From positions 124,001 to 188,000 of the forward strand of contig NZ_KB898876.1 in assembly GCF_000377905.1 (NCBI RefSeq): a DNA stretch of 64,000 bases, read 5' to 3'. Position 1 is the first letter of the stretch. Every line of letters starts with the position of its first letter. Under the pieces are notes generated by a model. The model was not told where the DNA came from. It saw nothing but the letters and a program-made list of their open reading frames with translations, and made no database searches. Shown piece by piece: positions 1 to 64,000 of this stretch. The stretch comes from Thioalkalivibrio sp. ALMg11 (GTDB lineage Bacteria > Pseudomonadota > Gammaproteobacteria > Ectothiorhodospirales > Ectothiorhodospiraceae). Position numbers and translations under genes: made by a program.

Positions 1-1040
1 TCGATGTGGGAAAAGCCATCGATCAGGTGGAGGTCGGCCTCGCCGATTGCACGGGCGAGGCGCGCGCTTTCGGTGTGCGGGATCATGGTGTCGGCCCGAC
101 CGTGGATCAGGATGGCACCGTTGGAAAGATGCGAGAGGTCGCGGTTCGTCAGGGACAGCATCTCGATGGCCTCCTGCGCGCTGGCCGGCAGATCATTCAG
201 GAGCTCCGGCACGCGGTCCTGGTCATCGTTCAGGATTAACGCCAATAGGCTTCGCCCCTCATCCCCGAGATCATCGGCCTGGTCGTCGATGGGGGCCTTG
301 GGGTCGCCCATGCGCCGTCGCGCAATTTCTTCGAGAATCCTGCGGTCTTCGCGGTCATCCAGCATGTGCAGATTGCCGCGCAGGAAGAGCCACTTCGCCA
401 GCGGGTCAGGCGTCCGCGTCTGCCAGTGGTCCGATTCGGGCTCCTGGAAGGCGCCGGTGGTGGAGAAGGTGATGACGTTCTCCGTGTCGTAGTAGCCGCC
501 GATCCCGACCAGGAAGTCGATGGCCTCTTCCCCCTGCGGCGTCAGCGTCGCCAGGACGGCCAGGCCCACGGCATAAGAGATCGCCGCGACCCCCACGTAT
601 TGTTCATCCGCTGCGCGCTCCACCTCCAGGCGGGACAGAAGGGCCGCGGCATCACCGATGGCAGCGGCCTCCTCGGGGCGCACGCTGAGGTCTTTCGAGC
701 CCTGCAGGTCGGGCACCAGCACCAGGAAGCGCGCCCGCGCCAGCGTATTGGCGAGTTGCACCAGCCGGCGGTCGTCCTTGCCCTGTGGCGTGAAGCCCGG
801 CACGAGGACGATGCGGGCCCCCACATTCTGCTGGGGATGATAGAGGTCGGCCGCGATGTCACCTTCGTCCGTCTCGAGGGTAAGCGTTTGGCGCATGGGC
901 TCGGGGGTGCGGTCCTTCAGCGTGCTCGGTCCCGCGCCGGCCTCGATGTCCTGGAGCACGCGCGTCGCCTCCCAGCTTTGGGTGCTGATGCAGCCGGCAA
1001 GCAGCAAGAGACCCAGCAACACAGCAGCGATGCGCAGCAT
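1..1040 (-). CDS. alpha/beta-hydrolase-like lipoprotein (C-terminus off the left edge)
   Basis: The frame is open from an ATG at 1040 to the window edge, giving about 346 visible residues. Residues 1-17 are a lipoprotein signal ending in the lipobox LLAGC (Cys17), so the protein should be anchored in the cell envelope. The body resembles an alpha/beta hydrolase: a strand leading to VLVPGFTPQGKDD, a degenerate nucleophile elbow AISYA in place of GxSxG, an acid-type loop GRADTMIP and a late His in GFSHI next to the edge. ACAGGAG precedes the ATG at proper spacing. The substrate is unknown, and the altered elbow leaves catalytic activity uncertain. It reads away from the NERD genes. Confidence 0.75.
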   Translation of the reverse strand, partial: MLRIAAVLLGLLLLAGCISTQSWEATRVLQDIEAGAGPSTLKDRTPEPMRQTLTLETDEGDIAADLYHPQQNVGARIVLVPGFTPQGKDDRRLVQLANTLARARFLVLVPDLQGSKDLSVRPEEAAAIGDAAALLSRLEVERAADEQYVGVAAISYAVGLAVLATLTPQGEEAIDFLVGIGGYYDTENVITFSTTGAFQEPESDHWQTRTPDPLAKWLFLRGNLHMLDDREDRRILEEIARRRMGDPKAPIDDQADDLGDEGRSLLALILNDDQDRVPELLNDLPASAQEAIEMLSLTNRDLSHLSNGAILIHGRADTMIPHTESARLARAIGEADLHLIDGFSHI

Positions 1041-1099
1041 GCGATTCTCCTGTCAGATGAGCGGTACCACTCCCGTCGGTACCCTAAGTCTAGATCCGG

Positions 1100-1318
1100 A
1101 GTGACCGGGTCGGACCTCCAGGCGTAGGGTGCAATGAACAGGTTGCTGCCGGATCGGAAAAGGGTTTGGGCCTTGGAGTGGCCATTTTCGGCCTTGAGTG
1201 GGGCTGTAAGCTGCGGGGTCTTCGGCGAGGTGTGGAGCGTCGGAGTCGGGGCGTATGGAGCGATCGACGGCGCGGATATCCAGCTGTGCCTGGATCTGGC
1301 GCAGGAATGAGTGGCTTC
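1100..1318 (-). pseudogene. decayed C-terminal piece of a REP-associated transposase
   Basis: This stretch is closely similar in DNA to 9317-9530. Read on the minus strand, both encode a peptide like LRQIQAQLDIRAVDRSI, the tail seen in one branch of Y1/REP-associated transposases. The 5' part with the catalytic HUH motif is absent here. Both copies begin on the plus strand with a GGTCGGACCTCCAGGCG-like sequence, so the repeat unit and the transposase tail were probably copied together. Assignment as a transposase tail rests on family resemblance and the second copy. Confidence 0.55.
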
Positions 1319-1320
1319 CC

Positions 1321-1350
1321 AAGAAGAAGAGGGCACCCATGACCTTCTTG
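1321..1350. repeat. REP-like hairpin, GGACACCCATGA-loop family
   Basis: AAGAAG and CTTCTT arms flank a variant loop (AGGGCACCCATGAC). It is a member of a family with about a dozen copies in this window and directly abuts the transposase tail fragment at 1100-1318. Confidence 0.6.
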
Positions 1351-1404
1351 GGGGCCGACGCTGTGTCCAGCTTTACTAGCCCGGAGAGCCAAGAAGAGGA
1401 TGTG

Positions 1405-2184
1405 ATGGATATCAATCTGGGCGGGGCATTTCTGGAGGGGATGCTGCGATTCTGGTGGGCCTGGCTCCTGGTCGTGCTGTTCGCCATCGGTCGGCTGCCG
1501 AGGGTCAAGGGCTGGGTGGGTGAGCTTGTGGTTCGCCTGATTCTGTCGGTTGGGCTGGACGGCAAGGCGGCGCATGCGCTTCACGATGTCACGCTGGAGA
1601 CGGGCGACGGCACGACGCAGGTCGACCATGTGCTGGTGTCCCGCTTCGGCATTTTCGTCATCGAGACGAAGAACATGCGCGGGTGGATCTTTGGCGGTGC
1701 GCGGCAGGCTCAATGGACGCAACGTTTCTACCGCCAGTCGTTTCGCTTCCAGAATCCGCTGCGCCAGAATTACCGGCATGAACGGGCGATTTCCGATGCG
1801 CTGCAGGTCGAGCCCGAGAAGATCCATTCGGTGGTGGTCTTCGTCGGCGGCAGTCGTTTCAAGACGCCGATGCCCGATAACGTGGTCCGGGGCCTGGGGC
1901 TGCTGGGCTACATCCGGTCGTTCCGCACGAAGGTGTGGAGCGATGACGAGGTGCAGGCCCTGGTGGAACAGCTGAAGGGTCGCCGGCTGGAGCCTTCTCG
2001 GCATACGCACCGGGCCCACGTGCAGCAGCTACGCGAACGGCATGAGGCCCCGGCCGGGCCGGCCTGTCCGAAATGCGGAAAGGCGATGATGAAGCGGAAG
2101 GCACGTCGCGGCTCCCGGGTCGGCCAGGTGTTCTGGGGGTGTACGCAGTATCCCGGCTGCCGCGGAACGAAGCCGGTCCAGTAG
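1405..2184 (+). CDS. NERD-domain protein with C-terminal topoisomerase-type zinc finger
   Basis: This 259-residue protein has an N-terminal hydrophobic segment (about residues 12-32), a nuclease-related NERD domain (about 50-170) and a C-terminal zinc finger CPKCGKAM...CTQYPGC of the topoisomerase I type. In the NERD domain the conserved acidic and lysine motifs are visible as QVDHVLVS and IFVIETKN. NERD domains are thought to be nuclease-like and the zinc finger suggests DNA contact. The ATG at 1405 is chosen because AAGAAGAGGA lies just upstream; an earlier in-frame ATG at 1255 would read through repeat DNA. A second NERD gene follows after 62 bases. Confidence 0.85.
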   Translation: MDINLGGAFLEGMLRFWWAWLLVVLFAIGRLPRVKGWVGELVVRLILSVGLDGKAAHALHDVTLETGDGTTQVDHVLVSRFGIFVIETKNMRGWIFGGARQAQWTQRFYRQSFRFQNPLRQNYRHERAISDALQVEPEKIHSVVVFVGGSRFKTPMPDNVVRGLGLLGYIRSFRTKVWSDDEVQALVEQLKGRRLEPSRHTHRAHVQQLRERHEAPAGPACPKCGKAMMKRKARRGSRVGQVFWGCTQYPGCRGTKPVQ

Positions 2185-2246
2185 TCGGGTTCAATCTGGC
2201 ATTGTGGAGGCGTTCGATTCGTTCCGGAAATGAAAAGGAAGGGGCC

Positions 2247-2963
2247 ATGGCGAATACCCGGTACGTGACCGCGAATCGATTGACCAAGGAGTCGAAGGCG
2301 ATTCAGGCGAAGGGGCGGAATCTGGTCCTGATCCTGGGCCTTCCGGTCGCGGTTGCGGCCTTCTTCATTCACCCGCTCGTAGGGCTTGTGGCGCTTGCGG
2401 GCGTGGCGGCCCTGTATGGCAGCATCGGTGGCAGCGCGGTGATCGAGGCGGGGGCGCGCGGCGAGGATGCGGCCCTGGACTGGCTTTCGAAGCTCCCGGA
2501 TTCATTCGCGATCTTCAATCAGGTGGATCTGCCCAGCGAACAGTCCCGCACCGGGATGGTGGAGGCCGACCTGGTGGTGACCGGACCGGAGGCGGTGTTC
2601 GTGATCGAGGTGAAGCACAACAACGGGGCGATCGACTGTGACGAGAGCCGGCCGCAATGGACCGTGAGCAAGACGGGGCGTCGCGGAAACCGCTATGGCA
2701 AGGAGATGCGCAATCCCATCAGGCAGGTGAAGAAGCAGGTGTGGTTGCTGAGTGAATACCTGAAGACGCGCAAGGCGAAGCGCTGGATCCAGCCGATCGT
2801 GCTGTTCACCCACCCGGATGTCTCGCTGGGGCGTTCGCCCGACCTGTCGGTACCCGTGCTCACTGGCCCCGAGGTGGTCGAGTACATCCGGAACTTCAAG
2901 CCGGAGCGGTCGCGCCCGGTGAAGGAGAACACGGTGCAGGCCATCGCGTCCCTGAAGGGCTGA
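2247..2963 (+). CDS. membrane-anchored NERD-domain protein
   Basis: This 238-residue protein carries two adjacent hydrophobic segments (about residues 27-44 and 46-65) and then a NERD domain. The motifs VEADLVVTG and VFVIEVKHN match the D...ExK arrangement of restriction-type nuclease folds. AAAAGGAAGGGG precedes the ATG at 2247. It follows the zinc-finger NERD gene 62 bases downstream on the same strand, and the two are probably co-transcribed paralogues. They differ in that this one lacks the zinc finger and has a stronger membrane anchor. The biological role of paired NERD proteins is not established. Confidence 0.82.
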   Translation: MANTRYVTANRLTKESKAIQAKGRNLVLILGLPVAVAAFFIHPLVGLVALAGVAALYGSIGGSAVIEAGARGEDAALDWLSKLPDSFAIFNQVDLPSEQSRTGMVEADLVVTGPEAVFVIEVKHNNGAIDCDESRPQWTVSKTGRRGNRYGKEMRNPIRQVKKQVWLLSEYLKTRKAKRWIQPIVLFTHPDVSLGRSPDLSVPVLTGPEVVEYIRNFKPERSRPVKENTVQAIASLKG

Positions 2964-3080
2964 ATCGTCGAGAGTGGCTGCGCATCGCGGGGTCGGACCA
3001 CGCTAAGAGTCGGAAAAGGCGATGAAAAGATCTGGACCAGGGCCCGAATTCGGGCTTGAAGCGGCAATTTCGACCGTCAA

Positions 3081-3326
3081 ATGGCCATTTCGGGGAGTGA
3101 AGCCCATCACTGGCTGGGTCCTGTCTGGCATGTCGCCCATCGCTGTTTCAAGCAGGAGTTCCTGCTGAAGTTTTCCCGTGACCGCAGGCTCGGGCGGTAC
3201 TGGCTGTACGAGGCGCGGCAGCGCTACGGTTTGTGTGTGCTGGACGACATGATCACCTCGCCGCGCGTGCATCTGCTGGTACGCCATGTGGGGAGGGCGA
3301 GATGGCGGGTGACGTCGTGGACCTAA
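3081..3326 (+). pseudogene. decayed N-terminal piece of a REP-associated transposase
   Basis: The frame encodes WHVAHRCFKQEFLLKFSRD and LYEARQRYGLCVLDDMITS, the start of the Y1/REP-associated transposase family, and ends at about 80 residues. The expected HUH motif (usually NHIHL) reads PRVHL, so the first catalytic His is missing. The upstream DNA (from about 3050) is related to that at 26870-26920, which precedes a similar broken copy. The 580 bases between the NERD pair and the HD-GYP gene otherwise hold no gene that I can support; 3327-3545 shows nothing recognisable. Confidence 0.7.
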
Positions 3327-3545
3327 TCCGGGGAAGTCGACAGGTGGCCAGTCCTGCAGCCGACGCAGGTTATCTGGGGGATACACGGTCTTGACCAGGA
3401 AATGGGGCGGGGAAGCCTCCCAGAGGGCCGGTTGGCAGGATATAAGCCTCTCGGAGTCAGGTGGTCATCGTGGGTCCGAGCCGCGCCTTGGCTCGGCTCT
3501 CCGCTGGAGGAGCAATAAGGGACCGTCGCGACGCCCGGAATGTCG

Positions 3546-4964
3546 TCAGGAGGTTTCCAGCGGTAGGCGCCCCTGCTCGGCCAGGCGCAAGCAGGCGTCC
3601 ACGGCCTGCGGGTCGTAGAGGCTGCCGCGGTACTTCTGCAGTTCCTTGAGCGCCACCTCCAGCCCCAGGCCCGGGCGATACGGACGGTGCGAGTGGATGG
3701 CCTCGACCACGTCGGCGACCGCGAGGATGCGCGACTCCGGCAGGATGGCATCGCCCTGGAGGCCGTCCGGGTAGCCGGAACCGTCGAGGCGCTCGTGGTG
3801 CTGACGCAAGATGGTGGCCACCGGCCAGGGAAAGTCGATGCCCTTGAGGATCTCGTACCCCGACGCGGCGTGTCCCTTGATCAGCTCGAACTCCGCCGAC
3901 GACAGGAGCCCGGGCTTGGCCAGGATCTCGACCGGGACCGAGATCTTGCCGATGTCATGGACCGCACTGGCTACATGCAGCCCCTTGCGCCGTTCCGCGT
4001 CCAGGCCGAGTTCCACGGCAATGGCGTCGGCGACCTGCGTGGTGCGTTGCTGGTGGCCGGCGGTGTAGGGGTCACGCACTTCGATGGTGGCGGCCATCGC
4101 CTCGATGGTGCGCTCCAGGGAGTGCTCCAGCGCGGCGCGCGACTGCTGCGTGCGCAGGCCGTAGACGAGGTCGCCGGCCAGTTCGTTCAGCAGCGCAATG
4201 TTCTCGGGCTCGGCGAAGGCATCCTGGGTATGCGCGGCGACCTGCAGGCTGCCGAGGCGGCCCCGGTCGTCGTGCAGCGGCAGTACCAGGACGAGCAGGG
4301 CGGGATCCGGCTGGGGCACCAGGCAGGCACCGTCCGGTTCGATGGAGCCGGGGCCGGGCTCCACCCATTCCACCTGTGTGCTGGTCCGATGCTCCGGTCC
4401 GTCCTGCAGCCGGACGCCGGCCGCGGCATAGCCGCCGGTGGTGGTGATGGCGGAGGTCATGCCCTGCAGCAAGTCGTCCGGGTTCTCTGCATGGACCAGG
4501 GCCCGGTTGCCTGCCGAGACGGTGTGCAGGGCGCGGGTGCGTTCGGTGACCAGGGCCTCCAGGGCCTGATGCGACTGGTGCATGGCCAGGTGGCTCTTGA
4601 CCCGGACCAGCACTTCCTCGGCCACGAAGGGCTTGGTGATGTAGTCGACGGCGCCGGCGGCGAACCCGCGCAGCTTGTCCTCGGGTTCCCGCAGGGCGCT
4701 GAGGAAGATCACCGGGATGTCCGCGGTGTCGGGGTCCGCCTTCAGGCGGCGGCAGACCTCGAAGCCGTCGAGATCCGGCATGCGGATGTCCAGCAGGATC
4801 AGCGCCGGATGCCGCTCGGCGACGGACTCCAGCGCCAGCCGGCCACCCGGTGCCACGCGCACCCCCAGCCCGGCCTGCTGGAGCACGTCGACCATCAGGC
4901 GCAGGTTGTTGGGGTTGTCGTCCACCACCAGGATGCCGTCCCCGGTGTCCGGTGACTGTGTCAT
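3546..4964 (-). CDS. response regulator with HD-GYP cyclic-di-GMP phosphodiesterase domain
   Basis: This 472-residue protein has a receiver domain (1-125; phospho-acceptor Asp59 in LILLDIRMPD, Lys111 in ITKPF), a central GAF-like region (about 145-275) and an HD-GYP domain (about 283-465). The metal-binding HDIGK (336-340) and the signature DGSGYPDG (394-401) are intact, so hydrolysis of cyclic-di-GMP is expected. It acts in the cytoplasm as the likely output of the hybrid kinase at 4961-7213: the two genes overlap by four bases (ATGA), a sign of translational coupling. Confidence 0.92.
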   Translation of the reverse strand: MTQSPDTGDGILVVDDNPNNLRLMVDVLQQAGLGVRVAPGGRLALESVAERHPALILLDIRMPDLDGFEVCRRLKADPDTADIPVIFLSALREPEDKLRGFAAGAVDYITKPFVAEEVLVRVKSHLAMHQSHQALEALVTERTRALHTVSAGNRALVHAENPDDLLQGMTSAITTTGGYAAAGVRLQDGPEHRTSTQVEWVEPGPGSIEPDGACLVPQPDPALLVLVLPLHDDRGRLGSLQVAAHTQDAFAEPENIALLNELAGDLVYGLRTQQSRAALEHSLERTIEAMAATIEVRDPYTAGHQQRTTQVADAIAVELGLDAERRKGLHVASAVHDIGKISVPVEILAKPGLLSSAEFELIKGHAASGYEILKGIDFPWPVATILRQHHERLDGSGYPDGLQGDAILPESRILAVADVVEAIHSHRPYRPGLGLEVALKELQKYRGSLYDPQAVDACLRLAEQGRLPLETS

Positions 4965-7213
4965 TTGCGGTCTTCCCCGAGGGCGTTGAGGAGGGTCTCG
5001 TAGCGAAAGGCGTTCACGGCACTGCGGACCGCTGCGGCGAGCTCGGGTTCCTCGTTGCGCAGGGCTTCAAGCCAGTCCGTCATGGCGCGCAGATCACCGG
5101 AGCGCACGGCCCGTGCCAGCGCGTCCCTGCGTTCCGGGGGCAGGGCCTGCAGTTGCGGGGCCAGGGCTTCCAGGTCGCGGGTGTCGTCCGCGGCGGGGGC
5201 CGTGTCGGCCTCCGCGTAGCGGAATTCCACGCCGAGGTGGCGCTGCAGCGTGCCGAAGATGTCGTCGTCGCTGTAAGGCTTGCTGATCAGGTCGGCGCAG
5301 CCCGCCTCGCGAATCTCGCGCGACTGCGCCAGCGATGCCGAGGCGGTCAGGGCCACCACGACCGTGTCCTGGCCGCCGGGGGCTTCGCGGATCGCACGCG
5401 TCGCCTGGTAGCCGTCCATGCGCGGCATGCGCATGTCCATCCACACGAAGTGCGGTTGCCACTCGCGGAAGATCTCCACGGCCTCTTCGCCATCGCGCGC
5501 CAGGCGCACCTCGAACCCCGCCCCCTCCAGCAGCCGTTGCAGCAGGATGCGGTTGGATTCGGAATCGTCGGCCACCAGGATGCGCCAGGTCGGCTGGCCC
5601 GGCGCCAGGCCCAGGATCCGGCGCGCGGGCTGCGTGTCCGGTTCGGGCGCGTCCTCGGGCACCTCCAGCGGGATCTCCGCCGTAAAGCGGGAGCCCTGGC
5701 CCGGGGTGCTGGAGACCTCCACTGAACCGCCCAGCAGTTCCGCGAACTGGCGGGTAATCGGCAGGCCCAGGCCGGTGCCTTCGGTGGTGCCGGCCTCGCC
5801 GACCTGGATGAAGGGTTCGAAAATCGACTCCTGCAGCTCCGGCGCGATCCCGGGGCCGGTGTCCTCCACGATCAGGTGCAGCCGAAGGTCGCCCTCGGGC
5901 GTCTGGGTCTGTTCGGCGCGCAGGTCGACACCGCCGGAATCGGTGTACTTGATGGCGTTACCCACCAGGTTGATCAGGATCTGGCGCAGCTTGCGGGCAT
6001 CGCTGCGGATGAAGCGGGGCAGGGCGGGATCGGTGTCCAGGGTCAGGGCCAGGTCCTTCTCTCGCGCCCGTGCGCCGAGGGTGTCGATGACATCGCGCAG
6101 GGTCTGCGGAAGATCCAGCGTGCCCGACTCTACGGTCTGGCGGCCAGCTTCGATCTTGGCCATGTCCAGCACGTCGTTGATCAGTGACAGCAGGTGATCG
6201 CCGTTGCGCTCGACCAGACCCAGGTGGTCGCGTTGCTCGGACGTCAGGTTGCTCCCCTGCGCAGCCAGACGCGAGAACCCGAGGATGGCGTTCAGCGGCG
6301 TGCGCAGTTCGTGGTTCATGCTGGCCAGGAACACGCTCTTGGCGCGATTGGCGTCTTCCGCCTGTCGGCGTGCGTCGTCCAGCTCCGCCGTGCGTTCCTG
6401 CACGCGCTGCTCCAGGCCGGTGTTCAGCTCGCGAATGTGCTGGGCGGCGGCGTGCTGGGCGCGGATGTCGCGACCCAGGCGCCGGGCACCCACGCCGAGT
6501 CCGGTGACGCCCAGCAGCCACACCCCGGCCAGGGCCGAGAGAGTGACCGTGGCGCTTTGCTGCTCGCGCTGGAGGTAATCACGCAGCGGCACCGCGACCG
6601 AAACGCCACCGCGGATGTCGCCCACCTCGTAGCCCTGATGGCCATGGCACTCCATGCAGCCGCGGTCCACATGCATGGGCGCCATGAACCGCAGGTGGGG
6701 TTCGTCGTCGATCTCCGCGACCTCCAGGCGTTCCTTCGCCTCTTCCTCGAAGGCCTTCAGCGCCTCCTTCTCCCACGGGTCGGGGGCGTTTTCCGAGCGC
6801 AGTGGCTGGAGGCTGGTGATGTTGCCGCGCACCCCGAACAGGTCGCCGAATTCCTCGTTCAGATGGCGCAGCATGTAGGCCGGGTTCATCAGGGTCAGTT
6901 CCTGACCCTTTGGCGTGGTGATGTCGCGCTCCGGCAGGTGCGCGAGATAGGGGTTGGGCTGGGTCAGGTCGCCCACCGGCACGTAGACCCCGCCGTGCAG
7001 CGTGCCCCAGAAACGGAAGGCCTGGTCCTTGTTGAAGTTCGCCCGCGCCTCCTGGTAGGCCAGATCCAGGGTCATCGAGCGGAAGTGATCCAGCAGCCAG
7101 ACGCTCAGCCCGGCAAAGAAGAACGTCCACACCAGGGCCGCCAGCGCCACGGAGATGCGCAGATGGCGCAGCTGGGAGCGAAAGGCGGTGTCGGCGTGGG
7201 CGTCGTCGGACAT
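4961..7213 (-). CDS. hybrid histidine kinase with periplasmic heme-binding DUF3365 (Tll0287-like) sensor
   Basis: This is a 750-residue membrane kinase. A transmembrane segment (about 20-42) is followed by a periplasmic DUF3365/Tll0287-like sensor (about 45-215) that carries a c-type heme motif CMECH (186-190), then a second membrane segment (about 222-242). Next come a coiled coil, the HisKA domain with phospho-acceptor His301 (NHELRTPLN), an HATPase domain (GTGLGLPIT) and a receiver with MDMRMPRMDG near residue 595. The last 100 residues are helical and could be a degenerate phosphotransfer module without an obvious His. The heme suggests sensing of redox state or a gas ligand. Its partner is the overlapping HD-GYP regulator. 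Confidence 0.93.
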   Translation of the reverse strand: MSDDAHADTAFRSQLRHLRISVALAALVWTFFFAGLSVWLLDHFRSMTLDLAYQEARANFNKDQAFRFWGTLHGGVYVPVGDLTQPNPYLAHLPERDITTPKGQELTLMNPAYMLRHLNEEFGDLFGVRGNITSLQPLRSENAPDPWEKEALKAFEEEAKERLEVAEIDDEPHLRFMAPMHVDRGCMECHGHQGYEVGDIRGGVSVAVPLRDYLQREQQSATVTLSALAGVWLLGVTGLGVGARRLGRDIRAQHAAAQHIRELNTGLEQRVQERTAELDDARRQAEDANRAKSVFLASMNHELRTPLNAILGFSRLAAQGSNLTSEQRDHLGLVERNGDHLLSLINDVLDMAKIEAGRQTVESGTLDLPQTLRDVIDTLGARAREKDLALTLDTDPALPRFIRSDARKLRQILINLVGNAIKYTDSGGVDLRAEQTQTPEGDLRLHLIVEDTGPGIAPELQESIFEPFIQVGEAGTTEGTGLGLPITRQFAELLGGSVEVSSTPGQGSRFTAEIPLEVPEDAPEPDTQPARRILGLAPGQPTWRILVADDSESNRILLQRLLEGAGFEVRLARDGEEAVEIFREWQPHFVWMDMRMPRMDGYQATRAIREAPGGQDTVVVALTASASLAQSREIREAGCADLISKPYSDDDIFGTLQRHLGVEFRYAEADTAPAADDTRDLEALAPQLQALPPERRDALARAVRSGDLRAMTDWLEALRNEEPELAAAVRSAVNAFRYETLLNALGEDRK

Positions 7214-7304
7214 GGGAGTGCGAGCATCCAGCGTGACGGACTTCGCAGTTTAGCAGGCATCCCGCCCCGGCAGCCCCTGCGGGTCGATGCGGGAACCAAA
7301 GACA

Positions 7305-7345
7305 CGGAGAAAAAGGACACCGCTGATTTTCTTGACGGTTTGAGG
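7305..7345. repeat. REP-like hairpin, GGACACCCATGA-loop family
   Basis: This divergent copy reads AAAAGGACACCGCTGATTTT and is followed by the family tail CTTGACGGTTTGAGGC. It lies about 90 bases upstream of the hybrid kinase start and may fall within its leader. Confidence 0.55.
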
Positions 7346-7386
7346 CGGGCTGACGAGGTTTCAGGGGGAGAGGGTTAATTGTTCTT

Positions 7387-7548
7387 TTGCGGGAAGCGAT
7401 CTGGCATCAAAGGAAGGGCCGGAAGGCGCCTCGCACGAGGCGTTTCGATTTCGTGACACTGCGCGGGATATTCGGAAGGAAGGAGTGAGCTGATGGCCAG
7501 CGACAACTTGCCGACCGTGGATGGGCAGCACGGAGAGAACGTAAACGA
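7387..7548 (+). pseudogene. truncated copy of the small-protein locus at 13549-13975
   Basis: About 160 bases match 13549-13712 closely, including the leader, the Shine-Dalgarno run GGAAGGAAGGAGTGA and the first codons. The ATG at 7493 starts MASDNLPTVDGQ, matching MDSDNFPSVDWQ of the intact locus. The similarity stops exactly where a GGACACCCATG-family hairpin begins (7546), after which the frame has no resemblance to the intact protein. The remaining bases of 7214-7619 hold two hairpin repeats and no intact gene. Confidence 0.7.
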
Positions 7549-7580
7549 AGAAAAGGACACCCATGTCCTTCTTGTTTTAG
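7546..7580. repeat. REP-like hairpin, GGACACCCATGA-loop family
   Basis: AAGAAAAGGAC and GTCCTTCTT arms flank ACCCAT, so the stem here extends into the usual loop. It marks the breakpoint of the truncated small-protein copy. Confidence 0.6.
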
Positions 7581-7619
7581 GCTGGTCTGAAGAAAGGGTC
7601 AATGGCAGCGCGGCGCGAC

Positions 7620-8183
7620 TTAGATCACGCCGTGGATCAGCCCGAGCTTGATGGCTTCGGATGAATCGATATACCAGTTTTCGAGAGCCCGGGCGCGTAT
7701 CGTCTCGAAATCGACGTTAGAGCCCTCAGCGATCGCGCGGAAGCCCTCCTCCTCGATGACGATCGATTGTTCGATCTCGTGGAGCGTGGCCTTGAGCGCC
7801 GCGACACAGGTACGAAGCGGACCATCGACAACGACCTTCTTTTGCATCTGGCGCTCGTGGATCATCAACCGAGTCGTCTTGGTCAGGAAGCGACAATCGA
7901 CCGGAAAGAATGACATGAAAGTCGTGCCGGCCGAATAGACAGCGACCTTGCCGAGGAAGATCATCTCGCGTCCGTCCTGCTCGCGCAGCAAACGGACGTC
8001 GTCACCCATCACCCGGGCCATCTCGGGGTCGCCGCCAAGGGTGTTGATGGTGATTACAATCGGCCCGGTGTCCGGGCAGCCTTCGAGCTGCTTCCGGAAG
8101 CTGTTATACATGTCCTGATCGACAGTGCCTGATAGGCGTACATGTGGATTGGCAAGCAGGGCGTAACAGTCAGAATCGGGCAT
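7620..8183 (-). CDS. orphan ClpP-like serine protease subunit
   Basis: This 187-residue protein matches the ClpP/crotonase fold and the usual ClpP length. The catalytic triad is recognisable: Ser in VYSAGTTF, His in RLMIHERQ and Asp in WYIDSSEAIKLGLI, which parallels the canonical RDxxxSAxEAxxYGLID. ITINTLGG matches the oxyanion-loop strand. No clpX or clpA ATPase is adjacent. Base composition is visibly lower in GC than the neighbours and repeats flank both sides, so acquisition by transfer is likely. The start at 8183 is the first ATG that fits ClpP length; its Shine-Dalgarno is weak. It could be a ClpP-like decoy or a phage-derived peptidase. Confidence 0.78.
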   Translation of the reverse strand: MPDSDCYALLANPHVRLSGTVDQDMYNSFRKQLEGCPDTGPIVITINTLGGDPEMARVMGDDVRLLREQDGREMIFLGKVAVYSAGTTFMSFFPVDCRFLTKTTRLMIHERQMQKKVVVDGPLRTCVAALKATLHEIEQSIVIEEEGFRAIAEGSNVDFETIRARALENWYIDSSEAIKLGLIHGVI

Positions 8184-8272
8184 CGAGAGGATCCAGCGTA
8201 TAGGAAGAAGAAACGAGTAGCCGTATAAGACTAGTAAATCAGGAAGCGACCCCCTATTCGGTCCCGGCCGCG

Positions 8273-8299
8273 CAGAAGAGGACACGTCCGGTCTTCTCT
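8273..8299. repeat. REP-like hairpin, degenerate copy
   Basis: AGAAGAGGACAC, a diverged loop and GGTCTTCTCT form AGAAGA/TCTTCT arms. It lies upstream of the ClpP-like gene in a 500-base stretch (8184-8680) that has no intact gene and is made mostly of repeat and transposase remnants. Confidence 0.45.
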
Positions 8300-8484
8300 C
8301 ATAGGTGATTCTGCTACCGGTGTACCGCCCGCGCCCTAGGCAGCGTTGTTCAACGGCGGATGCGAGGATGCTGGCCTGTAAACCTGACGTTAAGACTGTC
8401 GGCAGCCTAGCCTTTGGTGAGGATCCTGCTGCCGACGTAGTAGGGCGTCTGTTCGATAGGCCACATTGGTCTACGAGATCTCGT

Positions 8485-8597
8485 GGAGGACGAGGACACT
8501 CATGATCTTCTTGACGGTCTGAGGCGATCGGACTGGGTTTTGAGGGAACGGATGGACCAGGGAGGGTCCTGATGACGCGAGCCAGGAAGAAGCTCGG
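8485..8597 (+). pseudogene. repeat plus 5' stub of a REP-associated transposase
   Basis: These bases match 11342-11453, the hairpin, leader and first codons of the intact transposase. The shared part includes the hairpin repeat (8485-8525), the leader GGACCAGGGAGGGTCCTG and the codons for MTRARKKL (from 8572). After about eight codons the match stops and a different palindromic repeat begins at 8608. It is a stub cut off at a repeat boundary. Confidence 0.7.
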
Positions 8598-8607
8598 TGA
8601 GGTTTGT

Positions 8608-8671
8608 GGGATCAGACCTTGCCTTTTGCCCCTGGAGTTTTCCGGCGGGGACGAAAGGCAAGGTCTGACCC
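8608..8671. repeat. long inverted repeat, TCAGACCTTGCC family
   Basis: GGGATCAGACCTTGCCTTT at the left pairs with GAAAGGCAAGGTCTGACCC at the right, about 18 base pairs around a 28-base spacer. Related sequence occurs at 9230-9254, 18913-18985 and 20996-21072. Confidence 0.65.
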
Positions 8672-8680
8672 TGACGTCTG

Positions 8681-9154
8681 CTATGGGTGCACGGCGGTGT
8701 TTTGTCCGAACCGGATCTGCCAGCCTTGGTGATCGTGGCGCTCGAACAGGAAGCTCATGCGCGTGTGCAGCTCGCCGTCGCCGCGGTCCGGCAGGCCCGT
8801 GGGCATGGATTCGATACCCGAAACCCGAAACATGACCTCCGCGAAGGCGGTGTCGTCGCCGAGCAGGGTGATGTCCTGGACGTCGACACTCAGCGATGTT
8901 CCGGCAAAGGGGCCCTGCAGCAAGTCCGTATGCCGTTGTGCGTTGCTCGAACGGTCCTCGAGGCGTGTGCCGACGAGATTGACCACCCCGGCATCCTCCG
9001 CGTAGTCGCGGGCCCAGGCTGCGCCATCGCCGGCTTCCCACGCGGCCCCCTTGGCCTCCAGGATGCGCTGGATCTCGCCTTCGTCGGCCCACGCAGGGGG
9101 CGCTATCAGTACGGCCAAGGGCAAGGCGATCAGTAGGAACGGTTTCCTGGACAT
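8681..9154 (-). CDS. secreted SnoaL/NTF2-like protein (SgcJ/EcaC type)
   Basis: This 157-residue protein has a clear Sec signal peptide (about residues 1-23, ending PPAWADE) and a single NTF2-like domain. The pattern is typical of SgcJ/EcaC proteins: a helix with AWEAGDGAAWARDYAEDAGVV, then alternating strands ending SFLFERHDHQGWQI. These domains form small cone-shaped barrels that bind ligands or act as enzymes; no substrate can be inferred. The start at 9154 is preceded by CCGGAG. It stands alone between repeat elements. Confidence 0.82.
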   Translation of the reverse strand: MSRKPFLLIALPLAVLIAPPAWADEGEIQRILEAKGAAWEAGDGAAWARDYAEDAGVVNLVGTRLEDRSSNAQRHTDLLQGPFAGTSLSVDVQDITLLGDDTAFAEVMFRVSGIESMPTGLPDRGDGELHTRMSFLFERHDHQGWQIRFGQNTAVHP

Positions 9155-9229
9155 GCAAGCTCCGGATGGTGGTTGTGACAGGCGCCCCTGTGTACAGGAG
9201 TGGCGGCCTGAGTGCCAGAGAGCGAGCAT

Positions 9230-9254
9230 GGGATCAGATCTTGCCTTTTGCCCC
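9230..9254. repeat. half copy of the TCAGACCTTGCC repeat
   Basis: GGGATCAGATCTTGCCTTTT CCCC-type sequence matches the left arm of 8608-8671; the right arm is replaced by the hairpin repeat that starts at 9273. Confidence 0.5.
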
Positions 9255-9272
9255 TACAGGTTTCCGGCGGGT

Positions 9273-9309
9273 GAGAAGAGGACACCCATGATCTTCTTGA
9301 CGGTCTGAG
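9273..9309. repeat. REP-like hairpin, best-preserved GGACACCCATGA copy
   Basis: AGAAGA and TCTTCT arms enclose the loop GGACACCCATGA, followed by the tail TGACGGTCTGAG. It sits at the boundary of the transposase tail copy that begins near 9315. Confidence 0.7.
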
Positions 9310-9377
9310 CTGCAATGACGGGGTCGGACCTCCAGGCGTGGTTTGCAATCCACAGGTTGCCGCCTTAATGGGAATGG

Positions 9378-9701
9378 TTACTGGCCTTGGAGTGGCCATT
9401 TGCGGCCAGGAATGGGGGTGCAAGGGGCGGGGTCTTCGGCGAGATGTGTAGCTTCGGCGTCGGTGCGTACGGAGCGATCGACGGTGCGGATACCCAGCTG
9501 TGCCTGGATCTGGCGCACGAATGAGTCGCTTCTGCCGGCGAGTGCCTGGGACCAGCGATCATCCTTCGCGACGGAGTTGTTTCGCAGTGCGTCTGCCACC
9601 CAGGCGTGATGGGTATCGGCGAGGGACTGGACGCAGGGCAGGTCGAGGGCCCGCGTCAGCGCTTTGCGATCGACGATGCGGTAGAGCCGGGGCGGTTTCA
9701 T
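9378..9701 (-). pseudogene. 5'-truncated REP-associated transposase (C-terminal 107 codons)
   Basis: The open frame begins MKPPRLYRIVDRKALTRAL and ends near GRKWPLQGQ. The central WSQALAGRSDSFVRQIQAQL resembles the C-terminal region of Y1/REP-associated transposases. The catalytic N-terminal half is missing. DNA from 9317 to 9530 is duplicated at 1100-1318. The piece lies between a hairpin repeat and the sulfur-carrier cassette, marking the downstream edge of that cassette. Confidence 0.65.
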
Positions 9702-9718
9702 GACTCACTCCGGGATAT

Positions 9719-9928
9719 TTATTGATCTTGCAGGGTCTGCAGATCAACAATCGAGCAACTGGTTTTACGTGTTTTCCGGCAGTCTTGATCGTCTGGCTGA
9801 TGATCGTATGAACAGCTCTTCTGCTGGAGTTCATGATAGTCAGCTTCGCTATAGGCTGTTGCGGGAAGGTTGGGTGGGTAATACACGCAACCCCCGCACA
9901 GCTCATTGACGTCAACCTTTTTTGACAT
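9719..9928 (-). CDS. small five-cysteine protein overlapping tusA
   Basis: This predicted 69-residue protein starts at an ATG inside the last codons of tusA (17-base overlap). It has Cys11 and Cys14 in LCGGCVYYPPNLP, Cys39 in KSCSYD, Cys50 in DQDCRKT and Cys58 in KTSCSIVDL. The even spread of cysteines, the Pro/Tyr-rich loop and the tight coupling to tusA suggest a real gene that may bind metal or take part in persulfide transfer. I do not recognise the family. The region has lower GC than the chromosome average, like the rest of the cassette. The frame could be chance, but its composition is not that of a mirror frame. Confidence 0.5.
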   Translation of the reverse strand: MSKKVDVNELCGGCVYYPPNLPATAYSEADYHELQQKSCSYDHQPDDQDCRKTRKTSCSIVDLQTLQDQ

Positions 9929-10148
9929 AGAACTGGAAGCCTCCCTCGCTCGTCCGAGATTCCACCAATGTGTGGCCAGTCCGTTCACACCAGGCAGGAA
10001 TATCCGTGACTGTTCCGGGGTCAGTGGCGACGATCTCCAGAATGTCGCCACTGTTGATCTTCTTTATGGCCACGTTCGTTTCCACGATGGGCATCGGACA
10101 ACATTTACCACTGGTGTCCAGTTTGCTGTCGGCCTTGATATCAGTCAT
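9912..10148 (-). CDS. tusA: TusA-family sulfur carrier protein
   Basis: This 78-residue protein has the TusA signature around Cys17 (KCCPMPIVE, the CPxP motif), where Cys17 carries persulfide sulfur; Cys16 precedes it. The fold continues through GDILEIVATDPG and ends VKKG. TusA proteins relay sulfur in the cytoplasm; in sulfur oxidisers they work with DsrE-like proteins and with Dsr or Hdr-like enzymes. AAGGAG precedes the ATG at 10148. It lies 11 bases downstream of the DsrE-like gene and overlaps a small Cys protein, so all three likely form one transcript under the TetR-type operator at 10590-10605. Confidence 0.93.
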   Translation of the reverse strand: MTDIKADSKLDTSGKCCPMPIVETNVAIKKINSGDILEIVATDPGTVTDIPAWCERTGHTLVESRTSEGGFQFYVKKG

Positions 10149-10159
10149 GTGTTTGCTCC

Positions 10160-10576
10160 TTAGAAATACTGGCAATGTTCGGCCTTGGCGGCTTTTTCGT
10201 TCAAAAACCAGGATGCGCCGACGATGCCGCTGGCTTCCGGGATCAGGTTGTCCTCGTTCACGCCGAAGATACTGGCCGCAAGGCTGCAGGCATAAAAATT
10301 GACGTTATCGGTGGCCTTGAGGGCCTTGATTACGTCATAGATATCCGGCGGCAATCCCGCCTTCTCGACCTGCTGGCGAACCCAGCCATCCTGATCGGCA
10401 TGCTCCCCCTGGATCACCTGGCCTTGCGCGCCTTCCTCGGTCAGCGCCTTGACCGCCCAGTTCACAAACAGTAGATCGACCTGGGTGCCCTCGGCCCCCT
10501 GCAGATAGGCAAACGCCAGGGGCGTGAGCAGTTTGTCGTACCCGTCTTCGCGAACCACGATTGCAAGTGATTTCAT
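10160..10576 (-). CDS. DsrE-family sulfurtransferase-like protein
   Basis: This 138-residue DsrE/DsrF-like protein has the expected Rossmann-like pattern (MKSLAIVVRED at the start, QVDLLFVNWAV next) and a conserved Cys97 in NFYACSLAASIFG, the position used for persulfide binding in DsrE-type proteins. A second Cys135 is at the C-terminus. It is predicted to be cytoplasmic and to exchange sulfur with the TusA encoded next. CTAAGGAGT provides a strong ribosome site. A perfect 16-base palindrome lies 14 bases upstream of the start codon, so expression is probably repressed by the adjacent TetR protein. GC is lower than in flanking core genes. Confidence 0.88.
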   Translation of the reverse strand: MKSLAIVVREDGYDKLLTPLAFAYLQGAEGTQVDLLFVNWAVKALTEEGAQGQVIQGEHADQDGWVRQQVEKAGLPPDIYDVIKALKATDNVNFYACSLAASIFGVNEDNLIPEASGIVGASWFLNEKAAKAEHCQYF

Positions 10577-10589
10577 TGCTGACTCCTTA

Positions 10590-10605
10590 GAACGAACGTT
10601 CGTTC
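10590..10605. promoter_or_regulatory. perfect palindromic operator upstream of dsrE-like gene
   Basis: GAACGAACGTTCGTTC is a perfect 16-base palindrome immediately upstream of the Shine-Dalgarno of the DsrE-like gene. A near-identical palindrome precedes the tetR-type gene at 11255-11280, which suggests a shared operator. Confidence 0.8.
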
Positions 10606-10650
10606 GGGTTTAGGGACCAAAAAAAGGCCGATGCCGCCTGAACAGGTTGC

Positions 10651-11247
10651 TCAGACCGCCACCGACCGCCAGGCGCTTTGCCAGATCTCATCGAAATACT
10701 CCGGCAATGGCGCATCCAGAATCCCATCCAGACGTAACTGAATTAAGCGCAGCGCGCCGCCAAACACGGCCGATGCCGCGATAATTGGGGTCATCTTCCG
10801 GACTTCGCCGCCCTTCATCCCGGCGGCTACCATCTCGCGCATTTGTACGAAAGGGCGCGAGGAGCAGACCGGTTTCTGATCCGGCATAAACTCCTGATGG
10901 CGGGAAAACAGCATGAACCGCATCACCGCCGGCTCCTGCTCGGTCAGCTGAAAGAGCAGCGCGATCACTGCCCGGCAGCGATCCTGAGCCGTGGCATGGG
11001 TCGCCTCGATCTCACTGAAATGCGACTCCATCCGCTCGACCAGGGTGTCGTAGAGTTTCCGGGCGATACCCTCCTTGTCGCGAAAGTAGTGGTAGATGGA
11101 GCCGGTGCTGACCGAAGAGGCTTTAACGAGGTCCGGAATCGAGGTATTGAAATACCCCTGCTCAGAAAAGAGATTCAGCGCCGCCCCCAGCACCTGTTCG
11201 GTGGCAGGGGTGGTGCGGGCACGTTGGGTGTTGGTACTAGTATCCAT
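10651..11247 (-). CDS. TetR/AcrR-family repressor of the sulfur-carrier cassette
   Basis: This 198-residue protein has an N-terminal helix-turn-helix (about residues 18-63: VLGAALNLFSEQGY, SIPDLVKASSVSTGSIYHYF), the hallmark of TetR repressors. The rest is the helical ligand-binding and dimer domain. Cys127 in PVCSSRPF is the only obvious thiol, a possible but unproven persulfide sensor. Palindromes of the form GAACGAAC..TTCGTTC lie upstream of its own start and upstream of the DsrE-like gene, so autoregulation plus control of dsrE-tusA is likely. It is followed by 74 bases to the next start, with the operator between. Confidence 0.9.
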   Translation of the reverse strand: MDTSTNTQRARTTPATEQVLGAALNLFSEQGYFNTSIPDLVKASSVSTGSIYHYFRDKEGIARKLYDTLVERMESHFSEIEATHATAQDRCRAVIALLFQLTEQEPAVMRFMLFSRHQEFMPDQKPVCSSRPFVQMREMVAAGMKGGEVRKMTPIIAASAVFGGALRLIQLRLDGILDAPLPEYFDEIWQSAWRSVAV

Positions 11248-11254
11248 ACCTTCA

Positions 11255-11280
11255 GACTAGAACGAACATTCGTTCCAGTC
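11255..11280. promoter_or_regulatory. palindromic operator upstream of the tetR-type gene
   Basis: This 26-base near-palindrome has GACTAGAACGAAC on the left and ATTCGTTCCAGTC on the right (11 of 13 positions pair). Its core matches the operator at 10590-10605. It sits eight bases upstream of the repressor start codon. Confidence 0.78.
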
Positions 11281-11341
11281 AATCAGGCTATCCAGGAAAC
11301 GGGAACAAGGAACACCGGGTCGGACCACGATAACCATGCAG

Positions 11342-11380
11342 CGAGAAGAGGACGGCCATGCTCTTCTTGACGGTCTGAGG
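11342..11380. repeat. REP-like hairpin ahead of the intact transposase
   Basis: GAGAAGAGGACGGCCATGCT and CTTCTTGACGG form the usual AGAAGA/TCTTCT-type arms with a diverged loop (CGGCC for CACCC). It is 50 bases upstream of the transposase start, the position expected for a REP substrate of its own enzyme. Confidence 0.6.
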
Positions 11381-11429
11381 CGGCCGGGCTAGGTTCCAAG
11401 GTGAAATGGATGGACCAGGGAGGGTCCTG

Positions 11430-12455
11430 ATGACGCGAGCCAGGAAGGAGCTCGTCTCGATCGAGGCGACGCCGTACTACCACTGCATTGGTCGTTGTGT
11501 TCGCCGCGCGTTCCTGTGTGGCGAGGATTTCTATTTGGGCAAGAACTACGAGCACCGGCGCGGCTGGGTGCTGGAGCGGCTGCGCGCGCTTCAGGACGTA
11601 TTCGCGGTGGATGTGTGCGCCTATGCGGTGATGTCAAACCACTATCACCTGGTCCTGCGGATCGACTCGGAGCGGGCGGCATCCTGGAGCGAAAGCGAGG
11701 TGATGGAGCGCTGGGAGCGTTTGTTCTCGTTGCCGCTGCTGGTGGCGCGGTACCGGGCGGGACAGACGCGCACGGAGGCCGAGCGCGAGCGGGCGCAGGC
11801 GCAGATCGCTCTGTGGCGGGAGCGCTTGCAGGACCTATCGTGGTTCATGCGCAGCCTGAACGAGCCTCTGGCGCGGCGGGCGAACGCGGAAGAGGGCTGC
11901 AAGAGCCGCTTCTGGGTGGGCCGCTACAAGAGCCAGGCGCTACTGGATGATGCGGCGGTGGTCACCTGCATGAGCTACGTGGATCTGAACCCTGGCCGTG
12001 CGGGGATGGCGGACACGCCTGAGGAATCCGATTTCACCTCCATCCAGCAGCGCATCCGGGAACGAGCCAGTGAGCCGGCAGTGGACGGAGACGGGTCCTG
12101 TGAGCGCACGGAACCCCGCCTGACGACGCTGGGTTGCGAGGGCGATGACGGACATCCCAACGCGGTGGTTTTCACCACCGACGATTACCTGGAACTGGTC
12201 GACTGGACTGGGCGCGCGATCCGCGAGGACAAGCGCGGCGCCATCCCGGAACCCATTCCGCCGATCCAGGGACGCCTGCAGATCGATCCGGCGCATTTCC
12301 TCCGGCACATACGCAGAGGCGGAAGGAGCTACCACGTGGCGGCACTGGGCCGTGTCGAGCGCATGCGGAGGGCGGCGATGGATCGGGGCCTGTGCTTTAT
12401 CAAGGGTATCGGTGTTTCGGATCGGATGTTTGTGGAGCATCCAGGGTGTTCTTGA
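11430..12455 (+). CDS. REP-associated tyrosine (Y1) transposase, apparently intact
   Basis: This 341-residue protein carries the Y1/HUH signature: TPYYHCIGRC at the start and SNHYHLVLR with His71 and His73 as the HUH pair. The candidate nucleophile Tyr lies in SRFWVGRYKSQ, followed by CMSYVDLNPGRAGM, a block common in this family. It should nick and join single-stranded DNA at REP hairpins. GGAGGG precedes the ATG at 11430. The length is longer than short RAYTs and fits the long REP-associated group. A hairpin repeat lies just upstream, and several broken relatives lie within 30 kb. Confidence 0.92.
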   Translation: MTRARKELVSIEATPYYHCIGRCVRRAFLCGEDFYLGKNYEHRRGWVLERLRALQDVFAVDVCAYAVMSNHYHLVLRIDSERAASWSESEVMERWERLFSLPLLVARYRAGQTRTEAERERAQAQIALWRERLQDLSWFMRSLNEPLARRANAEEGCKSRFWVGRYKSQALLDDAAVVTCMSYVDLNPGRAGMADTPEESDFTSIQQRIRERASEPAVDGDGSCERTEPRLTTLGCEGDDGHPNAVVFTTDDYLELVDWTGRAIREDKRGAIPEPIPPIQGRLQIDPAHFLRHIRRGGRSYHVAALGRVERMRRAAMDRGLCFIKGIGVSDRMFVEHPGCS

Positions 12456-12575
12456 TGGGGTGCGGGCTGACCTCGTTCATCTGCGACGTTGGGGCGAGTG
12501 ATCGGGTGGATAAACGGTTCGGCCCAGGATCGGACGAGTATGCGTCCCACTGGGTGGGTTTTCTCGGCATAAGGC

Positions 12576-12730
12576 TCATCGGGTCAGTTGGTTAACGTGA
12601 TCCGACCCTGGCCTTCGCATTCGCAGCTTCCGCTCCAGCCCGATTGCGTAGGCCCGCTCCGCCAAGGGCGCGGCCGCGTCGATCTCCCCCAGCAATCGGT
12701 CCCGCCGCGTCTGTTTGAGTGGCGAAATGG
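12576..12730 (-). pseudogene. C-terminal remnant of an unidentified, possibly transposase, gene
   Basis: On the minus strand the frame reads KQTRRDRLLGEIDAAAPLAE followed by RAYAIGLERKLRMRRPGSDH and stops at 12576. The helical, Arg-rich peptide does not look like a mirror frame, and it runs out through a GTCGGATCAC repeat-like sequence as transposase tails do elsewhere in this window. No start or catalytic region is present. The 620 bases from 12456 to 13079 contain this remnant and a degenerate structured element, and no intact gene. Confidence 0.35.
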
Positions 12731-12891
12731 ATATGCGCGCTGCGCGGGATTGTGGGGCGTGTTTGTGTGTCCCCGCACAGACGGGCGCGGGCTGGCTACG
12801 CAGAGTTTTCGGGTGGGTTGGCAATGTCGTCGACCAGCCATTCATGAGGACCGCGGGATGGACTGGAGTTATGCGGGCACCCCGCCCTTAG

Positions 12892-13045
12892 CGCGAGTAG
12901 CGACGTGTCTCGAGCCCCTACGGGTTTGGGGCCCCTATCCCGCGCAATTCTGCGTTGCATCCCGTGCCGGCAGAATGACTACTGGTCTGCGTGACGCGTC
13001 TGATCCCGGGAACAATGGGGCACCGACGCGGACGGGGCCGTTGAT
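12892..13045 (+). repeat. third, degenerate copy of the structured inverted-repeat element
   Basis: From CGAGCCCCTACGGG to ATGGGGCACCGACGCG this region follows the second half of the elements at 15090-15370 and 35473-35740. The central hairpin GCCGGCAG-AATGA-CTACTGG is partly preserved. The bounding inverted repeats and the first domain are not recognisable. Confidence 0.5.
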
Positions 13046-13079
13046 CAGGGGGCCCTTAAGGGGCTCTCAAGGAGAAGAC

Positions 13080-13418
13080 ATGAACAAACCAGCCTTCCTG
13101 CAACCCGAGGCGAACTCTCGGGTGGCGAAGCAGTGCGAGTATCTCGCGGAGGAGTACGGGGCGCAGGTGTTGCGGCCGCTGTACCAATCCCTCAGGGAGT
13201 CCATCGGCGACGAGAGTCTGACCGGCATGAATGCGCCCGGCCCGGATGCCAATCCAGTGGATCAGGCCTGGTTCCTGGTGAAGCTACTCGGCGCCGATGA
13301 TGCACTCCGGGCGATCGAGGGCGCGGTACGCGAATACGCCCAGGACCCAAGGGCCTCGCTGGAGTCGCATCTGCACGTGGTCGAGGCGTGGGGTGAACCC
13401 AAGGCCAGGGCGGGTTGA
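13080..13418 (+). CDS. small conserved-looking protein of unknown function
   Basis: I do not recognise this 112-residue protein. It begins MNKPAFLQPEANSRVAKQCE, is mostly helical and acidic, has one Cys and no signal peptide or membrane segment, and ends EAWGEPKARAG. AAGGAGAAGAC gives a strong ribosome site for the ATG at 13080. It follows a degenerate structured element and precedes a hairpin repeat (13471), so it lies inside the repeat-rich zone. A cytoplasmic protein is most likely. Confidence 0.68.
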   Translation: MNKPAFLQPEANSRVAKQCEYLAEEYGAQVLRPLYQSLRESIGDESLTGMNAPGPDANPVDQAWFLVKLLGADDALRAIEGAVREYAQDPRASLESHLHVVEAWGEPKARAG

Positions 13419-13470
13419 GCATGGATCGACGTTGGCGGTGCTGCCTCAACTGGCGGGCGCGCTTTCCCGC

Positions 13471-13500
13471 GAGAAATGAGGACACCCGCGGTCTTCGTTA
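13471..13500. repeat. REP-like hairpin, degenerate copy
   Basis: GAGAAATGAGGACACCCGCG and GTCTTC retain the loop core GGACACCC with weakened arms. It separates the two small hypothetical genes. Confidence 0.5.
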
Positions 13501-13651
13501 TGTTTGACACCGTACGGACGCCAGCCTGACATCGGCCTATTTTTTCGAGCGTGGAAAGCGGCCCGGCATCAAGGCAAGGGTCGGAAGGCGCCCCGCACGA
13601 TGGGCATAAATCTCGTGACACTGCGCGGGATATTCGGAAGGAAGGAGTGAC

Positions 13652-13975
13652 ATGATGGACAGCGACAATTTTCCGAGCGTGGATTGGCAGGACGGACAGA
13701 ACGCGGATCGGGTGAAGATGCAGGTGAGGCGCGAGGAGCCGGTGATCATGAAGATGCCATCGGACATGGACTGGTCGGTGGACGGAAGCGAGTTCGAGTG
13801 CACAGCCGATCCGGACGACGGGATGCAACGCGACTGCGAAGGCGGCGGCCTGTTACGGAAACTGGCTGAGCTCAACGACATGCCAGAGCTGAGAGAGATT
13901 GCGGGAGCCTGCGAATTTTCGAGTTCGCGTGTGGACATCGACCCCGCCGGTGGGCGCATCATCATCCATGACTGA
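13652..13975 (+). CDS. small acidic protein of unknown function; partly duplicated at 7387-7548
   Basis: This 107-residue acidic protein begins MMDSDNFPSVDWQDGQ and ends VDIDPAGGRIIIHD. It has three Cys and no membrane segment. GGAAGGAAGGAGTGAC just upstream is a strong ribosome site; the second of two adjacent ATGs is equally possible. The leader and first ~20 codons recur at 7387-7548, where the copy is broken by a hairpin repeat. Conservation of the leader along with the start codons suggests that upstream regulation matters, or that duplication was recent. The function is unknown. Confidence 0.68.
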   Translation: MMDSDNFPSVDWQDGQNADRVKMQVRREEPVIMKMPSDMDWSVDGSEFECTADPDDGMQRDCEGGGLLRKLAELNDMPELREIAGACEFSSSRVDIDPAGGRIIIHD

Positions 13976-14091
13976 CTCGCCCGGCGGCCACAATGAAGAA
14001 AAGCGAGGAATGGGCGGCCGTGTTCAGTTACTGGATGCAATCACCGCCGCCTGGCAACAGGCGGGGTGCACGCTGTGGCAGACGCAGCCCG

Positions 14092-14874
14092 TTAGTTGTT
14101 GTGTTCGGGCGTGGCAAAGAGGCTGAAAGCCAACGGCCGGCCTAATGTGGGGTCCGGCGGTAGTGGAGCCGTTGGGAGCTCCGAAAAAATTCCGGTATCA
14201 AGGACAATCTTCTTGTGGACGGGGCCGTAGTAAAGAAAGTACATAATCCGGGGGCACGCACGGTAGGACGCCACGATATTATCGAAGACACCTTTCGTCA
14301 CGGTGGCATTAAATGGGTCGAACATGTAGATAACAAGAGGGCCATTGGGGATGGGGAATGTTGTGGCGTCCGCCAAGATGGATTCCGGTCGATTGCCAAG
14401 CTTGCGGCGGCCGCAGTAGGAGTCGATATTGTTGTTCGCCTCGGCATGCAGCGTCGTAGAAAACTCAACGCCGACAACCCGCTTGAAGGGGAGCTCGGAC
14501 GCCAGCAGCAGCGTCCGTCCGCGACCGGATCCAAAATCAACGAATGTGAAATCCTCCAGGTTCTTCGGGAGATAAGAGAGCATCGCCATGAAGGGCTTGG
14601 CGGCCGTCGCCTTGTAGATTGTGGCGAATTTCTTGTTGGGGCTGTCCGTATCCAGATGCTCCCGTTTCACAAGACCTCCGGTCTTGATGCCTAAACGGCG
14701 ATCTATGCTTGCGTCTCGCCACAGGTTGAAAGAATGCCTTATATTTTTTGCAGCCAATTGGGCCAGGGTACGTCCTCCATGGCCTTGAAGGGTTTCCCAG
14801 CTTCGCCTGAGAGCCCACCTGATCGAGACCACTGACTGCGTGCGAAACTCCGTTAGCGGGTGTTTTACGGTCAT
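14092..14874 (-). CDS. class I SAM-dependent methyltransferase
   Basis: This protein of about 260 residues has motif I as TFVDFGSGRGRTLLLA (SAM-binding), a following VVGVEFS acidic strand end and VIYMFDPFNATV at the motif IV position. An N-terminal helical region of about 90 residues precedes the fold. The DNA is markedly lower in GC than the neighbours, suggesting horizontal transfer. The ATG at 14874 has GGAG nine bases upstream; an ATG at 14889 is possible. The nearest intact neighbour on the same strand is the truncated secreted-protein gene, so no pathway can be assigned. Substrate unknown. Confidence 0.82.
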   Translation of the reverse strand: MTVKHPLTEFRTQSVVSIRWALRRSWETLQGHGGRTLAQLAAKNIRHSFNLWRDASIDRRLGIKTGGLVKREHLDTDSPNKKFATIYKATAAKPFMAMLSYLPKNLEDFTFVDFGSGRGRTLLLASELPFKRVVGVEFSTTLHAEANNNIDSYCGRRKLGNRPESILADATTFPIPNGPLVIYMFDPFNATVTKGVFDNIVASYRACPRIMYFLYYGPVHKKIVLDTGIFSELPTAPLPPDPTLGRPLAFSLFATPEHNN

Positions 14875-15089
14875 CTGTGCAGGCTCCATATTTATCCGAA
14901 GCGGGGGTCTGATGGGGCTGAGACTGGCGCTTTTCTCTCAGGGTAAAATTTAGACGCACACGGCCCAAGTATTCCGACAATAGGGCCTGATTCGAGCCAT
15001 TGGCGATGGCTGGGAGTCGACGATCTAGCAAAACGCGCCGCCGCCACCGACCCGGGCGGACCGTGAGCGGCCGAGCTCCACGGCGTTAA

Positions 15090-15370
15090 GGAAACACTGA
15101 TTAATGTACGCGTTCGCGCTCGAGTCGCTTTTGCGTGCGGACAAGGCGCGGTGACTGCCGTGCAGTCATTCTGCACAAGGGAGCCGCAACGCCGTGCGCG
15201 CGCAAAAGTGGCCGAGCCCCTGCATTCAATGGCTTTTGGGGTTGGTGCCCCAGGTTCCCCGATCCTGCGTTGCGCCCCTTGCCGGTAGAACCACTACCGG
15301 CTGCGGACCGCGCCTTGTCTCGGAAAACCTGGGGCACCAACGCGAACGTGTACATTAATCATGTGTTTCC
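15090..15370. mobile_element. MITE-like structured element with terminal inverted repeats, copy A
   Basis: The element starts GGAAACACTGATTAATGTAC and ends with its near-perfect complement (ATTAATCATGTGTTTCC), flanked on both sides by TTAA. Inside are two hairpin domains. The first runs from CTTTTGCG to CGCAAAAG with tip GTGCAG-TCATT-CTGCAC. The second runs from GTTGGTGCCCCAGG to CCTGGGGCACCAAC with tip GCCGGTAG-AACCA-CTACCGGC. No transposase is encoded. Copy B (35473-35740) preserves every stem through paired changes. It ends inside the gene read from 15764, which it has truncated. The 480 bases upstream of the methyltransferase contain only this element and spacer. Confidence 0.82.
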
Positions 15371-15764
15371 TTAAGTGGGAACCGTGAGGGGCTATCAATG
15401 GGATCGTAGGTCCCACCAGATTTGTGTAGACGTACTCGGATCGCTGCTCGTCCCATTGCCGCTCCTTTTCAGCGACGTGCATGCGGAACGCTTCAGCCTT
15501 CTCCCAATCCGTGGCTTGCCGGTGTCGCAGTTCCGGTTGTAGCTGCGCTGATTCATCGAAGCGCGCCTGTTCGGGTTCGGCCAGATTCTTCAGGTACGGA
15601 TTGGGCGGGCCCAGGCTGAGGGTTTCCTCCACACCTTCTGCATTGGCAGCACCGGGTTCATCCTCCTGTGCACATGCCGAGGCGGCGAATGGCATACCGG
15701 CCAGGACCAGGCGATAGCGGGTTTGTATGTGGCTCGGCTTGATCAATGGATCCCCTACGGTCAT
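15294..15764 (-). pseudogene. secreted protein gene truncated by the structured element
   Basis: The frame encodes a signal-like stretch RYRLVLAGMPFAASACAQ and then an acidic region with PPNPYLKNLAEPEQARFDES and EKERQWDEQRSEYVYTN. The last ~27 codons before the stop at 15294 are read from the inverted repeat of the element at 15090-15370, so the native C-terminus is lost. The original coding part lies at about 15374-15764. The start is unclear: the ATG at 15764 has no good ribosome site, and an ATG at 15695 lies inside the putative signal. I cannot name the family. Confidence 0.55.
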
Positions 15765-15945
15765 CCGGGCCCGGGCTTGAGCTATTCCAGCAAGCCGGAG
15801 CCGCGTGCCGACGAAAGGATTCAAGCGAATCCCATGCCAAGACCGGGGAACCCCGAAGAAACAGACAGGTACGAGAAACCGGGGGCTGGAATCTGTTCTC
15901 GTGTGTGCCTTTTTGGAAAGAATCCTGACGGTCTGCGTGTCGGCC

Positions 15946-15985
15946 GGAGAAAGAGGATGCCCATGATTGTCTTGACGGTTAAGTG
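15946..15985. repeat. REP-like hairpin in a 400-base gene-free stretch
   Basis: GAGAAAGAGGATGCCCATGA and TTGTCTTGACGGTTAAG are a diverged member of the GGACACCCATGA family. The stretch 15765-16222 has no other feature that I can support apart from the leader of the EamA gene. Confidence 0.5.
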
Positions 15986-16222
15986 AGAGCGCCCAATGAA
16001 CAAGGACGATTCGATTCCCGAGTTCCTGGGCGAAAGCGTCTGACCTCGTTCATTTATGCCCCACAAGACCGCGCAGCCAGCGCTGGTATATTGTGCGACT
16101 GATCTCGGGCGTTAGGCTGCAGCGTTTCGCTGACCGATCGTATAGTCAGTGCGAAACATGTTGCCGACCAGGAGGATCGACGGGTCGGGACTCACTCACT
16201 ACCCACCATAGGGACTGGCTGA

Positions 16223-17176
16223 ATGGCACAGGGCGCACCGACCCCGCTGAGGTCGCTTTCATCCGACAAAGTGGTGGGCCTGAGTACGCTGTTCGTTGCA
16301 CTGGCGGCGTTCTCCTGGGGGCTGTCCGGCGGGATTGGGGGCATTCTCACGGGCCAGGGCTGGGACCCGGTGGTGGTGTCGTTCTACCGGGGCGCGATCG
16401 GGCTGTTGTTCGTTCTCGCCTGGCTCGCGATACGCCCGCATGGCAGCGGGTTGGCCAATGGCCGCATGTGGTTCTGGTCGGCGATTGCCGGCCTGGGTGT
16501 CGCGGGCAACTTCACCTTCTACTTCCTGAGTATCGCGGAGGGCAGTGTCGCGGTGGCCGCGACCCTGATGTACTGCGCCCCGGTGTTCGTCTATCTCGTC
16601 TCTTTCGCACTCGGGCTCGAAAAACCCACGCTGTTCAAGTGGGTCGCGATTGCGATGGTCATGCTGGGCGTGGTGCTGCTGACGGGTATTTACGATATCG
16701 GCGCCGGTGACGTGACGCCGATCGCCGCCGGGGCTGGCCTGGCATCCGGGCTGTCCTACGCGGTATTTATTTTCGGCTTCAAGTTCGCGGCACCCCACGG
16801 CAGTCCGCAGGCGATTCTGGTGATCGCGTTCGCGGTCCTGGTCGTCATCCTGTTCGGGCTGGGCGATCCCGAGCAGACCGTGGCTGTGCTGAGCACGCCG
16901 AGCTGGCCGCTGTTCGTGGTGCTGGGGGTTCTGGGCGCCGGGTTGTCGTTCATTTTCTACATCATCGGCCTGAACCACACGGCACCCGCCGTCGCGTCGA
17001 TCGTGGCGATGGTCGAGCCGGTGACCGCGTCGTTGTTCGGCGTGGTGTTCCTGAGCGAGACCCTGGGCGCCGTGCAGATCTTCGGCATGGGGCTGATCCT
17101 GCTGACCGTGACCGCCTTGAGCGTCTATTCCAGCTCGCAGAAGCAATCGGTTCCGCCCCAACCACGTTCCGAGTAG
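16223..17176 (+). CDS. EamA/DMT-family transporter
   Basis: This 317-residue protein has ten hydrophobic segments arranged as two EamA repeats, the usual length and topology of drug/metabolite transporters. The first repeat starts TLFVALAAFSWGLSGG. The second half carries SYAVFIFGFKFAAP and the typical end HTAPAVASIVAMVEPVTASL with GVVFLSETL. It is an inner-membrane exporter or importer of small metabolites; the substrate cannot be deduced. It stands alone before the amidohydrolase, 203 bases away. Confidence 0.9.
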   Translation: MAQGAPTPLRSLSSDKVVGLSTLFVALAAFSWGLSGGIGGILTGQGWDPVVVSFYRGAIGLLFVLAWLAIRPHGSGLANGRMWFWSAIAGLGVAGNFTFYFLSIAEGSVAVAATLMYCAPVFVYLVSFALGLEKPTLFKWVAIAMVMLGVVLLTGIYDIGAGDVTPIAAGAGLASGLSYAVFIFGFKFAAPHGSPQAILVIAFAVLVVILFGLGDPEQTVAVLSTPSWPLFVVLGVLGAGLSFIFYIIGLNHTAPAVASIVAMVEPVTASLFGVVFLSETLGAVQIFGMGLILLTVTALSVYSSSQKQSVPPQPRSE

Positions 17177-17379
17177 CGCTTGTACCTGCTTCGGGAGCTG
17201 GATTCGCGGGGTCCGACATCGCCGTCACGGCGCATCTGCCGACAATGTTTCCAAAGAGACAAAGGGATGAGAATGAGGGTCAAGGATGCACTCATCCCTG
17301 CTAATCTGAACTAGGGATCGGGCGGCTCGGACGTCTCCCGGTGTTTACTGGTCAGCGGCCTTGCCCAAGGAGGCCAGTG

Positions 17380-18849
17380 ATGCGCGAGCCTGTCCACTCC
17401 CACCCCTGCTGCGGCACCGAACACCCCGGGGGCACGTCGTGCCTGTGCGGCCGGCCGGAGACCATGCGCGCCATGCAGCGTATCGAGGCGGACATCAGCC
17501 GCCGGCGCATGCTGGGAGGCATGGCGGCGCTAGTGGGCATGTTCGCCGGGTTCCGAGTAGCGGCCGGGCCGGATGAGCGGCCGGGCCTGCCGGATCGCCC
17601 CCTGCTACTGGTGAATCTGCGGCTGTTCGATGGCCAGTCCCCCCATCTGAGGGAAGGCGTGGCGGTGTTGATCCAGGGTGAGCGGATCGTCGATCTGATC
17701 ACGCCGGACGCGGCGCCCGAGGATGTGCTGCGTGTGGATTGCGGAGGACGGGTGGTGATGCCCGGACTCATCGATGCCCACTGGCATACCACCCTGGCGG
17801 GAGTGGACATGCGCACCGCCCTGACGGCGGATCCGGCCTACATTCACCTGCAGGCGGCGCGCGAGGCGCGGGCGACGCTGATGCGTGGCTTCACCACGGT
17901 GCGCGACGTGGGCGGCCCCGCCTTCGCTCTCAAGCGCGCCATTGACGAAGGCGTTACCCCGGGGCCGCGCATCTACCCCTCCGGCGCGATGATCAGCCAG
18001 ACCTCGGGGCACGGTGATTTCCGCATGCGCCATGAAGTACCGCGCACGGCCCTGTCCGGCCCCACCCAGACGGAGCTTTCCGGGGTGTCGGTGATCGCCG
18101 ATGGCGCCGACGAGGTGCTCCGTCGCGCGCGGGAACAGCTCATGCTGGGCGCAAGCCAGATCAAGCTCATGGCTGGTGGCGGTGTGGCCTCCCTCTACGA
18201 TCCCCTGGATAGCGTGCAGTACACCGAACGGGAGTTGCGCGCGGGTGTCGAGGCTGCCAGGGACTGGGGCACCTACGCCACGGTGCACGTTTACGTGCCC
18301 GCAGGGATCAAGCGCGCCATCCGCGCGGGTGTCGGCTGCATCGAACACGGCCAGCTGGCAGACGAGGAGGCGGTCCGCATGATGGCGGGCGAGGGCGTCT
18401 GGTGGAGCCTGCAGCCATTTCTCCAGGACGAGGACTCCAACGTTTACCGGGATCCGGAACAGGTGGCGAAGCAGACGCGGGTGGCCAGGGGTACGGAACA
18501 GGCCTACGCGTGGGCACGCGAGCATGAGGTACAGACCGCCTGGGGCACGGACATCCTGTTTGCCCCCGACAAGACCCATACCCAGGGGCGTCAGCTGGCC
18601 AAGATGACCCGCTTCTACGAACCCCTCGAGGTACTGCGCATGGCCACTGGGGACAACGGCCGCTGCCTGGCGTTATCCGGGCCGCGCGCGCCCTACGGCA
18701 GCGGTCTGGGGGTTATTCAGCCCGGCGGCCTGGCAGACCTGCTGGTGGTCGACGGGGAGCCGGAGCGGGATCTGTCCTTCCTGGCGGAGCCGGAGAACTC
18801 GTTGCGGTTGATCATGAAGGGCGGGCGGATGTACCGGAACACCCTGTGA
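17380..18849 (+). CDS. Tat-exported metal-dependent amidohydrolase
   Basis: This 489-residue amidohydrolase belongs to the imidazolonepropionase/prolidase-like branch. Metal-site motifs are visible: DAHWHT after the first strands, a Lys in SQIKLMAGG suited to carbamylation, VHVYV, CIEHGQ and WGTDILF. A twin-arginine motif SRRRMLGG (41-48) followed by a hydrophobic stretch indicates Tat export. Unusually, about 40 residues with four cysteines (PCCGTEH and SCLCGR) precede that motif. AAGGAGG before the ATG at 17380 is a strong ribosome site and supports this long N-terminus. The substrate is unknown; dipeptides or cyclic amides are hydrolysed by relatives. Confidence 0.87.
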   Translation: MREPVHSHPCCGTEHPGGTSCLCGRPETMRAMQRIEADISRRRMLGGMAALVGMFAGFRVAAGPDERPGLPDRPLLLVNLRLFDGQSPHLREGVAVLIQGERIVDLITPDAAPEDVLRVDCGGRVVMPGLIDAHWHTTLAGVDMRTALTADPAYIHLQAAREARATLMRGFTTVRDVGGPAFALKRAIDEGVTPGPRIYPSGAMISQTSGHGDFRMRHEVPRTALSGPTQTELSGVSVIADGADEVLRRAREQLMLGASQIKLMAGGGVASLYDPLDSVQYTERELRAGVEAARDWGTYATVHVYVPAGIKRAIRAGVGCIEHGQLADEEAVRMMAGEGVWWSLQPFLQDEDSNVYRDPEQVAKQTRVARGTEQAYAWAREHEVQTAWGTDILFAPDKTHTQGRQLAKMTRFYEPLEVLRMATGDNGRCLALSGPRAPYGSGLGVIQPGGLADLLVVDGEPERDLSFLAEPENSLRLIMKGGRMYRNTL

Positions 18850-18912
18850 AGTTGTTCCCGGCAGGGCTAAGAATCCTACCTGCGGATGTAGCAGGTCGGC
18901 GGATTGGCGGCG

Positions 18913-18985
18913 GATGGGCAAAGGGCAAGGTTCGACCCCGGGCATTTCGGCTGGCAGTGGATGGGCAAAGGGCAAGGTCAGCCCC
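18913..18985. repeat. tandem copies of GATGGGCAAAGGGCAAGGT
   Basis: The 19-base unit occurs twice, 47 bases apart, and continues into GACCCC/CAGCCCC sequence related to the TCAGACCTTGCC repeats. It lies in the 300-base gap after the amidohydrolase (18850-19151), which holds no gene that I can support. Confidence 0.5.
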
Positions 18986-19151
18986 GGTCATCTCGTCTGC
19001 GCGAGGATGGGACTCGGGGGGCGGTCTACTCGAGCGCGCAGAGGCAGTCGGTTCCGTCTCAAGCAGGCGCTGAGTGGCGCCCGGGCCTGGAACCGGCCCG
19101 GTGCAGTCCGGGATGGTGGCGTGGAATCACGCCAAATATCGGTTGATCTGG

Positions 19152-19484
19152 CTATCGCGGGTGGTAGATGGTCACCAGGACTGACGCGTCTTCCAGCGCC
19201 TTGAGGGCATGGGGCTGCCCCCCATCCAGATAGATCAGGGCGCCGGCGGTGAGTCGCTGGACCTTGTCTTCCCCGATACGGAAATCGACCGAGCCTTCCA
19301 GGCATTGGATCGTGATCTCTCCGGGTACGGCGTGATCACTGAACTCTTCGCCTTTGGGGAGCACGACGCGGAAGACTTGCAAATGCTGCGAACGCAGCAG
19401 CGTTGCACTTTTTGACCCGCGCAGTTCTTTCCCCAAGGGGCGAACGTCCACGATCTCTCCGGGTGTGGCGTGGTGCAATGCCAT
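19152..19484 (-). CDS. single-domain cupin protein
   Basis: This 110-residue protein is one cupin barrel. It has VVLPKGEEFSDHAVPGEITI (first cupin motif, with His and Glu metal-type positions) and the second motif GALIYLDGGQPHALKA. Small cupins of this type bind a metal and act as sensors, isomerases or dioxygenases. The start at 19484 gives the usual length. It is 50 bases from the end of the next minus-strand gene and may share its transcript. The substrate is unknown. Confidence 0.85.
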   Translation of the reverse strand: MALHHATPGEIVDVRPLGKELRGSKSATLLRSQHLQVFRVVLPKGEEFSDHAVPGEITIQCLEGSVDFRIGEDKVQRLTAGALIYLDGGQPHALKALEDASVLVTIYHPR

Positions 19485-19534
19485 GTTGTGCTCCAGCAGT
19501 TTTCTACAATCTACAATGGCGGGGCGCGCAGGCC

Positions 19535-20809
19535 TCAGCGGAGTGGGCGCACCTCGGCGATGTCGGACAGCGCGATTGGCACGACCATGTAGCCGCTGCC
19601 GAAGCGTCGGCGCACACGGATGTGCTCCTCCTCGATTCTGAGCAGTTCGCCATCGCGGGCGCGCCCGTCGGCGAGCTGGATGCGGATATTGCGGCCGATG
19701 TGGTCGCCCAGTGCATTCAGTGCGATGTTCGGGACATGCGATGGGTCGGGTGCCGTGGCCGAGGCGGCCGGGCCCGTGTTCAAGTTCGTATTCTCGGTCG
19801 TAGTCGGCCTGGCGGGGCCCGGAGCGACGGAGCGCAGATCCACTCGCCCGTAGTGTTTTCCCGCCACGGTCAGGCTGGACTCGACCCGACGTAGCAGGTG
19901 GGTCGGGGTGTCGACGTTGGCCCAGAGGAGCGCCGGATTGTCGATCGGGCCAATGCGCAGCGAAATGTCCTTGGGGTCCTCGATGAAGCGGCTGTAGGCA
20001 TCGACCATGCCGGGCCCGGGCTGCACGCCGAAGGGGCGCCAGGCCTCGACCCAGGCGCCTTTGTGGTGCTCGGTATACTCCTCGAGAGCCATCTCCATCT
20101 CGTTCGCGCAGAATTCCATCAGCGCCGGATAGTACCCCCGGTCCTCGTACCCCATCGTCAAGGATTGTAGCGAGGCGGTCATTAGCGCCGGAGCGAGATC
20201 GCGGGCCCGGTTCGAGGCGGCCTGGATGTCGAAGCGTCCGGTGGAGGCGCCCTGGCCCAGTGGGCCCATGCCGAACGTGCTGTGCACGGTCAGGCTATTG
20301 TGGTCCTCTTCGAGGTGGTATCGGGCGCCGAAGTCCAGCGGGATGTCGTGATAGCCGAGTGCGGCCATCAGGGCGTCCGGCGGGGCGGCTTGATAGGCCC
20401 CGCAGCCGGCGGTGTCGAGCCACAGCGCAGGCGTGTCGCCCTGCGCGCCTGCGGCGATGCCGGCCGGGAGGGTCAGGCCGTTCACCGAAAACCCGAGCTG
20501 CCGCGGCAGGCGTCGGGCATCCAGCGTGTGCCGAAGCCGGGCGAGCCGCCACAGGTTGCCGGCCTCCAGCGTGATGCGGTCTGCCCGCATGCGGCCGATG
20601 GCCCTGTTGTTGGGTTCAAACAGCAGCCCGTTTACGTGCAGTTCGCCCCCGAGGCCGATACCGACGTCGGAGTAGCGCAGCGTGCCGAGCGGCTCGAGCA
20701 GCTCCACCATGTCGTCGAGCTTCTGCTCGACCTGACGGACCTCGTAGTGGTAATACCCGACACCTGCGGCGGCGACCACGAGGCCGCCCACGATCAGTTT
20801 CCCTGGCAT
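19535..20809 (-). CDS. DUF945-like membrane-anchored periplasmic protein with Sm-like C-terminus
   Basis: This 424-residue protein starts with a single membrane anchor (MPGKLIVGGLVVAAAGVGYY) and then a long beta-rich region with LRYSDVGIGLGGELHVNGL, resembling DUF945/AsmA-type envelope proteins. The last 55 residues (IGRNIRIQLADGRARDGELL onward) have the G..V.L.dG....G pattern of an Sm-like barrel, separated by a Pro/Thr-rich linker. GGGAGAG precedes the ATG at 20809. It is likely anchored in the inner membrane facing the periplasm. The function is unknown, and the combination with an Sm-like tail is noteworthy. Confidence 0.72.
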   Translation of the reverse strand: MPGKLIVGGLVVAAAGVGYYHYEVRQVEQKLDDMVELLEPLGTLRYSDVGIGLGGELHVNGLLFEPNNRAIGRMRADRITLEAGNLWRLARLRHTLDARRLPRQLGFSVNGLTLPAGIAAGAQGDTPALWLDTAGCGAYQAAPPDALMAALGYHDIPLDFGARYHLEEDHNSLTVHSTFGMGPLGQGASTGRFDIQAASNRARDLAPALMTASLQSLTMGYEDRGYYPALMEFCANEMEMALEEYTEHHKGAWVEAWRPFGVQPGPGMVDAYSRFIEDPKDISLRIGPIDNPALLWANVDTPTHLLRRVESSLTVAGKHYGRVDLRSVAPGPARPTTTENTNLNTGPAASATAPDPSHVPNIALNALGDHIGRNIRIQLADGRARDGELLRIEEEHIRVRRRFGSGYMVVPIALSDIAEVRPLR

Positions 20810-20995
20810 GTTCTCTCCCTGTTTTGACTCATCCGGGCCGCGCGATACCGGACCCGACAGCGGGATTGCCTTGTCCCGCGCCAACACGATAACCACTCCG
20901 GGATATTTCCGCACTACCGTGGAGACACGCACGCGTATGGGCTCTGCCTTCGGATTTGGCAGGCCGGTCGTATGGACGCAAGCAGGCGAGACTAC

Positions 20996-21072
20996 GGGGT
21001 CAGATGGTGCCTTTTGCCTCGCGCGGGACGGGCCGTCCCAGGGGGTGACCGCAAGAGGCAAGGGCTGAGCCC
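20996..21072. repeat. long inverted repeat, TCAGACCTTGCC family, with inner palindrome
   Basis: GGGGTCAGATGGTGCCTTTT pairs imperfectly with AGAGGCAAGGGCTGAGCCC around GGGACGGGCCGTCCC, itself a palindrome. It lies in the 460-base gap 20810-21272. That gap also holds a 28-codon GTG frame at 21096 (VDEYRDLACWVESDSGLGNQ) which I do not call as a gene. Confidence 0.55.
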
Positions 21073-21272
21073 GGGGCGCTGCGCGGGAGTCTGAGCGTGG
21101 ACGAGTACCGTGACCTCGCCTGCTGGGTCGAAAGCGATTCTGGCCTGGGTAATCAGCTGGCCGAAGCCGCTGGCGGCGGGTAACCCTGTCGGCCAACCGT
21201 GAAGCCGAGCCCCGACGGCCCGGTGCCGCCGGGACTTGTTTCTGTCCGGGCGGCTGTCCCGCGGGAAAGGGG

Positions 21273-21941
21273 TTACTCTTCGCGGGCGGGAATCGAGGCG
21301 AAGTAGGCCGACACGGCGGCCATCTCTTCTTCCTCCAGCTCCTGGACGAGGCCCTGCATCAGTCCGGCCAGGGGGGTGTCGCGGGCGCCTTGCGCATAGG
21401 CCTGAAGCTGTGCCATGAGATAGCGCGGCGGCTGGCCGGCAAGCGGCGGCAGGCTGGGGTTGCGCACCCGCCCCTGTTCGCCATGGCAGGAGGCGCAGGA
21501 CTGGATATTTCGATCCGGCAGCCCTTCGAGCGCAATCTCGCGCCCTTTTTCCACCAGGTCTTCCGGCACCCGGTATGGCCCGCCCGCCGGTTCCAGCTCG
21601 GCGTAGTGGCGGCTGACCGCCTCGATCTCGTCATCGTCCAGATGCTGGGCGATCTGGGCCATTGTGGCATTCGGGCGCTGGCCTTCCCGGTAGGCCGTCA
21701 TCTGCTCGACCAAGTAGGCCTCCGGGAGCCCCGCCAGGCGCGGGAATGGGGGCTGTGCCTGGCCCTGGCCCTGTTCGCCGTGGCACTGGATGCAGGCGGT
21801 CGCGCCGCGATCATTGCCTTCCTGTGCAATTTGGGCGCCCGGGTCGTCCTCGGCGACGGCGGCGCCGCCCAGCAGCCACAGGGCGGTTAACAGAGCGAGT
21901 GGCCGGGCAGTGATTCGGTCGAAGGTGTGCGCTCGTGCCAT
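21273..21941 (-). CDS. diheme cytochrome c4-like protein
   Basis: This 222-residue protein has a Sec signal peptide (about 1-30) and two class I cytochrome c domains. The heme motifs are CIQCH (50-54) and CASCH (149-153). Candidate Met axial ligands lie in RPNATMAQ and LAGLMQGL. Such proteins carry electrons in the periplasm between quinol-oxidising complexes and terminal oxidases, or take part in sulfur oxidation. It is monocistronic here, next to repeats on the upstream side. Confidence 0.9.
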   Translation of the reverse strand: MARAHTFDRITARPLALLTALWLLGGAAVAEDDPGAQIAQEGNDRGATACIQCHGEQGQGQAQPPFPRLAGLPEAYLVEQMTAYREGQRPNATMAQIAQHLDDDEIEAVSRHYAELEPAGGPYRVPEDLVEKGREIALEGLPDRNIQSCASCHGEQGRVRNPSLPPLAGQPPRYLMAQLQAYAQGARDTPLAGLMQGLVQELEEEEMAAVSAYFASIPAREE

Positions 21942-22095
21942 TGGATCACCACGATTTCATGACTTCATATTCAGGAACATAGGGTGGTTTCAACGATGGT
22001 GCAATTGCGGTGCGCATTTGTTGGGCGTGTGAGGGGTGCGCCGCCGGATGTTGCCGCGGTCCGGGGTGCCGCATCCCCGAACAGGAAGAGCGAAC

Positions 22096-22120
22096 AGGAA
22101 GAGGACACCCACCTTCCTGG
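22096..22120. repeat. REP-like hairpin with changed but paired stem
   Basis: CAGGAAG and CTTCCTG pair perfectly around AGGACACCCAC. Compared with the AGAAGA/TCTTCT copies, both arms changed together while the loop stayed the same. Confidence 0.65.
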
Positions 22121-22151
22121 ATTTCGCACGGCGCGGCGGCGCATCCGGGAA

Positions 22152-23054
22152 TCATTCCGCCGGGAGGCAGTCCGGAAGGGAATCCTCCAGCCTGCGGGGT
22201 GTGATGCCGAGGTCGGTGAAGCTTCCCGAATTTTCGCCGGCGACATTGTCCTTCTGCATCAGGAAGATCTGGTCCCGGGTCAGGGGTGCGTTCGGCAGCA
22301 GCGAGCCGAGCCGGGCCAGTGCGTGCCAGAGCGCGAAGGGCACTGGCACCATCGGGCGCTGGCGCTCCAGGTGCGCCAGTACCAGAGTCAGGATCTGGCG
22401 GTACGTCATGATGTCGGGGCCAGCGAGTTCGAAGACAGAGCGTGCGGGCGGGGTGGCGGCGAACAGCCTGGCCACGGCGCGGGCGATATCGGCCACGTGC
22501 ACCGGCTGCAGGCGGGTCTCTCCGCGGCCGAACAGGGGGATGACCGGCAGGCGCGTCAGGCCGGCCAGGTTGCGCAGGAAGGCATCATGCGGGCCGAAGA
22601 GCACGCTGGGACGCACGATCAAGGCGTCGGGGAACTCGCGGATCACGGCCGACTCGCCTTCGGCCCTTGCGCGTATATAGGCGGAGCGCGATTCGCTGTC
22701 CGCCCCGATCCCGGAGATTTGCACGACTCGCGCCAGGGCCGCGTCGCGCGCCGACCGGGCGAGGCGGGCAGCGCCTTCCACGTGGATGGTGGTGAAGCGG
22801 AGATCGCGTTGTTCCACATACAGGCTGACCGCGTTCACCACGCCGGTGGCTCCCTCGATGGCCCGGTCGACGTCGGCATCGTCACGGATATCGGCGCTGC
22901 AGTGCGCCACTTGGGCGTGTTGTTCCAGTGCGGCGGGTAACGTCGCCCGGCGGGAAGCAATCCGCACGTGGTGTCCGGCATCGATCAGTTCGTGCACGAT
23001 CGCGCTGCCGAGAAAGCCGGTGCCGCCGAATACCGTGATCAGGTCCGGGCGCAT
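22152..23054 (-). CDS. NAD(P)-binding epimerase-like protein (complex I NDUFA9-like family)
   Basis: This 300-residue atypical short-chain dehydrogenase starts with the nucleotide-binding motif VFGGTGFLGSAI. It has VVNAVSLY and VVQISGIGADSES in place of the usual active-site Tyr-Lys region and a C-terminal segment with PVPFALWHALARL. This pattern fits the NDUFA9/YbjT-like family, whose members bind NADPH and often lack dehydrogenase catalysis. AAAGGGGG precedes the ATG at 23054. The role is probably linked to quinone or complex I assembly, by family only. Confidence 0.83.
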   Translation of the reverse strand: MRPDLITVFGGTGFLGSAIVHELIDAGHHVRIASRRATLPAALEQHAQVAHCSADIRDDADVDRAIEGATGVVNAVSLYVEQRDLRFTTIHVEGAARLARSARDAALARVVQISGIGADSESRSAYIRARAEGESAVIREFPDALIVRPSVLFGPHDAFLRNLAGLTRLPVIPLFGRGETRLQPVHVADIARAVARLFAATPPARSVFELAGPDIMTYRQILTLVLAHLERQRPMVPVPFALWHALARLGSLLPNAPLTRDQIFLMQKDNVAGENSGSFTDLGITPRRLEDSLPDCLPAE

Positions 23055-23344
23055 GGCGAGCCCCCTTTGAGCGATTCGGACGGGCGCCCGATGTGGGGTG
23101 TCCAAGGTCAGCCGCCCAGGTCATCTACTGGGTGAGACCGCGTGGAAGTACGAAATGTCCCGGGATGCCGTCGATTCAAGGGGGGGCTGCGCCTGCTGGG
23201 ATCGACCAGGAGGCTCTTGATCGATCCCTGATAGCCGGAAACATTGCTGCCGTCCCTGCTCAGGGGGCATCACTTGCTGGCAGGGAGGGGGCGACATGGC
23301 CCCCCGAAGCAGTTGATCGCGGACTGATTCGGTCAAGTATCCAG

Positions 23345-23824
23345 TCAGCGCGTGCGCTGACAGCCGGCCAGCTGCACGGCCCAGGCGTCGAGCAGACGCT
23401 GACGCACAGTGGCATCGTCGTCGCGCTGCAGCTCCTCGCGGCTGGCATTGAAGGTGCGGGTCATCCAGCCGTCCTCGGCGGCGCACTCGACCCGAATCTC
23501 CCAGCCGTCGTCGTGCGGCTCGACATCGAACGTGTAGGTCCCCAGATGCAGTTCCTCCAGCAGGCCGCTGACCATCTCCCGCGCCCGGGAGAACTCCTCG
23601 ACGGATAACGTCATCGTGTCGTCCCTCATGTTGCCGTGCAGCCACTGTTCGAAGCGGCGGATGGCGTGCTCGAACTCCGTGCGGTAATGCGCGGCCGGGG
23701 GGTGATTGCCCGCGCCGGCCAGCGCTTCGCGGTAGATGCTCAATGTGCGCTCGACCCATTCCCGCGTTGCGGGCTCGCCGTCACGTTTGACCAGGAAGCG
23801 GATGCGCTGCAGTTCGTCTGTCAC
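23345..23824 (-). CDS. hypothetical cytoplasmic protein
   Basis: This 159-residue protein has no recognisable domain. It is charged, helical at the N-terminus (LQRIRFLVKRDGEPATREWV) and beta-rich near YTFDVEPHDDGWEIRVEC. No signal peptide or membrane segment is seen. The start is a GTG at 23824 with CAGAGAGCA upstream; no good ATG exists earlier. It is divergent from the DUF99 gene, with 224 bases between them. The 290 bases downstream (23055-23344) hold nothing that I can identify. Confidence 0.65.
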   Translation of the reverse strand: MTDELQRIRFLVKRDGEPATREWVERTLSIYREALAGAGNHPPAAHYRTEFEHAIRRFEQWLHGNMRDDTMTLSVEEFSRAREMVSGLLEELHLGTYTFDVEPHDDGWEIRVECAAEDGWMTRTFNASREELQRDDDATVRQRLLDAWAVQLAGCQRTR

Positions 23825-24048
23825 GGTCTGCTCTCTGGAACGGGGCCTGTATCTGCCATGATGTAGGGTATTGCGGGCGCCCGTGCAAGCGGTGGCCCTT
23901 CGAGGCGGGTCCGCTATGGTCCGCCGGAGCGGGACGGGCCGCTGCCGGGGGAGCCCGCCCCGAGTGCGTTGCGGGTCGGCGAGGCGTGGGCGGACACCAG
24001 TGGAACTGTGAAGCGCCGCGGCGCGGGAGGCGGCAGACCGGGAAGCGG

Positions 24049-24615
24049 ATGCACGAACGTCTTTCACACGTGGTGGGTTTCGATGATGCGCCGTTCGCGC
24101 GGCAGCATCGAGGCGACGTGCGGGTGGTCGGTGCGGTATTCGCCGGGATGCGGCTGGACGGCGTGATCTCGACGCGGGTGCGCCGCGATGGAGTCAACGC
24201 CACCGCGCGTCTGGCTGAATGCCTGCTGGGCAGTCCGTTTGCACCGCAGCTGCACGCGATCCTGTTGCAGGGGATCACCCTGGCCGGATTCAACGTGGTG
24301 GATCTGCAGGCGCTGCACGCGCGCACCGGGTTACCGGTCCTCGCGGTGACGCGCCACGCACCCGATCTACCCGCGATTCGCCGTGCGCTGCTCGGGCATG
24401 TTCCAGGGGGCGCGCGCAAGTGGCGGCTGATCGAGGCCGCCGGCGTCATGGAACCGCTGGCGGGGTTGTATGTGCAGCGCTGCGGGCTGAGTCGCGAGGC
24501 GGCGCAAAGGCTCCTGGAAGACCAGCGAGTCCATAGCCGGTTGCCGGAACCGCTGCGGGTGGCTCACATGATTGCGGGAGGCGTGACGACCGGGGCGAGT
24601 CGTCACCGTCCGTGA
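24049..24615 (+). CDS. DUF99-family protein (endonuclease V-like fold)
   Basis: This 188-residue protein has the DUF99 layout: SHVVGFDDAPF near the start with an acidic pair, VVGAVFAGMRLDGVISTRV, then ILLQGITLAGFNVVDLQALH and TGLPVLAVTRHAPD. DUF99 proteins are related to endonuclease V and adopt an RNase H-like fold; they are common in archaea and rarer in bacteria. Whether the acidic residues form an active nuclease is unknown. The start at 24049 leaves an intact N-terminal strand. Confidence 0.82.
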   Translation: MHERLSHVVGFDDAPFARQHRGDVRVVGAVFAGMRLDGVISTRVRRDGVNATARLAECLLGSPFAPQLHAILLQGITLAGFNVVDLQALHARTGLPVLAVTRHAPDLPAIRRALLGHVPGGARKWRLIEAAGVMEPLAGLYVQRCGLSREAAQRLLEDQRVHSRLPEPLRVAHMIAGGVTTGASRHRP

Positions 24616-24771
24616 CCGGGGGCGCGAGCCGTCCGGGAACGGGCGGACATTGGGCCGCCCGCTTTCGGCACGCGACTCCACTGCAGGAGCACAGGCGAGA
24701 TTGTGGCACCCTCGGGTAGGGCGCCGGGCCTGGCGCTACGCTCGTTGCAGGCAAGCCTGAAGGAGGCCTCG

Positions 24772-25506
24772 ATGGCCCGTGTGTATGTCGGGACGTCCGG
24801 CTGGAACTACCGAGCGTGGAAGGACGACTTCTACCGCGGGGTGCCGCAGCGCGAGTGGCTCGCCCACTGTGCGCGGTATTTCAGCGGGCTGGAGATCAAT
24901 GCCACCTTTTACCGCCTGCCCGCGAGTACGACCGTGCAGCGGTGGGCGGAGCAGACGCCGCCGGATTTCGGCTTCGCGATCAAGGGCAGCCGGTTCGTCA
25001 CGCATATCCACCGATTGAAGGACGCCGGGGACCCGGTTCGGCTGCTGCGGGAACGCATGCAACCGATGGGGGACCGGCTGCGGGCGATCGTGTGGCAATT
25101 GCCACCGAACTTCGCGGTGAACCGGGAGCGTCTAGAGGCGTTCACCGCCGCGCTGGGGTTCTGGCCGGAGGTGCGGCATGCGATCGAGTTCCGCCATCCC
25201 AGCTGGTTTACCGAGGCGGTGGCGGGGCAGCTGGACGCGGCCGGAGTGGGGATCTGCCAGTCCGATGCCCCGGACTGGCCGTGCTGGGAGACCGTAGCGG
25301 GTCCGCTGGCCTACTGCCGCCTGCACGGCCATACCCGCACCTATGCCTCGGCCTACAGCGACCGCCTGCTGGACCAATGGGCCGACCGCGTGCGGCAGTG
25401 GCTGGCGCAGGGGCGCGAGGTGCATGTCTACTTCGACAACGATGCCGAGGGGGCCGCGCCCCGGGACGCCCAGCGCCTGATCGAACGGCTGCGGGATGCA
25501 GCCTGA
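24772..25506 (+). CDS. DUF72-family TIM-barrel protein
   Basis: This 244-residue protein carries the DUF72 hallmarks: YVGTSGWNYRAW at the start, LEINATFYRLP, FAIKGSRFVTH, QLPPNF, AIEFRHPSWF and VYFDNDAEGAAP at the end. AAGGAGG lies upstream of the ATG at 24772. The family forms a TIM barrel of unknown function. It converges with the MFS gene, whose stop is only four bases away, so the two probably share a terminator region. Confidence 0.93.
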   Translation: MARVYVGTSGWNYRAWKDDFYRGVPQREWLAHCARYFSGLEINATFYRLPASTTVQRWAEQTPPDFGFAIKGSRFVTHIHRLKDAGDPVRLLRERMQPMGDRLRAIVWQLPPNFAVNRERLEAFTAALGFWPEVRHAIEFRHPSWFTEAVAGQLDAAGVGICQSDAPDWPCWETVAGPLAYCRLHGHTRTYASAYSDRLLDQWADRVRQWLAQGREVHVYFDNDAEGAAPRDAQRLIERLRDAA

Positions 25507-25510
25507 CGGT

Positions 25511-26749
25511 TCAGGCATCTGCCTCCGCGCGGTGGCGGCGGTACAGCCGCAGGGCCGTCAACCCGACCAGCAGCGAGGCCAGTCCACCGATCATGAATAC
25601 ATGTGCGGGCGTGGCTCCGGCCGGCCCGGTGAGCAGCCAGAAAAGGACCGGCGCCACCAGCATGGCGGAGAAGGCCAGGAAGTTGCTGGCGGCGATGAAA
25701 CGACCGCGCCGGTCGGCGGGGCTGTGACCCTGCAGGTAGGCGGTGATCGGCACGATGAAGAATCCGGAGGCAATGCCTAGCAGGGCCATCAGCATCAGCG
25801 TCGCGGGGTAACTGTCGGTGGCGAAGTACAGCAATGCGCTGATCAGGGCCGCCGCGATCATGCCGGCCGGGGCATGGTGCATGGCGATGCCGCCACGCGA
25901 CAGGTAGCCGGCAAGGATGCTGCCGGTTCCGATGCCGAGCGCCAGCGCGGTCAGGATGATGCCGGTCGCGAGCTCGCCCAGCTCCAGATGGACCTCGGCG
26001 AACAGTGGGACGTTGAGTTGGTACAGCGTGCCCAGAGCCCAGAACCATGCGATGCCGAGGATCACCATGAACAGGACGCGTTGCGGCCGGATCTCGGTGA
26101 CCGACTGCATGACGGTCGCGAACGGGTTCAGGCGGAACGGCGCGGGGTTGTCGGTTGCCAGGGTCGGGGCGATGAACAAGCTGGTCACCAGACCGGTGAC
26201 GGACAGCGTCACGATCAGTGCCGCCGGGACCCAAAGCGCCTCGCCGGCGAACTCCATCACGAAGCCGGCCAGCGCGGTGCCGAGGATGATCGCCAGGAAC
26301 GTCCATAGCTGGATGTGCCCGTTGGCGCGCGATAGCTGCTGGTAGCGCACCAGCTCCGGCAGGATGCCGAACTTGGCCGGGCTGAAGAACGTGCTCTGCA
26401 GGCCCATCAGGAAGGTGGTCACCAGCAGGCCGGGGAAGTTGTCGGTGATCAGCATCAGCGCGGCGGTCAGCAGCACTGCGGCCTCGGCCATGCGGGTGCA
26501 AACGATCACGATCTTCTTGCTGTAGCGGTCGGCGATGTAGCCCGCCCAGGGCGAGAACAGCACGAACGGAAGCAGGAACACGAAACCGACCAGGCTGTAG
26601 TAGAAGGTGCCTTCGCCCTCGGCGACGAACTCACGGATGGCGATGAAGATGACCACCAGCCGGAAGAAGTTGTCGTTGAGGGCGTTGATGAAGACCGTCG
26701 CCATGTGGGCGACGAAGCCCTTCCTGCGGATGTCCGAGGTCTCGGTCAT
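25511..26749 (-). CDS. MFS transporter, LplT-like lysophospholipid carrier
   Basis: This 412-residue major facilitator protein has about twelve membrane segments and the LplT-like start FINALNDNFFRLVVIF. PWAGYIADRYSKKIVI fits the MFS loop 2-3 motif, and GLQSTFFSPAKFGILPELV is very characteristic of LplT/Aas-type carriers, which flip lysophospholipids across the inner membrane for reacylation. No acyltransferase domain or aas gene is fused or adjacent. The start at 26749 gives normal length. Confidence 0.87.
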   Translation of the reverse strand: MTETSDIRRKGFVAHMATVFINALNDNFFRLVVIFIAIREFVAEGEGTFYYSLVGFVFLLPFVLFSPWAGYIADRYSKKIVIVCTRMAEAAVLLTAALMLITDNFPGLLVTTFLMGLQSTFFSPAKFGILPELVRYQQLSRANGHIQLWTFLAIILGTALAGFVMEFAGEALWVPAALIVTLSVTGLVTSLFIAPTLATDNPAPFRLNPFATVMQSVTEIRPQRVLFMVILGIAWFWALGTLYQLNVPLFAEVHLELGELATGIILTALALGIGTGSILAGYLSRGGIAMHHAPAGMIAAALISALLYFATDSYPATLMLMALLGIASGFFIVPITAYLQGHSPADRRGRFIAASNFLAFSAMLVAPVLFWLLTGPAGATPAHVFMIGGLASLLVGLTALRLYRRHRAEADA

Positions 26750-26922
26750 GGGATCTGCGTCCCGGCGGGGTTCTTGAAAGCACTATAGGTCAGGTTTGAC
26801 CGCAAAACGGGGGCGGAACACGCGAAATGGCGAAAACAGAGATGAAACGAGGATAAAGCGGGTGTCATTGGCGCTTAAAGCCGCGATTTCTGCCGTCGAA
26901 TGGGTATTCCAGGGAGGGGCCC

Positions 26923-27030
26923 ATGCGACGAGCCCATCGCCACTACGTGCCGGGTCATGTCTGGTATGTCACCCGCCGCTGTCAGAAGCGGGAATGCCTG
27001 CTGAAGTTTGCCCGGCAAACACGGCCGGCA
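26923..27030 (+). pseudogene. broken REP-associated transposase cut by a hairpin repeat
   Basis: The frame begins MRRAHRHYVPGHVWYVTRRC followed by QKRECLLKFAR, the N-terminus of the same Y1 transposase type as the piece at 3081-3326. It ends after about 35 codons exactly at a hairpin repeat (27028-27060). The catalytic HUH region is absent. The preceding ~50 bases are related to those before 3105. The gap 26750-27183 otherwise contains two hairpin repeats and no gene. Confidence 0.72.
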
Positions 27031-27060
27031 AACAAGAGGACACCCATGACCTTGTTTGCG
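27028..27060. repeat. REP-like hairpin with 9-bp stem
   Basis: GCAAACAAG and CTTGTTTGC pair perfectly around AGGACACCCATGAC. The stem is entirely different from the AGAAGA/TCTTCT copies while the loop is identical. Confidence 0.7.
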
Positions 27061-27108
27061 GACTGCATCGTCGGTTTCTGCAGTGAGTCCCGGATGCACT
27101 CGACCCGA

Positions 27109-27140
27109 GGAGAAAAAGCGGACACCCATCATCTTCCATG
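27109..27140. repeat. REP-like hairpin, second copy in this gap
   Basis: GGAGAAAAAGCGGACACCCA and TCATCTTCC retain the loop with imperfect arms; it lies 50 bases from the previous copy. Confidence 0.5.
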
Positions 27141-27183
27141 AGCAAGAATTCACGTGGGCCGAGCTCATATGGCACTCCCGCGC

Positions 27184-28722
27184 CTACCAGGCGAGCGCCA
27201 GCAATCCGGCCCCGAGGCAGACCACGATCACCGGGATGATGGTCTCGCGGATCACCTGACCCTCGCGTGCTTGCAGGCCGGCGGCCCCGGCCGCCATGGC
27301 GATGTTGTGCAGCGAGATCATGTTGCCCACCCCGGCGCCAATCAGTTGCAGGGCGAGTACGGTCGGGAGCGCCATGCCCAGGGCATCGGCAGTGTCCGCC
27401 TGGAGCTGGGCAAACAGCAGGTTGGAGACGGTAGCACTCCCGGTCATGAACGAGCCCAGGGCACCGAGGAAGGCGCTGAACATCACGAAGGTCCCGCCCA
27501 GCGATTCCGCCAGGCCCTGCCCCAGCACCTGTGGCATCGACGGCAGGCCGGCCGCGTTGGTGCCGGAGGTCAGCAGGAGCTGGGTGAGGGCGATGATGAA
27601 CGCCAGCACGATGGCCGCGACGCGCAGCTTGCCCCAGGTGGCGGTCACCGCCTGACCCAGCGTGGCCCGGCTTACGCGAAACAGGATCAGCGCGGTGAGC
27701 AGGGCCAGGCCAAAGTAGAAATAGGGTGTGTACAGCGGGGCCAGGCTCTGCCCCAGCTCGATGCCGTTGAACTCGCCCGGCGACCAGCGCACGGACTGCA
27801 GGGCCTCGCGCAGCGGCATGATGGTGCGCGAGGCGATCAGCGCCACGGCCATTACCGCGAACGGCACAAAGGCCAGGAGCACGCGCCCGACTGGGGCCCG
27901 CTCGACCTCTGGGCGCCGTTCGTGCCCAGGTAGCAGGAAGCCGCGCTGTGCCGCCAGGGCAATCACCGCCATTGCCACCACGCCGCCGATGATCGATGGC
28001 AGTTCCGGCCCCACCAGCCAGGCGACCAGCAGATAGGGGATGCCGAACGCCAGCGCCGATAGCACGGCGAAGGGCACGAACTCGCGGAAGCGCCCGCGTT
28101 CTTCGCCCAGCGTGGCCACCCAGACCATGAATAGCGTGATGAACGGTGCGAGGACGGTGTGGATGAGCGCCGTCTGCAACACCGCCGAGCGGGTGGTCTC
28201 CGCATCCAGGCCGAGGCCGGCGAAGCCGATGATCACGGGTGTTCCGGCCGCACCGAAGGGGACGGCGGTGCTGTTGCCGATCAGGGCGATGGCGACCGCC
28301 TTCAGGGGCCGCATGCCGAAATACACCAGCAGCGGTGCCGCCAGCACCGCGGGGGTGCCGAAGCCGGCGATGCCCTCTACGAAGCCGACCAGCCCCCACC
28401 CCAGCAGCATGGCCAGAACCCGGTGGTCGCGCGAGACGCTGGCGATCACTGACTGAATGGCCGCCATATGGCCGGTGCCGATCATCACGTTCAGCACCAG
28501 AAGTGCCATCAGGATGATCAGCAGGACCTCCACGAAAACGATGGCGGCATCCAGCAGGCTCGCTACCAGCACCGTCCCCGATATCTGCCAGACCAGCACG
28601 GCCAGCACCAGCGTGGCGAGATAGGCGATGGGTGCCGCTTCAAAGGCCGGCCGCCGCAATGGCACCAGCCACACGAACAGCAACACGAACGGCACCAACG
28701 TGAGCCAGAACAGCACGATCAC
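27184..28722 (-). CDS. lldP: L-lactate permease family transporter
   Basis: This 512-residue protein has about 13 membrane segments and is somewhat shorter than the E. coli permease. Family motifs include GFVEGIAGFGTPAVLAAPLL, IGNSTAVPFGAAGTPVI, LGALGSFMTGSATVSNLLF and GVGNMISLHNIAMAAGA. It should import lactate or glycolate with protons. The start is a GTG at 28722 with GGAAGG close by; a GTG two codons later has better spacing. It diverges from the REC-GGDEF-EAL gene across about 200 bases. Confidence 0.93.
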   Translation of the reverse strand: MIVLFWLTLVPFVLLFVWLVPLRRPAFEAAPIAYLATLVLAVLVWQISGTVLVASLLDAAIVFVEVLLIILMALLVLNVMIGTGHMAAIQSVIASVSRDHRVLAMLLGWGLVGFVEGIAGFGTPAVLAAPLLVYFGMRPLKAVAIALIGNSTAVPFGAAGTPVIIGFAGLGLDAETTRSAVLQTALIHTVLAPFITLFMVWVATLGEERGRFREFVPFAVLSALAFGIPYLLVAWLVGPELPSIIGGVVAMAVIALAAQRGFLLPGHERRPEVERAPVGRVLLAFVPFAVMAVALIASRTIMPLREALQSVRWSPGEFNGIELGQSLAPLYTPYFYFGLALLTALILFRVSRATLGQAVTATWGKLRVAAIVLAFIIALTQLLLTSGTNAAGLPSMPQVLGQGLAESLGGTFVMFSAFLGALGSFMTGSATVSNLLFAQLQADTADALGMALPTVLALQLIGAGVGNMISLHNIAMAAGAAGLQAREGQVIRETIIPVIVVCLGAGLLALAW

Positions 28723-28928
28723 CCCTTCCGCACGATGCGAGTCGTCATCCTAACCCGGGGCTCGGTTCGGGCATAACCGAACCGGGTTGCCACAAGGCCC
28801 CTCGGCGTTATGCCCCGCGAAGAGCCGTTTGGTCGAGCAGCGTCCTGGAGGTCAGGGCTGGACGCTCGGCCCCATGGGCCGTGGATACTTGTCTATAGTG
28901 ACGCTGAACTGCTCACGTCCGGGTCTAC

Positions 28929-31385
28929 ATGATGCATAACTCCGAAACCCAGTCATCCGGGGGCGTGTCGGATGCCCTTGATACGGATTTCTTGAAGAAG
29001 CTTCCAAAGGTGGTCGATGACCTCAGGGACCGCTGGTACATCGTGCGCCAGCGCGGGTTCCGGCCACAGGACGTGATGGATGTCCGGAGCATAACGCGGG
29101 CTTTGGTGAGTGGCCTGACCGGCTCGGCAATGGATGACTCTTTCACCACCGCTCGCCGGATTGATGAGCGTCTGACGCAGTATGCGGCCACTACGGTGCG
29201 TCCCAATCCGGCCGATCTCGAGACCATTGGAGCCCTGGTTCTGCGGCTGCGCGAAAGCGTGCGGGGCGAACTTCCGCTCGCCGCGTACGACGCCGAGGCG
29301 GCCGCGCCTGCCCCGACGGTCCAGCGGCCTCTGGTGTGTCTGTTCGGGGCGGATGCTTCGCCGGAGAGCGGGACCGCCTTGCTGCTGGGACTACACGGTT
29401 ATGCGGTTCTTGCGTGCGCCGATGAGGCGGCCCTGCCGCATCCGGGCGAGTCGACTGCACCCGACGTGATGCTGGCCGAACTGGCGGCGATGGACGACGC
29501 TGAACTGTCGCGGCTTGTCCATCTGCGTGACGGTTCGCTGCCGGGCGTGCCGCTGGTCATCCTGGCGCCTGTCAACGGAGGGCCAGGACAGGCAGAGCTG
29601 CATGTGCTCCGCGCCGGTGCCGATGCCCTGCTGAATCGGCCCGTGACGGACCTGGATTTGGTGGGGGCCATACGCGGGCTGGTGCAGGACGACTTTCTGA
29701 CCCCTTACCGGGTGCTCATGCTCGGCTCGGACGACGGGTCTGTCGAGGAGCCGGCGGCCATGTTGCGGCAGGCCGGGCTGGAGGTAGGTATCAGCATGGA
29801 CCCCCTGGAGGTCGTTGATCGAGTGGCGGATAGTCGGCCGGAGGCGGTAGTGATCGCCGGGTCTTTGCCGGGGGTCACCGCGGAGGAGATCGGCCGCCTG
29901 CTGTTTCCCCACGACATGTCTCTGGACATCCCCCTGTTGGCCCTGGGTGTGCCGGGGGCACCGGATGGCTCACCCGGCAATGGGATGATCGACTACCTGC
30001 CGCCCGCCAGTACCGATGCGGACATCGTCTGCCGGGTTCGTGCGCGGGCTGCATGGCACCGCCGGATTCGGTCGCGGGCGCACGGCCAGGCCGAGAGTGG
30101 TCGAGCGCCGACGCTGGTGCATCCCCTGGAGTTTGAGCGTCTCGTGTTATGCCATCTCGACTGCCTTGATCCTGCGCAGGGGACCGCGGTGGTCCTGCAG
30201 TGGGCGTTCGACGACCCCGGGGCGCTACTCGCCCGCCTCGGTCCGATCGACTATCAGCAGACTCGCAACCAATTCGTGCGCCGGATTCGCGAGGCCATGC
30301 GACCGGGCGATCTGGTAGTGAGCCATGGCGAGGCGGGCTTGATTGCGACTGCTCAACGCAAGGACGTGAAGGAGATCGTTGAACTCGCGCGCCGTTTGCA
30401 CGAGTGGACCCCCGGTGCCAGCGTGTCCGGTCTCCCGGGCGGAACCATTGCGGCCAGCATCGGTGTCGGACAGGTGGTGTGGGAACGTCCGCTCAAGGCT
30501 CTGGACCGTGCAATCGCGCTTTGTAGCGAGGCCCGCAACAGTGGCGGCAACCGGGTGCAACTTGATCCGGAGTTGCTGACCCCGGATCTGGAGGTCGAAG
30601 AGCGCAGTCACTGGCGGCGCACTATTGCCCATGCCATCAAGGAAAAGCGACTGTTCCCGGTCTTTCAGCCGATCGCAAACATCAGCGGATCCGATCAGAT
30701 CGAACGCCATGAGGTGCTCCTGAGAATCCGCGAGCCGAATGGGCAGATCCTGTTGCCGGGACAGTTCGTCGAGATGGCGGAACGTCTCGAACTCGACCGT
30801 CATCTCGATCGCTGGGTCATCAGTAACGCCCTGGCGATCCTCAGTGCCCGGACCGTGAGCCATCCACAATCCCGGTTATTCGTGAAGATGTCTCGCGGCT
30901 CGCTGGGCGATTCGAGCTTTTTGCCCTGGCTGGGCAAGAGTCTTGCCGAGCACCCGGTGTGGCCGGGAAGCCTGGTTCTGGAACTCCGCGAGGGCGATGT
31001 CCTGGGTCGGCTGGACCAGCTCTCGGCCTTTGCTGATGCGCTCCGAGACATGGAGATCCGCATTGCCCTGGAACACTTTGGCGCCAGTACCGATGCCGAT
31101 ACGCGCCGTATGCTTGCCGAAATGCGGCCCGACTACGTCAAGATCGCGCGGGAACTCACCGTGGGGCTGCATCACTCCGCCACGTCTTCGTTACGGCTCA
31201 ACGGCCTCCTGGGTCAGGCAAAGGAGGTCGGTGCCTACACCATGGCCAGCTATGTGGAGGATGCCGATGGTCTGGCCTTGTTGTGGCAGGCCCAGATCGA
31301 CCTGGTTCAGGGGAACTTCATCCGGCAGCCAGAGGAAGAGCTGCGTTACGAACTCGAGTTTCCAGGCCTGGACGACGCGGGCTGA
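28929..31385 (+). CDS. degenerate REC-REC-GGDEF-EAL protein, likely c-di-GMP receptor or scaffold
   Basis: This 818-residue cytoplasmic protein has an N-terminal helical region (about 1-110), two receiver-like folds (about 130-240 and 255-370) without clear phospho-acceptor clusters, a GGDEF-like domain (about 395-545) where the loop reads SHGEAGLI, and an EAL-like domain (about 560-805). In the last domain EAL is replaced by HEV (RHEVLLRI), the Asn strand reads VKMSRGS and DDFG is LEHFG, so metal-dependent hydrolysis is not expected. By analogy with FimX-type proteins it may bind c-di-GMP or organise pili or motility complexes. Two ATGs at 28929 and 28932 are possible starts. Confidence 0.82.
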   Translation: MMHNSETQSSGGVSDALDTDFLKKLPKVVDDLRDRWYIVRQRGFRPQDVMDVRSITRALVSGLTGSAMDDSFTTARRIDERLTQYAATTVRPNPADLETIGALVLRLRESVRGELPLAAYDAEAAAPAPTVQRPLVCLFGADASPESGTALLLGLHGYAVLACADEAALPHPGESTAPDVMLAELAAMDDAELSRLVHLRDGSLPGVPLVILAPVNGGPGQAELHVLRAGADALLNRPVTDLDLVGAIRGLVQDDFLTPYRVLMLGSDDGSVEEPAAMLRQAGLEVGISMDPLEVVDRVADSRPEAVVIAGSLPGVTAEEIGRLLFPHDMSLDIPLLALGVPGAPDGSPGNGMIDYLPPASTDADIVCRVRARAAWHRRIRSRAHGQAESGRAPTLVHPLEFERLVLCHLDCLDPAQGTAVVLQWAFDDPGALLARLGPIDYQQTRNQFVRRIREAMRPGDLVVSHGEAGLIATAQRKDVKEIVELARRLHEWTPGASVSGLPGGTIAASIGVGQVVWERPLKALDRAIALCSEARNSGGNRVQLDPELLTPDLEVEERSHWRRTIAHAIKEKRLFPVFQPIANISGSDQIERHEVLLRIREPNGQILLPGQFVEMAERLELDRHLDRWVISNALAILSARTVSHPQSRLFVKMSRGSLGDSSFLPWLGKSLAEHPVWPGSLVLELREGDVLGRLDQLSAFADALRDMEIRIALEHFGASTDADTRRMLAEMRPDYVKIARELTVGLHHSATSSLRLNGLLGQAKEVGAYTMASYVEDADGLALLWQAQIDLVQGNFIRQPEEELRYELEFPGLDDAG

Positions 31386-31555
31386 TCGACTCGGTCCGAT
31401 AGGACAGTCGCGCCTGCGAAGAATGCGGTCAGGCCGGCAAGGCGCAGGGGGGCGGTCACGAGCAACGGATGGTCCATGACGGTACGATCGGCAGGCGGGG
31501 TCGCCAGGCCCCGCAGCGACAGACCGTTCCAATCACGTGACGCAGGGAGGCGCTC

Positions 31556-32197
31556 ATGATTCTTCTGGTTGTATACAGTCTCGCGGTACTGGCCGCATTG
31601 GTGATGCTTTTGTCGCGGCGGCGCGCCGCGCTTGGGGTGCGGGTGTTGTATGCCCTCGCGACATTGGTGCTGCCCTTTGCCACGGTATTGCTCGCGCATG
31701 CGCTGAACGGTGGCGAGGCATCCGGGGCGGGGTCTTTCGGGGTGGTGCTGTTTGCGTTCTTTGGCAGCCCGTTGTTGATGTGGTGGGTGTTTGCCTATCG
31801 GCATCCTGCAGTGGCCCCCGAGGGTCCTGCTGAAAGGGGCGTTGGGCCGGGTTCACCGCCGCCGGAGGCGGCCATGTCGGCCGTGACGGATGACGTGCAA
31901 GAGTCCGCGGTAGCCGCGGCACAGCACTCGACTGCACGGGCGCAGGTCTTCCGCCGTGCGGCGCTGGTGCAGACACCGGGGTCGCTCCTGCTGGGGATGG
32001 GGCTGGCCGAAAAGCTCGGGGGTAGTGACGGTCCGATCTTTCCGTTTCTGGCGAATGGCTGGCTGGTCGACGGCATGCTGGGGCTGGGGGCGGTTCTGCT
32101 TGCCGTATCGCTCCGTATGATCGTCGCAGAACTGCGCAGGGCGTCCGAACCGCAACGGGATGCCGATGCGCTCGGAATCCGTAACCCGCGTCGCTGA
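31556..32197 (+). CDS. membrane protein of unknown function
   Basis: This 213-residue protein has three hydrophobic segments in the first 80 residues (MILLVVYSLAVLAALVMLL at the start), a hydrophilic Ala/Glu-rich stretch (about 85-130) and two weaker hydrophobic segments (about 140-190). GGGAGGCGCTC precedes the ATG. I do not recognise the family. The AQVFRRAALVQTPGSLLLGM part looks like a folded membrane-adjacent domain. It lies 170 bases after the degenerate EAL gene on the same strand, so it could be co-expressed. Confidence 0.65.
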   Translation: MILLVVYSLAVLAALVMLLSRRRAALGVRVLYALATLVLPFATVLLAHALNGGEASGAGSFGVVLFAFFGSPLLMWWVFAYRHPAVAPEGPAERGVGPGSPPPEAAMSAVTDDVQESAVAAAQHSTARAQVFRRAALVQTPGSLLLGMGLAEKLGGSDGPIFPFLANGWLVDGMLGLGAVLLAVSLRMIVAELRRASEPQRDADALGIRNPRR

Positions 32198-32609
32198 GCC
32201 ACCCTCAGACGCAGTTCGCCGCCCCCGTTTTTCGTACGCCAGGTGAACTGGTCCGCTGGATCGGATTCTGTGAGCTCTCTAACGGAATGCCGCTTCTGCG
32301 TATGACGGATCGGTAGCGAGCCTCTCCGGCGCGGGCTATGTTCTGGATGGATCCGCTGTGGTGAACGAATTCCTCGACTCGCGGGATCGGCGCGAAAACG
32401 GTCGGTCGGCGCGGACGGGGGCTGGTGCGGGATCGTGGGTATGGGTGAGCAACGCGGTACGGAGGGTTTCGTCATGCAGGGGCACGTCGTTGGCAGGGGT
32501 GCAATCCGATTCGCTTGCAGAACCCCGCTTGCGATACCCATGACGATGGTCGTGGTCATGGATTCCGGGCGGGGAACGAAGGCATGACGACAATCTGGGA
32601 CGTTGCCGC
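32198..32609. other. gene-free stretch before the quinone reductase-UbiA fusion
   Basis: I see no coding frame with a ribosome site, no repeat of the families described here and no convincing terminator in these 412 bases. The leader and promoter of the downstream fusion gene presumably lie in its right half. Confidence 0.4.
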
Positions 32610-34133
32610 GTGAAGGTGCTCGTCATCCTGGGCCACCCGCGCACCAATAGTCTGTGCGGGGCGCTCGCCGAAGCCTACAGCGAAGGGGCGCGCGCGGCCG
32701 GGACCGAGGTGAAGTCCCTGGAGCTGGCGAGCCTTGAGTTTGATCCGCACGTACACACCCCTTCGCCCAATCAGCAGCCACTCGAAAAGGACCTGGAGGC
32801 CGCGCGCGGCCTCGTCGAATGGGCCGATCACCTGGTGTTCGTCTATCCCACCTGGTGGGGCACCATGCCGGCGCTGCTCAAGGGGTTTCTGGACCGAATC
32901 ATGACGCCGGAATTCGCCTTTCGCTCCTGCGAGGGCGGTACCGGATATGAGGGGCTGTTGCAGGGCCGCTCCGCGCAACTGATCACGACCATGGACACGC
33001 CGCCGCTGATCCACCGACTTGTGTATCGCCAGCCAGGTACCAACGCGATGGCACGGGCCACGCTGGGGTTTTGTGGGGTCCGGCCGGTGCGCTCGTTGAT
33101 GTTCGGCTCGGTGCGTAATAGCAACGAGATCCAGCGCGAAGCCTGGTTGCAGCGCGCGCGAGAGGAAGGGCGGCGTCTGGCCAAGGGGCGCGAGAGTCCG
33201 GGCGAGTGGCTCTCGCACAAGGCCGGCGCCTGGTTGCAGGCTTTGCGCTTGCAGTTCTATCCGATGACCTTTGTGGCCTATGCGGTGGGCGCGCTGGCTG
33301 CTGCTCCGGCGGGCGGGGTGTTCGGCAACCCGGTGTTCTGGCTTGGGTATCTGTGCCTGTTTCTACTGGAAGTGGCCACGGTGCTGGTGAACGAGCGCGT
33401 GGACTTTGGCTCGGACCGGCAAAACCGGTTCTATGGCCCCTTCACCGGTGGATCGCGCGTGCTGGTGGAGGGGCTGCTGTCCGCGCGCGAGCTGGGCGGG
33501 GGGATTGCCGTCGCGCTGGTGGGTTTCGTCCTCGCGTTCGTTGCGTTGCTGGCGACCGCACCGGGAGACGCAGGGCCGATCCTGGTGGTGATGGCCGTCC
33601 TCGCGGTCCTGGCGATCGGCTACACGGCCGCGCCGCTGAAGCTTAGCTATCGGGGGCTGGGGGAGCTGGACGTTGCACTGACGCACAGCCTGGGTGTGCT
33701 GCTGTGTGGCTATGTGTTTCTGGCGGGCGAATGGACCGCGCCCTTGCCCTGGCTGCTGAGCCTGCCGCTGTTCCTGGCGATTCTGCCGTCGATCACGCTA
33801 TCCGGCATTCCCGACCGCGAGGCGGACGCCGCGGTGGGCAAGGGTACCCTTGCCGTGCGGCTGGGCAACGACGGTGCGCTTTGGGTGGCGTTGTCGTTCA
33901 CGATCCTGGCGGCGGCCAGCGGCGCGTTGTTCGATGCGCTGGGAGGGGCGCAGGGGGCCTATGCCGGGATCGGGTATGTGGTGGTCCCGTATGCCGCGTG
34001 GCTTGCCTGGCTCCTGTGGCGTGCGCTGCACCGCGAAGGCCCCAGGGGCCGAATTGACGGGTTGATGGCGGCATCCCTGGGCTATGTGCTCTGGTTCGGA
34101 TTGTTCCCCCTGGTGAACCTGGTCATGGGGTGA
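32610..34133 (+). CDS. fusion of flavodoxin-fold NAD(P)H:quinone reductase and UbiA prenyltransferase
   Basis: This 507-residue protein joins two enzymes. Residues 1-200 are an NQO/MdaB-type flavodoxin fold: VLVILGHPRTNSLCGALAEA (FMN phosphate loop) and VYPTWWGTMPALLKGFLDR. Residues 215-507 are a UbiA-type prenyltransferase with about eight membrane segments. The first Asp-rich motif reads NERVDFGSDRQNR and the second GIPDREADAAVGKGTLAVRLG, closest in style to MenA. The start is a GTG at 32610. UbiA enzymes attach prenyl tails to aromatic rings; a linked quinone reductase could reduce the substrate or product quinone. It precedes the SOR gene by 281 bases on the same strand. Confidence 0.88.
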   Translation: MKVLVILGHPRTNSLCGALAEAYSEGARAAGTEVKSLELASLEFDPHVHTPSPNQQPLEKDLEAARGLVEWADHLVFVYPTWWGTMPALLKGFLDRIMTPEFAFRSCEGGTGYEGLLQGRSAQLITTMDTPPLIHRLVYRQPGTNAMARATLGFCGVRPVRSLMFGSVRNSNEIQREAWLQRAREEGRRLAKGRESPGEWLSHKAGAWLQALRLQFYPMTFVAYAVGALAAAPAGGVFGNPVFWLGYLCLFLLEVATVLVNERVDFGSDRQNRFYGPFTGGSRVLVEGLLSARELGGGIAVALVGFVLAFVALLATAPGDAGPILVVMAVLAVLAIGYTAAPLKLSYRGLGELDVALTHSLGVLLCGYVFLAGEWTAPLPWLLSLPLFLAILPSITLSGIPDREADAAVGKGTLAVRLGNDGALWVALSFTILAAASGALFDALGGAQGAYAGIGYVVVPYAAWLAWLLWRALHREGPRGRIDGLMAASLGYVLWFGLFPLVNLVMG

Positions 34134-34414
34134 TGGTGGGTATCTCCAGGAAAAGAAGCTAAGAAGAAAGCAGGGAAGCCGTGAATTTCCGATGATTTTT
34201 TGAAAGTCCGCGGCCGCTGTTCACAGGATCGGCCTCCAGAGTGGCGGCAACTCACGTTGCGGGAGGCTTCCAGCGGTGCATTTGGCCTACAGTCAAGGAC
34301 TGCAGTGGCCAAAAACCGGGAGGCGCCAGGCTTGGCCATTGTCGGGCCCTGTTGTTGGCCACCTGCGCATGGTGGTCCGCCCGTGGGTGTCCAGGATCAA
34401 CGAGGTGACAAGCC

Positions 34415-35350
34415 ATGTCCGAGAATCCAATCATTGCCATCAACATGAGCAAGGTGACGAATACGCTCGAGTCCCACGAAAAGATGAACAAGGTCGGCCC
34501 GAAGGTCTGTATTACGACGGCGAAGCATCCCGGCTTTCTGGGTTTCGAGCAGCTGATTCAGACCGGGATTCATCCCATGGGGGGGCGTTTCGGTGGGGGC
34601 GCGCTGGACATGCGCGAAACACTCAACCCCATTGGCATGTTCCAGTACACCGTATGGAAGGACGTCAAGTCGCATGAGGAGATGCACTACGAGCAGTTCG
34701 ACACCATCTACGAACTGTGTGGGGCCTGTCTCGACATGCTGATCGAGGGCCCCTGGGAACCGCTCTACGAGATTCGCTTCTCTGATCTGCCCCCGGTGCT
34801 GGCCATGACGGATGTTCCACATGCGCTCGCCGCCAGTTTTGCCAATCAGCAACCGGTGCCGAAGATGGCTTTGGCCTCTCAGCGTTCCGTGGTCGTGGGG
34901 GATCACTGGGTCATGGATGGCCATGAGGAGGCGTTCGAGGAAGGTGCCCGGAAGACTCTCGATTGGCTGAAGCAGCATGCACCGGGCATGATTGGCTGGA
35001 TGATTCTGAAGCAGATTGGCGTCTCTGCGATCGGCTCGTTTCAGCTGGATCCGGAAGGGGCTACCAAGGCCACGCTGGGTGCAAACCCGCCGCGTTATGC
35101 GACCAACTACGGGACCGAGCCGACGGCGAATCCACCGATCCCGGCGCAGACCCCCGCGCAGTATTTCGTACATATGGAATGGGAGTCGCCGGAGCATGCC
35201 CACCAGGGCCTGGCCAAGGCGCTGGTGAACTACGAGCTCCTGCAGATCCACAACAACGGCGTCCTCGCCCATCTGGACCGGGGGCCGTACTACATGCTCT
35301 TCGCACCCATGATGGAAGAAGGGAGCTGGCGTGAATATCTTGTCGGTTAA
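34415..35350 (+). CDS. sor: sulfur oxygenase/reductase
   Basis: This 311-residue protein has the exact length and motifs of sulfur oxygenase/reductase, which disproportionates elemental sulfur with oxygen to sulfite, thiosulfate and sulfide inside a 24-subunit shell. The persulfide Cys32 lies in GPKVCITTAKHPGF, the iron ligands match His87, His91 (KSHEEMHYEQ) and Glu115 (GPWEP), and Cys102 and Cys105 (LCGAC) correspond to the other pocket cysteines. The end MMEEGSWREYLVG is also conserved. It is cytoplasmic and needs no cofactor other than iron. The ribosome site (GAGGTGA) is moderate. SOR is rare outside thermoacidophiles and a few alkaliphilic sulfur oxidisers. Confidence 0.97.
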   Translation: MSENPIIAINMSKVTNTLESHEKMNKVGPKVCITTAKHPGFLGFEQLIQTGIHPMGGRFGGGALDMRETLNPIGMFQYTVWKDVKSHEEMHYEQFDTIYELCGACLDMLIEGPWEPLYEIRFSDLPPVLAMTDVPHALAASFANQQPVPKMALASQRSVVVGDHWVMDGHEEAFEEGARKTLDWLKQHAPGMIGWMILKQIGVSAIGSFQLDPEGATKATLGANPPRYATNYGTEPTANPPIPAQTPAQYFVHMEWESPEHAHQGLAKALVNYELLQIHNNGVLAHLDRGPYYMLFAPMMEEGSWREYLVG

Positions 35351-35472
35351 GACCGCGGCCGTGCGTCTCGTTAGAAGGGAAGCAGGACAGGGAAAGCCAT
35401 CATTGGCCAGTGGTCTCAAGGCCAGTGGAGCGTGCGCCTGAGGCGCCTTATTTGGACGGTGGTTCGCCACTA

Positions 35473-35740
35473 GGGAGACGCTGATTGAATCGCGCGCTCG
35501 CGTTGGTGCCCCCTGTTTTCCGAGACAAGGCGCGTCGTGCAGCGGGTAGTGGTTCTACCCGCAAGCGGCGCAACGCAGGATCGGGGAACAGGGGGCACCA
35601 ACCCCGAAGGGGCTCGGCCACTTTTGCGCGCGCACGGCGTTGCGGCTCCCTTGTGCAGAATGACTGCACGGCAGTCACCGCGCCTTGTTCGCACGCAAAA
35701 GCGACTCGAGCGCGAGCGCGCGATTCAATCAGCGTCTCCC
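35473..35740. mobile_element. MITE-like structured element with terminal inverted repeats, copy B
   Basis: This is an inverted copy relative to 15090-15370. It is bounded by GGGAGACGCTGATTGAATCG and its perfect complement, with TA on both outer sides. The inner hairpins read GTTGGTGCCCCCTG/CAGGGGGCACCAAC and GCGGGTAG-AACCA-CTACCCGC. Both differ from copy A by paired changes. The other domain (CTTTTGCG to CGCAAAAG, tip GTGCAG-TCATT-CTGCAC) is nearly identical. The element ends 11 bases from the stop of the MOSC gene. The gap 35351-35750 holds nothing else. Confidence 0.82.
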
Positions 35741-35750
35741 TATTGAGCCG

Positions 35751-36416
35751 CTACTGGCTACTGGCGGCGGGCGCGCCACGCAGCTTTCTTCGGGCCTTGT
35801 CCCGCCAATTGGGTGCCAGGGCTTCGCAGTCGGCGAGTTGCTGCAGGTGCTGGCGGTTCGGTTGCTGATAGACCGTGGCCATGGCCGCGGCGATGCTGAG
35901 GCTGCCAGGGAGGCGTTCGAGAAGCTCAATCGCGCCGCCAGCGGCGAGGGTGCCCGGCTGCTGCACGCGGTAAAACCAGCCGCAACGGCCCGTTTCCTGG
36001 ACCCGGCGGGCCAGGCCGGGGATGTCGAAGCGGACGTCCAGCTTCCAGCAGGGTGTTCGGGGCTGACTTACCTGCACCCGGGCGGAGCCGATGCGATAGA
36101 CATCGCCAATGTGAACGCTGTGCTCGTCCATGCCGCGGCTTGCGAGGTTTTCGCCGAAGCCGGGGGGCTCGAAGCGCGTGGCCCGCGCCGGGTACTCCGT
36201 CTGCCACCAGGCGTAATGGTCGAGGCTGTAGTGGAGCAGCGCCCGTTCGGGACCGCCGTGATTGTCCGGGTCGGCCTGTTCGTCACCGGTCAGGCCGAGG
36301 CGATCCACTGATACCTCGCCTGGCACGGGTTGCTTGTCGATGGCGCTGGCGCGGCCCTTGGCGTAGTCCTGGGCCACGCGGCCGGTGTAAATGCCACTGA
36401 GGGTAAAGATCGTCAT
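35751..36416 (-). CDS. MOSC-domain protein, YiiM-like
   Basis: This 221-residue protein matches the YiiM branch of MOSC proteins: LTGDEQADPDNHGGPERALL, then LHYSLDHYAWWQTE, FGENLASRGMDE, DVYRIGSARVQVSQPRTPCW and a C-terminal three-helix region. The Cys in PRTPCW is the conserved MOSC cysteine associated with molybdenum cofactor sulfur chemistry. YiiM-type proteins bind molybdenum cofactor and reduce hydroxylated bases such as 6-N-hydroxylaminopurine. The structured element copy B lies immediately downstream. Confidence 0.9.
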   Translation of the reverse strand: MTIFTLSGIYTGRVAQDYAKGRASAIDKQPVPGEVSVDRLGLTGDEQADPDNHGGPERALLHYSLDHYAWWQTEYPARATRFEPPGFGENLASRGMDEHSVHIGDVYRIGSARVQVSQPRTPCWKLDVRFDIPGLARRVQETGRCGWFYRVQQPGTLAAGGAIELLERLPGSLSIAAAMATVYQQPNRQHLQQLADCEALAPNWRDKARRKLRGAPAASSQ

Positions 36417-36504
36417 CCGGGGGCTTTCCCTGTTGTTGTGACTCTGACCATAAAACAGTCCGGGCGCGCCGATAGAAGCCGAGAACGAGCCATCCGGCGG
36501 GTCT

Positions 36505-36648
36505 TCAGCGCCCGCTCAGGTAGATCAGGCGGGCGATAAAGGCGATCCCCAGGATGATCCAGCCGACCGGGTAGGGCAGTACGCCCGAGAAGAACGCGGT
36601 CAGGCTGGCGATGAGCAGGGCGCCGATGACGAGCAGAGGGATATCCAT
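36505..36648 (-). CDS. small two-segment membrane protein
   Basis: This 47-residue protein is almost entirely two hydrophobic helices (MDIPLLVIGALLIASLTAFF and VGWIILGIAFIARLIYL), like many small inner-membrane proteins of unknown function. The AAGAGG run touches the ATG, so the ribosome site is not ideal, and a longer start at 36696 is possible. It lies between the MOSC gene and a hydrolase on the same strand. Confidence 0.55.
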   Translation of the reverse strand: MDIPLLVIGALLIASLTAFFSGVLPYPVGWIILGIAFIARLIYLSGR

Positions 36649-36711
36649 CCTCTTGAGAGCCAGGATTCCGGCGGACGTTCCGCGCGGGCGGGACACCCCG
36701 GGCTCTTGCGC

Positions 36712-37770
36712 TTACGGGTTGCCTTGCCACTGATCGAGGATCTCCAGGATCGGGTCGATGGCCGGGGGTTCGTCCGTCAAGGCGCCGGGTACCAGAAGAC
36801 CGCGGTGCGAGGCCTCCAGGAGCAGGGGTTCGGGGTGGCCCTCCAGTACCAGGGACCCCACCGGAACGACGCCGTCACCCAGGCCCTTGCCGGTCTCGTC
36901 CCACCACTGGCCGACGCGCTCCGGCAGATCCTCGATGCCGAGCTGTTCGCTCAGGGCCTCCAGGCTGGACTCCATCGCCGGGGTCGGCTCGGTCAGCACG
37001 CCGCCGATGATGCGGACCGGGATCGTGTCCGGCCACGGGCGAGCGTTCAGTTGCGCGAGAAAGGTGCTGTCCGGGCGCAGGTCGATCTTGGCGGCGCCGG
37101 TGCCGTCACGCAGGCCGGCGAACAGCGAGAAGCGCTGCTCGCGGATGTCGGCCAGCCACTCCCGCACCTCCAGCCACACCCGCAGCCGCGCCCAATCGGA
37201 GCCGTGGTTGGGCGTGGCGACCAGGATCACGCCGTCGATGCGGGGGCCCTCCACGCTCGGTGCGGCGCCTACCGGGTGGCGATAACGGGTGATGAAGTCC
37301 CGAATCACCAGGCCGCCCATGCTGTGGCCAATCAAGATCACTGGATGGTCCGGATCCAGCTCGGTCCAGTATTCGGCCAGCAGGTCGGTGCTTTGCTCGA
37401 TGGCCTGATCGTTGGGGTAGCGAAACTCCCAGCCGTTGAGCCCGGCGGCATCCAGGGACAGTGCCAGCTCGTCCCAGATGTTGCCGGGTTCGTCGAGGCC
37501 ATGCAGCATCAGTACATCGGGCGGGGCGGAATCGTCGAAGGTCTCCGAGCGTGGCACGAAGCCCAGTAGCTCATCCGGTAGCTCCATCGCCTCGGGGAAC
37601 CACTCTTGCAGCCGATCCTGCACCTCGATGCGCAGCTCGCGCTCGTGCTCCGGGTGCTGTTCCGTCCAGCTTAGCCAGGCCGCCAGAACCACCAGCGGCA
37701 GCACGACGATCAGGCCCACGACAATCAGGCGCTTGCGCAGGTGGGATTGGGGGCGTGTGGGGCGGCTCAT
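36712..37770 (-). CDS. membrane-anchored alpha/beta-hydrolase, lipase-like
   Basis: This 352-residue protein starts with a membrane anchor (about residues 14-34, RLIVVGLIVVLPLVVLAAWL). The hydrolase domain has the oxyanion strand DVLMLHGLDEPGN, the nucleophile elbow IGHSMGGLV, VATPNHGSDWARL (a lipase-like block) and a late His in LEASHRGLLVPG. It probably acts on esters or lipids at the periplasmic face. The ATG at 37770 is preferred over a TTG six bases upstream. It diverges from the DUF4197 lipoprotein gene. Confidence 0.85.
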   Translation of the reverse strand: MSRPTRPQSHLRKRLIVVGLIVVLPLVVLAAWLSWTEQHPEHERELRIEVQDRLQEWFPEAMELPDELLGFVPRSETFDDSAPPDVLMLHGLDEPGNIWDELALSLDAAGLNGWEFRYPNDQAIEQSTDLLAEYWTELDPDHPVILIGHSMGGLVIRDFITRYRHPVGAAPSVEGPRIDGVILVATPNHGSDWARLRVWLEVREWLADIREQRFSLFAGLRDGTGAAKIDLRPDSTFLAQLNARPWPDTIPVRIIGGVLTEPTPAMESSLEALSEQLGIEDLPERVGQWWDETGKGLGDGVVPVGSLVLEGHPEPLLLEASHRGLLVPGALTDEPPAIDPILEILDQWQGNP

Positions 37771-37906
37771 GGTCAATCACCATCCGATATGCGACGTGTC
37801 GCGGCAAGGGCTTGTGCACCGTTGTGGTCGGGCGCAGGCAACCTGCCGACCGGTGTGTATGATGCCTGGACCACTAACCGCCATGCTGTTTTCGAGGAGC
37901 GTCTGC

Positions 37907-38602
37907 ATGCTTCGTTTGGTCGTATTCCCCCTGTTGCTGATCCCGTTTCTGTTGACTGCCTGTGCCGGGCTGGATGTGCGTGATTTCGGCCTGAATGGCG
38001 GCGGCGATGATCGCGCGGAGGAGGCGATCCGCGAGGCGCTGCGGGTGGGGACCGAGCGTACGGTGCAGCGGACCGGTCGCGAGGACGGGTACTGGGGCAA
38101 CGCGCTGATCCGCATCGGTCTTCCGCAGGAGCTGGAGCAGGCCGGTGATACGCTGCGGCGCGTCGGGTTCGCCAGCCAGGTGGACGATCTGGAGCGGCGG
38201 ATGAATCGTGCGGCGGAGTCTGCGGCGCAGGAGGCCGTTTCGGTCTTTGTCAGCGCCATTCGCGGGATGCGGCCGGAGGACGTGTATGGCGTGCTGCGCG
38301 GGGCCGATGATGCCGCCACGCAGTATCTGCGCGACGCGTCCGAATCCACCTTGCGCGAACGCTATATGCCGATTGTGCAGGAGCAGATGGAGCGGGCTGA
38401 TGTCTATCGCGTCTATCAGCCGCTGCGCGATGCCGCGGGCCGTATCCCCGGTTTGTCCGGGCTGGACGTGGATCTCGACCGTTACGTGACCGATCACGCC
38501 CTGGACGGCCTGTTCACGATCCTCGCCGACGAGGAGCGCCGCATCCGCGAAGACCCGGCGGCGCGCACCACCCAGCTCTTGCGCGACTACTTCGGACAGT
38601 AG
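37907..38602 (+). CDS. DUF4197-family lipoprotein
   Basis: This 231-residue protein has a lipoprotein signal with lipobox LTAC (Cys19) and a helical domain with AIREALRVGTERTVQRTG and YWGNALIRIGLPQELEQAGD. The C-terminal DHALDGLFTILADEERRIRE and DPAARTTQLLRDYFG match DUF4197 proteins. AGGAG lies before the ATG at 37907. The function is unknown; location in the envelope, facing the periplasm, is inferred from the lipobox. Confidence 0.87.
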   Translation: MLRLVVFPLLLIPFLLTACAGLDVRDFGLNGGGDDRAEEAIREALRVGTERTVQRTGREDGYWGNALIRIGLPQELEQAGDTLRRVGFASQVDDLERRMNRAAESAAQEAVSVFVSAIRGMRPEDVYGVLRGADDAATQYLRDASESTLRERYMPIVQEQMERADVYRVYQPLRDAAGRIPGLSGLDVDLDRYVTDHALDGLFTILADEERRIREDPAARTTQLLRDYFGQ

Positions 38603-38827
38603 GTCTCGGGGCGGCACCCGTTGCGGCCCCGATAGTACGGTCTGCCCGCCACTGGCGTGGATGGCTCCCTGCGCGCGTCTGTCCCCGTCACGTTCCATGC
38701 AAATAGACTATCGACCCAGTAGATAAAGAATACTTTAGCTATGGATGGCTGCGGGTGTAGCTTGCAATGCAACGGACAGAACACCGGGCAGGCCTGTGGG
38801 AAAAGGGTGCTGCACCGGTTCGATTGA

Positions 38828-41086
<2,259 letters not shown>

Positions 41087-41098
41087 GTCCGACGAGGT

Positions 41099-41139
41099 CC
41101 GAAGCGGGTACCGGCGCTTGGCGCCGGTCCCGGCTTCGG
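41099..41139. other. large hairpin after katG
   Basis: CCGAAGCGGGTACCGGCGC and GCGCCGGTCCCGGCTTCGG form an 18-19 bp nearly perfect stem with a short TTG loop, 13 bases after the katG stop. There is no U-run, so it may stabilise the mRNA 3' end or act with the terminator that follows. Confidence 0.65.
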
Positions 41140-41178
41140 ATTGGACCGGTCCGTACGACCTCTTGTGGGGCAAGACCC

Positions 41179-41211
41179 GGCCCCGGCAGGCATTCCTGTC
41201 GGGGCCTTTTC
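41179..41211 (+). terminator. Rho-independent terminator of katG
   Basis: GGCCCCGGCAGG and CCTGTCGGGGCC form a 12-bp stem with loop CATT, followed by TTTT. It is the strongest terminator of the window. Confidence 0.88.
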
Positions 41212-41271
41212 GGTTCTTTACGCCTGTGCCGATTCCCGTCGGAGCAGGCATTCATCAGTGGCGTACTTACC

Positions 41272-41465
41272 TTACCGGCGGGCGTGTAGTGGACCGGTGT
41301 GCGGCTGGTCGGATAGCAGTAGGGTCGGGATCTCGTCCGCCAGGAGTGGGCGCACGAAGTAATAACCCTGAATGCAGTCGAACTGCAGCTCGCGACCAAT
41401 CGCCAGCTGCTCCCGGGTCTCCACGTCTTCGGCAAGGGTGTGCAGGCTTGGCGAGCCGGACAGTA
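41272..41465 (-). pseudogene. C-terminal fragment of an EAL-domain gene
   Basis: The minus strand encodes LAEDVETREQLAIGRELQFD followed by CIQGYYFVRPLLADEIPTLL and a stop at 41272. This is unmistakably the last ~55 residues of an EAL domain (compare AEGVET and QGYYFSRP in the intact genes here). Upstream sequence shows no EAL continuation, so it is a relic. The gap 41087-41582 contains this relic and the two katG hairpins. Confidence 0.75.
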
Positions 41466-41582
41466 GGACCCTGCCGCGCGCGGTCGCGAGGCACTGCGGT
41501 TCCCGGACCTCGACGAGGTATCGTCCGGCTTGCCCGACAGTGCTTGGTGGAGGCGCACTTCGGCGCCGACGCCAGTGGGCGG

Positions 41583-41900
41583 TCAGAACAGGCCGCAGGC
41601 GGGGCCTGTGCGCGCCGAGTGGACCCCGCGGATGTCCGGGTGGGCACGCAGGTCATCCATCATTTCGCTGTACAGACCATCCGGGACATCCCGCGCGAAG
41701 GTGATATCGACCCGCCCGTTGCGTCGCATGTTGTAGGCCGTGAAGGCATCTGCATCGTAATCGAACAGGATGTGGGATAGCGCGTCTTCGGAAGCGCGCG
41801 CCTCGGGTGTGGTCGCGTGAGAGGTGGTGGCGCAGCCGGTCAGGGCCAGCGTCAGCGCCACAATGAAAATCAGTATGGGGAGCGAAAAGCGAGTGTTCAT
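41583..41900 (-). CDS. small lipoprotein of unknown function
   Basis: This 105-residue protein has a lipoprotein signal with lipobox LTGC (Cys23). The mature part begins with a Thr/Ala-rich linker and continues LSHILFDYDADAFTAYNMRR and NGRVDITFARDVPDG. No known domain is recognised. The position next to the EAL relic and the flagellin gene gives no clear functional link. Confidence 0.75.
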   Translation of the reverse strand: MNTRFSLPILIFIVALTLALTGCATTSHATTPEARASEDALSHILFDYDADAFTAYNMRRNGRVDITFARDVPDGLYSEMMDDLRAHPDIRGVHSARTGPACGLF

Positions 41901-42109
41901 GGCAAGTCCTCGGTGCGGGGAGCGAGCAAGTTGGCGGTTCCGGGTCTGAGCGACGTCCCTGCGTGATCGCGAGGGAGGCGGCCATACGGGCTCATCGGGT
42001 CATCGTGTGAGCAGCCCACCACCTCTAGTTATGTCAAAACCAGAGGGAACTCAAGGGATAGGGAGTGATGTGGCTCACGCTCTCGCTCCTCCATTGACGC
42101 ATGGCCTGC

Positions 42110-43231
42110 TTAGGCGAGCAGGCGCAGGACGAGCTGGGGTGCCTGGTTGGCCTCGGCAAGGATGGCGATGCCCGCCTGCTGGAGGATCTGGGCGCGGATC
42201 AGGGCGGCGACCTCGGCGGCGTAGTCGGCATCGAGGATGCGACTGCGCGCGGCCTGGAGGTTTTCGCTGCCGATGCCGAGATTGTCGATGATGGATTCCA
42301 GGCGGTTTTGCACCGCACCCAGGCGGCTGCGGCGGGCGCTGATCTGGTCCAGCGCCTGGTCCAGGCGGGCGAGGGCGTCGCTGGCGCCCTGCGCGGTGTC
42401 GAGGTTGAGCGTGGCGAGACTTCCGTCCACGGCGCGGGTGGCCGGCATGCCCAGCACATCGAGACCGGCGTTGCCGCTGATGGTGATGGTCTTGCGTGCG
42501 GTGATGTCCAGGCGGCCGTCGAGGGTGGCGGAGGCGCGGCTTGGGCCTCCGAGCTCGCGATTGATGGCGATGGCCAGTGCCGCGGCCGAGTCGTAGTCGC
42601 CGTCGGGCACACCGATCTCTGGCCCGTCGCCGATGCGGATCTGGAAGTCGCCGGAGACCGTGAACGGGCCGTTGGCAAACAATGCCGCCAGGTCACCGGA
42701 ACGACTGACCGCGCCCCCCCCGAGTTGACGCGTGCGCATGCCGTCGCCGAGATCCACTGCCAGGGTCTGCCCAGCGTTGGCGCCGACCTGGAAGAAGGCG
42801 GTGGCGGCGCTGCCGTCGAGCAGGGTGCGGCCGTTGAAGGTGGTCTGGGTGACCACCCGGTCGGTCTCCGCCAGCAATTGCTGGGCCTCGCGGTTGACGG
42901 CCTGACGGTCAGACGCGGAGAGGGTGCCGTTGGCGGCCTGCAGGGCCAGTTCGCGTATCCGTTGCAGGTTGCCGCTCATGGAGCCGAGCGCGCCCTCGGC
43001 GGTGCGGGTCAACGCGATGCCATCCTGCGCGTTGCGCATGGCCTGGTTGAGGCCGCGAACCTGGGTGGTGAAGCGTTCGCTGATGGCCAGTCCGGCGGCA
43101 TCGTCGCGCGCCGAATTGATGCGGCGCCCGGAGGCCAGGCGTTGCAGGGCAACCTGCAACGCACCCTGAGAAAGGCGCAGGTTGCGCTGGGCGTTCAGCG
43201 ACAGGAGATTCGTGTTGATCACCTGAGACAT
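42110..43231 (-). CDS. fliC: flagellin
   Basis: This 373-residue flagellin has both conserved ends: an N-terminal helical D0/D1 region (MSQVINTNLLSLNAQRNL, LASGRRINSARDDAAGLAIS) and a C-terminal one (SRILDADYAAEVAALIRAQI, ending LVLRLLA). The middle is a short variable domain. It is exported through the flagellar secretion apparatus and polymerises into the filament. No other flagellar genes are adjacent, so it is an isolated structural gene. A sigma-28-type promoter lies 94 bases upstream. The start at 43231 gives the canonical N-terminus despite a weak Shine-Dalgarno. Confidence 0.96.
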   Translation of the reverse strand: MSQVINTNLLSLNAQRNLRLSQGALQVALQRLASGRRINSARDDAAGLAISERFTTQVRGLNQAMRNAQDGIALTRTAEGALGSMSGNLQRIRELALQAANGTLSASDRQAVNREAQQLLAETDRVVTQTTFNGRTLLDGSAATAFFQVGANAGQTLAVDLGDGMRTRQLGGGAVSRSGDLAALFANGPFTVSGDFQIRIGDGPEIGVPDGDYDSAAALAIAINRELGGPSRASATLDGRLDITARKTITISGNAGLDVLGMPATRAVDGSLATLNLDTAQGASDALARLDQALDQISARRSRLGAVQNRLESIIDNLGIGSENLQAARSRILDADYAAEVAALIRAQILQQAGIAILAEANQAPQLVLRLLA

Positions 43232-43324
43232 TATTGTCGGGTCTCGCGGCCCGTCACCGGACCGACCTGTACCCGGTGCCATGCCGCCGGGATCATGCAG
43301 CCGGAGTTCACCAGCTACAGGGCG

Positions 43325-43351
43325 TTAACGGCTGTCTTGAGCCGAACTTTA
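43325..43351 (-). promoter_or_regulatory. sigma-28 (FliA) promoter of the flagellin gene
   Basis: On the minus strand TAAAGTTC, an 11-base spacer and GCCGTTAA match the FliA consensus (TAAAGTTT, 11 bases, GCCGATAA) at all but two positions. The predicted leader is about 85-90 bases. Confidence 0.85.
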
Positions 43352-43405
43352 GGGTTGGGTCGCCCGATCCCGCTCCATGATGGCCCGGGCCCGGCGGGTG
43401 TGCCG

Positions 43406-44032
43406 TTACGGCCGGGTGGCGTCGGGTTCCGACCTGTTCGGTGTGCCCCATAGCGCGTGCAGGCGTTCCTCCCGGCCACAATTGGCCACGTAGTCGGCGT
43501 AGCGTTCCGGGTGGCTGCGGTAGTAGTTCTGGTGTTCGTCCTCGGCGCGATAGAAGGGTGCAGCGTCCCGTATGCGCGTCACCACCGGTTGGTCGAAGCG
43601 GCCCGAGCGGTTCAGCTCGGCCCTTGAGGCTTCGGCGATGGCGCGCTGGGCGGCATCCTGCGGAAAGATGGCGGTTCGATAGTGGGGCCCGCGATCACAG
43701 AACTGCCCGTGCGGATCCAGCGGGTCAATGCTGCGCCAGAAGGTCTCCAGGATCTCGCTGAAGTCGATGCGCTCGGGGTCGAAGAGGATACGCACGGCCT
43801 CGACGTGGCCGGTGCGCCCTGTGACCACCTGCCAGTACCCGGGATCGAGGGTATGGCCTCCGGTGTAGCCGAGCTCGGTTTCAAGCACGCCTTCCAGCGC
43901 ATCGAAGGGTGCCTGCATGGACCAGAAACAACCGCCGGCCAGCACCGCCTGTTCGGGCTCGTCGGCCTGTGTCAGGGCCGGCGCCGAGAACAGGAGCAGG
44001 GCGGCAAGCCAGAGTGTGCGAGCGAAGGACAT
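43406..44032 (-). CDS. msrA: exported peptide methionine sulfoxide reductase A
   Basis: This 208-residue MsrA has a Sec signal peptide (about 1-23, ALTQADE), so it should repair oxidised Met in periplasmic proteins. The catalytic Cys35 is in AGGCFWSMQAPFD. The usual Glu of GCFWxxE is Gln40 here. GYTGG, GHVEAVRILFDP, YRTAIF and the AEDEHQNYYRSHP block are present. The C-terminal Cys in VANCGREE could be the resolving cysteine. It lies downstream of the flagellin promoter region on the same strand, and is separately expressed. Confidence 0.93.
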   Translation of the reverse strand: MSFARTLWLAALLLFSAPALTQADEPEQAVLAGGCFWSMQAPFDALEGVLETELGYTGGHTLDPGYWQVVTGRTGHVEAVRILFDPERIDFSEILETFWRSIDPLDPHGQFCDRGPHYRTAIFPQDAAQRAIAEASRAELNRSGRFDQPVVTRIRDAAPFYRAEDEHQNYYRSHPERYADYVANCGREERLHALWGTPNRSEPDATRP

Positions 44033-44123
44033 GATGCCTCACGAATACATGCGAGCCGATCGTCAGACCTCGGCCCGCGCTTAAGGTGCCCGGCCCGGCA
44101 GATGCGGACGTTGGGGTCAGTCC

Positions 44124-44384
44124 CTACTGGTCATCGCGAGGGATGGAGGATATGGACTCGACCACGAAGTTGGCGCCGCTACAGAACATCCGGTGGTGCT
44201 GGCCGATGACTTCCTCGCGGGAGTGGCCTACTGTCTTGAGGAAGAGCTTGTTGGTCGCGAGGAGCTGGCCGCGCGGGGTGAACTCGATGTAGGCGACGGC
44301 CTCCCGAATCGCGTCGAGCACGGCCGTGTCGGCGGTTCCCGTAGCAGGATGGGCAGTCGGCGAAGCGGCGGGGCTGGAGAGCAT
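44124..44384 (-). CDS. short PAS-domain protein or truncated chemoreceptor
   Basis: This 86-residue protein has EAVAYIEFTPRGQLLATNKL followed by FLKTVGHSREEVIGQHHRMF, the first half of an Aer/MCP-type PAS domain, and ends soon after at DDQ. AAGGAG precedes the ATG at 44384, so it could still be translated. Normal PAS domains are about 100 residues and chemoreceptors over 350, so truncation is likely. The 3' end is not followed by any chemoreceptor sequence. Confidence 0.6.
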   Translation of the reverse strand: MLSSPAASPTAHPATGTADTAVLDAIREAVAYIEFTPRGQLLATNKLFLKTVGHSREEVIGQHHRMFCSGANFVVESISSIPRDDQ

Positions 44385-44482
44385 GGCGAGCTCCTTGAGA
44401 CAGGGTACGGTAGGCGCCGTTGAAAACAATGTACAGGTAATGTACAAGAAACGCACAGATGTTTCCTGTTAGGAGCGATGCA

Positions 44483-45376
44483 ATGGGTAATTGGGCAAAA
44501 ATCGGGGTGCCAGCCGCCGCCTTCTGGCTGGGATTCTCGGTCCTGTTGGCCGGGTGTGGGGGGACCTTCCCGCAGCCCGGTCCGGATCCGGAATTCGACG
44601 ACGGACTGAGCGCGGAGGCCCTGTTTCAGCGAACGCTTGCGGCCCACGGCGGGGACCTGCGCAAATACCCGGGCGATCTGAACCAGGCGACCGATGGCGA
44701 GTGGGGGCGCATGATCCAGCGCCTCCAGCCGCTGGTGGCCGACGGCAAATACCGCGGCCAGGGCGAAGAGCGTTATCGCCCCGCCGATGATCTGTATGCG
44801 GTCCACTACACCGGTCCCGAGGGCACGAAGAGCGTCTTTCGCCACGGTGACGAATTCCGCTTGTATTACGATGGCGAGCGCAGTTCGGACCGCGACCGGA
44901 TTCGCGCCAGCGCGATGACCACGGACGCCGGCGAGCTGTTCCACTACGGTCCGAGCTTCGTCAAACACCGGGCGACCGCCATGGAGCGGCTGGCGGACCA
45001 GCGCGAGGGCGGTGTGAACTACCGCCGGGTACTGGCCACCATCGAGCCGGGGTTCGGCGAGGCGGACGAAGACCGGGTGGTGATGTGGATCCACCCCGAA
45101 ACCGACCTGCTTTATCGCGTGCATGTCACCTTGAACGGCTTTGGCCCAACCCAGGGTGCCCACGTGGATACGACCTTCCTGGAGTATGCGGAGATCGAGG
45201 GGTACACCTTGCCCACGCGCTTCGAAGAACGGGTGCGCGGGCCATTGCGGCTATTCGTGCACGAGTGGTGGGTGACCGGTCGGGACAGCGGACGCGGTTG
45301 GGCGCCCGCGGATGTCCGTGGGCCCGGTTTCTCGGGGGCGGCGGCGTCCGCCGCGGCTGACGCTGCCGCCCCGTAA
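44483..45376 (+). CDS. lipoprotein of the DUF1571-like type
   Basis: This 297-residue protein has a lipoprotein signal ending LLAGC and a beta-rich domain with YRPADDLYAVHYTGPEGTKS, FRLYYDGERSSDRDRIRASA and WIHPETDLLYRVHVTLNGFG. This resembles DUF1571/LolA-like envelope proteins, but the match is by pattern only. TTAGGAGCGATGCA precedes the ATG at 44483. An Ala-rich C-terminal tail (GAAASAAADAAAP) follows. It is probably in the periplasm or outer-membrane inner leaflet. Confidence 0.7.
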   Translation: MGNWAKIGVPAAAFWLGFSVLLAGCGGTFPQPGPDPEFDDGLSAEALFQRTLAAHGGDLRKYPGDLNQATDGEWGRMIQRLQPLVADGKYRGQGEERYRPADDLYAVHYTGPEGTKSVFRHGDEFRLYYDGERSSDRDRIRASAMTTDAGELFHYGPSFVKHRATAMERLADQREGGVNYRRVLATIEPGFGEADEDRVVMWIHPETDLLYRVHVTLNGFGPTQGAHVDTTFLEYAEIEGYTLPTRFEERVRGPLRLFVHEWWVTGRDSGRGWAPADVRGPGFSGAAASAAADAAAP

Positions 45377-45408
45377 GGGATGTTCGGGTATGCCATCATC
45401 GGCCCGCC

Positions 45409-45606
45409 ATGAACGAAGTGAGCCGACCCAAGGCCCGAACCACGGCCGACTTGCCGATCCCGAATGACCCCGAGGCCCCGGCCCCGGATGCGCCGGCGGA
45501 CGCAGATTGCTCGTGGGGTAGCTGTTCGGCCGAGCCCTACTGGCTGGAGGTTGCGGAAGCGCTCGAATCCGTCCCCGATGGGATGCCGGGCAAGCCACCT
45601 TCCTGA
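45409..45606 (+). CDS. small protein with CxxxxCxAEPYWxEVAE motif (first paralogue)
   Basis: This 65-residue protein has a Pro/Ala-rich N-terminus and the block CSWGSCSAEPYWLEVAEALE. A very similar block (CCSCEAEPYWAEVAEELG) is found in the small gene at 54265-54558. Its 3' end overlaps the tail of the convergent phosphotransferase by 70 bases. No good Shine-Dalgarno is seen. The shared motif in two unlinked genes, both overlapping convergent neighbours, supports a real family of unknown function. Confidence 0.5.
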   Translation: MNEVSRPKARTTADLPIPNDPEAPAPDAPADADCSWGSCSAEPYWLEVAEALESVPDGMPGKPPS

Positions 45607-46574
45607 AGGCGCCGGACCACGGCCAGTGCCGTGCGGCGGCTGTAGTCGTGGATCTTCCAGTGATCCGGCATCCAGCCGACCAGGAAGCGGTAGAAGTCGG
45701 CCTGGGCAATGGGGAACAGCGCACGCCACTCGTGCTCGATGGCGTCGGCTTCCGCGCCCTTGCCATGTTCGTTCAGGGCCTCGCGCAGGGCTTGGAAGTA
45801 GTCCTCCAGCAGTCCGGTCTCCCAGGTCTCCTGTTCGTGTTCGTCGAGGCCGCTTCCGAGGAAATAGGCCACATCGCGCATGCCGCAGCCGCCTCCGACG
45901 TACTGGAAATCCACGGCTGCGACGGCGTCGCCCTGCGGCGCAAAGCAGAAGTTGGCGACCTTGGCATCGCCATGGACGAGGCTGCGGTAGCGGGCGCCGG
46001 TCAGGGCGTCGTCGAGGGCCGCTGCCGTCTCGCGAATCGCCGGGTCCTCGATGGCGGCCCATTCGTCCGGGCGCGTGGCCAGATGCCAGTAACTGCCCTC
46101 GGGCCACAAGCCTGCGGGCTCCCGCCCCATGAAGCGCGCGTGGAAGCGGGCGAGCCAGCGCAGACACTGCCGGGCCTCGGTCCGGGTCAGATGTTCCTTG
46201 CGCAGCGGGAAGCCGGCGGCGTCGAGGTCCTCCAGCACGATGAGGTGCTCGTCCCCGACGGTTGCGGTGTCCAGGCAGCGGGGTACGCGGCTGCTGGCGT
46301 CGCACTGGCCGGACCCGTCGCGATACCAGGCCATCTCGACCTGATAGGAACCCACCTTGCGCTGATGCGAGCGGTCGTTGTTCCAGCCGCGAGGATGGTC
46401 CAGATCGCCGGGAAAGACGACGTGCTTGAGGATCACCGTGGGCACGTCGGCGCCTTCGAGGCGGTAGCGGACGATCTCGCCATAACCGCTCCAGAGGATC
46501 TGGATCACGTGGTCACGCACCGCCTTGCGGGCACCGGTGGCCTGCTGGACGAAGCGGGTGGGGGCGTCCGTCAT
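45537..46574 (-). CDS. aminoglycoside phosphotransferase-like kinase
   Basis: This 345-residue protein has the APH/choline-kinase fold: VPTVILKHVVFP (ATP-binding Lys), LIVLEDLDAAGFPL, the Brenner motif LVHGDAKVANFCF (catalytic Asp) and VAAVDFQYVGGGCG (metal-binding Asp). The sequence style is that of DUF1679/ecdysteroid-kinase-like proteins, which phosphorylate small alcohols. The substrate is unknown. It overlaps the MliC-like gene by four bases (ATGA), indicating an operon, and its 3' end overlaps a small convergent gene. Confidence 0.85.
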   Translation of the reverse strand: MTDAPTRFVQQATGARKAVRDHVIQILWSGYGEIVRYRLEGADVPTVILKHVVFPGDLDHPRGWNNDRSHQRKVGSYQVEMAWYRDGSGQCDASSRVPRCLDTATVGDEHLIVLEDLDAAGFPLRKEHLTRTEARQCLRWLARFHARFMGREPAGLWPEGSYWHLATRPDEWAAIEDPAIRETAAALDDALTGARYRSLVHGDAKVANFCFAPQGDAVAAVDFQYVGGGCGMRDVAYFLGSGLDEHEQETWETGLLEDYFQALREALNEHGKGAEADAIEHEWRALFPIAQADFYRFLVGWMPDHWKIHDYSRRTALAVVRRLQEGGLPGIPSGTDSSASATSSQ

Positions 46575-46885
46575 CCGCGCGGGGGCAGGGCGCGGCAGCT
46601 CCAGAACACGCCCAGCATCTCGAGCATGGCGGCGTCGTCGCGGGTCCAGAAAACGATGTCGTCGGTGGGATTGGCGTAGCGCCCGCCATAGGCCGTCTCG
46701 GTGGCTTGTAGTCGCGCGCGGGCCCCGTTGAAGGCCAGCACGGCCTGCTCGCCCTCGAAGGTGGCGGTGAGCTCGGGGCCGTAGGCGCAGATGTAGGCCA
46801 CCTCGCGTGGGGCGTCATCGCCACGCGGCAGGGCGCTGCAGCCGGCGATCAGCATGATTCCTGCAAGGATGATGGCTCGGCGCAC
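46571..46885 (-). CDS. MliC-like lysozyme-inhibitor lipoprotein
   Basis: This 104-residue lipoprotein (lipobox LIAGC, Cys15) has the MliC/PliC pattern: AYICAYGPELTATFEGEQAV, a central YGGRYANPTDDIVFW and a second Cys in FWSCRALP that pairs with Cys in YICAY. MliC proteins protect the cell wall by inhibiting C-type lysozyme from the periplasm or outer membrane. The start is GTG at 46885 with CGGGAG upstream. It overlaps the kinase gene that follows. Confidence 0.77.
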   Translation of the reverse strand: MRRAIILAGIMLIAGCSALPRGDDAPREVAYICAYGPELTATFEGEQAVLAFNGARARLQATETAYGGRYANPTDDIVFWTRDDAAMLEMLGVFWSCRALPPRG

Positions 46886-46944
46886 GCGGTGGTCTCCCGT
46901 TGACGATCGATTATCGTAGCGTCCGGGCGGCCGGTACTTCATGT

Positions 46945-46983
46945 GGCCCTGCATGGCCGGGGGTGTTCCGGCCATGCAGGGCC
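46945..46983. terminator. strong hairpin after the PAS-GGDEF-EAL gene
   Basis: GGCCCTGCATGGCCGG and CCGGCCATGCAGGGCC form a perfect 16-bp stem with a seven-base loop, 17 bases past the stop at 47001. No U-run follows, so termination is probable but not certain. Confidence 0.6.
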
Positions 46984-47000
46984 GTGTGGACCGGGCCGAT

Positions 47001-49478
47001 TCAGGCGCTGTGGCCAGGGTACGCGACAGTCGATGCGGATCGGGCCAGCACCCGTTCGAAGTTGGCCGCGGCCTGCGGGCGGGCAAACAGGAAGCCCTGC
47101 AGGGCCTGGCAACCGGCCTCCTGCAGGAAGGCTTGTTGCGCCTCGGTTTCCACGCCCTCGGCGACGGATTCGAGGCCCAGGTTGTCCGCGAGGCTGAGAA
47201 TGGTGCGCACGATGGCCGCCGCGCTCGACTCGGTCTCCAGGTCCGCGATGAAGCAGCGGTCGATTTTCAGCACATCCAGCGGAAAGCGGCGCAGATAGGC
47301 CAGTGAGGAGTACCCGGTACCGAAATCGTCCAGGGCGACCCGGACCCCGCGCTCGCGGAATTGGCCCAGGGTACGGATGACCTGATCGGTATCGGCCATC
47401 AGCATGCTCTCGGTGACCTCCAGCTCCAGTGCATCCGCACGTAGGCCGGTTTCTTCCAACACCCGGTCGATGCTGTGCGCTATCTGACGATCGCGAAACT
47501 GGGGGGCGGCCAGATTGACGGACACGCGGACCGGTGGCAGCCCAGCCTGATGCCATTCCCGACACTGACGGCAGGCTTCGGTCAGAATCCAATGGCCCAG
47601 TTCCACGATCAGCCCGGTCTCCTCGAGGATCGGGATAAAGGCGCCCGGCGAATGTACCGTGCCGGCTCCATCTTCCCAGCGCAGCAGGGCCTCGACGCCG
47701 ACGATACGGCCATCGCCGGCCGCCACCCGCGGCTGGTAGTGGAGGAAGAACCCTTCCTGGTGATCGACCGCACGCCGCAGCTGGCCCTCCAGCGAGACGC
47801 GCGTCCGCACGTCGTTGTTGAGCTCGCCGGAACAGAACTCGATGGCATTGCCCTCGGTGCGCTTGGCCTGGTGCATCGCGGATTCGGCGCGGCGCATCAG
47901 GTCGGGCGCATCCTGGGTGTCGTGTGGATACACGGCGACCCCGACGGAACCCGGGACATAGAGCTCGTGGTCGCCGGCCTTGATGATCTGGCGCAGCGGC
48001 TCCAGCAGGCGGGTCACCGCGCCGGCGACCGAGCCGGGGGCCTCCACCGGGAGCAGGGCGCCGAACTCGTCGCCGCCCAGGCGTGCCAGTACGCCACCGA
48101 CCGGCAGGCGGTTCTCCAGGCGTCGGGCCACGTGTTGCAGGACCTCGTCGCCGGTGGCCTGGCCCATGCCTTCGTTGACGCTCTTGAAGCGATCCAGGCC
48201 GATGTGGGCCAGCACCAGCGGACGCCCCAGGCGTTCGGCATCGGCGACGGCCTGGTCGGCGCGTTCGGCAAAGCGGGTGCGGTTGGGCAGGCCGGTCAGG
48301 GCGTCGTGGTAGGTGATGAATTGCAGGCGGCGCTCCGCCTCGCGCCGCTCGGTGATGTCATGCACCACGCCGGCCATGCGCTGGGGCCGGCCCTGGGTGT
48401 CGAAGTCCACGCTCCCGTGCTGGTAGACGATGCGGATCGAGCCATCGGGGCGGACGATGCGGTGCTCGATGTCGTATTCCGGACCCCCGGGGGTGAGGGC
48501 GTCGTCGACCGCGCGCTGCACCCGCTCGCGGTCGTCCGGGTGCACCGCCTGCATGAAGGCCTCGTGGGTGGCACCCCATTGGTCGTATTCGAGGCCGAAG
48601 ATGCGGAAGACCTCGTTGGACCAGCGGATGCCCCCGGCGTCGAAGTCCGAGATCCAGTTGCCCAGGTGGGCGATCTGCTGTGCCTCCTGCAGTTCCGCCT
48701 CGCGCCTTTCCAGTGCCTCGCGCGCGGCCTGGCGCTCGGTGATGTCCTGGAACGAGATCACGGCGCCGGTGATCCGGTCACGGGCATCACGCAGGGGGGC
48801 GGCATTGATGAGTACCGGAAATCCGTGCCCCGCGCGACTCCAGAAATACTCCTCGCAGGCCTGCAACGGCTCGCCGGTGTGCAACACCCGGTAGACGGGG
48901 CATTCCGTGGGCGAGAAGGCCTGCCCGTCGGGATAGGTATGATGCGACAGCTCGTGCGAATTGTGGCCCAGGGCCTCGGCTTCCGTGGCAAACCCGAGCA
49001 GTTCGCAGGCCGCAGGGTTCAGGAAGGTGTAATTGCCGTCGGAATCGATGCCGAATACGCCCTCGGCCAGGCTCCCCAGCAGGTTCTCGCGCAGGAGTTC
49101 GCCCTGCTTGCGGTCGGTGACGTCGATTCCGAGGGTCTGGAAGTGGGTGATCTCGCCGGCGTCGTCGAAGAAGGCGCGGCTGGTCCAGCGGACCCACCGA
49201 TCGGCACCATCGCCGCGCTGTACGGGGTTCTCGATGGTGCGCACGGGTGCTTCGGGGGTGACGCGAAGCAGATCGGCACGGTTTTCTGGCTGCCGGTCTT
49301 GGGGCAGGTCATGAATCCAGCGGTGTCCGAGTAGCCCGTCGGGCGGCACTGCGAAGTAGTCGTGGGCCGCCTGGTTGGCGTAGAAGATGGTCGTATCGGG
49401 TCGATAGCAGATGATGATGTAGGGGTGGTGTTCCACCAGATCCTGATAGTGGACTTCCAGTCCGGACGGATCGCTCAT
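47001..49478 (-). CDS. PAS-PAS-PAS-GGDEF-EAL cyclic-di-GMP enzyme
   Basis: This 825-residue cytoplasmic protein has three PAS domains with PAC motifs (about 10-125, 128-250, 255-378), a GGDEF domain (about 385-545, LARLGGDEFGALLP) and an EAL domain (about 560-815). EAL motifs are complete: VEALLRWED, SVNLAAPQF, LELEVTESM, ALDDFGTGYSSL, KIDRCFI and AEGVETEAQ. No I-site RxxD precedes GGDEF (the position reads PVGG). It could make or break c-di-GMP; intact EAL motifs favour phosphodiesterase activity controlled by the PAS sensors. It is monocistronic with a hairpin downstream. Confidence 0.93.
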   Translation of the reverse strand: MSDPSGLEVHYQDLVEHHPYIIICYRPDTTIFYANQAAHDYFAVPPDGLLGHRWIHDLPQDRQPENRADLLRVTPEAPVRTIENPVQRGDGADRWVRWTSRAFFDDAGEITHFQTLGIDVTDRKQGELLRENLLGSLAEGVFGIDSDGNYTFLNPAACELLGFATEAEALGHNSHELSHHTYPDGQAFSPTECPVYRVLHTGEPLQACEEYFWSRAGHGFPVLINAAPLRDARDRITGAVISFQDITERQAAREALERREAELQEAQQIAHLGNWISDFDAGGIRWSNEVFRIFGLEYDQWGATHEAFMQAVHPDDRERVQRAVDDALTPGGPEYDIEHRIVRPDGSIRIVYQHGSVDFDTQGRPQRMAGVVHDITERREAERRLQFITYHDALTGLPNRTRFAERADQAVADAERLGRPLVLAHIGLDRFKSVNEGMGQATGDEVLQHVARRLENRLPVGGVLARLGGDEFGALLPVEAPGSVAGAVTRLLEPLRQIIKAGDHELYVPGSVGVAVYPHDTQDAPDLMRRAESAMHQAKRTEGNAIEFCSGELNNDVRTRVSLEGQLRRAVDHQEGFFLHYQPRVAAGDGRIVGVEALLRWEDGAGTVHSPGAFIPILEETGLIVELGHWILTEACRQCREWHQAGLPPVRVSVNLAAPQFRDRQIAHSIDRVLEETGLRADALELEVTESMLMADTDQVIRTLGQFRERGVRVALDDFGTGYSSLAYLRRFPLDVLKIDRCFIADLETESSAAAIVRTILSLADNLGLESVAEGVETEAQQAFLQEAGCQALQGFLFARPQAAANFERVLARSASTVAYPGHSA

Positions 49479-49624
49479 GCACTCTCCCTGCTTCTCGCGA
49501 TCCGATGGCTGGGTCTGCCCGATCGCCTCGCTGCGAGTCTGGCAGGGGTATTTTCAATGCGCAAACCGTAATTCGGACACAGGATTAACCGGCCGTTTTG
49601 CCGCGCACACGTTGGGGGTGCCTG

Positions 49625-50008
49625 TCAGCGTGGGTCTTCGTGGGAGTCGAGCTGATCCATCGGGTCGTGGTCGTCCTGTTGCTGCCGGACGCGGCGTGCG
49701 TGCATCTGGCGGTCGGTGAGCGACGTGTCGGCGTGGACATTGCGCACGACCAGGAAGGTCCACACCGTGGCGAACACCCACAGGAACAGGCCGATCGCCA
49801 GTGGGAAGCCTCCGTAGCCGGAGACTCCGGCCAGGCCGGTCAGCAGCGCATAGGCGAGGGAAACCAGCGCGGCGGCCCAGACGATGGCGATGGGGGCGGC
49901 GCAACTGTGGGCGGCCGCGCCGTAGCGATACGCACCCACCGGGGGCAGGGCTACGCCGAGAATATAGTAGAGCGCGGGTTCCCGCGCGGGGTTATGCAGG
50001 CTGGTCAT
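49625..50008 (-). CDS. small membrane protein of unknown function
   Basis: This 127-residue protein has three hydrophobic segments (about 12-30, 38-60 and 64-88: APIAIVWAAALVSLAYALL, GGFPLAIGLFLWVFATVWTF) and a hydrophilic, Asp/Gln-rich C-terminal tail. The start at 50008 is preceded by GGAGGAAGAGAC, a good ribosome site. The family is not recognised. It sits between the c-di-GMP gene and the periplasmic peroxiredoxin and shares their strand. Confidence 0.7.
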   Translation of the reverse strand: MTSLHNPAREPALYYILGVALPPVGAYRYGAAAHSCAAPIAIVWAAALVSLAYALLTGLAGVSGYGGFPLAIGLFLWVFATVWTFLVVRNVHADTSLTDRQMHARRVRQQQDDHDPMDQLDSHEDPR

Positions 50009-50109
50009 GTCCGTCTCTTCCTCCCGGGTGCCGACCTTCTAGAGTCTGGTCCGAAACCCGCTCGTTTTCCACGTGGCTAAGCGAACTATACGGCAGGATT
50101 CGGCTGGGA

Positions 50110-50655
50110 TTACGGATCTGGATGGGTCGTACCGACCTGCGCGCGCAGCTGGCGCAGGTCGGCGAGGACCTCGAAGACATGCTCGTCCGGGTCGACGTCG
50201 CGGTAGATCTTCGCGAGGCGTCCATCCGGATCGATGATGAAACTGTGGCGCTTGGCGAAGCGCACGACGAGAAAATTGGAGAGGGCTCCGTAGTCGCGCA
50301 CGGTGACGCCATCCGGGTCGGACAGCAGCGAGAACGGCAGCTCGTACTTCTCGGCGAAGGCCTGGTGGCTGGCCTGGCTGTCCATGCTGACGCCCAGGAT
50401 CTGCGTATCCTGGGCGATCAGGCGGTGCATGGCGTCGCGGAAGTTGCAGGCCTCGGTGGTGCAGCCAGGGGTGTCGTTTTTCGGGTAGAAGTAGAGCACC
50501 AGCCAGCCGCCCGCGTAGTCCGCCAGGCGGTGGGTCTCGCCGTGCTGGTCGGGGAGTTCGAAGGCCGGTGCCGGCTGGCCGATACGCAGGTCTCCCGCCT
50601 GGGCACTGCCGAGCAGAAAGGCCAATGCAAACAGCAGGATGGCTGAAACACGCAT
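50110..50655 (-). CDS. bcp: exported Bcp/PrxQ-type peroxiredoxin
   Basis: This 181-residue thiol peroxidase has a signal peptide (about 1-20, LLGSAQAGD), unusual for Bcp but seen in some periplasmic PrxQ. The peroxidatic Cys65 lies in KNDTPGCTTEACNF and the resolving Cys70 is the typical five-residue partner. SFLIDPDG-like sequence (SFIIDPDGRLAKIY) is present. It reduces hydroperoxides in the periplasm with a thioredoxin-like donor, complementing KatG and the exported MsrA. Confidence 0.93.
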   Translation of the reverse strand: MRVSAILLFALAFLLGSAQAGDLRIGQPAPAFELPDQHGETHRLADYAGGWLVLYFYPKNDTPGCTTEACNFRDAMHRLIAQDTQILGVSMDSQASHQAFAEKYELPFSLLSDPDGVTVRDYGALSNFLVVRFAKRHSFIIDPDGRLAKIYRDVDPDEHVFEVLADLRQLRAQVGTTHPDP

Positions 50656-50732
50656 CTTGGAACCCCCAACCGGTCGGCTTCGCGCGCGGTCGGCGCTGAT
50701 ACTCCGTTCAGATCGCTGCGGCGGGTATTGGT

Positions 50733-51758
50733 TCAGGTCGCGGGCGGCGGGTTGTCGGCTGCGGCGATGGCGACCCGGTCGCGACCGCTGCGCTTGGCCT
50801 GGTAGAGCGCGCGGTCCGCGGACTCAACGAGTTGGGCGGCGGTACTTCGGTCATCGGGGATCATGCTGGCGACCCCGGCGCTGGCGGTCAGGGTGGAGGC
50901 AATCCGGGAGCTCGTGTGAGCGATCGCCTCATCGCGGATCTGCTGCAGGCAGCGTTGCGCCAGGGCGTGGGCGGCATCGATGTCGGTGTCCGGCAGGACC
51001 AGCACGAATTCCTCGCCGCCCAGGCGCGCCAGCAGGTCCTGCTGGCGGCTGACGGCACCGGCGAGGCAGGCCGCGATGCGTTGCAGGCAGACGTCGCCGG
51101 CGGGGTGCCCGTAGCGGTCGTTGTATTCCTTGAAGTGGTCGATGTCGAGCATGATGACGGCGAGCGGGCGCTGATCGCGCCGGGCATGCGCCCACTCGCG
51201 TTCCAGCACCAGATCAAATTGGCGCCGGTTGGCGATGGCGGTCAGCGAGTCGCTGTAGGAGAGGGTCTCCAGTTCGCTTTTAAGGCGCAGGAGTTCCTCT
51301 TCCTGCTGCTTGCGTTCGCTGATGTCGAACATGAAGCCGACCAGGGCCTCGACCTCGTCGTCCTTGCGCACCACGTGGACGACGTCGCGGATCCAGATGT
51401 AGTGGCCCTCCCGGGTCAGGGCGCGGTAGTCGGCCTCGTGGTCGACCCCGGACTTCGACTGGGTCACGCAGAAGTTGACGACCGAGTCGCGGTCGTCGGG
51501 GTGCATGCGTTCCACCCAGTCGTCGATGCTGACCCAGCTCTCTGGCGTCCAGCCCAGCAACGCCTCGATCTGCGGGCCGATGTAGGTGAAGCACATGGTC
51601 GCCCAGTCGATCTTCCACGGGATGGCGCGGGTGGATTCGAGCAGCGTGCGATAGACAGTGCTGTCCGGCTCCATCTCGGGGCTGGAGGTGGGTGATTCGA
51701 TGTCCGGTCCCAGTGCCGTTCCCGTGTTCTCCGGCTCGGCGGCCGTGGTCGTGTTCAT
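50733..51758 (-). CDS. PAS-GGDEF diguanylate cyclase
   Basis: This 341-residue protein has a PAS/PAC domain (about 38-165; WVERMHPDDRDSVVNFC, ALTREGHYIWIRDVVHVVRK) and an active GGDEF domain (about 175-335, LARLGGEEFVLVLP). An inhibitory I-site RQQD lies five residues before GGEEF, so feedback by c-di-GMP is expected. It is the last gene of a likely operon with the OmpA-like lipoprotein (26 bases upstream) and the CSS-EAL protein, pairing synthesis and breakdown of c-di-GMP. Confidence 0.92.
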   Translation of the reverse strand: MNTTTAAEPENTGTALGPDIESPTSSPEMEPDSTVYRTLLESTRAIPWKIDWATMCFTYIGPQIEALLGWTPESWVSIDDWVERMHPDDRDSVVNFCVTQSKSGVDHEADYRALTREGHYIWIRDVVHVVRKDDEVEALVGFMFDISERKQQEEELLRLKSELETLSYSDSLTAIANRRQFDLVLEREWAHARRDQRPLAVIMLDIDHFKEYNDRYGHPAGDVCLQRIAACLAGAVSRQQDLLARLGGEEFVLVLPDTDIDAAHALAQRCLQQIRDEAIAHTSSRIASTLTASAGVASMIPDDRSTAAQLVESADRALYQAKRSGRDRVAIAAADNPPPAT

Positions 51759-51784
51759 GGCGAATCAAGTCCTTCTGCAGGGTC

Positions 51785-52570
51785 TCAGCTGGCGGCGAGG
51801 GGCTGGATCAGCAGTTCGATTCCAGGGGAGGGCCCCTCGTCACCGAGGTTCGTGGCCGGGCTGGCGGTGCCGAAGATGCGCAGCACCAGGCGTTCGGGGG
51901 CGACCCCGGCGTTCTCCAGGCGGCGGCCCGCGGCCATTGCATCGTCCTCTGCGCCCCCCGAGTTGGCGTCGACTGCTTCGATGCCGGGACCATGCGCGAT
52001 GACGGTCACCAGGCTGGCACCAAACTCGTCGAGCAGCCGGCCGATCGTGTCCAGTGCGCGGGCCTGGTCCGCACCTCCCGGCAGGGCCACACGGATGCCC
52101 GAATCCTGATGATCGATCTCGGTGGACTGTCCCGCCAGTTCCTGGCGCAGACGGGCGCCCAGGACGTCCATGTAGTAACCGAGGCGGCCGGGGTTCAGGG
52201 TCTCGTGACCCTGTTCCCTCAGGATGGCGCGTCGTTCACTTTCGGCGCTGGACGATCGGGCAATGTGCAGGCCCAGTGACGGTTCGGTGGGTTCCGTCGA
52301 GCTGGTTTCCGAGTCCGTATCCGAGTCCGTATCCGTATCTGCGGCTGAAGCTGCGTCCGTAACCGTATTTGTTTCGGGCCGGTTATCGGTGCCTTCGGTC
52401 GTCGCCGTATCGGTTTCCGGCGCGGCGGGTTCGGAGGCGGGGTGGTCGCTAGTGGGAGCCGGGGCATCCTGCTCCACCGGCAACAGGCCACAGCCCGAGG
52501 CCATTGCGGACAGCAACAGGGGGAGCGCCAGGATGTGGCCCGAGCGACGGGTGTTCGAAGATTGGGACAT
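51785..52570 (-). CDS. OmpA-like lipoprotein with acidic Thr/Asp linker
   Basis: This 261-residue protein has a lipoprotein-type signal (LLLSAMASGC), a long linker rich in Thr, Glu and Asp with DTDTDSDTDSETS repeats, and a C-terminal region with the OmpA_C layout (DTIGRLLDEFGASLVTVIAH, GRRLENAGVAPERLVLRIFG). The peptidoglycan-binding Asp and Arg of canonical OmpA domains are not clearly kept (IAHGPG replaces GHTD). It lies between a c-di-GMP phosphodiesterase (7 bases upstream) and a diguanylate cyclase, a layout reminiscent of YfiBNR-type control. Confidence 0.75.
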   Translation of the reverse strand: MSQSSNTRRSGHILALPLLLSAMASGCGLLPVEQDAPAPTSDHPASEPAAPETDTATTEGTDNRPETNTVTDAASAADTDTDSDTDSETSSTEPTEPSLGLHIARSSSAESERRAILREQGHETLNPGRLGYYMDVLGARLRQELAGQSTEIDHQDSGIRVALPGGADQARALDTIGRLLDEFGASLVTVIAHGPGIEAVDANSGGAEDDAMAAGRRLENAGVAPERLVLRIFGTASPATNLGDEGPSPGIELLIQPLAAS

Positions 52571-52577
52571 GCTCTCC

Positions 52578-54134
52578 TCAGTGTTGGCGGCACCAGTCAA
52601 GGAAGGCCTCGGCGGACAGGGGACGGCTGAAGTGGTAGCCCTGTCCGCCTTCCACGCCCTGCGCGCGCAGCCATTCGACCTGGTGGGCCGATTCGATGCC
52701 CTCGGCGACGATCTGCAGCCTGAGGGTGCGGGCCATCTCGATGATGTGGGAGATGACATTGCTGGTCACCGCCTCGTGGGCGATGGCATCGGTAAAGGAT
52801 TTGTCGATCTTTAGTGTATCGAGTTCGAAATGTTCCAGGTAGGAAAGGCTCGAATATCCGGTGCCAAAGTCGTCGATGGCGATGCGGTGGCCGCGCTGGC
52901 GCAGTTCCCGCAGGCGGGCGCGTATGGCGTCTTCGTTGAGCAGGGAGCGTTCGGTCAGCTCCAGCTTGATCGCGGAGGGCGAGACACCTGCCTCGCGCAG
53001 GGCCTTGCGCAGCAAATCCCCGAAGCGGTCGGAGGCCAGGTCGTGGCCGGTGATGTTGAGGTTGATGGTCTGCTCGGGATGCGCCCGCAGGTTGTCGCCC
53101 AGGTCGCGCAGGATCGCGCGCAGGATCGCCAGGGTCAGAGCGGTGGCCTGCCCGGTGTCCTCGGCGAGCGGCACAAAGACATCCGGGCGGATGGTCTCGT
53201 CGCCCTCGCGATGCCAGCGGGCCAGGGCCTCGGCACCCCGGCAACGGCCGTCGGCGAGGTCGACGATGGGCTGGTATTCGACGCTCAGGCGCTCGTTGGC
53301 AATGGCCTCGCGCAGCTCGCTGGCCAGGCTCAGGTGACGGCGCAGGTAGTGCAGGACCAGGAGTAGCCACAGGGTCACCAAGAGCAGCCCGAAGAGGCCC
53401 GCCACGATCAGGGTGGGGAGGTAGCGATCCCAGAAGGCCGCCAGCGGCTGCACGGCAATGATGTCGACAGGGAAGATCGTGTCCAGCGAGAAGCGGCTGA
53501 CGATGCGCCCCTGGGCGCGGTCGACGCTCAGGCCGACGGGGGTGGCATCGGGTGATGGGAGATCGGCGTCAACGGGATAACGGATCATGGGCAGGCCTTC
53601 GACCCACAGGCCGACCCGCTGCTTGTCCAGCAGGCCGGGACTGATCAGCAGGCGCGGGTCGATCGCGACGTCGTGCCGGCCGAAGCGCATCAGGAACAGC
53701 TCCACACCGCCCACGGCGGTGTCCGCGCTCGGCCACCAGGCGACCACGCCGGTGTCGTAGATGCGGCTGGCACGCGGCGGTGTGAGGGCCTCGCCCTGGA
53801 CAAATCCCGCACCGCACTGGCGTTCGGCCGCGCGCCAGTACCCGATGGCACGCACATGGGGCCGGGCGATGGCCGCGTCCTGGAGGCGTTCCAGGTGCTC
53901 CGGGGAGCAGGGTTCCAGTTCCAGCTGATTGAGGGTGTCCAGCAGTTCACGGGCGTCGACCAGGGCGGCCTCGGTCTGTTCGCCCAGACGCTGCGCGAGT
54001 TCGGCCAGGCGCTTTTCCTCGGCGACCACGGATTCCTGCCACAGGAACCAGGCCAGGGCGGCGAGCGGCAGCAGGATGCCGAGCAGGGCCGCGGCCGAGA
54101 CCGAGAGCAGGACCTTGTCGCGTCGGTTGACCAT
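52578..54134 (-). CDS. CSS-motif EAL phosphodiesterase with periplasmic redox sensor
   Basis: This 518-residue protein has an N-terminal membrane segment (about 8-30), a periplasmic CSS-type sensor (about 35-235) with the Pro-Cys-Ser motif LEPCSPEHL and a partner Cys in AERQCGAGF, a second membrane segment (about 240-265) and a cytoplasmic EAL domain (about 275-515). EAL motifs are complete, though the name motif reads AEALARW. LELTERSLL, IDDFGTGYSSLSYL and KIDKSF follow. In relatives, the CSS disulfide keeps the enzyme off until periplasmic DsbA/DsbB status changes. The start at 54134 matches the membrane segment. Confidence 0.9.
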   Translation of the reverse strand: MVNRRDKVLLSVSAAALLGILLPLAALAWFLWQESVVAEEKRLAELAQRLGEQTEAALVDARELLDTLNQLELEPCSPEHLERLQDAAIARPHVRAIGYWRAAERQCGAGFVQGEALTPPRASRIYDTGVVAWWPSADTAVGGVELFLMRFGRHDVAIDPRLLISPGLLDKQRVGLWVEGLPMIRYPVDADLPSPDATPVGLSVDRAQGRIVSRFSLDTIFPVDIIAVQPLAAFWDRYLPTLIVAGLFGLLLVTLWLLLVLHYLRRHLSLASELREAIANERLSVEYQPIVDLADGRCRGAEALARWHREGDETIRPDVFVPLAEDTGQATALTLAILRAILRDLGDNLRAHPEQTINLNITGHDLASDRFGDLLRKALREAGVSPSAIKLELTERSLLNEDAIRARLRELRQRGHRIAIDDFGTGYSSLSYLEHFELDTLKIDKSFTDAIAHEAVTSNVISHIIEMARTLRLQIVAEGIESAHQVEWLRAQGVEGGQGYHFSRPLSAEAFLDWCRQH

Positions 54135-54264
54135 ATCCACCAGGGGCTGGGATCGAACGGATCGAGAGTAGCACGGGGCGGACCTCAGGCCCGTACCCGC
54201 AATGTCACGGAGAGTCGGCAACGCCTATGGTCAGAATGAGGAGTCCATGTCGGGAGGTGTTGCC

Positions 54265-54558
54265 ATGAACCGGGATCGGGAAAAGGGCGGAGATGGGGGT
54301 GCGCCGACATCGCATGAAACATCCGGAACGCGAATGGCGCAGGCCCTGCGCAGCCGGATCAGCATGCATGACGGTGTCACCGTGTGGTGCGACTGCTGTT
54401 CTTGCGAGGCCGAGCCGTACTGGGCGGAGGTGGCAGAGGAGCTGGGGATCGATCCGGATCCGGGCGTGGCACGTGGAGGCCGCGCACGCGGGTCAGTCGC
54501 AGCTCCCGACCGAGTCACGGGCGCAGATGCGGCCGTCGGTCCAGATGCTGCGGCTTAG
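54265..54558 (+). CDS. small protein with CCSCEAEPYWAEVAE motif (second paralogue)
   Basis: This 97-residue protein has a charged N-terminus, then TVWCDCCSCEAEPYWAEVAE and an Ala/Gly/Val-rich tail. GGGAGGTGTTGCC before the ATG at 54265 is a good ribosome site. The motif matches that of the small protein at 45409-45606. Three to four cysteines before AEPYW could bind metal. The 3' end overlaps the convergent pentapeptide-repeat gene by 66 bases. Confidence 0.58.
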   Translation: MNRDREKGGDGGAPTSHETSGTRMAQALRSRISMHDGVTVWCDCCSCEAEPYWAEVAEELGIDPDPGVARGGRARGSVAAPDRVTGADAAVGPDAAA

Positions 54559-55449
54559 GTAAGCAGCATCCAGCCGGGCACCGGAGAGGTCGGCATCGGT
54601 CAGGTTGGCGTGGGCGAGATTGGCATTCTCGAGGTTGGCATCGACCAGGCGGGCCTGGATCAGGTCCGCGCCGGTCAGGTTGGTGCCAGCGAGATTCGCG
54701 CCCTCCAGTCCGGCCAGGGTGAGGTCCGCGAAACGCAGATCCGCGTCGGTCAGCCGTGCGCCGTGCAGGCGCGCCCCGGTTAGGCGGGTGCTGTGAAGTG
54801 ACGCGCCCGTCAGGTCGGCATTGCGCAGGTCGGCGCCGGCCTTGTCGCAGTAGTTCCAGTTGATGCCGGGCCCTGCGGCTTGTTCGCAGTCGGGCCCGGG
54901 GTCACGCTCGAAGGCAAGCCCGAAGGCGAGCAGCAGGCCGATGGCCAGGGTGACGGCAAGGCCACCCGCGATCCAGGGCCGCGGCCCGCGGACCCACTCG
55001 CTCCAGGGCGGCACCGGCCGTTCCAGGATCTCGGCCCATTGTTGGCGATGGGAGATCGTCCCGGGCGACTCGGGACCCCGGCGGTCGCCCTTGCGGCGCT
55101 CGCGGATCTCGGCGGGCGGGTTGTCGTCGCGCCGTTCCCGTCGGCGTTCGTCTTCGCGCAGGCGGGCCTGGTCCAGGCGTTCGCGGCCCTCCGGGGTGTG
55201 GGCGTTCTGCAACTCTTCGGGGATCAGGTGAGGGCGCTGGTCGATGCGCCACCAGGTCTCGCGGTCGAGGCTGACCTGGTCTTCCGGGCGCAGCCGGCCC
55301 AGGATCAGGAAGCGGCTGATCGTGCGCTGAGGGTAGGGCCCGAAGACCTGATCATCGCGTCGGGTAAACCACAGTTCATGGCGCCCGGCGCCTGTTTCCG
55401 GGGGCGGGTCTTCGGCTTCTGGCCGGGGATCGGGGTTGTCGCGGGTCAC
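54493..55449 (-). CDS. membrane-anchored pentapeptide-repeat protein with GYF_2-like domain
   Basis: This 318-residue protein begins with a GYF_2-like domain (about 22-80: HELWFTRRDDQVFGPYPQRT and ETWWRIDQRPHL), has a long charged Arg/Glu helix (about 85-130), one membrane segment (about 158-178) and a C-terminal pentapeptide-repeat helix (about 200-300). The repeats follow A(D/N)LxX: ADLRNADLTGASLHSTRL, ANLAGTNLTGADL, ANLENANLAHANLTDADL. The repeat part faces the periplasm if the N-terminus is inside. Its role is unknown; pentapeptide repeats form right-handed beta helices. Confidence 0.87.
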   Translation of the reverse strand: MTRDNPDPRPEAEDPPPETGAGRHELWFTRRDDQVFGPYPQRTISRFLILGRLRPEDQVSLDRETWWRIDQRPHLIPEELQNAHTPEGRERLDQARLREDERRRERRDDNPPAEIRERRKGDRRGPESPGTISHRQQWAEILERPVPPWSEWVRGPRPWIAGGLAVTLAIGLLLAFGLAFERDPGPDCEQAAGPGINWNYCDKAGADLRNADLTGASLHSTRLTGARLHGARLTDADLRFADLTLAGLEGANLAGTNLTGADLIQARLVDANLENANLAHANLTDADLSGARLDAAYLSRSIWTDGRICARDSVGSCD

Positions 55450-55544
55450 GGCTCTTGCAGGCTCCCCTTGGCGCCGCGTCCGTTGCGGCGAAAGCCGCGA
55501 GTATAGGGCATGGATCGACTATTGACCGGGCTGCGTGGCACGGG

Positions 55545-56471
55545 TTACTGGGTCGGGTTCGGGGGCGCAATGCCCCATGTATCGAGCTGGTCGCGGAGTT
55601 CCCCGGCGGCGGGCTCCGCCTTCTCCAGGATTGCGTCGATCCGGTTGAAATGCAGCAACCGGATGCCACCGGTATCCGGTACCAGGTAGAGATTCGGCGG
55701 GTCCAGGCGGGTCATGTGGCGGATGATGGAGCCCTGCATGATGCTGAAGCTCTTGAACAGCAGGTCGGTGATGCCGATGTCCTCGGTGGCGTTCGGCGAG
55801 CCATTGCCGGACACGTCGACGGCGATCACGTAGTCGTATTCGCCCTGCAGCAGATCATAGGGCAGCGGGTTGGAGGCCCCGCCGTCGATTAGCGTCTGGC
55901 CGTCGCCGTGCCGGACCGGTTCGAACAGGCCGGGCACCGCCATGCTCGCCTCGATCGCCAGGAACAGGTCGCCCTGGTCGATCACCACGCTCTCGCCGGT
56001 GCGAAAGTCGGTGGCGACCACCGCGAAGGGGATGCGCAGGTCGTCGAAGTCGCGCGCCTCGGTGTGCTCGGCGAGAAAGCGCAGGAACTCGCCCGAATCG
56101 AACAGGGCATTGCGGCCCAGTCGCAGTGGGACCAGGTCCAGCAGTTTGATCTCGGAGCGCGCCAGCCCGGTCAGGGCATCGAGCTCGGATCCGGAAAATT
56201 CGTCGAACAGGTCGAAGATCTCGTCGGCATCGAGCCCCGCGGCGTACAGCCCGCCAATCACGGCGCCGATGCTGGTGCCGGTGATGCGGTCGGGCAGGAC
56301 CCCCCGATCGTCGAAGACCTGCAACATGGCGATATGCGCCAGCCCTCCGGCCCCGCCCGAGCCCAGCGCGAGGCCAATGGTGGGGGCCGGCGGTTCAGCG
56401 GTGTCCGCAGCCAGTGCGGCCGGGGCGGCGGCCAGCAACAGGGCGAGGAAAAGGACCGACAGCCGTCTCAT
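55545..56471 (-). CDS. secreted patatin-like phospholipase
   Basis: This 308-residue protein has a signal peptide (about 1-22) and a patatin fold: ALGSGGAGGLAHIAML (oxyanion), the nucleophile elbow GTSIGA (Ser67) and the second catalytic element IDGGASNPLP with Asp. These form the Ser-Asp dyad of patatin-like phospholipases. C-terminal LLFKSFSIMQGSIIRHMTRL is typical of the RssA/YlbK-like branch. It probably acts in the periplasm or outside the cell on phospholipids. Confidence 0.92.
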   Translation of the reverse strand: MRRLSVLFLALLLAAAPAALAADTAEPPAPTIGLALGSGGAGGLAHIAMLQVFDDRGVLPDRITGTSIGAVIGGLYAAGLDADEIFDLFDEFSGSELDALTGLARSEIKLLDLVPLRLGRNALFDSGEFLRFLAEHTEARDFDDLRIPFAVVATDFRTGESVVIDQGDLFLAIEASMAVPGLFEPVRHGDGQTLIDGGASNPLPYDLLQGEYDYVIAVDVSGNGSPNATEDIGITDLLFKSFSIMQGSIIRHMTRLDPPNLYLVPDTGGIRLLHFNRIDAILEKAEPAAGELRDQLDTWGIAPPNPTQ

Positions 56472-56552
56472 GGGGCGATGCGTTTCCGGGGGACGTGGGC
56501 CATGCTGCTACCCTGAGCCCGAATGCACCGACGGGCAAGAAGAGGGTTGCGC

Positions 56553-57206
56553 ATGCGGGTCAAAACAGGGAGTGGCGAGAGGGTCCCGCGCGCCTTCAAG
56601 TGGAGCTATCTCGCCTTCGTGCTGGTACTGGTCCCGGTGTATGCAGTGGTGCACGGCTGGTTCAATTTCCTCTGGTTTTCCAACGTGGCGTTACTGGGCG
56701 GGCTGCTGGCGGCCTGGCTGGAGAGTCGCCGGATCGCGAGCATGATGCTGGTGGCCGTGGTTCTGCTGGAGCTGGGCTGGGTGCTGGATTTCCTGCTGAG
56801 CATGGCGGTCTGGGGTTGGGCCCCGCTGGGGGTTGTGCACTACATGTTCAACCCCGAGATCCCGCTGTTCGTGCGCCTGCTGTCGCTTTACCACCTGCCG
56901 CTTCCGTTCGTGCTGATCTGGATGGTCTGGCGCCTCGGGTATGACCCCCGTGCCTGGCGCTACATGGTAGTGCTGGGCTGGGCCATCCTGTTGCTGACCT
57001 TCGCGCTGGCGGATGCCGACAACAACGTGAATTGGGTGCTGGGTCCGGGTGGACAGGTGCAGGAGTGGATGCACCCCGTTGCATGGCTGGCGGTGGTCAT
57101 GGCGGTGTGTGCCGGGGTGTGGTGGCTGACGCATCTGCTGTCTTCCTGGCTGTTGCCGCAGCGCGGGCTGCGGCGCAGGATCGCGGGCAGCGGACGGGCT
57201 TGGTAG
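56553..57206 (+). CDS. multi-pass membrane protein of unknown function
   Basis: This 217-residue protein has about six hydrophobic segments (WSYLAFVLVLVPVYAVVHGW, FSNVALLGGLLAAWL, MMLVAVVLLELGWVLDFLL and three more). HGWFNFLWFSN and YHLPLPFVLIWMVWRLGYD look conserved in style, as in uncharacterised integral membrane proteins. AGAGGG precedes the ATG at 56553; an ATG at 56523 is possible. It is followed 38 bases later by the cupin-like gene on the same strand. Confidence 0.72.
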   Translation: MRVKTGSGERVPRAFKWSYLAFVLVLVPVYAVVHGWFNFLWFSNVALLGGLLAAWLESRRIASMMLVAVVLLELGWVLDFLLSMAVWGWAPLGVVHYMFNPEIPLFVRLLSLYHLPLPFVLIWMVWRLGYDPRAWRYMVVLGWAILLLTFALADADNNVNWVLGPGGQVQEWMHPVAWLAVVMAVCAGVWWLTHLLSSWLLPQRGLRRRIAGSGRAW

Positions 57207-57244
57207 GCTGACGGGCTTTCCCGGGCGAGGATACGGGAGCGGAA

Positions 57245-58120
57245 ATGATCGAGACTACGCCGGTAGAGCGGGTCGGGCTTGTCGAACGGGATGCGTTCCT
57301 GCGGCAGTACAAGTCGGTCGCGCAACCCGTGATCCTGGAGGAGCTGACCCGTGGGTGGCCGGCACGGGAGCGCTGGGCGCCCGATTATTTCCGCGAGGTC
57401 GCCGGTGATGCCGTGGTGCCGCTGTATGACAGCCGGCCCGCGCGCGACAACGGGCATCAGCACGCCGCGTCCCTGCACATGCCGCTGGCGGAGTATCTGG
57501 ACCTTCTGGAGGGGGGCGAGCGCGACCTGCGCCTGTTCTTCTTCAACCTGGTTGCCGCCCGGCCGGCGCTGGCGCGCGACTTCGAGTTTCCCGAAATCGG
57601 GTTGCACCTGTTCCGCAAGCTGCCCGTGCTGTTCATGGGCGGCAAGGACGCGCGCGTGCAGATGCACTTTGACATCGACCGCCCGGATATCCTGTTGTGC
57701 CACTTTGGCGGGCCGAAACGCGTACTGCTGGTCGGTCCCGAGTACACGCCGTACATGTATCACGTGCCATTCTCGTTCAGTGCGCTGGCCTCGGTGGACT
57801 TCGAGAACCCCGACTACCAGCGCCATCCGGGGCTGCGGCATGTGCGTGGCCACCTGGCCGACTTGCGCCACGGGGATGCGCTCTATATCCCGCCCGGGTT
57901 CTGGCACTACGTGCTGTATGACGACATCAGCTTTTCCATGGCACTGCGGGCGTTTCCGCGTGACCTGCCGAATGTGGCGCGGATGCTGAGCAACCTGCTG
58001 GTGACGCGGACCATCGAGGGCACCATGCGCAAGCTGGTGGGGCAATCCTGGAACGACCGCAACGAACGCCGCGCGGTGGAACGCACCGAACACTTTCTCG
58101 CCCGGCATCCCGCGGCCTGA
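57245..58120 (+). CDS. JmjC/cupin-like Fe(II)-dependent oxygenase-type protein
   Basis: This 291-residue cupin_8/JmjC-like protein has the iron triad His141-x-Asp143 (QMHFDIDRPD) and His221 (PPGFWHYVLYDD). QPVILEELTRGWPARERWA at the N-terminus is typical of FIH-like hydroxylases. These enzymes hydroxylate protein or small-molecule targets using 2-oxoglutarate and oxygen. GGAGCGGAA precedes the ATG. It may be co-transcribed with the preceding membrane-protein gene and the thioredoxin gene that follows 76 bases later. Confidence 0.87.
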   Translation: MIETTPVERVGLVERDAFLRQYKSVAQPVILEELTRGWPARERWAPDYFREVAGDAVVPLYDSRPARDNGHQHAASLHMPLAEYLDLLEGGERDLRLFFFNLVAARPALARDFEFPEIGLHLFRKLPVLFMGGKDARVQMHFDIDRPDILLCHFGGPKRVLLVGPEYTPYMYHVPFSFSALASVDFENPDYQRHPGLRHVRGHLADLRHGDALYIPPGFWHYVLYDDISFSMALRAFPRDLPNVARMLSNLLVTRTIEGTMRKLVGQSWNDRNERRAVERTEHFLARHPAA

Positions 58121-58196
58121 CGGATTAATCCAAGCGCTCGCGGAGTAAGATCAGGGTATTGGCCTTTTCTTCTTCTGTCTGGAACGAGGTGCTGCC

Positions 58197-58631
58197 GTGA
58201 GTGAAGCCCTGCATGTGGTCTGTCCGCATTGTGATGCGGTGAATCGAACCCCCGCGACACGGCTGGGGGCCGGCCCGAAGTGTGGCCAGTGTCATCGGTC
58301 GCTGTTCGACCACGAGCCGCTGGAGCTGACCGCCACGAACTTCCTCCGCCACCTCGAGCGTAACGACATCCCGCTGTTGGTGGACTTCTGGGCGCCGTGG
58401 TGCGGCCCCTGCAAGATGATGGCCCCGCAGTTCCGCCAGGCCGCGGCGGATCTCGAGCCGACCGTGCGGCTGGCGAAGGTGAATACCGAGGCGGAGCCGG
58501 AACTGGGCCGGCGGTTCGCGATCCGCAGTATCCCGACCCTGGCACTGTTCCGCGGCGGACGCGAAGTGGCGCGCCAGCCGGGCGCGATGGGGGCGGCGGA
58601 TATCGTGCGCTGGACACAGAGCCAGGTTTAG
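58197..58631 (+). CDS. trxC: thioredoxin 2
   Basis: This 144-residue thioredoxin has the TrxC-specific N-terminal zinc site (VCPHC at Cys9/Cys12 and KCGQC at Cys29/Cys32) and the catalytic WCGPC (Cys69, Cys72). SIPTLALFRGG supplies the cis-Pro loop. It is cytoplasmic and reduces disulfides; zinc-containing TrxC is often induced by oxidative stress. The start is GTG at 58197, with the N-terminal zinc site intact only from here. Confidence 0.96.
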   Translation: MSEALHVVCPHCDAVNRTPATRLGAGPKCGQCHRSLFDHEPLELTATNFLRHLERNDIPLLVDFWAPWCGPCKMMAPQFRQAAADLEPTVRLAKVNTEAEPELGRRFAIRSIPTLALFRGGREVARQPGAMGAADIVRWTQSQV

Positions 58632-58686
58632 CCTGCCAAGGCGGGTTCGTCGGTCGTCAGTACCGTAGGGCGCTGACGGTAATCAA

Positions 58687-59043
58687 TCAGCGGCTGCCCA
58701 GTTCGCGCCAGGCCTCGTGGCCGCAGCTCATGCAGTGGTATTGCGCCTCGAAATGCCCCGGCTGGTTCGCGTGTTCGCGGATCGTGCCGTCCTGGAAGGT
58801 GAAGCTGCGCAGGGTGCAGCGCGGGCATTTTTCCACCGGGTCGCGGGGGGCACGTGGCTCGCTGGCCGCAGGCGCGTGGGTACCATCGGTCATACCGGCG
58901 GCGTCTTCCATTGCCTGATTGATCTCCCGGGTCAACTCGGCCGTTACCCGGTGGGCGGCCTCTGTGGTGTCCTCGCGGGCCATGGCCTCCAGCTCGGCCA
59001 GACGGTCACGGATGTGCTTCAGACGGGTTTCGAGTTCGGTCAC
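58687..59043 (-). CDS. zinc-ribbon protein
   Basis: This 118-residue protein has an N-terminal coiled coil (MTELETRLKHIRDRLAELEA) and a C-terminal zinc ribbon with Cys pairs in EKCPRCTLRSF and YHCMSCGHEAW. It converges with trxC, about 55 bases between stops. No domain name is certain; such proteins can bind nucleic acid or protein partners. Cytoplasmic. Confidence 0.8.
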   Translation of the reverse strand: MTELETRLKHIRDRLAELEAMAREDTTEAAHRVTAELTREINQAMEDAAGMTDGTHAPAASEPRAPRDPVEKCPRCTLRSFTFQDGTIREHANQPGHFEAQYHCMSCGHEAWRELGSR

Positions 59044-59098
59044 GGGCGCCTCCAGGGTGGTATGCCCAGCATAGTCGGTTCGCGTTCGGGCGGGGGGG

Positions 59099-60091
59099 CT
59101 AATCCAGTCGGACTACGGTTCGGCCGCGGATCTGGCCCTTCAGGATCGGTTCGCCGTAGTCCGGCAGGTCTCCCAGGCCGATCTCGCTGGTGATGGCGTC
59201 GAGATCATCCCCGGGGAGCAGCGCCGCCAGGCGCTCCCAGGTTGCCCGCCGCCGCGCGGCGGGGCACAGGACCGAGTCGATCCCCAGCAGGTTGATCCCG
59301 CGCAGCAGGAACGGCAGGACCGTGGTCTGGAGTTGCGGGCCGCCGGCCAGGCCACAGGCGGCCACCGAACGTCCGTAGGCCATGCCGGCCAGTACATGGG
59401 CCAGCATGTCGCCGCCGACCGTGTCCACACAGCCGGCCCAGCGTTCGCCCAGCAGCGGCTTGGCCGGCGCGTCGGCCAGCGCCTCGCGAGCCACGATGGT
59501 GCTGGCACCCAGTTGGTGCAGGTAGTTGGCGTTCTCCGGGCGTCCGGTCACGGCGGTGACCGCGTAGCCCAGGCGTGCCAGGAGCCGCACGGCGATGCTG
59601 CCCACGCCGCCGGAGGCACCGGTGACCAGGACCTCGCCGGCGTCCGGTTGCAGTCCGTGGTCCTCCAGGGCCTGCACCGCCAGCATGGCGGTAAAGCCGG
59701 CGGTGCCTGCGGCCATGGCTTGGCGCGCGCTGTAGCCGGGCGGCTGAGCGATCAGCCAGTCGCCGCGGACACGCGCGCGCTGGGCGTAGCCGCCCCAGTG
59801 GGCCTCGCCGACGCGGTAGCCGGTCAGCACGACGGGATCGCCCGGCCGGTAGCGCGGGTCTGCCGATTCGAGCACGGTCCCGGCCAGGTCGATGCCCGGC
59901 ACGTGCGGATAATCCCGCACCAGGTTGCCCAGCCCCTGCAGGATCATGCCGTCCTTGTAGTTGAGCCCTGAATAGTGAACCTGGAGCAGGACCTCGCCCG
60001 CGGGCAGGTCGTCGAGGGTGAGTGTCCGGATTGTGGCTACCGGGCCGTCGGGCTGCTGTTCCAGGAGCAGGGCCTTGAAGGATTCGGTCAT
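59099..60091 (-). CDS. AcuI/YhdH-type NADPH-dependent acrylyl-CoA reductase family protein
   Basis: This 330-residue medium-chain dehydrogenase without zinc has the YhdH/AcuI pattern: HYSGLNYKDGMILQGLGNL, VPGIDLAGTVLES, GYRVGEAHWGGYAQRARV, VTGASGGVGSIAV (NADPH motif), VTGRPENANYLHQLGA and LRGINLLGIDSVLCP. The AcuI members reduce acrylyl-CoA, protecting from this toxic intermediate of DMSP or propionate metabolism. The substrate here is inferred from the family only. The start at 60091 gives the standard length. Confidence 0.9.
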   Translation of the reverse strand: MTESFKALLLEQQPDGPVATIRTLTLDDLPAGEVLLQVHYSGLNYKDGMILQGLGNLVRDYPHVPGIDLAGTVLESADPRYRPGDPVVLTGYRVGEAHWGGYAQRARVRGDWLIAQPPGYSARQAMAAGTAGFTAMLAVQALEDHGLQPDAGEVLVTGASGGVGSIAVRLLARLGYAVTAVTGRPENANYLHQLGASTIVAREALADAPAKPLLGERWAGCVDTVGGDMLAHVLAGMAYGRSVAACGLAGGPQLQTTVLPFLLRGINLLGIDSVLCPAARRRATWERLAALLPGDDLDAITSEIGLGDLPDYGEPILKGQIRGRTVVRLD

Positions 60092-60264
60092 GCGAATCAG
60101 CGTCTCGTTAGGGGGGCGCAACGGCAGCCTAACAAACGGCTGTCTTTTCTGACGCGAAGGCCGGGGAATGTTGCTAACCTCATTGGAATAGGCGGATGGG
60201 ATTGCGCGTGTTCGCCGGGCGGTGTTGCGGCACGCGCCGAATGTTTCCCGTTGCGAGGATGATC

Positions 60265-61701
60265 ATGGCGGCAGACCTCTCCGCGCGTTTCCATTCGCAG
60301 ATTATCGAATACGCCCCGGTCTGGGTGAATACCCTGGATACCGAGGGACGGGTGACGCTGTGGAACCGGGCCGCCGAACGGATCAGCGGATACAGCCGCG
60401 AGGAAGTCGTGGGACACGCCGGTATCTGGGAATGGCTTTTTCCCGACCCGGAGTATCGTGTGGCGGTCGACGCCGAGGCGCAGGCCATCATTCACGAAGG
60501 CCGCGAGGTCGCGGGACTGGAGGCCACCATCCGCACCCGTAGCGGCGACGAGCGCACGCTGTCCTGGTATGCCCAGCGGTTTTTCGATGCCGATGGCGCG
60601 CTGCTTGGGGCTAGCGTGATGGCGGAGGACGTCACCGAGCGCAAGCAACTGGAGATCCAGGCACAGCACCAATATCGGTTGCAGGCGATGGTCTCGGCGA
60701 TCTCCGCGCAGTTTGCGGACCTGTCGGCGGACGCGGTGGACGCGGCCGTCGCGCAGGCCCTGCAACGACTGGGCGAGTTCTTCCGGATGGGCCGAGCCTA
60801 CGTGATCCGCTTTCGCCCGGACCATGAGACGATGGACCTGGTGAGCGAGTGGTGCGCGCCCGGCATCGCCCCCTTCCTCGACGAGATGCAGGGGGTATCC
60901 ATTGAGGCGCATGGTTGGGTGACTCGCCAGATTCGGCAGGGGCACATCGTGCACGTCCCCGATGTGGATGCGCTCCCCGAGGCTGCGGTGGTGGAGCAGG
61001 CCGAGTTCCGGCGCCAGGACATCGAGTCCCTGTTACTCATCCCGTTGATCAGTGACCAGAAGGCCTTCGGGATTCTGGGCCTTGATTCGGTGGCCCGGCT
61101 CCACGAGTGGAGCCCCGAACAGATCGCCGTGCTGCAGGTGGTGGCCGATATCATCGCCGGTACCTTCGCGCGCAAGAAGGTGGAGGCGGAGCTGGCACGC
61201 CAGGCGCGGGTGGATGGCCTGACCGGTCTGGCCAACCGGCGCGAATTCGATGCCGTGCTGGAGCGCGAGTGTGGCTCGCGGCGCGAGGTGAACCTTGCGC
61301 TGTTGATGATCGATATCGACCAGTTCAAGCCGTACAACGACCGCTTTGGCCACCAGCGTGGGGATGACTGCCTGCGCCAGGTCGCGCAGGTTTTGCGCGC
61401 CGCGGCAAACCGGCCCACGGACCTGGTAGCGCGTTACGGCGGCGAGGAGTTCGCCTGCATCCTGCCGGATACCACGCTGGAGGGTGCGCGGGCGGTTGCC
61501 GAGCGGGTGCGCCGCAAGGTCGAGTCACTGCAGCTGGGCCACCCGGACAACGTGACGGATGCCGTGACGGTCAGTGTCGGGGTGTCCGCGGTCGATGGGG
61601 GACGATCCGTGGCCCCGGAGGATTTGTTGGGGGAGGCGGACCGGCAGCTTTACCGGGCCAAGCGCGAGGGGCGCAACCGGGTCTGCGCGGCGGGGCTCTG
61701 A
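60265..61701 (+). CDS. PAS-GAF-GGDEF diguanylate cyclase
   Basis: This 478-residue protein has a PAS/PAC domain (about 5-130: WVNTLDTEGRVTLWNRAAER), a GAF domain (about 145-300: RQDIESLLLIPLISDQKAFG) and a GGDEF domain (about 310-475: LVARYGGEEFACILP). The I-site RPTD is five residues before GGEEF, giving likely product inhibition. It synthesises c-di-GMP in response to cytoplasmic signals. The ATG at 60265 has GCGAGG upstream; in-frame ATGs at 60241 and 60259 are possible. Confidence 0.92.
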   Translation: MAADLSARFHSQIIEYAPVWVNTLDTEGRVTLWNRAAERISGYSREEVVGHAGIWEWLFPDPEYRVAVDAEAQAIIHEGREVAGLEATIRTRSGDERTLSWYAQRFFDADGALLGASVMAEDVTERKQLEIQAQHQYRLQAMVSAISAQFADLSADAVDAAVAQALQRLGEFFRMGRAYVIRFRPDHETMDLVSEWCAPGIAPFLDEMQGVSIEAHGWVTRQIRQGHIVHVPDVDALPEAAVVEQAEFRRQDIESLLLIPLISDQKAFGILGLDSVARLHEWSPEQIAVLQVVADIIAGTFARKKVEAELARQARVDGLTGLANRREFDAVLERECGSRREVNLALLMIDIDQFKPYNDRFGHQRGDDCLRQVAQVLRAAANRPTDLVARYGGEEFACILPDTTLEGARAVAERVRRKVESLQLGHPDNVTDAVTVSVGVSAVDGGRSVAPEDLLGEADRQLYRAKREGRNRVCAAGL

Positions 61702-61716
61702 TTACCCCCGCCGGGC

Positions 61717-62040
61717 TTATTCTGCGTCGGCGGCGCGGGTCGGGCGTTCGCGCGGATCGGCGGAGCGGGCGTCTTCGCGCTCAAGCAGGGTGACTACCGG
61801 GGTCGACTCGCTGTCTTCGCTCACCAGCTGATCGCCTTCCATCCACGGTGGCGGAAGCTGCGGACGCATGTCCTGGACCTGTGCGAAATTCGGGAACTCC
61901 ACCTTGGAGAACAATTCCGCAGCGGATTCCTGCGCCTGCGGGTTTTGCAGGGTCAGCACGAAGCCGGTGGCCAGCACCAGAAGGGAAAACTGGAAGCGCT
62001 GATCGCTGTAGGTGGAACGTGAACGCAGCAGGTCGAGCAT
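61717..62040 (-). CDS. small single-membrane-segment protein
   Basis: This 107-residue protein has one hydrophobic segment (about 18-32, FQFSLLVLATGFVLTL) and an acidic, Pro-rich C-terminal part with EFPNFAQVQDMRPQLPPPWM. The C-terminus probably faces the periplasm. No family is recognised. It converges with the diguanylate cyclase gene 15 bases away. Confidence 0.65.
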   Translation of the reverse strand: MLDLLRSRSTYSDQRFQFSLLVLATGFVLTLQNPQAQESAAELFSKVEFPNFAQVQDMRPQLPPPWMEGDQLVSEDSESTPVVTLLEREDARSADPRERPTRAADAE

Positions 62041-62178
62041 TGGATGGTCTCTCGGGATTCTTGCCTTTATAGACAGTACGCCCGGACGAGGGTTTCCATC
62101 AAGCAGGCCCGGTGTGGAGCGGGGCTTTGAGTCGCCATCGATCCGGGTCGTGTCGAGGGCGGCCGGGGGCGTGTTGCT

Positions 62179-62922
62179 TCAGGAGGCGCGGCGGCAGACC
62201 AGAAAGACCTCTTCGACGCCGTCGGTGGCGACCATGCCGGGGGTCAATTCGAGGGGCTTTTGCAGGCGCAGTCCCAGGGGCATCAGGAAGCGGTTGTAGA
62301 CCTTCATCGCCACGGGCCGATGACGTTGCAGGAACCACATGCCGAGGTCATTGAGGCGCGAGGATTTGGGCTTCATGCCGAAGATGGCGCTTTGCTCGAT
62401 CTGCAGGTGGTGGCGTTCCAGCAGTTGCGTCAGCTTGGCCGGTTCATAGCGCCGGTAGTGGCCGACGATGTCGTCGAACGGCGTCCAGTATTCCGGGTGT
62501 AGCGGGGTGGACAGCAGTACCCGAGCCCCGGGTGCCGCCACCCGCGAAAGCTCGGCCAGGGCCGCCTCGTCGTCTTCCACGTGCTCGACGATATCCAGCG
62601 CGCACACCAGGTCGAAGCTCTGGTCGGCATAGGGCAGGGCGGAGATGGGGGCGGTGTGGGTGATGCCGCCCGCGCTTTCCAGTGCGGCCAGGGCCGGTGG
62701 GCTGATATCGACAAAGTGGGTGCCGGCGATCGGCAGGCGCGGGCGCATGCCGGGCCCTACTTCGAGCCGGCGGGTATGCGATACGGCCAGGCTGGATACA
62801 AGGCCCCAGGTGTTGAAGCGCTCCGGGTGAACCAGACGCGTGTCCGCCCACAACCCATCGTAGAAGCGCTGGTTGACGTCGCCGATGTCCGAATGTTGCT
62901 GCGGGGCAGTATCGTGGGTCAC
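62179..62922 (-). CDS. SAM-dependent methyltransferase (type 11)
   Basis: This 247-residue class I methyltransferase has motif I as RLEVGPGMRPRLPIAG, an acidic strand end FVDISP, and the type 11 block DQSFDLVCALDIVEHVEDDE. VLLSTPLHPEYWTPFDDIVG and GHYRRYEPAKLTQLLERHHL resemble methyltransferases encoded with surface-glycan genes. The substrate is unknown. It may be linked to the VTT protein or to the partial gene at the right edge, both nearby. Confidence 0.88.
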   Translation of the reverse strand: MTHDTAPQQHSDIGDVNQRFYDGLWADTRLVHPERFNTWGLVSSLAVSHTRRLEVGPGMRPRLPIAGTHFVDISPPALAALESAGGITHTAPISALPYADQSFDLVCALDIVEHVEDDEAALAELSRVAAPGARVLLSTPLHPEYWTPFDDIVGHYRRYEPAKLTQLLERHHLQIEQSAIFGMKPKSSRLNDLGMWFLQRHRPVAMKVYNRFLMPLGLRLQKPLELTPGMVATDGVEEVFLVCRRAS

Positions 62923-63045
62923 GCGGTGGCCGGGCTTGAATGGTGCGCAATAGTGTAACCAACCTGGCGGGTGGTCACAGACCGGCTGGATAGGCCCCGG
63001 GAAGCCGTTCTCGGTTTGGCGGGCGGGACAGCGCCATCCGCTGTG

Positions 63046-63750
63046 TCATTCGTCGGTCTCAATGCGCCGTGAGTGCCGGCGCTGAATCCGGTGGCGCAGC
63101 GCGGCGCCCAGTAGCAACAGTACCGCCAGCGCGAACAGGGGCAGGAGGGTTTGCGGTTGCAGGGCCTCGCCGGTCGCGAGGGCGTCGGTGGTCCCGTGGA
63201 TGGCGGCGGCGTACACGCCCCACTTGACCGCGAGCCCGAGCACGGCTGCCAGCAGGAAACGGCCAAGTGGAAGGCCCAGCGCGCCCCCGGCGTAGTTCAC
63301 CATCGAATGGGGAAAGCCGGGGAACACGCGCAGCGCGATTTGCGTCGCGAGGCCACTGTGGCGGCGCAGGAAATCGGCCAGCCAGGCGTCATCGCGGTGT
63401 TCTTGATCGGGATGCCGCGCCAGGCGGGCGGACACGCGGTACGCACCCCAGGCACCACTGACGCTACCTGCGAGGAGCAGGCCGACCGCTAACAGGGGAG
63501 GGTGGAACGGGGCGATCAACCAGAGCACCAGCGTACCGGGGAGGGCAAAGGTCAGCATCAGGGCCATCAGGAGCACCAGTCCTGCCGTGGCCCAGGGGCC
63601 GCCCGCGACGGCATCGCCCCAGGCCAGCAGCCGGACCGGATCGCCCACCCACAGCGCGATGCCGATGCCCAGCGCAATCAGCAGCACCAGCAGGCCGCGC
63701 CCGATGTTGGCGCGGGAACTCCAGGTGGATCGGGGGCGGGAGTGCGTCAT
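63046..63750 (-). CDS. TVP38/TMEM64 (VTT) family membrane protein
   Basis: This 234-residue protein has about six membrane segments and the VTT/SNARE-associated pattern: ALMLTFALPGTLVLWLIAPF, a central GSVSGAWGAYRVSARLARHP, RVFPGFPHSMVNYAGGALGL and LAAVLGLAVKWGVYAAAIHG. These DedA-related proteins affect membrane lipid distribution. GGAGGG lies upstream of the ATG at 63750; a TTG at 63807 would extend the N-terminus. Confidence 0.85.
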   Translation of the reverse strand: MTHSRPRSTWSSRANIGRGLLVLLIALGIGIALWVGDPVRLLAWGDAVAGGPWATAGLVLLMALMLTFALPGTLVLWLIAPFHPPLLAVGLLLAGSVSGAWGAYRVSARLARHPDQEHRDDAWLADFLRRHSGLATQIALRVFPGFPHSMVNYAGGALGLPLGRFLLAAVLGLAVKWGVYAAAIHGTTDALATGEALQPQTLLPLFALAVLLLLGAALRHRIQRRHSRRIETDE

Positions 63751-63871
63751 TGAGAGGGCCCTCCGGGGAGCGTCCGGCGTGATGCGGTCAGAGTAGCGGA
63801 TGTGCAATCACAAGGTTCGGTGGCCGGCTCGCACCGGCGCTGCGGATCGGTACACTCGGCTGAGGCACCCG

Positions 63872-64000
63872 GTGTGGAGACGCGGATTGAGCAGGAAGCT
63901 GGAGAATCAGACGGCCCACAAGATCCTGCGCGGGCTCAAGTCGCACTATCCGGTGTTCTACCTTCTCGGCTGGGACGAGAACCGCATGGAGCGGCTGCTG
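63872..64000 (+). CDS. start of an unidentified gene cut by the right edge
   Basis: A GTG at 63872 or an in-frame TTG at 63887 opens a frame encoding LSRKLENQTAHKILRGLKSH and YPVFYLLGWDENRMERLL up to the edge. Only about 43 residues are visible. The composition is that of a real gene, but I cannot identify the family. It diverges from the VTT gene. Confidence 0.5.
   Translation, partial: MWRRGLSRKLENQTAHKILRGLKSHYPVFYLLGWDENRMERLL

Follow-up and report, generated by a model that had tools for sequence, protein, structure and literature searches.

A TetR-type repressor, two candidate operators, and a putatively sulfane-sulfur-responsive carrier operon in Thioalkalivibrio sp. ALMg11

The window, the 64,000-nucleotide stretch of Thioalkalivibrio sp. 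ALMg11 DNA analyzed here, carries a cassette in which a TetR-family repressor gene is followed by genes for two sulfur carriers and a small five-Cys protein. We lean toward reading this cassette as an acquired, autoregulated sulfur-trafficking operon, whose TetR would be released when sulfane sulfur modifies its C91 and C128. The layout of the cassette and its local regulon are well supported.

Sulfur oxidizers need to cope with reactive persulfides. In the mechanism that we infer, a TetR dimer that has not met sulfane sulfur would sit on two candidate operators, O1 at its own gene and O2 at dsrE-tusA-five-Cys, and would repress both. As sulfane sulfur (persulfide or polysulfide) builds up in the cytoplasm, C91 and C128 would become bridged or persulfidated, the modified repressor would leave the DNA, and DsrE (C97), TusA (C16/C17), and the five-Cys protein would be made. 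The carriers may then bind sulfur and hand it on, probably to an sHdr-like system encoded on contig C5 of the same genome. The DNA side of this proposal draws on conservation, while the putative ligand and Cys chemistry are suggested by analogy with SqrR, SoxR, and CstR, repressors of other families that also have two Cys; in the available text on these proteins, sulfur bridges form between the two residues (PMC10451225, PMC9774590).

Genes, relatives, and origin of the cassette

The four genes lie on the minus strand in the order tetR, DsrE-family gene, tusA, and a 69-codon five-Cys gene. The first-pass annotation had placed TetR, DsrE-like, tusA, and small Cys protein genes in tandem here, and strand, order, and Pfam all agree with it. 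The reading frames come from a crude ORF call. The repressor (198 aa, 10651-11247; Pfam, fold, and alignments) carries C91 and C128 (CSSxPF), the DsrE-family sulfur carrier (138 aa, 10160-10576; Pfam and alignments) an invariant C97, and the TusA-family sulfur carrier (78 aa, 9912-10148; Pfam and NCBIfam) a GKCCPMP motif, with Pfam E-values of 2.9e-14 for TetR_N, 9e-08 for DsrE, and 2.5e-24 for TusA. The last gene (9719-9928), which overlaps tusA by 17 bases, encodes a 69-residue protein defined by alignment, with a CxxC and three further Cys, and neither Pfam nor NCBIfam returned a family match for it. GC content is lowered across the cassette, as had been claimed, at 0.593 in tetR, 0.578 in dsrE, 0.519 in tusA, and 0.479 in the five-Cys gene against 0.654 for the window.

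Alignment of the DsrE proteins shows C97 to be invariant (37/37) and to align with a Cys of 2QS7 (SSO1126), the nearest solved sequence (E 2e-10), which is named DsrE2B in the available text of PMC4175335. The definition of DsrE3A given there includes a Cys-X7-Cys motif; the position of the second Cys, residue 105, is occupied by Gly in 37/37, and the motif is therefore absent. We assign the cassette protein to no DsrE subgroup; among solved sequences, DsrE2B is the nearest. As to the genetic or functional link with Dsr or Hdr that marks DsrE2, the cassette is on contig C6, whereas the Hdr-like genes stand on C5 with lipoate-related genes, soxB, a second tusA, and one more dsrE; from its gene content, we take this Hdr-like group to be an sHdr system. 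The cassette TusA has the TusA domain and the CPxP motif and scores 66.5 bits against an NCBIfam equivalog cutoff of 78, which makes it TusA-like but below equivalog level. For the Metallosphaera cuprina proteins, the available part of PMC4175335 reports no reaction of DsrE2B with any sulfur compound tried; DsrE3A and TusA did react with tetrathionate, though not with GSSH or polysulfide. These results call for caution toward the reading that we prefer. All five Cys of the five-Cys protein are invariant in 21/21 aligned rows, the window's included. The structural model of this protein is poor (pLDDT 51.2), so that nothing is drawn from it, and the sole PDB profile match has an E-value of 0.073.

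A DsrE protein scan of genome contigs recovered 36 relative loci (DsrE identity 67-96%), which are not independent samples. Many bear the names of sulfur oxidizers (Thiohalophilus, among them Thiohalophilus thiocyanatoxydans, and Thioalkalivibrio, Sulfuritalea, Sulfuricella, Thiobacillus, and Acidiferrobacter), and the remainder are unclassified, Burkholderiaceae, or Rhodocyclaceae MAGs. A tusA gene follows dsrE in all 36, and 20 have the five-Cys gene. A tetR relative accompanies 35 of them, upstream of dsrE in 34 and downstream in L009; the L012 gene matches in two pieces. The locus without one, L039, is labeled archaeal and has dsrE and tusA, with neither tetR nor operator within the 4.2 kb examined. 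The combination of TetR with DsrE/TusA had been called a nonstandard layout. That holds in the sense that we found no description of it in the literature searched; it is not peculiar to this genome, since 35/36 relatives share it.

Among 30 genomes of the genus, the window's genome was the only one with the cassette dsrE (E ≤1e-20). The unit at 9698-11285, which includes both candidate operators, shows DNA similarity of 82-87% to the three nearest relatives (87% for L005, 85% for the Thiohalophilus locus L074, and 82% for L007, to 11282), and three more distant relatives match at the DNA level across shorter parts. Because the similarity stops at 11285, the unit ends about 10 bases past O1. 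In place of the 4255-base segment that holds the cassette (9224-13478), the sister genome G396, which is collinear with the window and 93-96% identical in long matches, has 124 bases. Taken together, the single occurrence in the genus and the absence of the segment from G396 indicate that the cassette was probably acquired. Gain by this lineage accounts for the pattern most simply, the alternative being loss elsewhere. G396 also lacks 3483-8674, with a hybrid kinase inside, and most of 13985-16117, and several insertions or losses have therefore occurred in this stretch.

A mobile module with flanking transposase relics had been proposed at this site. Acquisition, by whatever route, is supported by the genus count, the unit boundaries, and G396. 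On one flank, a plus-strand gene at 11406-12455 weakly resembles a REP-associated tyrosine transposase (NCBIfam REP_Tyr_transpos, 40.9 bits, under the cutoff of 80); on the other, no Pfam or NCBIfam family matches the small ORF at 9378-9701, so the relic label is unsupported there. A diverged direct repeat has its left copy at 8489-8596 (84.5% to the right copy) and its right copy at 11345-11454, where it overlaps the 5' end of the transposase-like gene; a shorter copy lies at 9275-9309.

Insertion beside a transposase-like gene could have left the cassette as a silent remnant with no working promoter, which we regard as improbable. We note that no sigma-70-like promoter was detected at 9650-11400 (shuffle mean 0.6) and that Thiohalophilus has, after the five-Cys gene, a DsrE-family gene with no counterpart here. 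However, scanning for a sigma-70 consensus gives weak evidence, the four reading frames and the two candidate operators are all intact, and the nearest relatives' similarity spans the whole unit. The one terminator-like site lies inside tetR (shuffle mean 1.8).

Candidate operators and their distribution

Palindromes had been described in front of the repressor and the dsrE-like gene, and both were located. O1 (11260-11275, GAACGAACATTCGTTC) stands 12 nt 5' of the tetR start codon, and O2 (10590-10605, GAACGAACGTTCGTTC) stands 13 nt 5' of the dsrE start codon; each was picked out by its palindromic form and conservation. Both are 16 bp long. O2 is a perfect palindrome and O1 a near-perfect one, with a single asymmetric pair in the center. 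The perfect form has an expectation of 0.00 per window in 100 window shuffles. The genome-wide search that the first-pass annotation had proposed, run at up to two mismatches, returned O1 and O2 as the only sites with zero or one mismatch in the whole 3.04-Mb genome, and five other places with two. Chance was considered as the origin of the two palindromes and rejected on the shuffle expectations, the scarcity in the genome, and the conservation across loci.

The annotation had also named absence of the palindrome from homologous loci as grounds for dropping the idea; at least one predicted operator is present in 35/37 loci, the window's included, compared with 0/7400 when the dsrE upstream regions were put through simple shuffling. 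These counts use the consensus GAAYGAAYRTTCRTTC at no fewer than 14/16 matches, a consensus derived from the same sites that were counted. At this threshold a predicted operator precedes dsrE in 29/37 loci, the window's included, and tetR in 30/36 (the L012 tetR start having been placed by hand), and is thus absent from 8/37 and 6/36, respectively. Two loci lack both: L039, where tetR itself is absent, and L034, whose sites are degenerate (11/16). Six loci (L012, L013, L014, L016, L017, and L040) have the operator before tetR only, as would fit a single promoter driving the entire operon at these loci. When 35 tetR-dsrE spacers, operator-less loci among them, are compared without gaps and anchored on the right, column conservation is slight save for a T run and parts of the operator and of the ribosome-binding region.

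We searched 24 of the 36 genomes found to bear a TetR of this family, together with 24 controls without a listed TetR match. Sites with no more than one mismatch occur in 15/24 TetR-bearing genomes versus 3/24 controls, and 9/24 of the former have none. Of the 23 sites in the TetR-bearing set, 19 adjoin a TetR of this family; the other four are the second sites of G111, G121, G053, and G009. Eight of the genomes searched bear the cassette (G000, G019, G124, G156, G172, G267, G309, and G360; G124 is apparently the Thiohalophilus record L006 and hence not an independent genome). In seven of these there are exactly two such sites and in G360 a single one, all of them at the cassette. Elsewhere in the window's genome, no site of at least 14/16 was found in the stretches examined around the second tusA and 11 of the 12 other DsrE-family loci (the weakest was left out), in five selected regions, or in the Hdr-like/lipoate/soxB region, the sole exception being a near-site, AACCGAACGTTCGTTC, before the paralogous tetR. 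The picture of a self-contained regulon, with two close sites genome-wide and each at the cassette, is upheld.

The repressor, its family, and its possible ligand

The N-terminus of the repressor has a TetR_N helix-turn-helix (53 bits, cutoff 24), and the predicted structure (pLDDT 90.5) has the all-helical TetR-type fold. Structurally it is matched best by FadR repressors, one of them with stearoyl-CoA (Z 19.8, rmsd 2.4, 182 residues aligned, 19% identity). These matches would suit a repressor with a classical pocket ligand (an acyl-CoA, for example) and two Cys in a structural role. However, 831/998 aligned chains reach a Z of at least 8, with many near ties, so the fold is uninformative on the ligand. 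Moreover, among the cassette neighbor ORFs scanned (47/164), the only families with more than two matches are DsrE (five) and DUF411 (four). We think a pocket ligand of this kind improbable.

C91 and C128 are invariant in a 36-sequence alignment that includes the paralogue from the window's genome. Among 72 family members, both Cys are present in 42/42 cassette repressors, the pair of conserved Cys expected of sulfane-sulfur repressors of the SqrR, SoxR, and CstR type, versus 18/30 relatives in other contexts. Broken down by contexts assigned by hand, as they were for the tree below, both are kept in 6/10 TetRs beside other DsrE-family or five-Cys genes, 3/6 beside formaldehyde genes, 3/4 beside methanethiol-oxidase or SoxYZ genes, 0/2 beside a metallo-beta-lactamase gene, and 6/8 in other contexts. 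We attach no p-value to these counts because the sequences are related. C91 is absent from 4/10 TetRs that adjoin DsrE-family or five-Cys genes without dsrE-tusA; bridging of two Cys is therefore not general for the family.

At E ≤1e-30, the family occurs in 36/369 genomes sampled from the class and 3/398 sampled from the phylum, each count including the window's genome. In one context, tetR is joined by the five-Cys gene and by a DsrE-family gene whose product looks exported, the signal having been judged by eye; others place tetR with rhodanese/metallo-beta-lactamase genes or with SoxYZ. Downstream of the second member in the window's genome lie two DsrE-family genes, and a rhodanese/metallo-beta-lactamase gene adjoins it. 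L125, from another class and 50.5% identical, adjoins a DsrE-family gene, and the perfect operator sequence is present there. The persulfide ligand is made likelier by the two Cys in all 42 cassette repressors together with these family members beside sulfur genes.

Some family members have other neighbors. Methanethiol oxidase lies beside TetR above the NCBIfam cutoff in L086 and L094, and in L107, where the gene is cut at the contig end, it scores 585 of 650 bits. Genes of the frmA type are above cutoff beside TetR in L095, L098, L105, L106, and L108, accompanied by frmB-type genes in L095, L105, and L106 and gfa-type genes in L098 and L108. In the TetR tree, in which long branches make some joins unsure, the methanethiol-oxidase and formaldehyde-gene TetRs except L108 fall in one clade (12 rows, 95/90). 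Because these sister-clade TetRs adjoin methanethiol and glutathione-dependent formaldehyde genes, a thiol or aldehyde ligand is the main rival to sulfane sulfur: the repressor would be a thiol/electrophile sensor (of methanethiol, formaldehyde-thiol adducts, thiocyanate breakdown products, or tetrathionate), and the carriers would be induced within that response. The presence of Thiohalophilus thiocyanatoxydans among the cassette relatives also fits. However, C128 is lost in 3/6 TetRs beside formaldehyde genes and in 0/42 in cassettes, which suggests that sensing may differ by branch, and the window's cassette has no methanethiol- or formaldehyde-type genes. We consider this explanation rather unlikely, though less so than a pocket ligand.

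Release of the repressor by sulfane sulfur remains the reading that we prefer, and a broader version of it can be put forward tentatively, as a proposal that we would place a little short of even. The repressor may be a TetR-family persulfide sensor switched by a C91-C128 sulfur bridge, the cassette a portable carrier module, and the five-Cys protein a new cytoplasmic carrier; the wider family may have extended its reach to DsrE, SoxYZ, methanethiol-oxidase, and formaldehyde genes, each of which is concerned with reactive sulfur and thiol chemistry.

Comparison with known systems

If the proposal is correct, a TetR with two invariant Cys, a 16-bp operator, and a carrier operon would add a further sensor family and could yield a compact sulfur-responsive switch. 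A conserved five-Cys protein with no known family also enters the sulfur-transfer field. In the open literature searched, outside which fell most subscription papers and all of bioRxiv, a TetR tied to DsrE, TusA, persulfide, polysulfide, or sulfane sulfur is undescribed. In the available text of PMC12016491, TetR occurs once as a whole word, in a strain table, where it denotes resistance. Sensors dedicated to sulfur genes are, as far as the available text of the cited work goes, of the ArsR, CsoR, or Fis type. What may be new here is the placing of a sulfur-responsive repressor and a sulfur-carrier operon under a TetR; sulfane-sulfur sensing itself is known from other families.

MarR, OhrR, PerR, OxyR, AdpA, LasR, and FisR are reported to respond to sulfane sulfur through Cys (for FisR, also PMC9774590), and in the available text none of those listed is a TetR. 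Most of them are general stress or global regulators and are not known to be dedicated to a dsrE-tusA operon. FadR-type repressors have the TetR fold in common with the window repressor, and FadR is its best structural match; they act on fatty-acid genes, in contrast to the sulfur-carrier genes of the window.

The ArsR-type proteins SqrR, SoxR, sHdrR, and BigR are, as the available sources describe them, small repressors of sulfur genes that likewise have two conserved Cys (PMC10451225, PMC12423496, PMC9774590). They are ArsR proteins, whereas the window repressor is by Pfam and fold a TetR and belongs to neither the ArsR nor the CsoR family. CstR, of the CsoR family, is a persulfide-sensing dithiol repressor of sulfur genes, including a multidomain sulfurtransferase, in the Staphylococcus aureus cst operon (available text of PMC5480029 and PMC9774590). 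Its family is unrelated to TetR, and cst has a persulfide dioxygenase and sqr, both of which the window cassette lacks.

For the carriers, the dsrE3A-dsrE2B-tusA genes of M. cuprina and other dsrE-tusA clusters present the same DsrE/TusA tandem as the window, and transfer of a thiosulfate group between DsrE and TusA of M. cuprina is reported in vitro in the available part of PMC4175335. That cluster is tied to hdr-like and dihydrolipoamide dehydrogenase genes, whereas the window cassette lies away from hdr-like genes. The available text of PMC4175335 never uses the word "regulator"; the window pair, in contrast, comes with its own repressor, two candidate operators, and a five-Cys protein.

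Surroundings and spacer of the cassette

The sister genome G396 is collinear with the window, and the stretches corresponding to positions 3483-8674, 9224-13478 and 13985-16117 are all absent or almost absent from it; this region is a spot of repeated insertions or losses. It also holds a hybrid histidine kinase gene with a Tll0287-like sensor domain (4961-7213). When the remaining 29 genomes from the genus were compared, 4 matched the 4961-6400 part of this gene; G396 has no match to that part. Inside the cassette, the tetR-dsrE spacer contains a T run (10619-10625, minus strand, ∼43 nt upstream of dsrE) that is conserved in the window and in relatives, and which may be part of a tetR terminator or of the promoter. 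Separately, we note that a contig labelled archaeal carries cassette-type dsrE and tusA genes (L039:1680-2411) with neither tetR nor operator; the label may reflect a binning error.

A second TetR in the same genome

Another contig of this genome, C2, encodes a second TetR of the same family (C2:353526-354104; L073:6527-7114), 45% identical to the cassette repressor and retaining both Cys residues (C91 and C128 in the latter). The near-operator AACCGAACGTTCGTTC is found at this locus, two exported-looking DsrE-family genes lie downstream, and a rhodanese/metallo-beta-lactamase gene adjoins it. The acquired cassette TetR might cross-regulate this locus.

Family members beside formaldehyde and methanethiol oxidase genes

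Glutathione-dependent formaldehyde genes (frmA-, frmB- and gfa-type) adjoin family TetRs at six loci (L095, L097, L098, L105, L106 and L108), the assignment at L097 being by similarity only. At L086, L094 and L107, the neighbors are methanethiol oxidase genes (NCBIfam MtoX; the L107 gene ends at a contig edge, with 585 of 650 bits). A literature search combining TetR with methanethiol oxidase gave no paper. It is possible that the TetRs of these three loci are methanethiol regulators.
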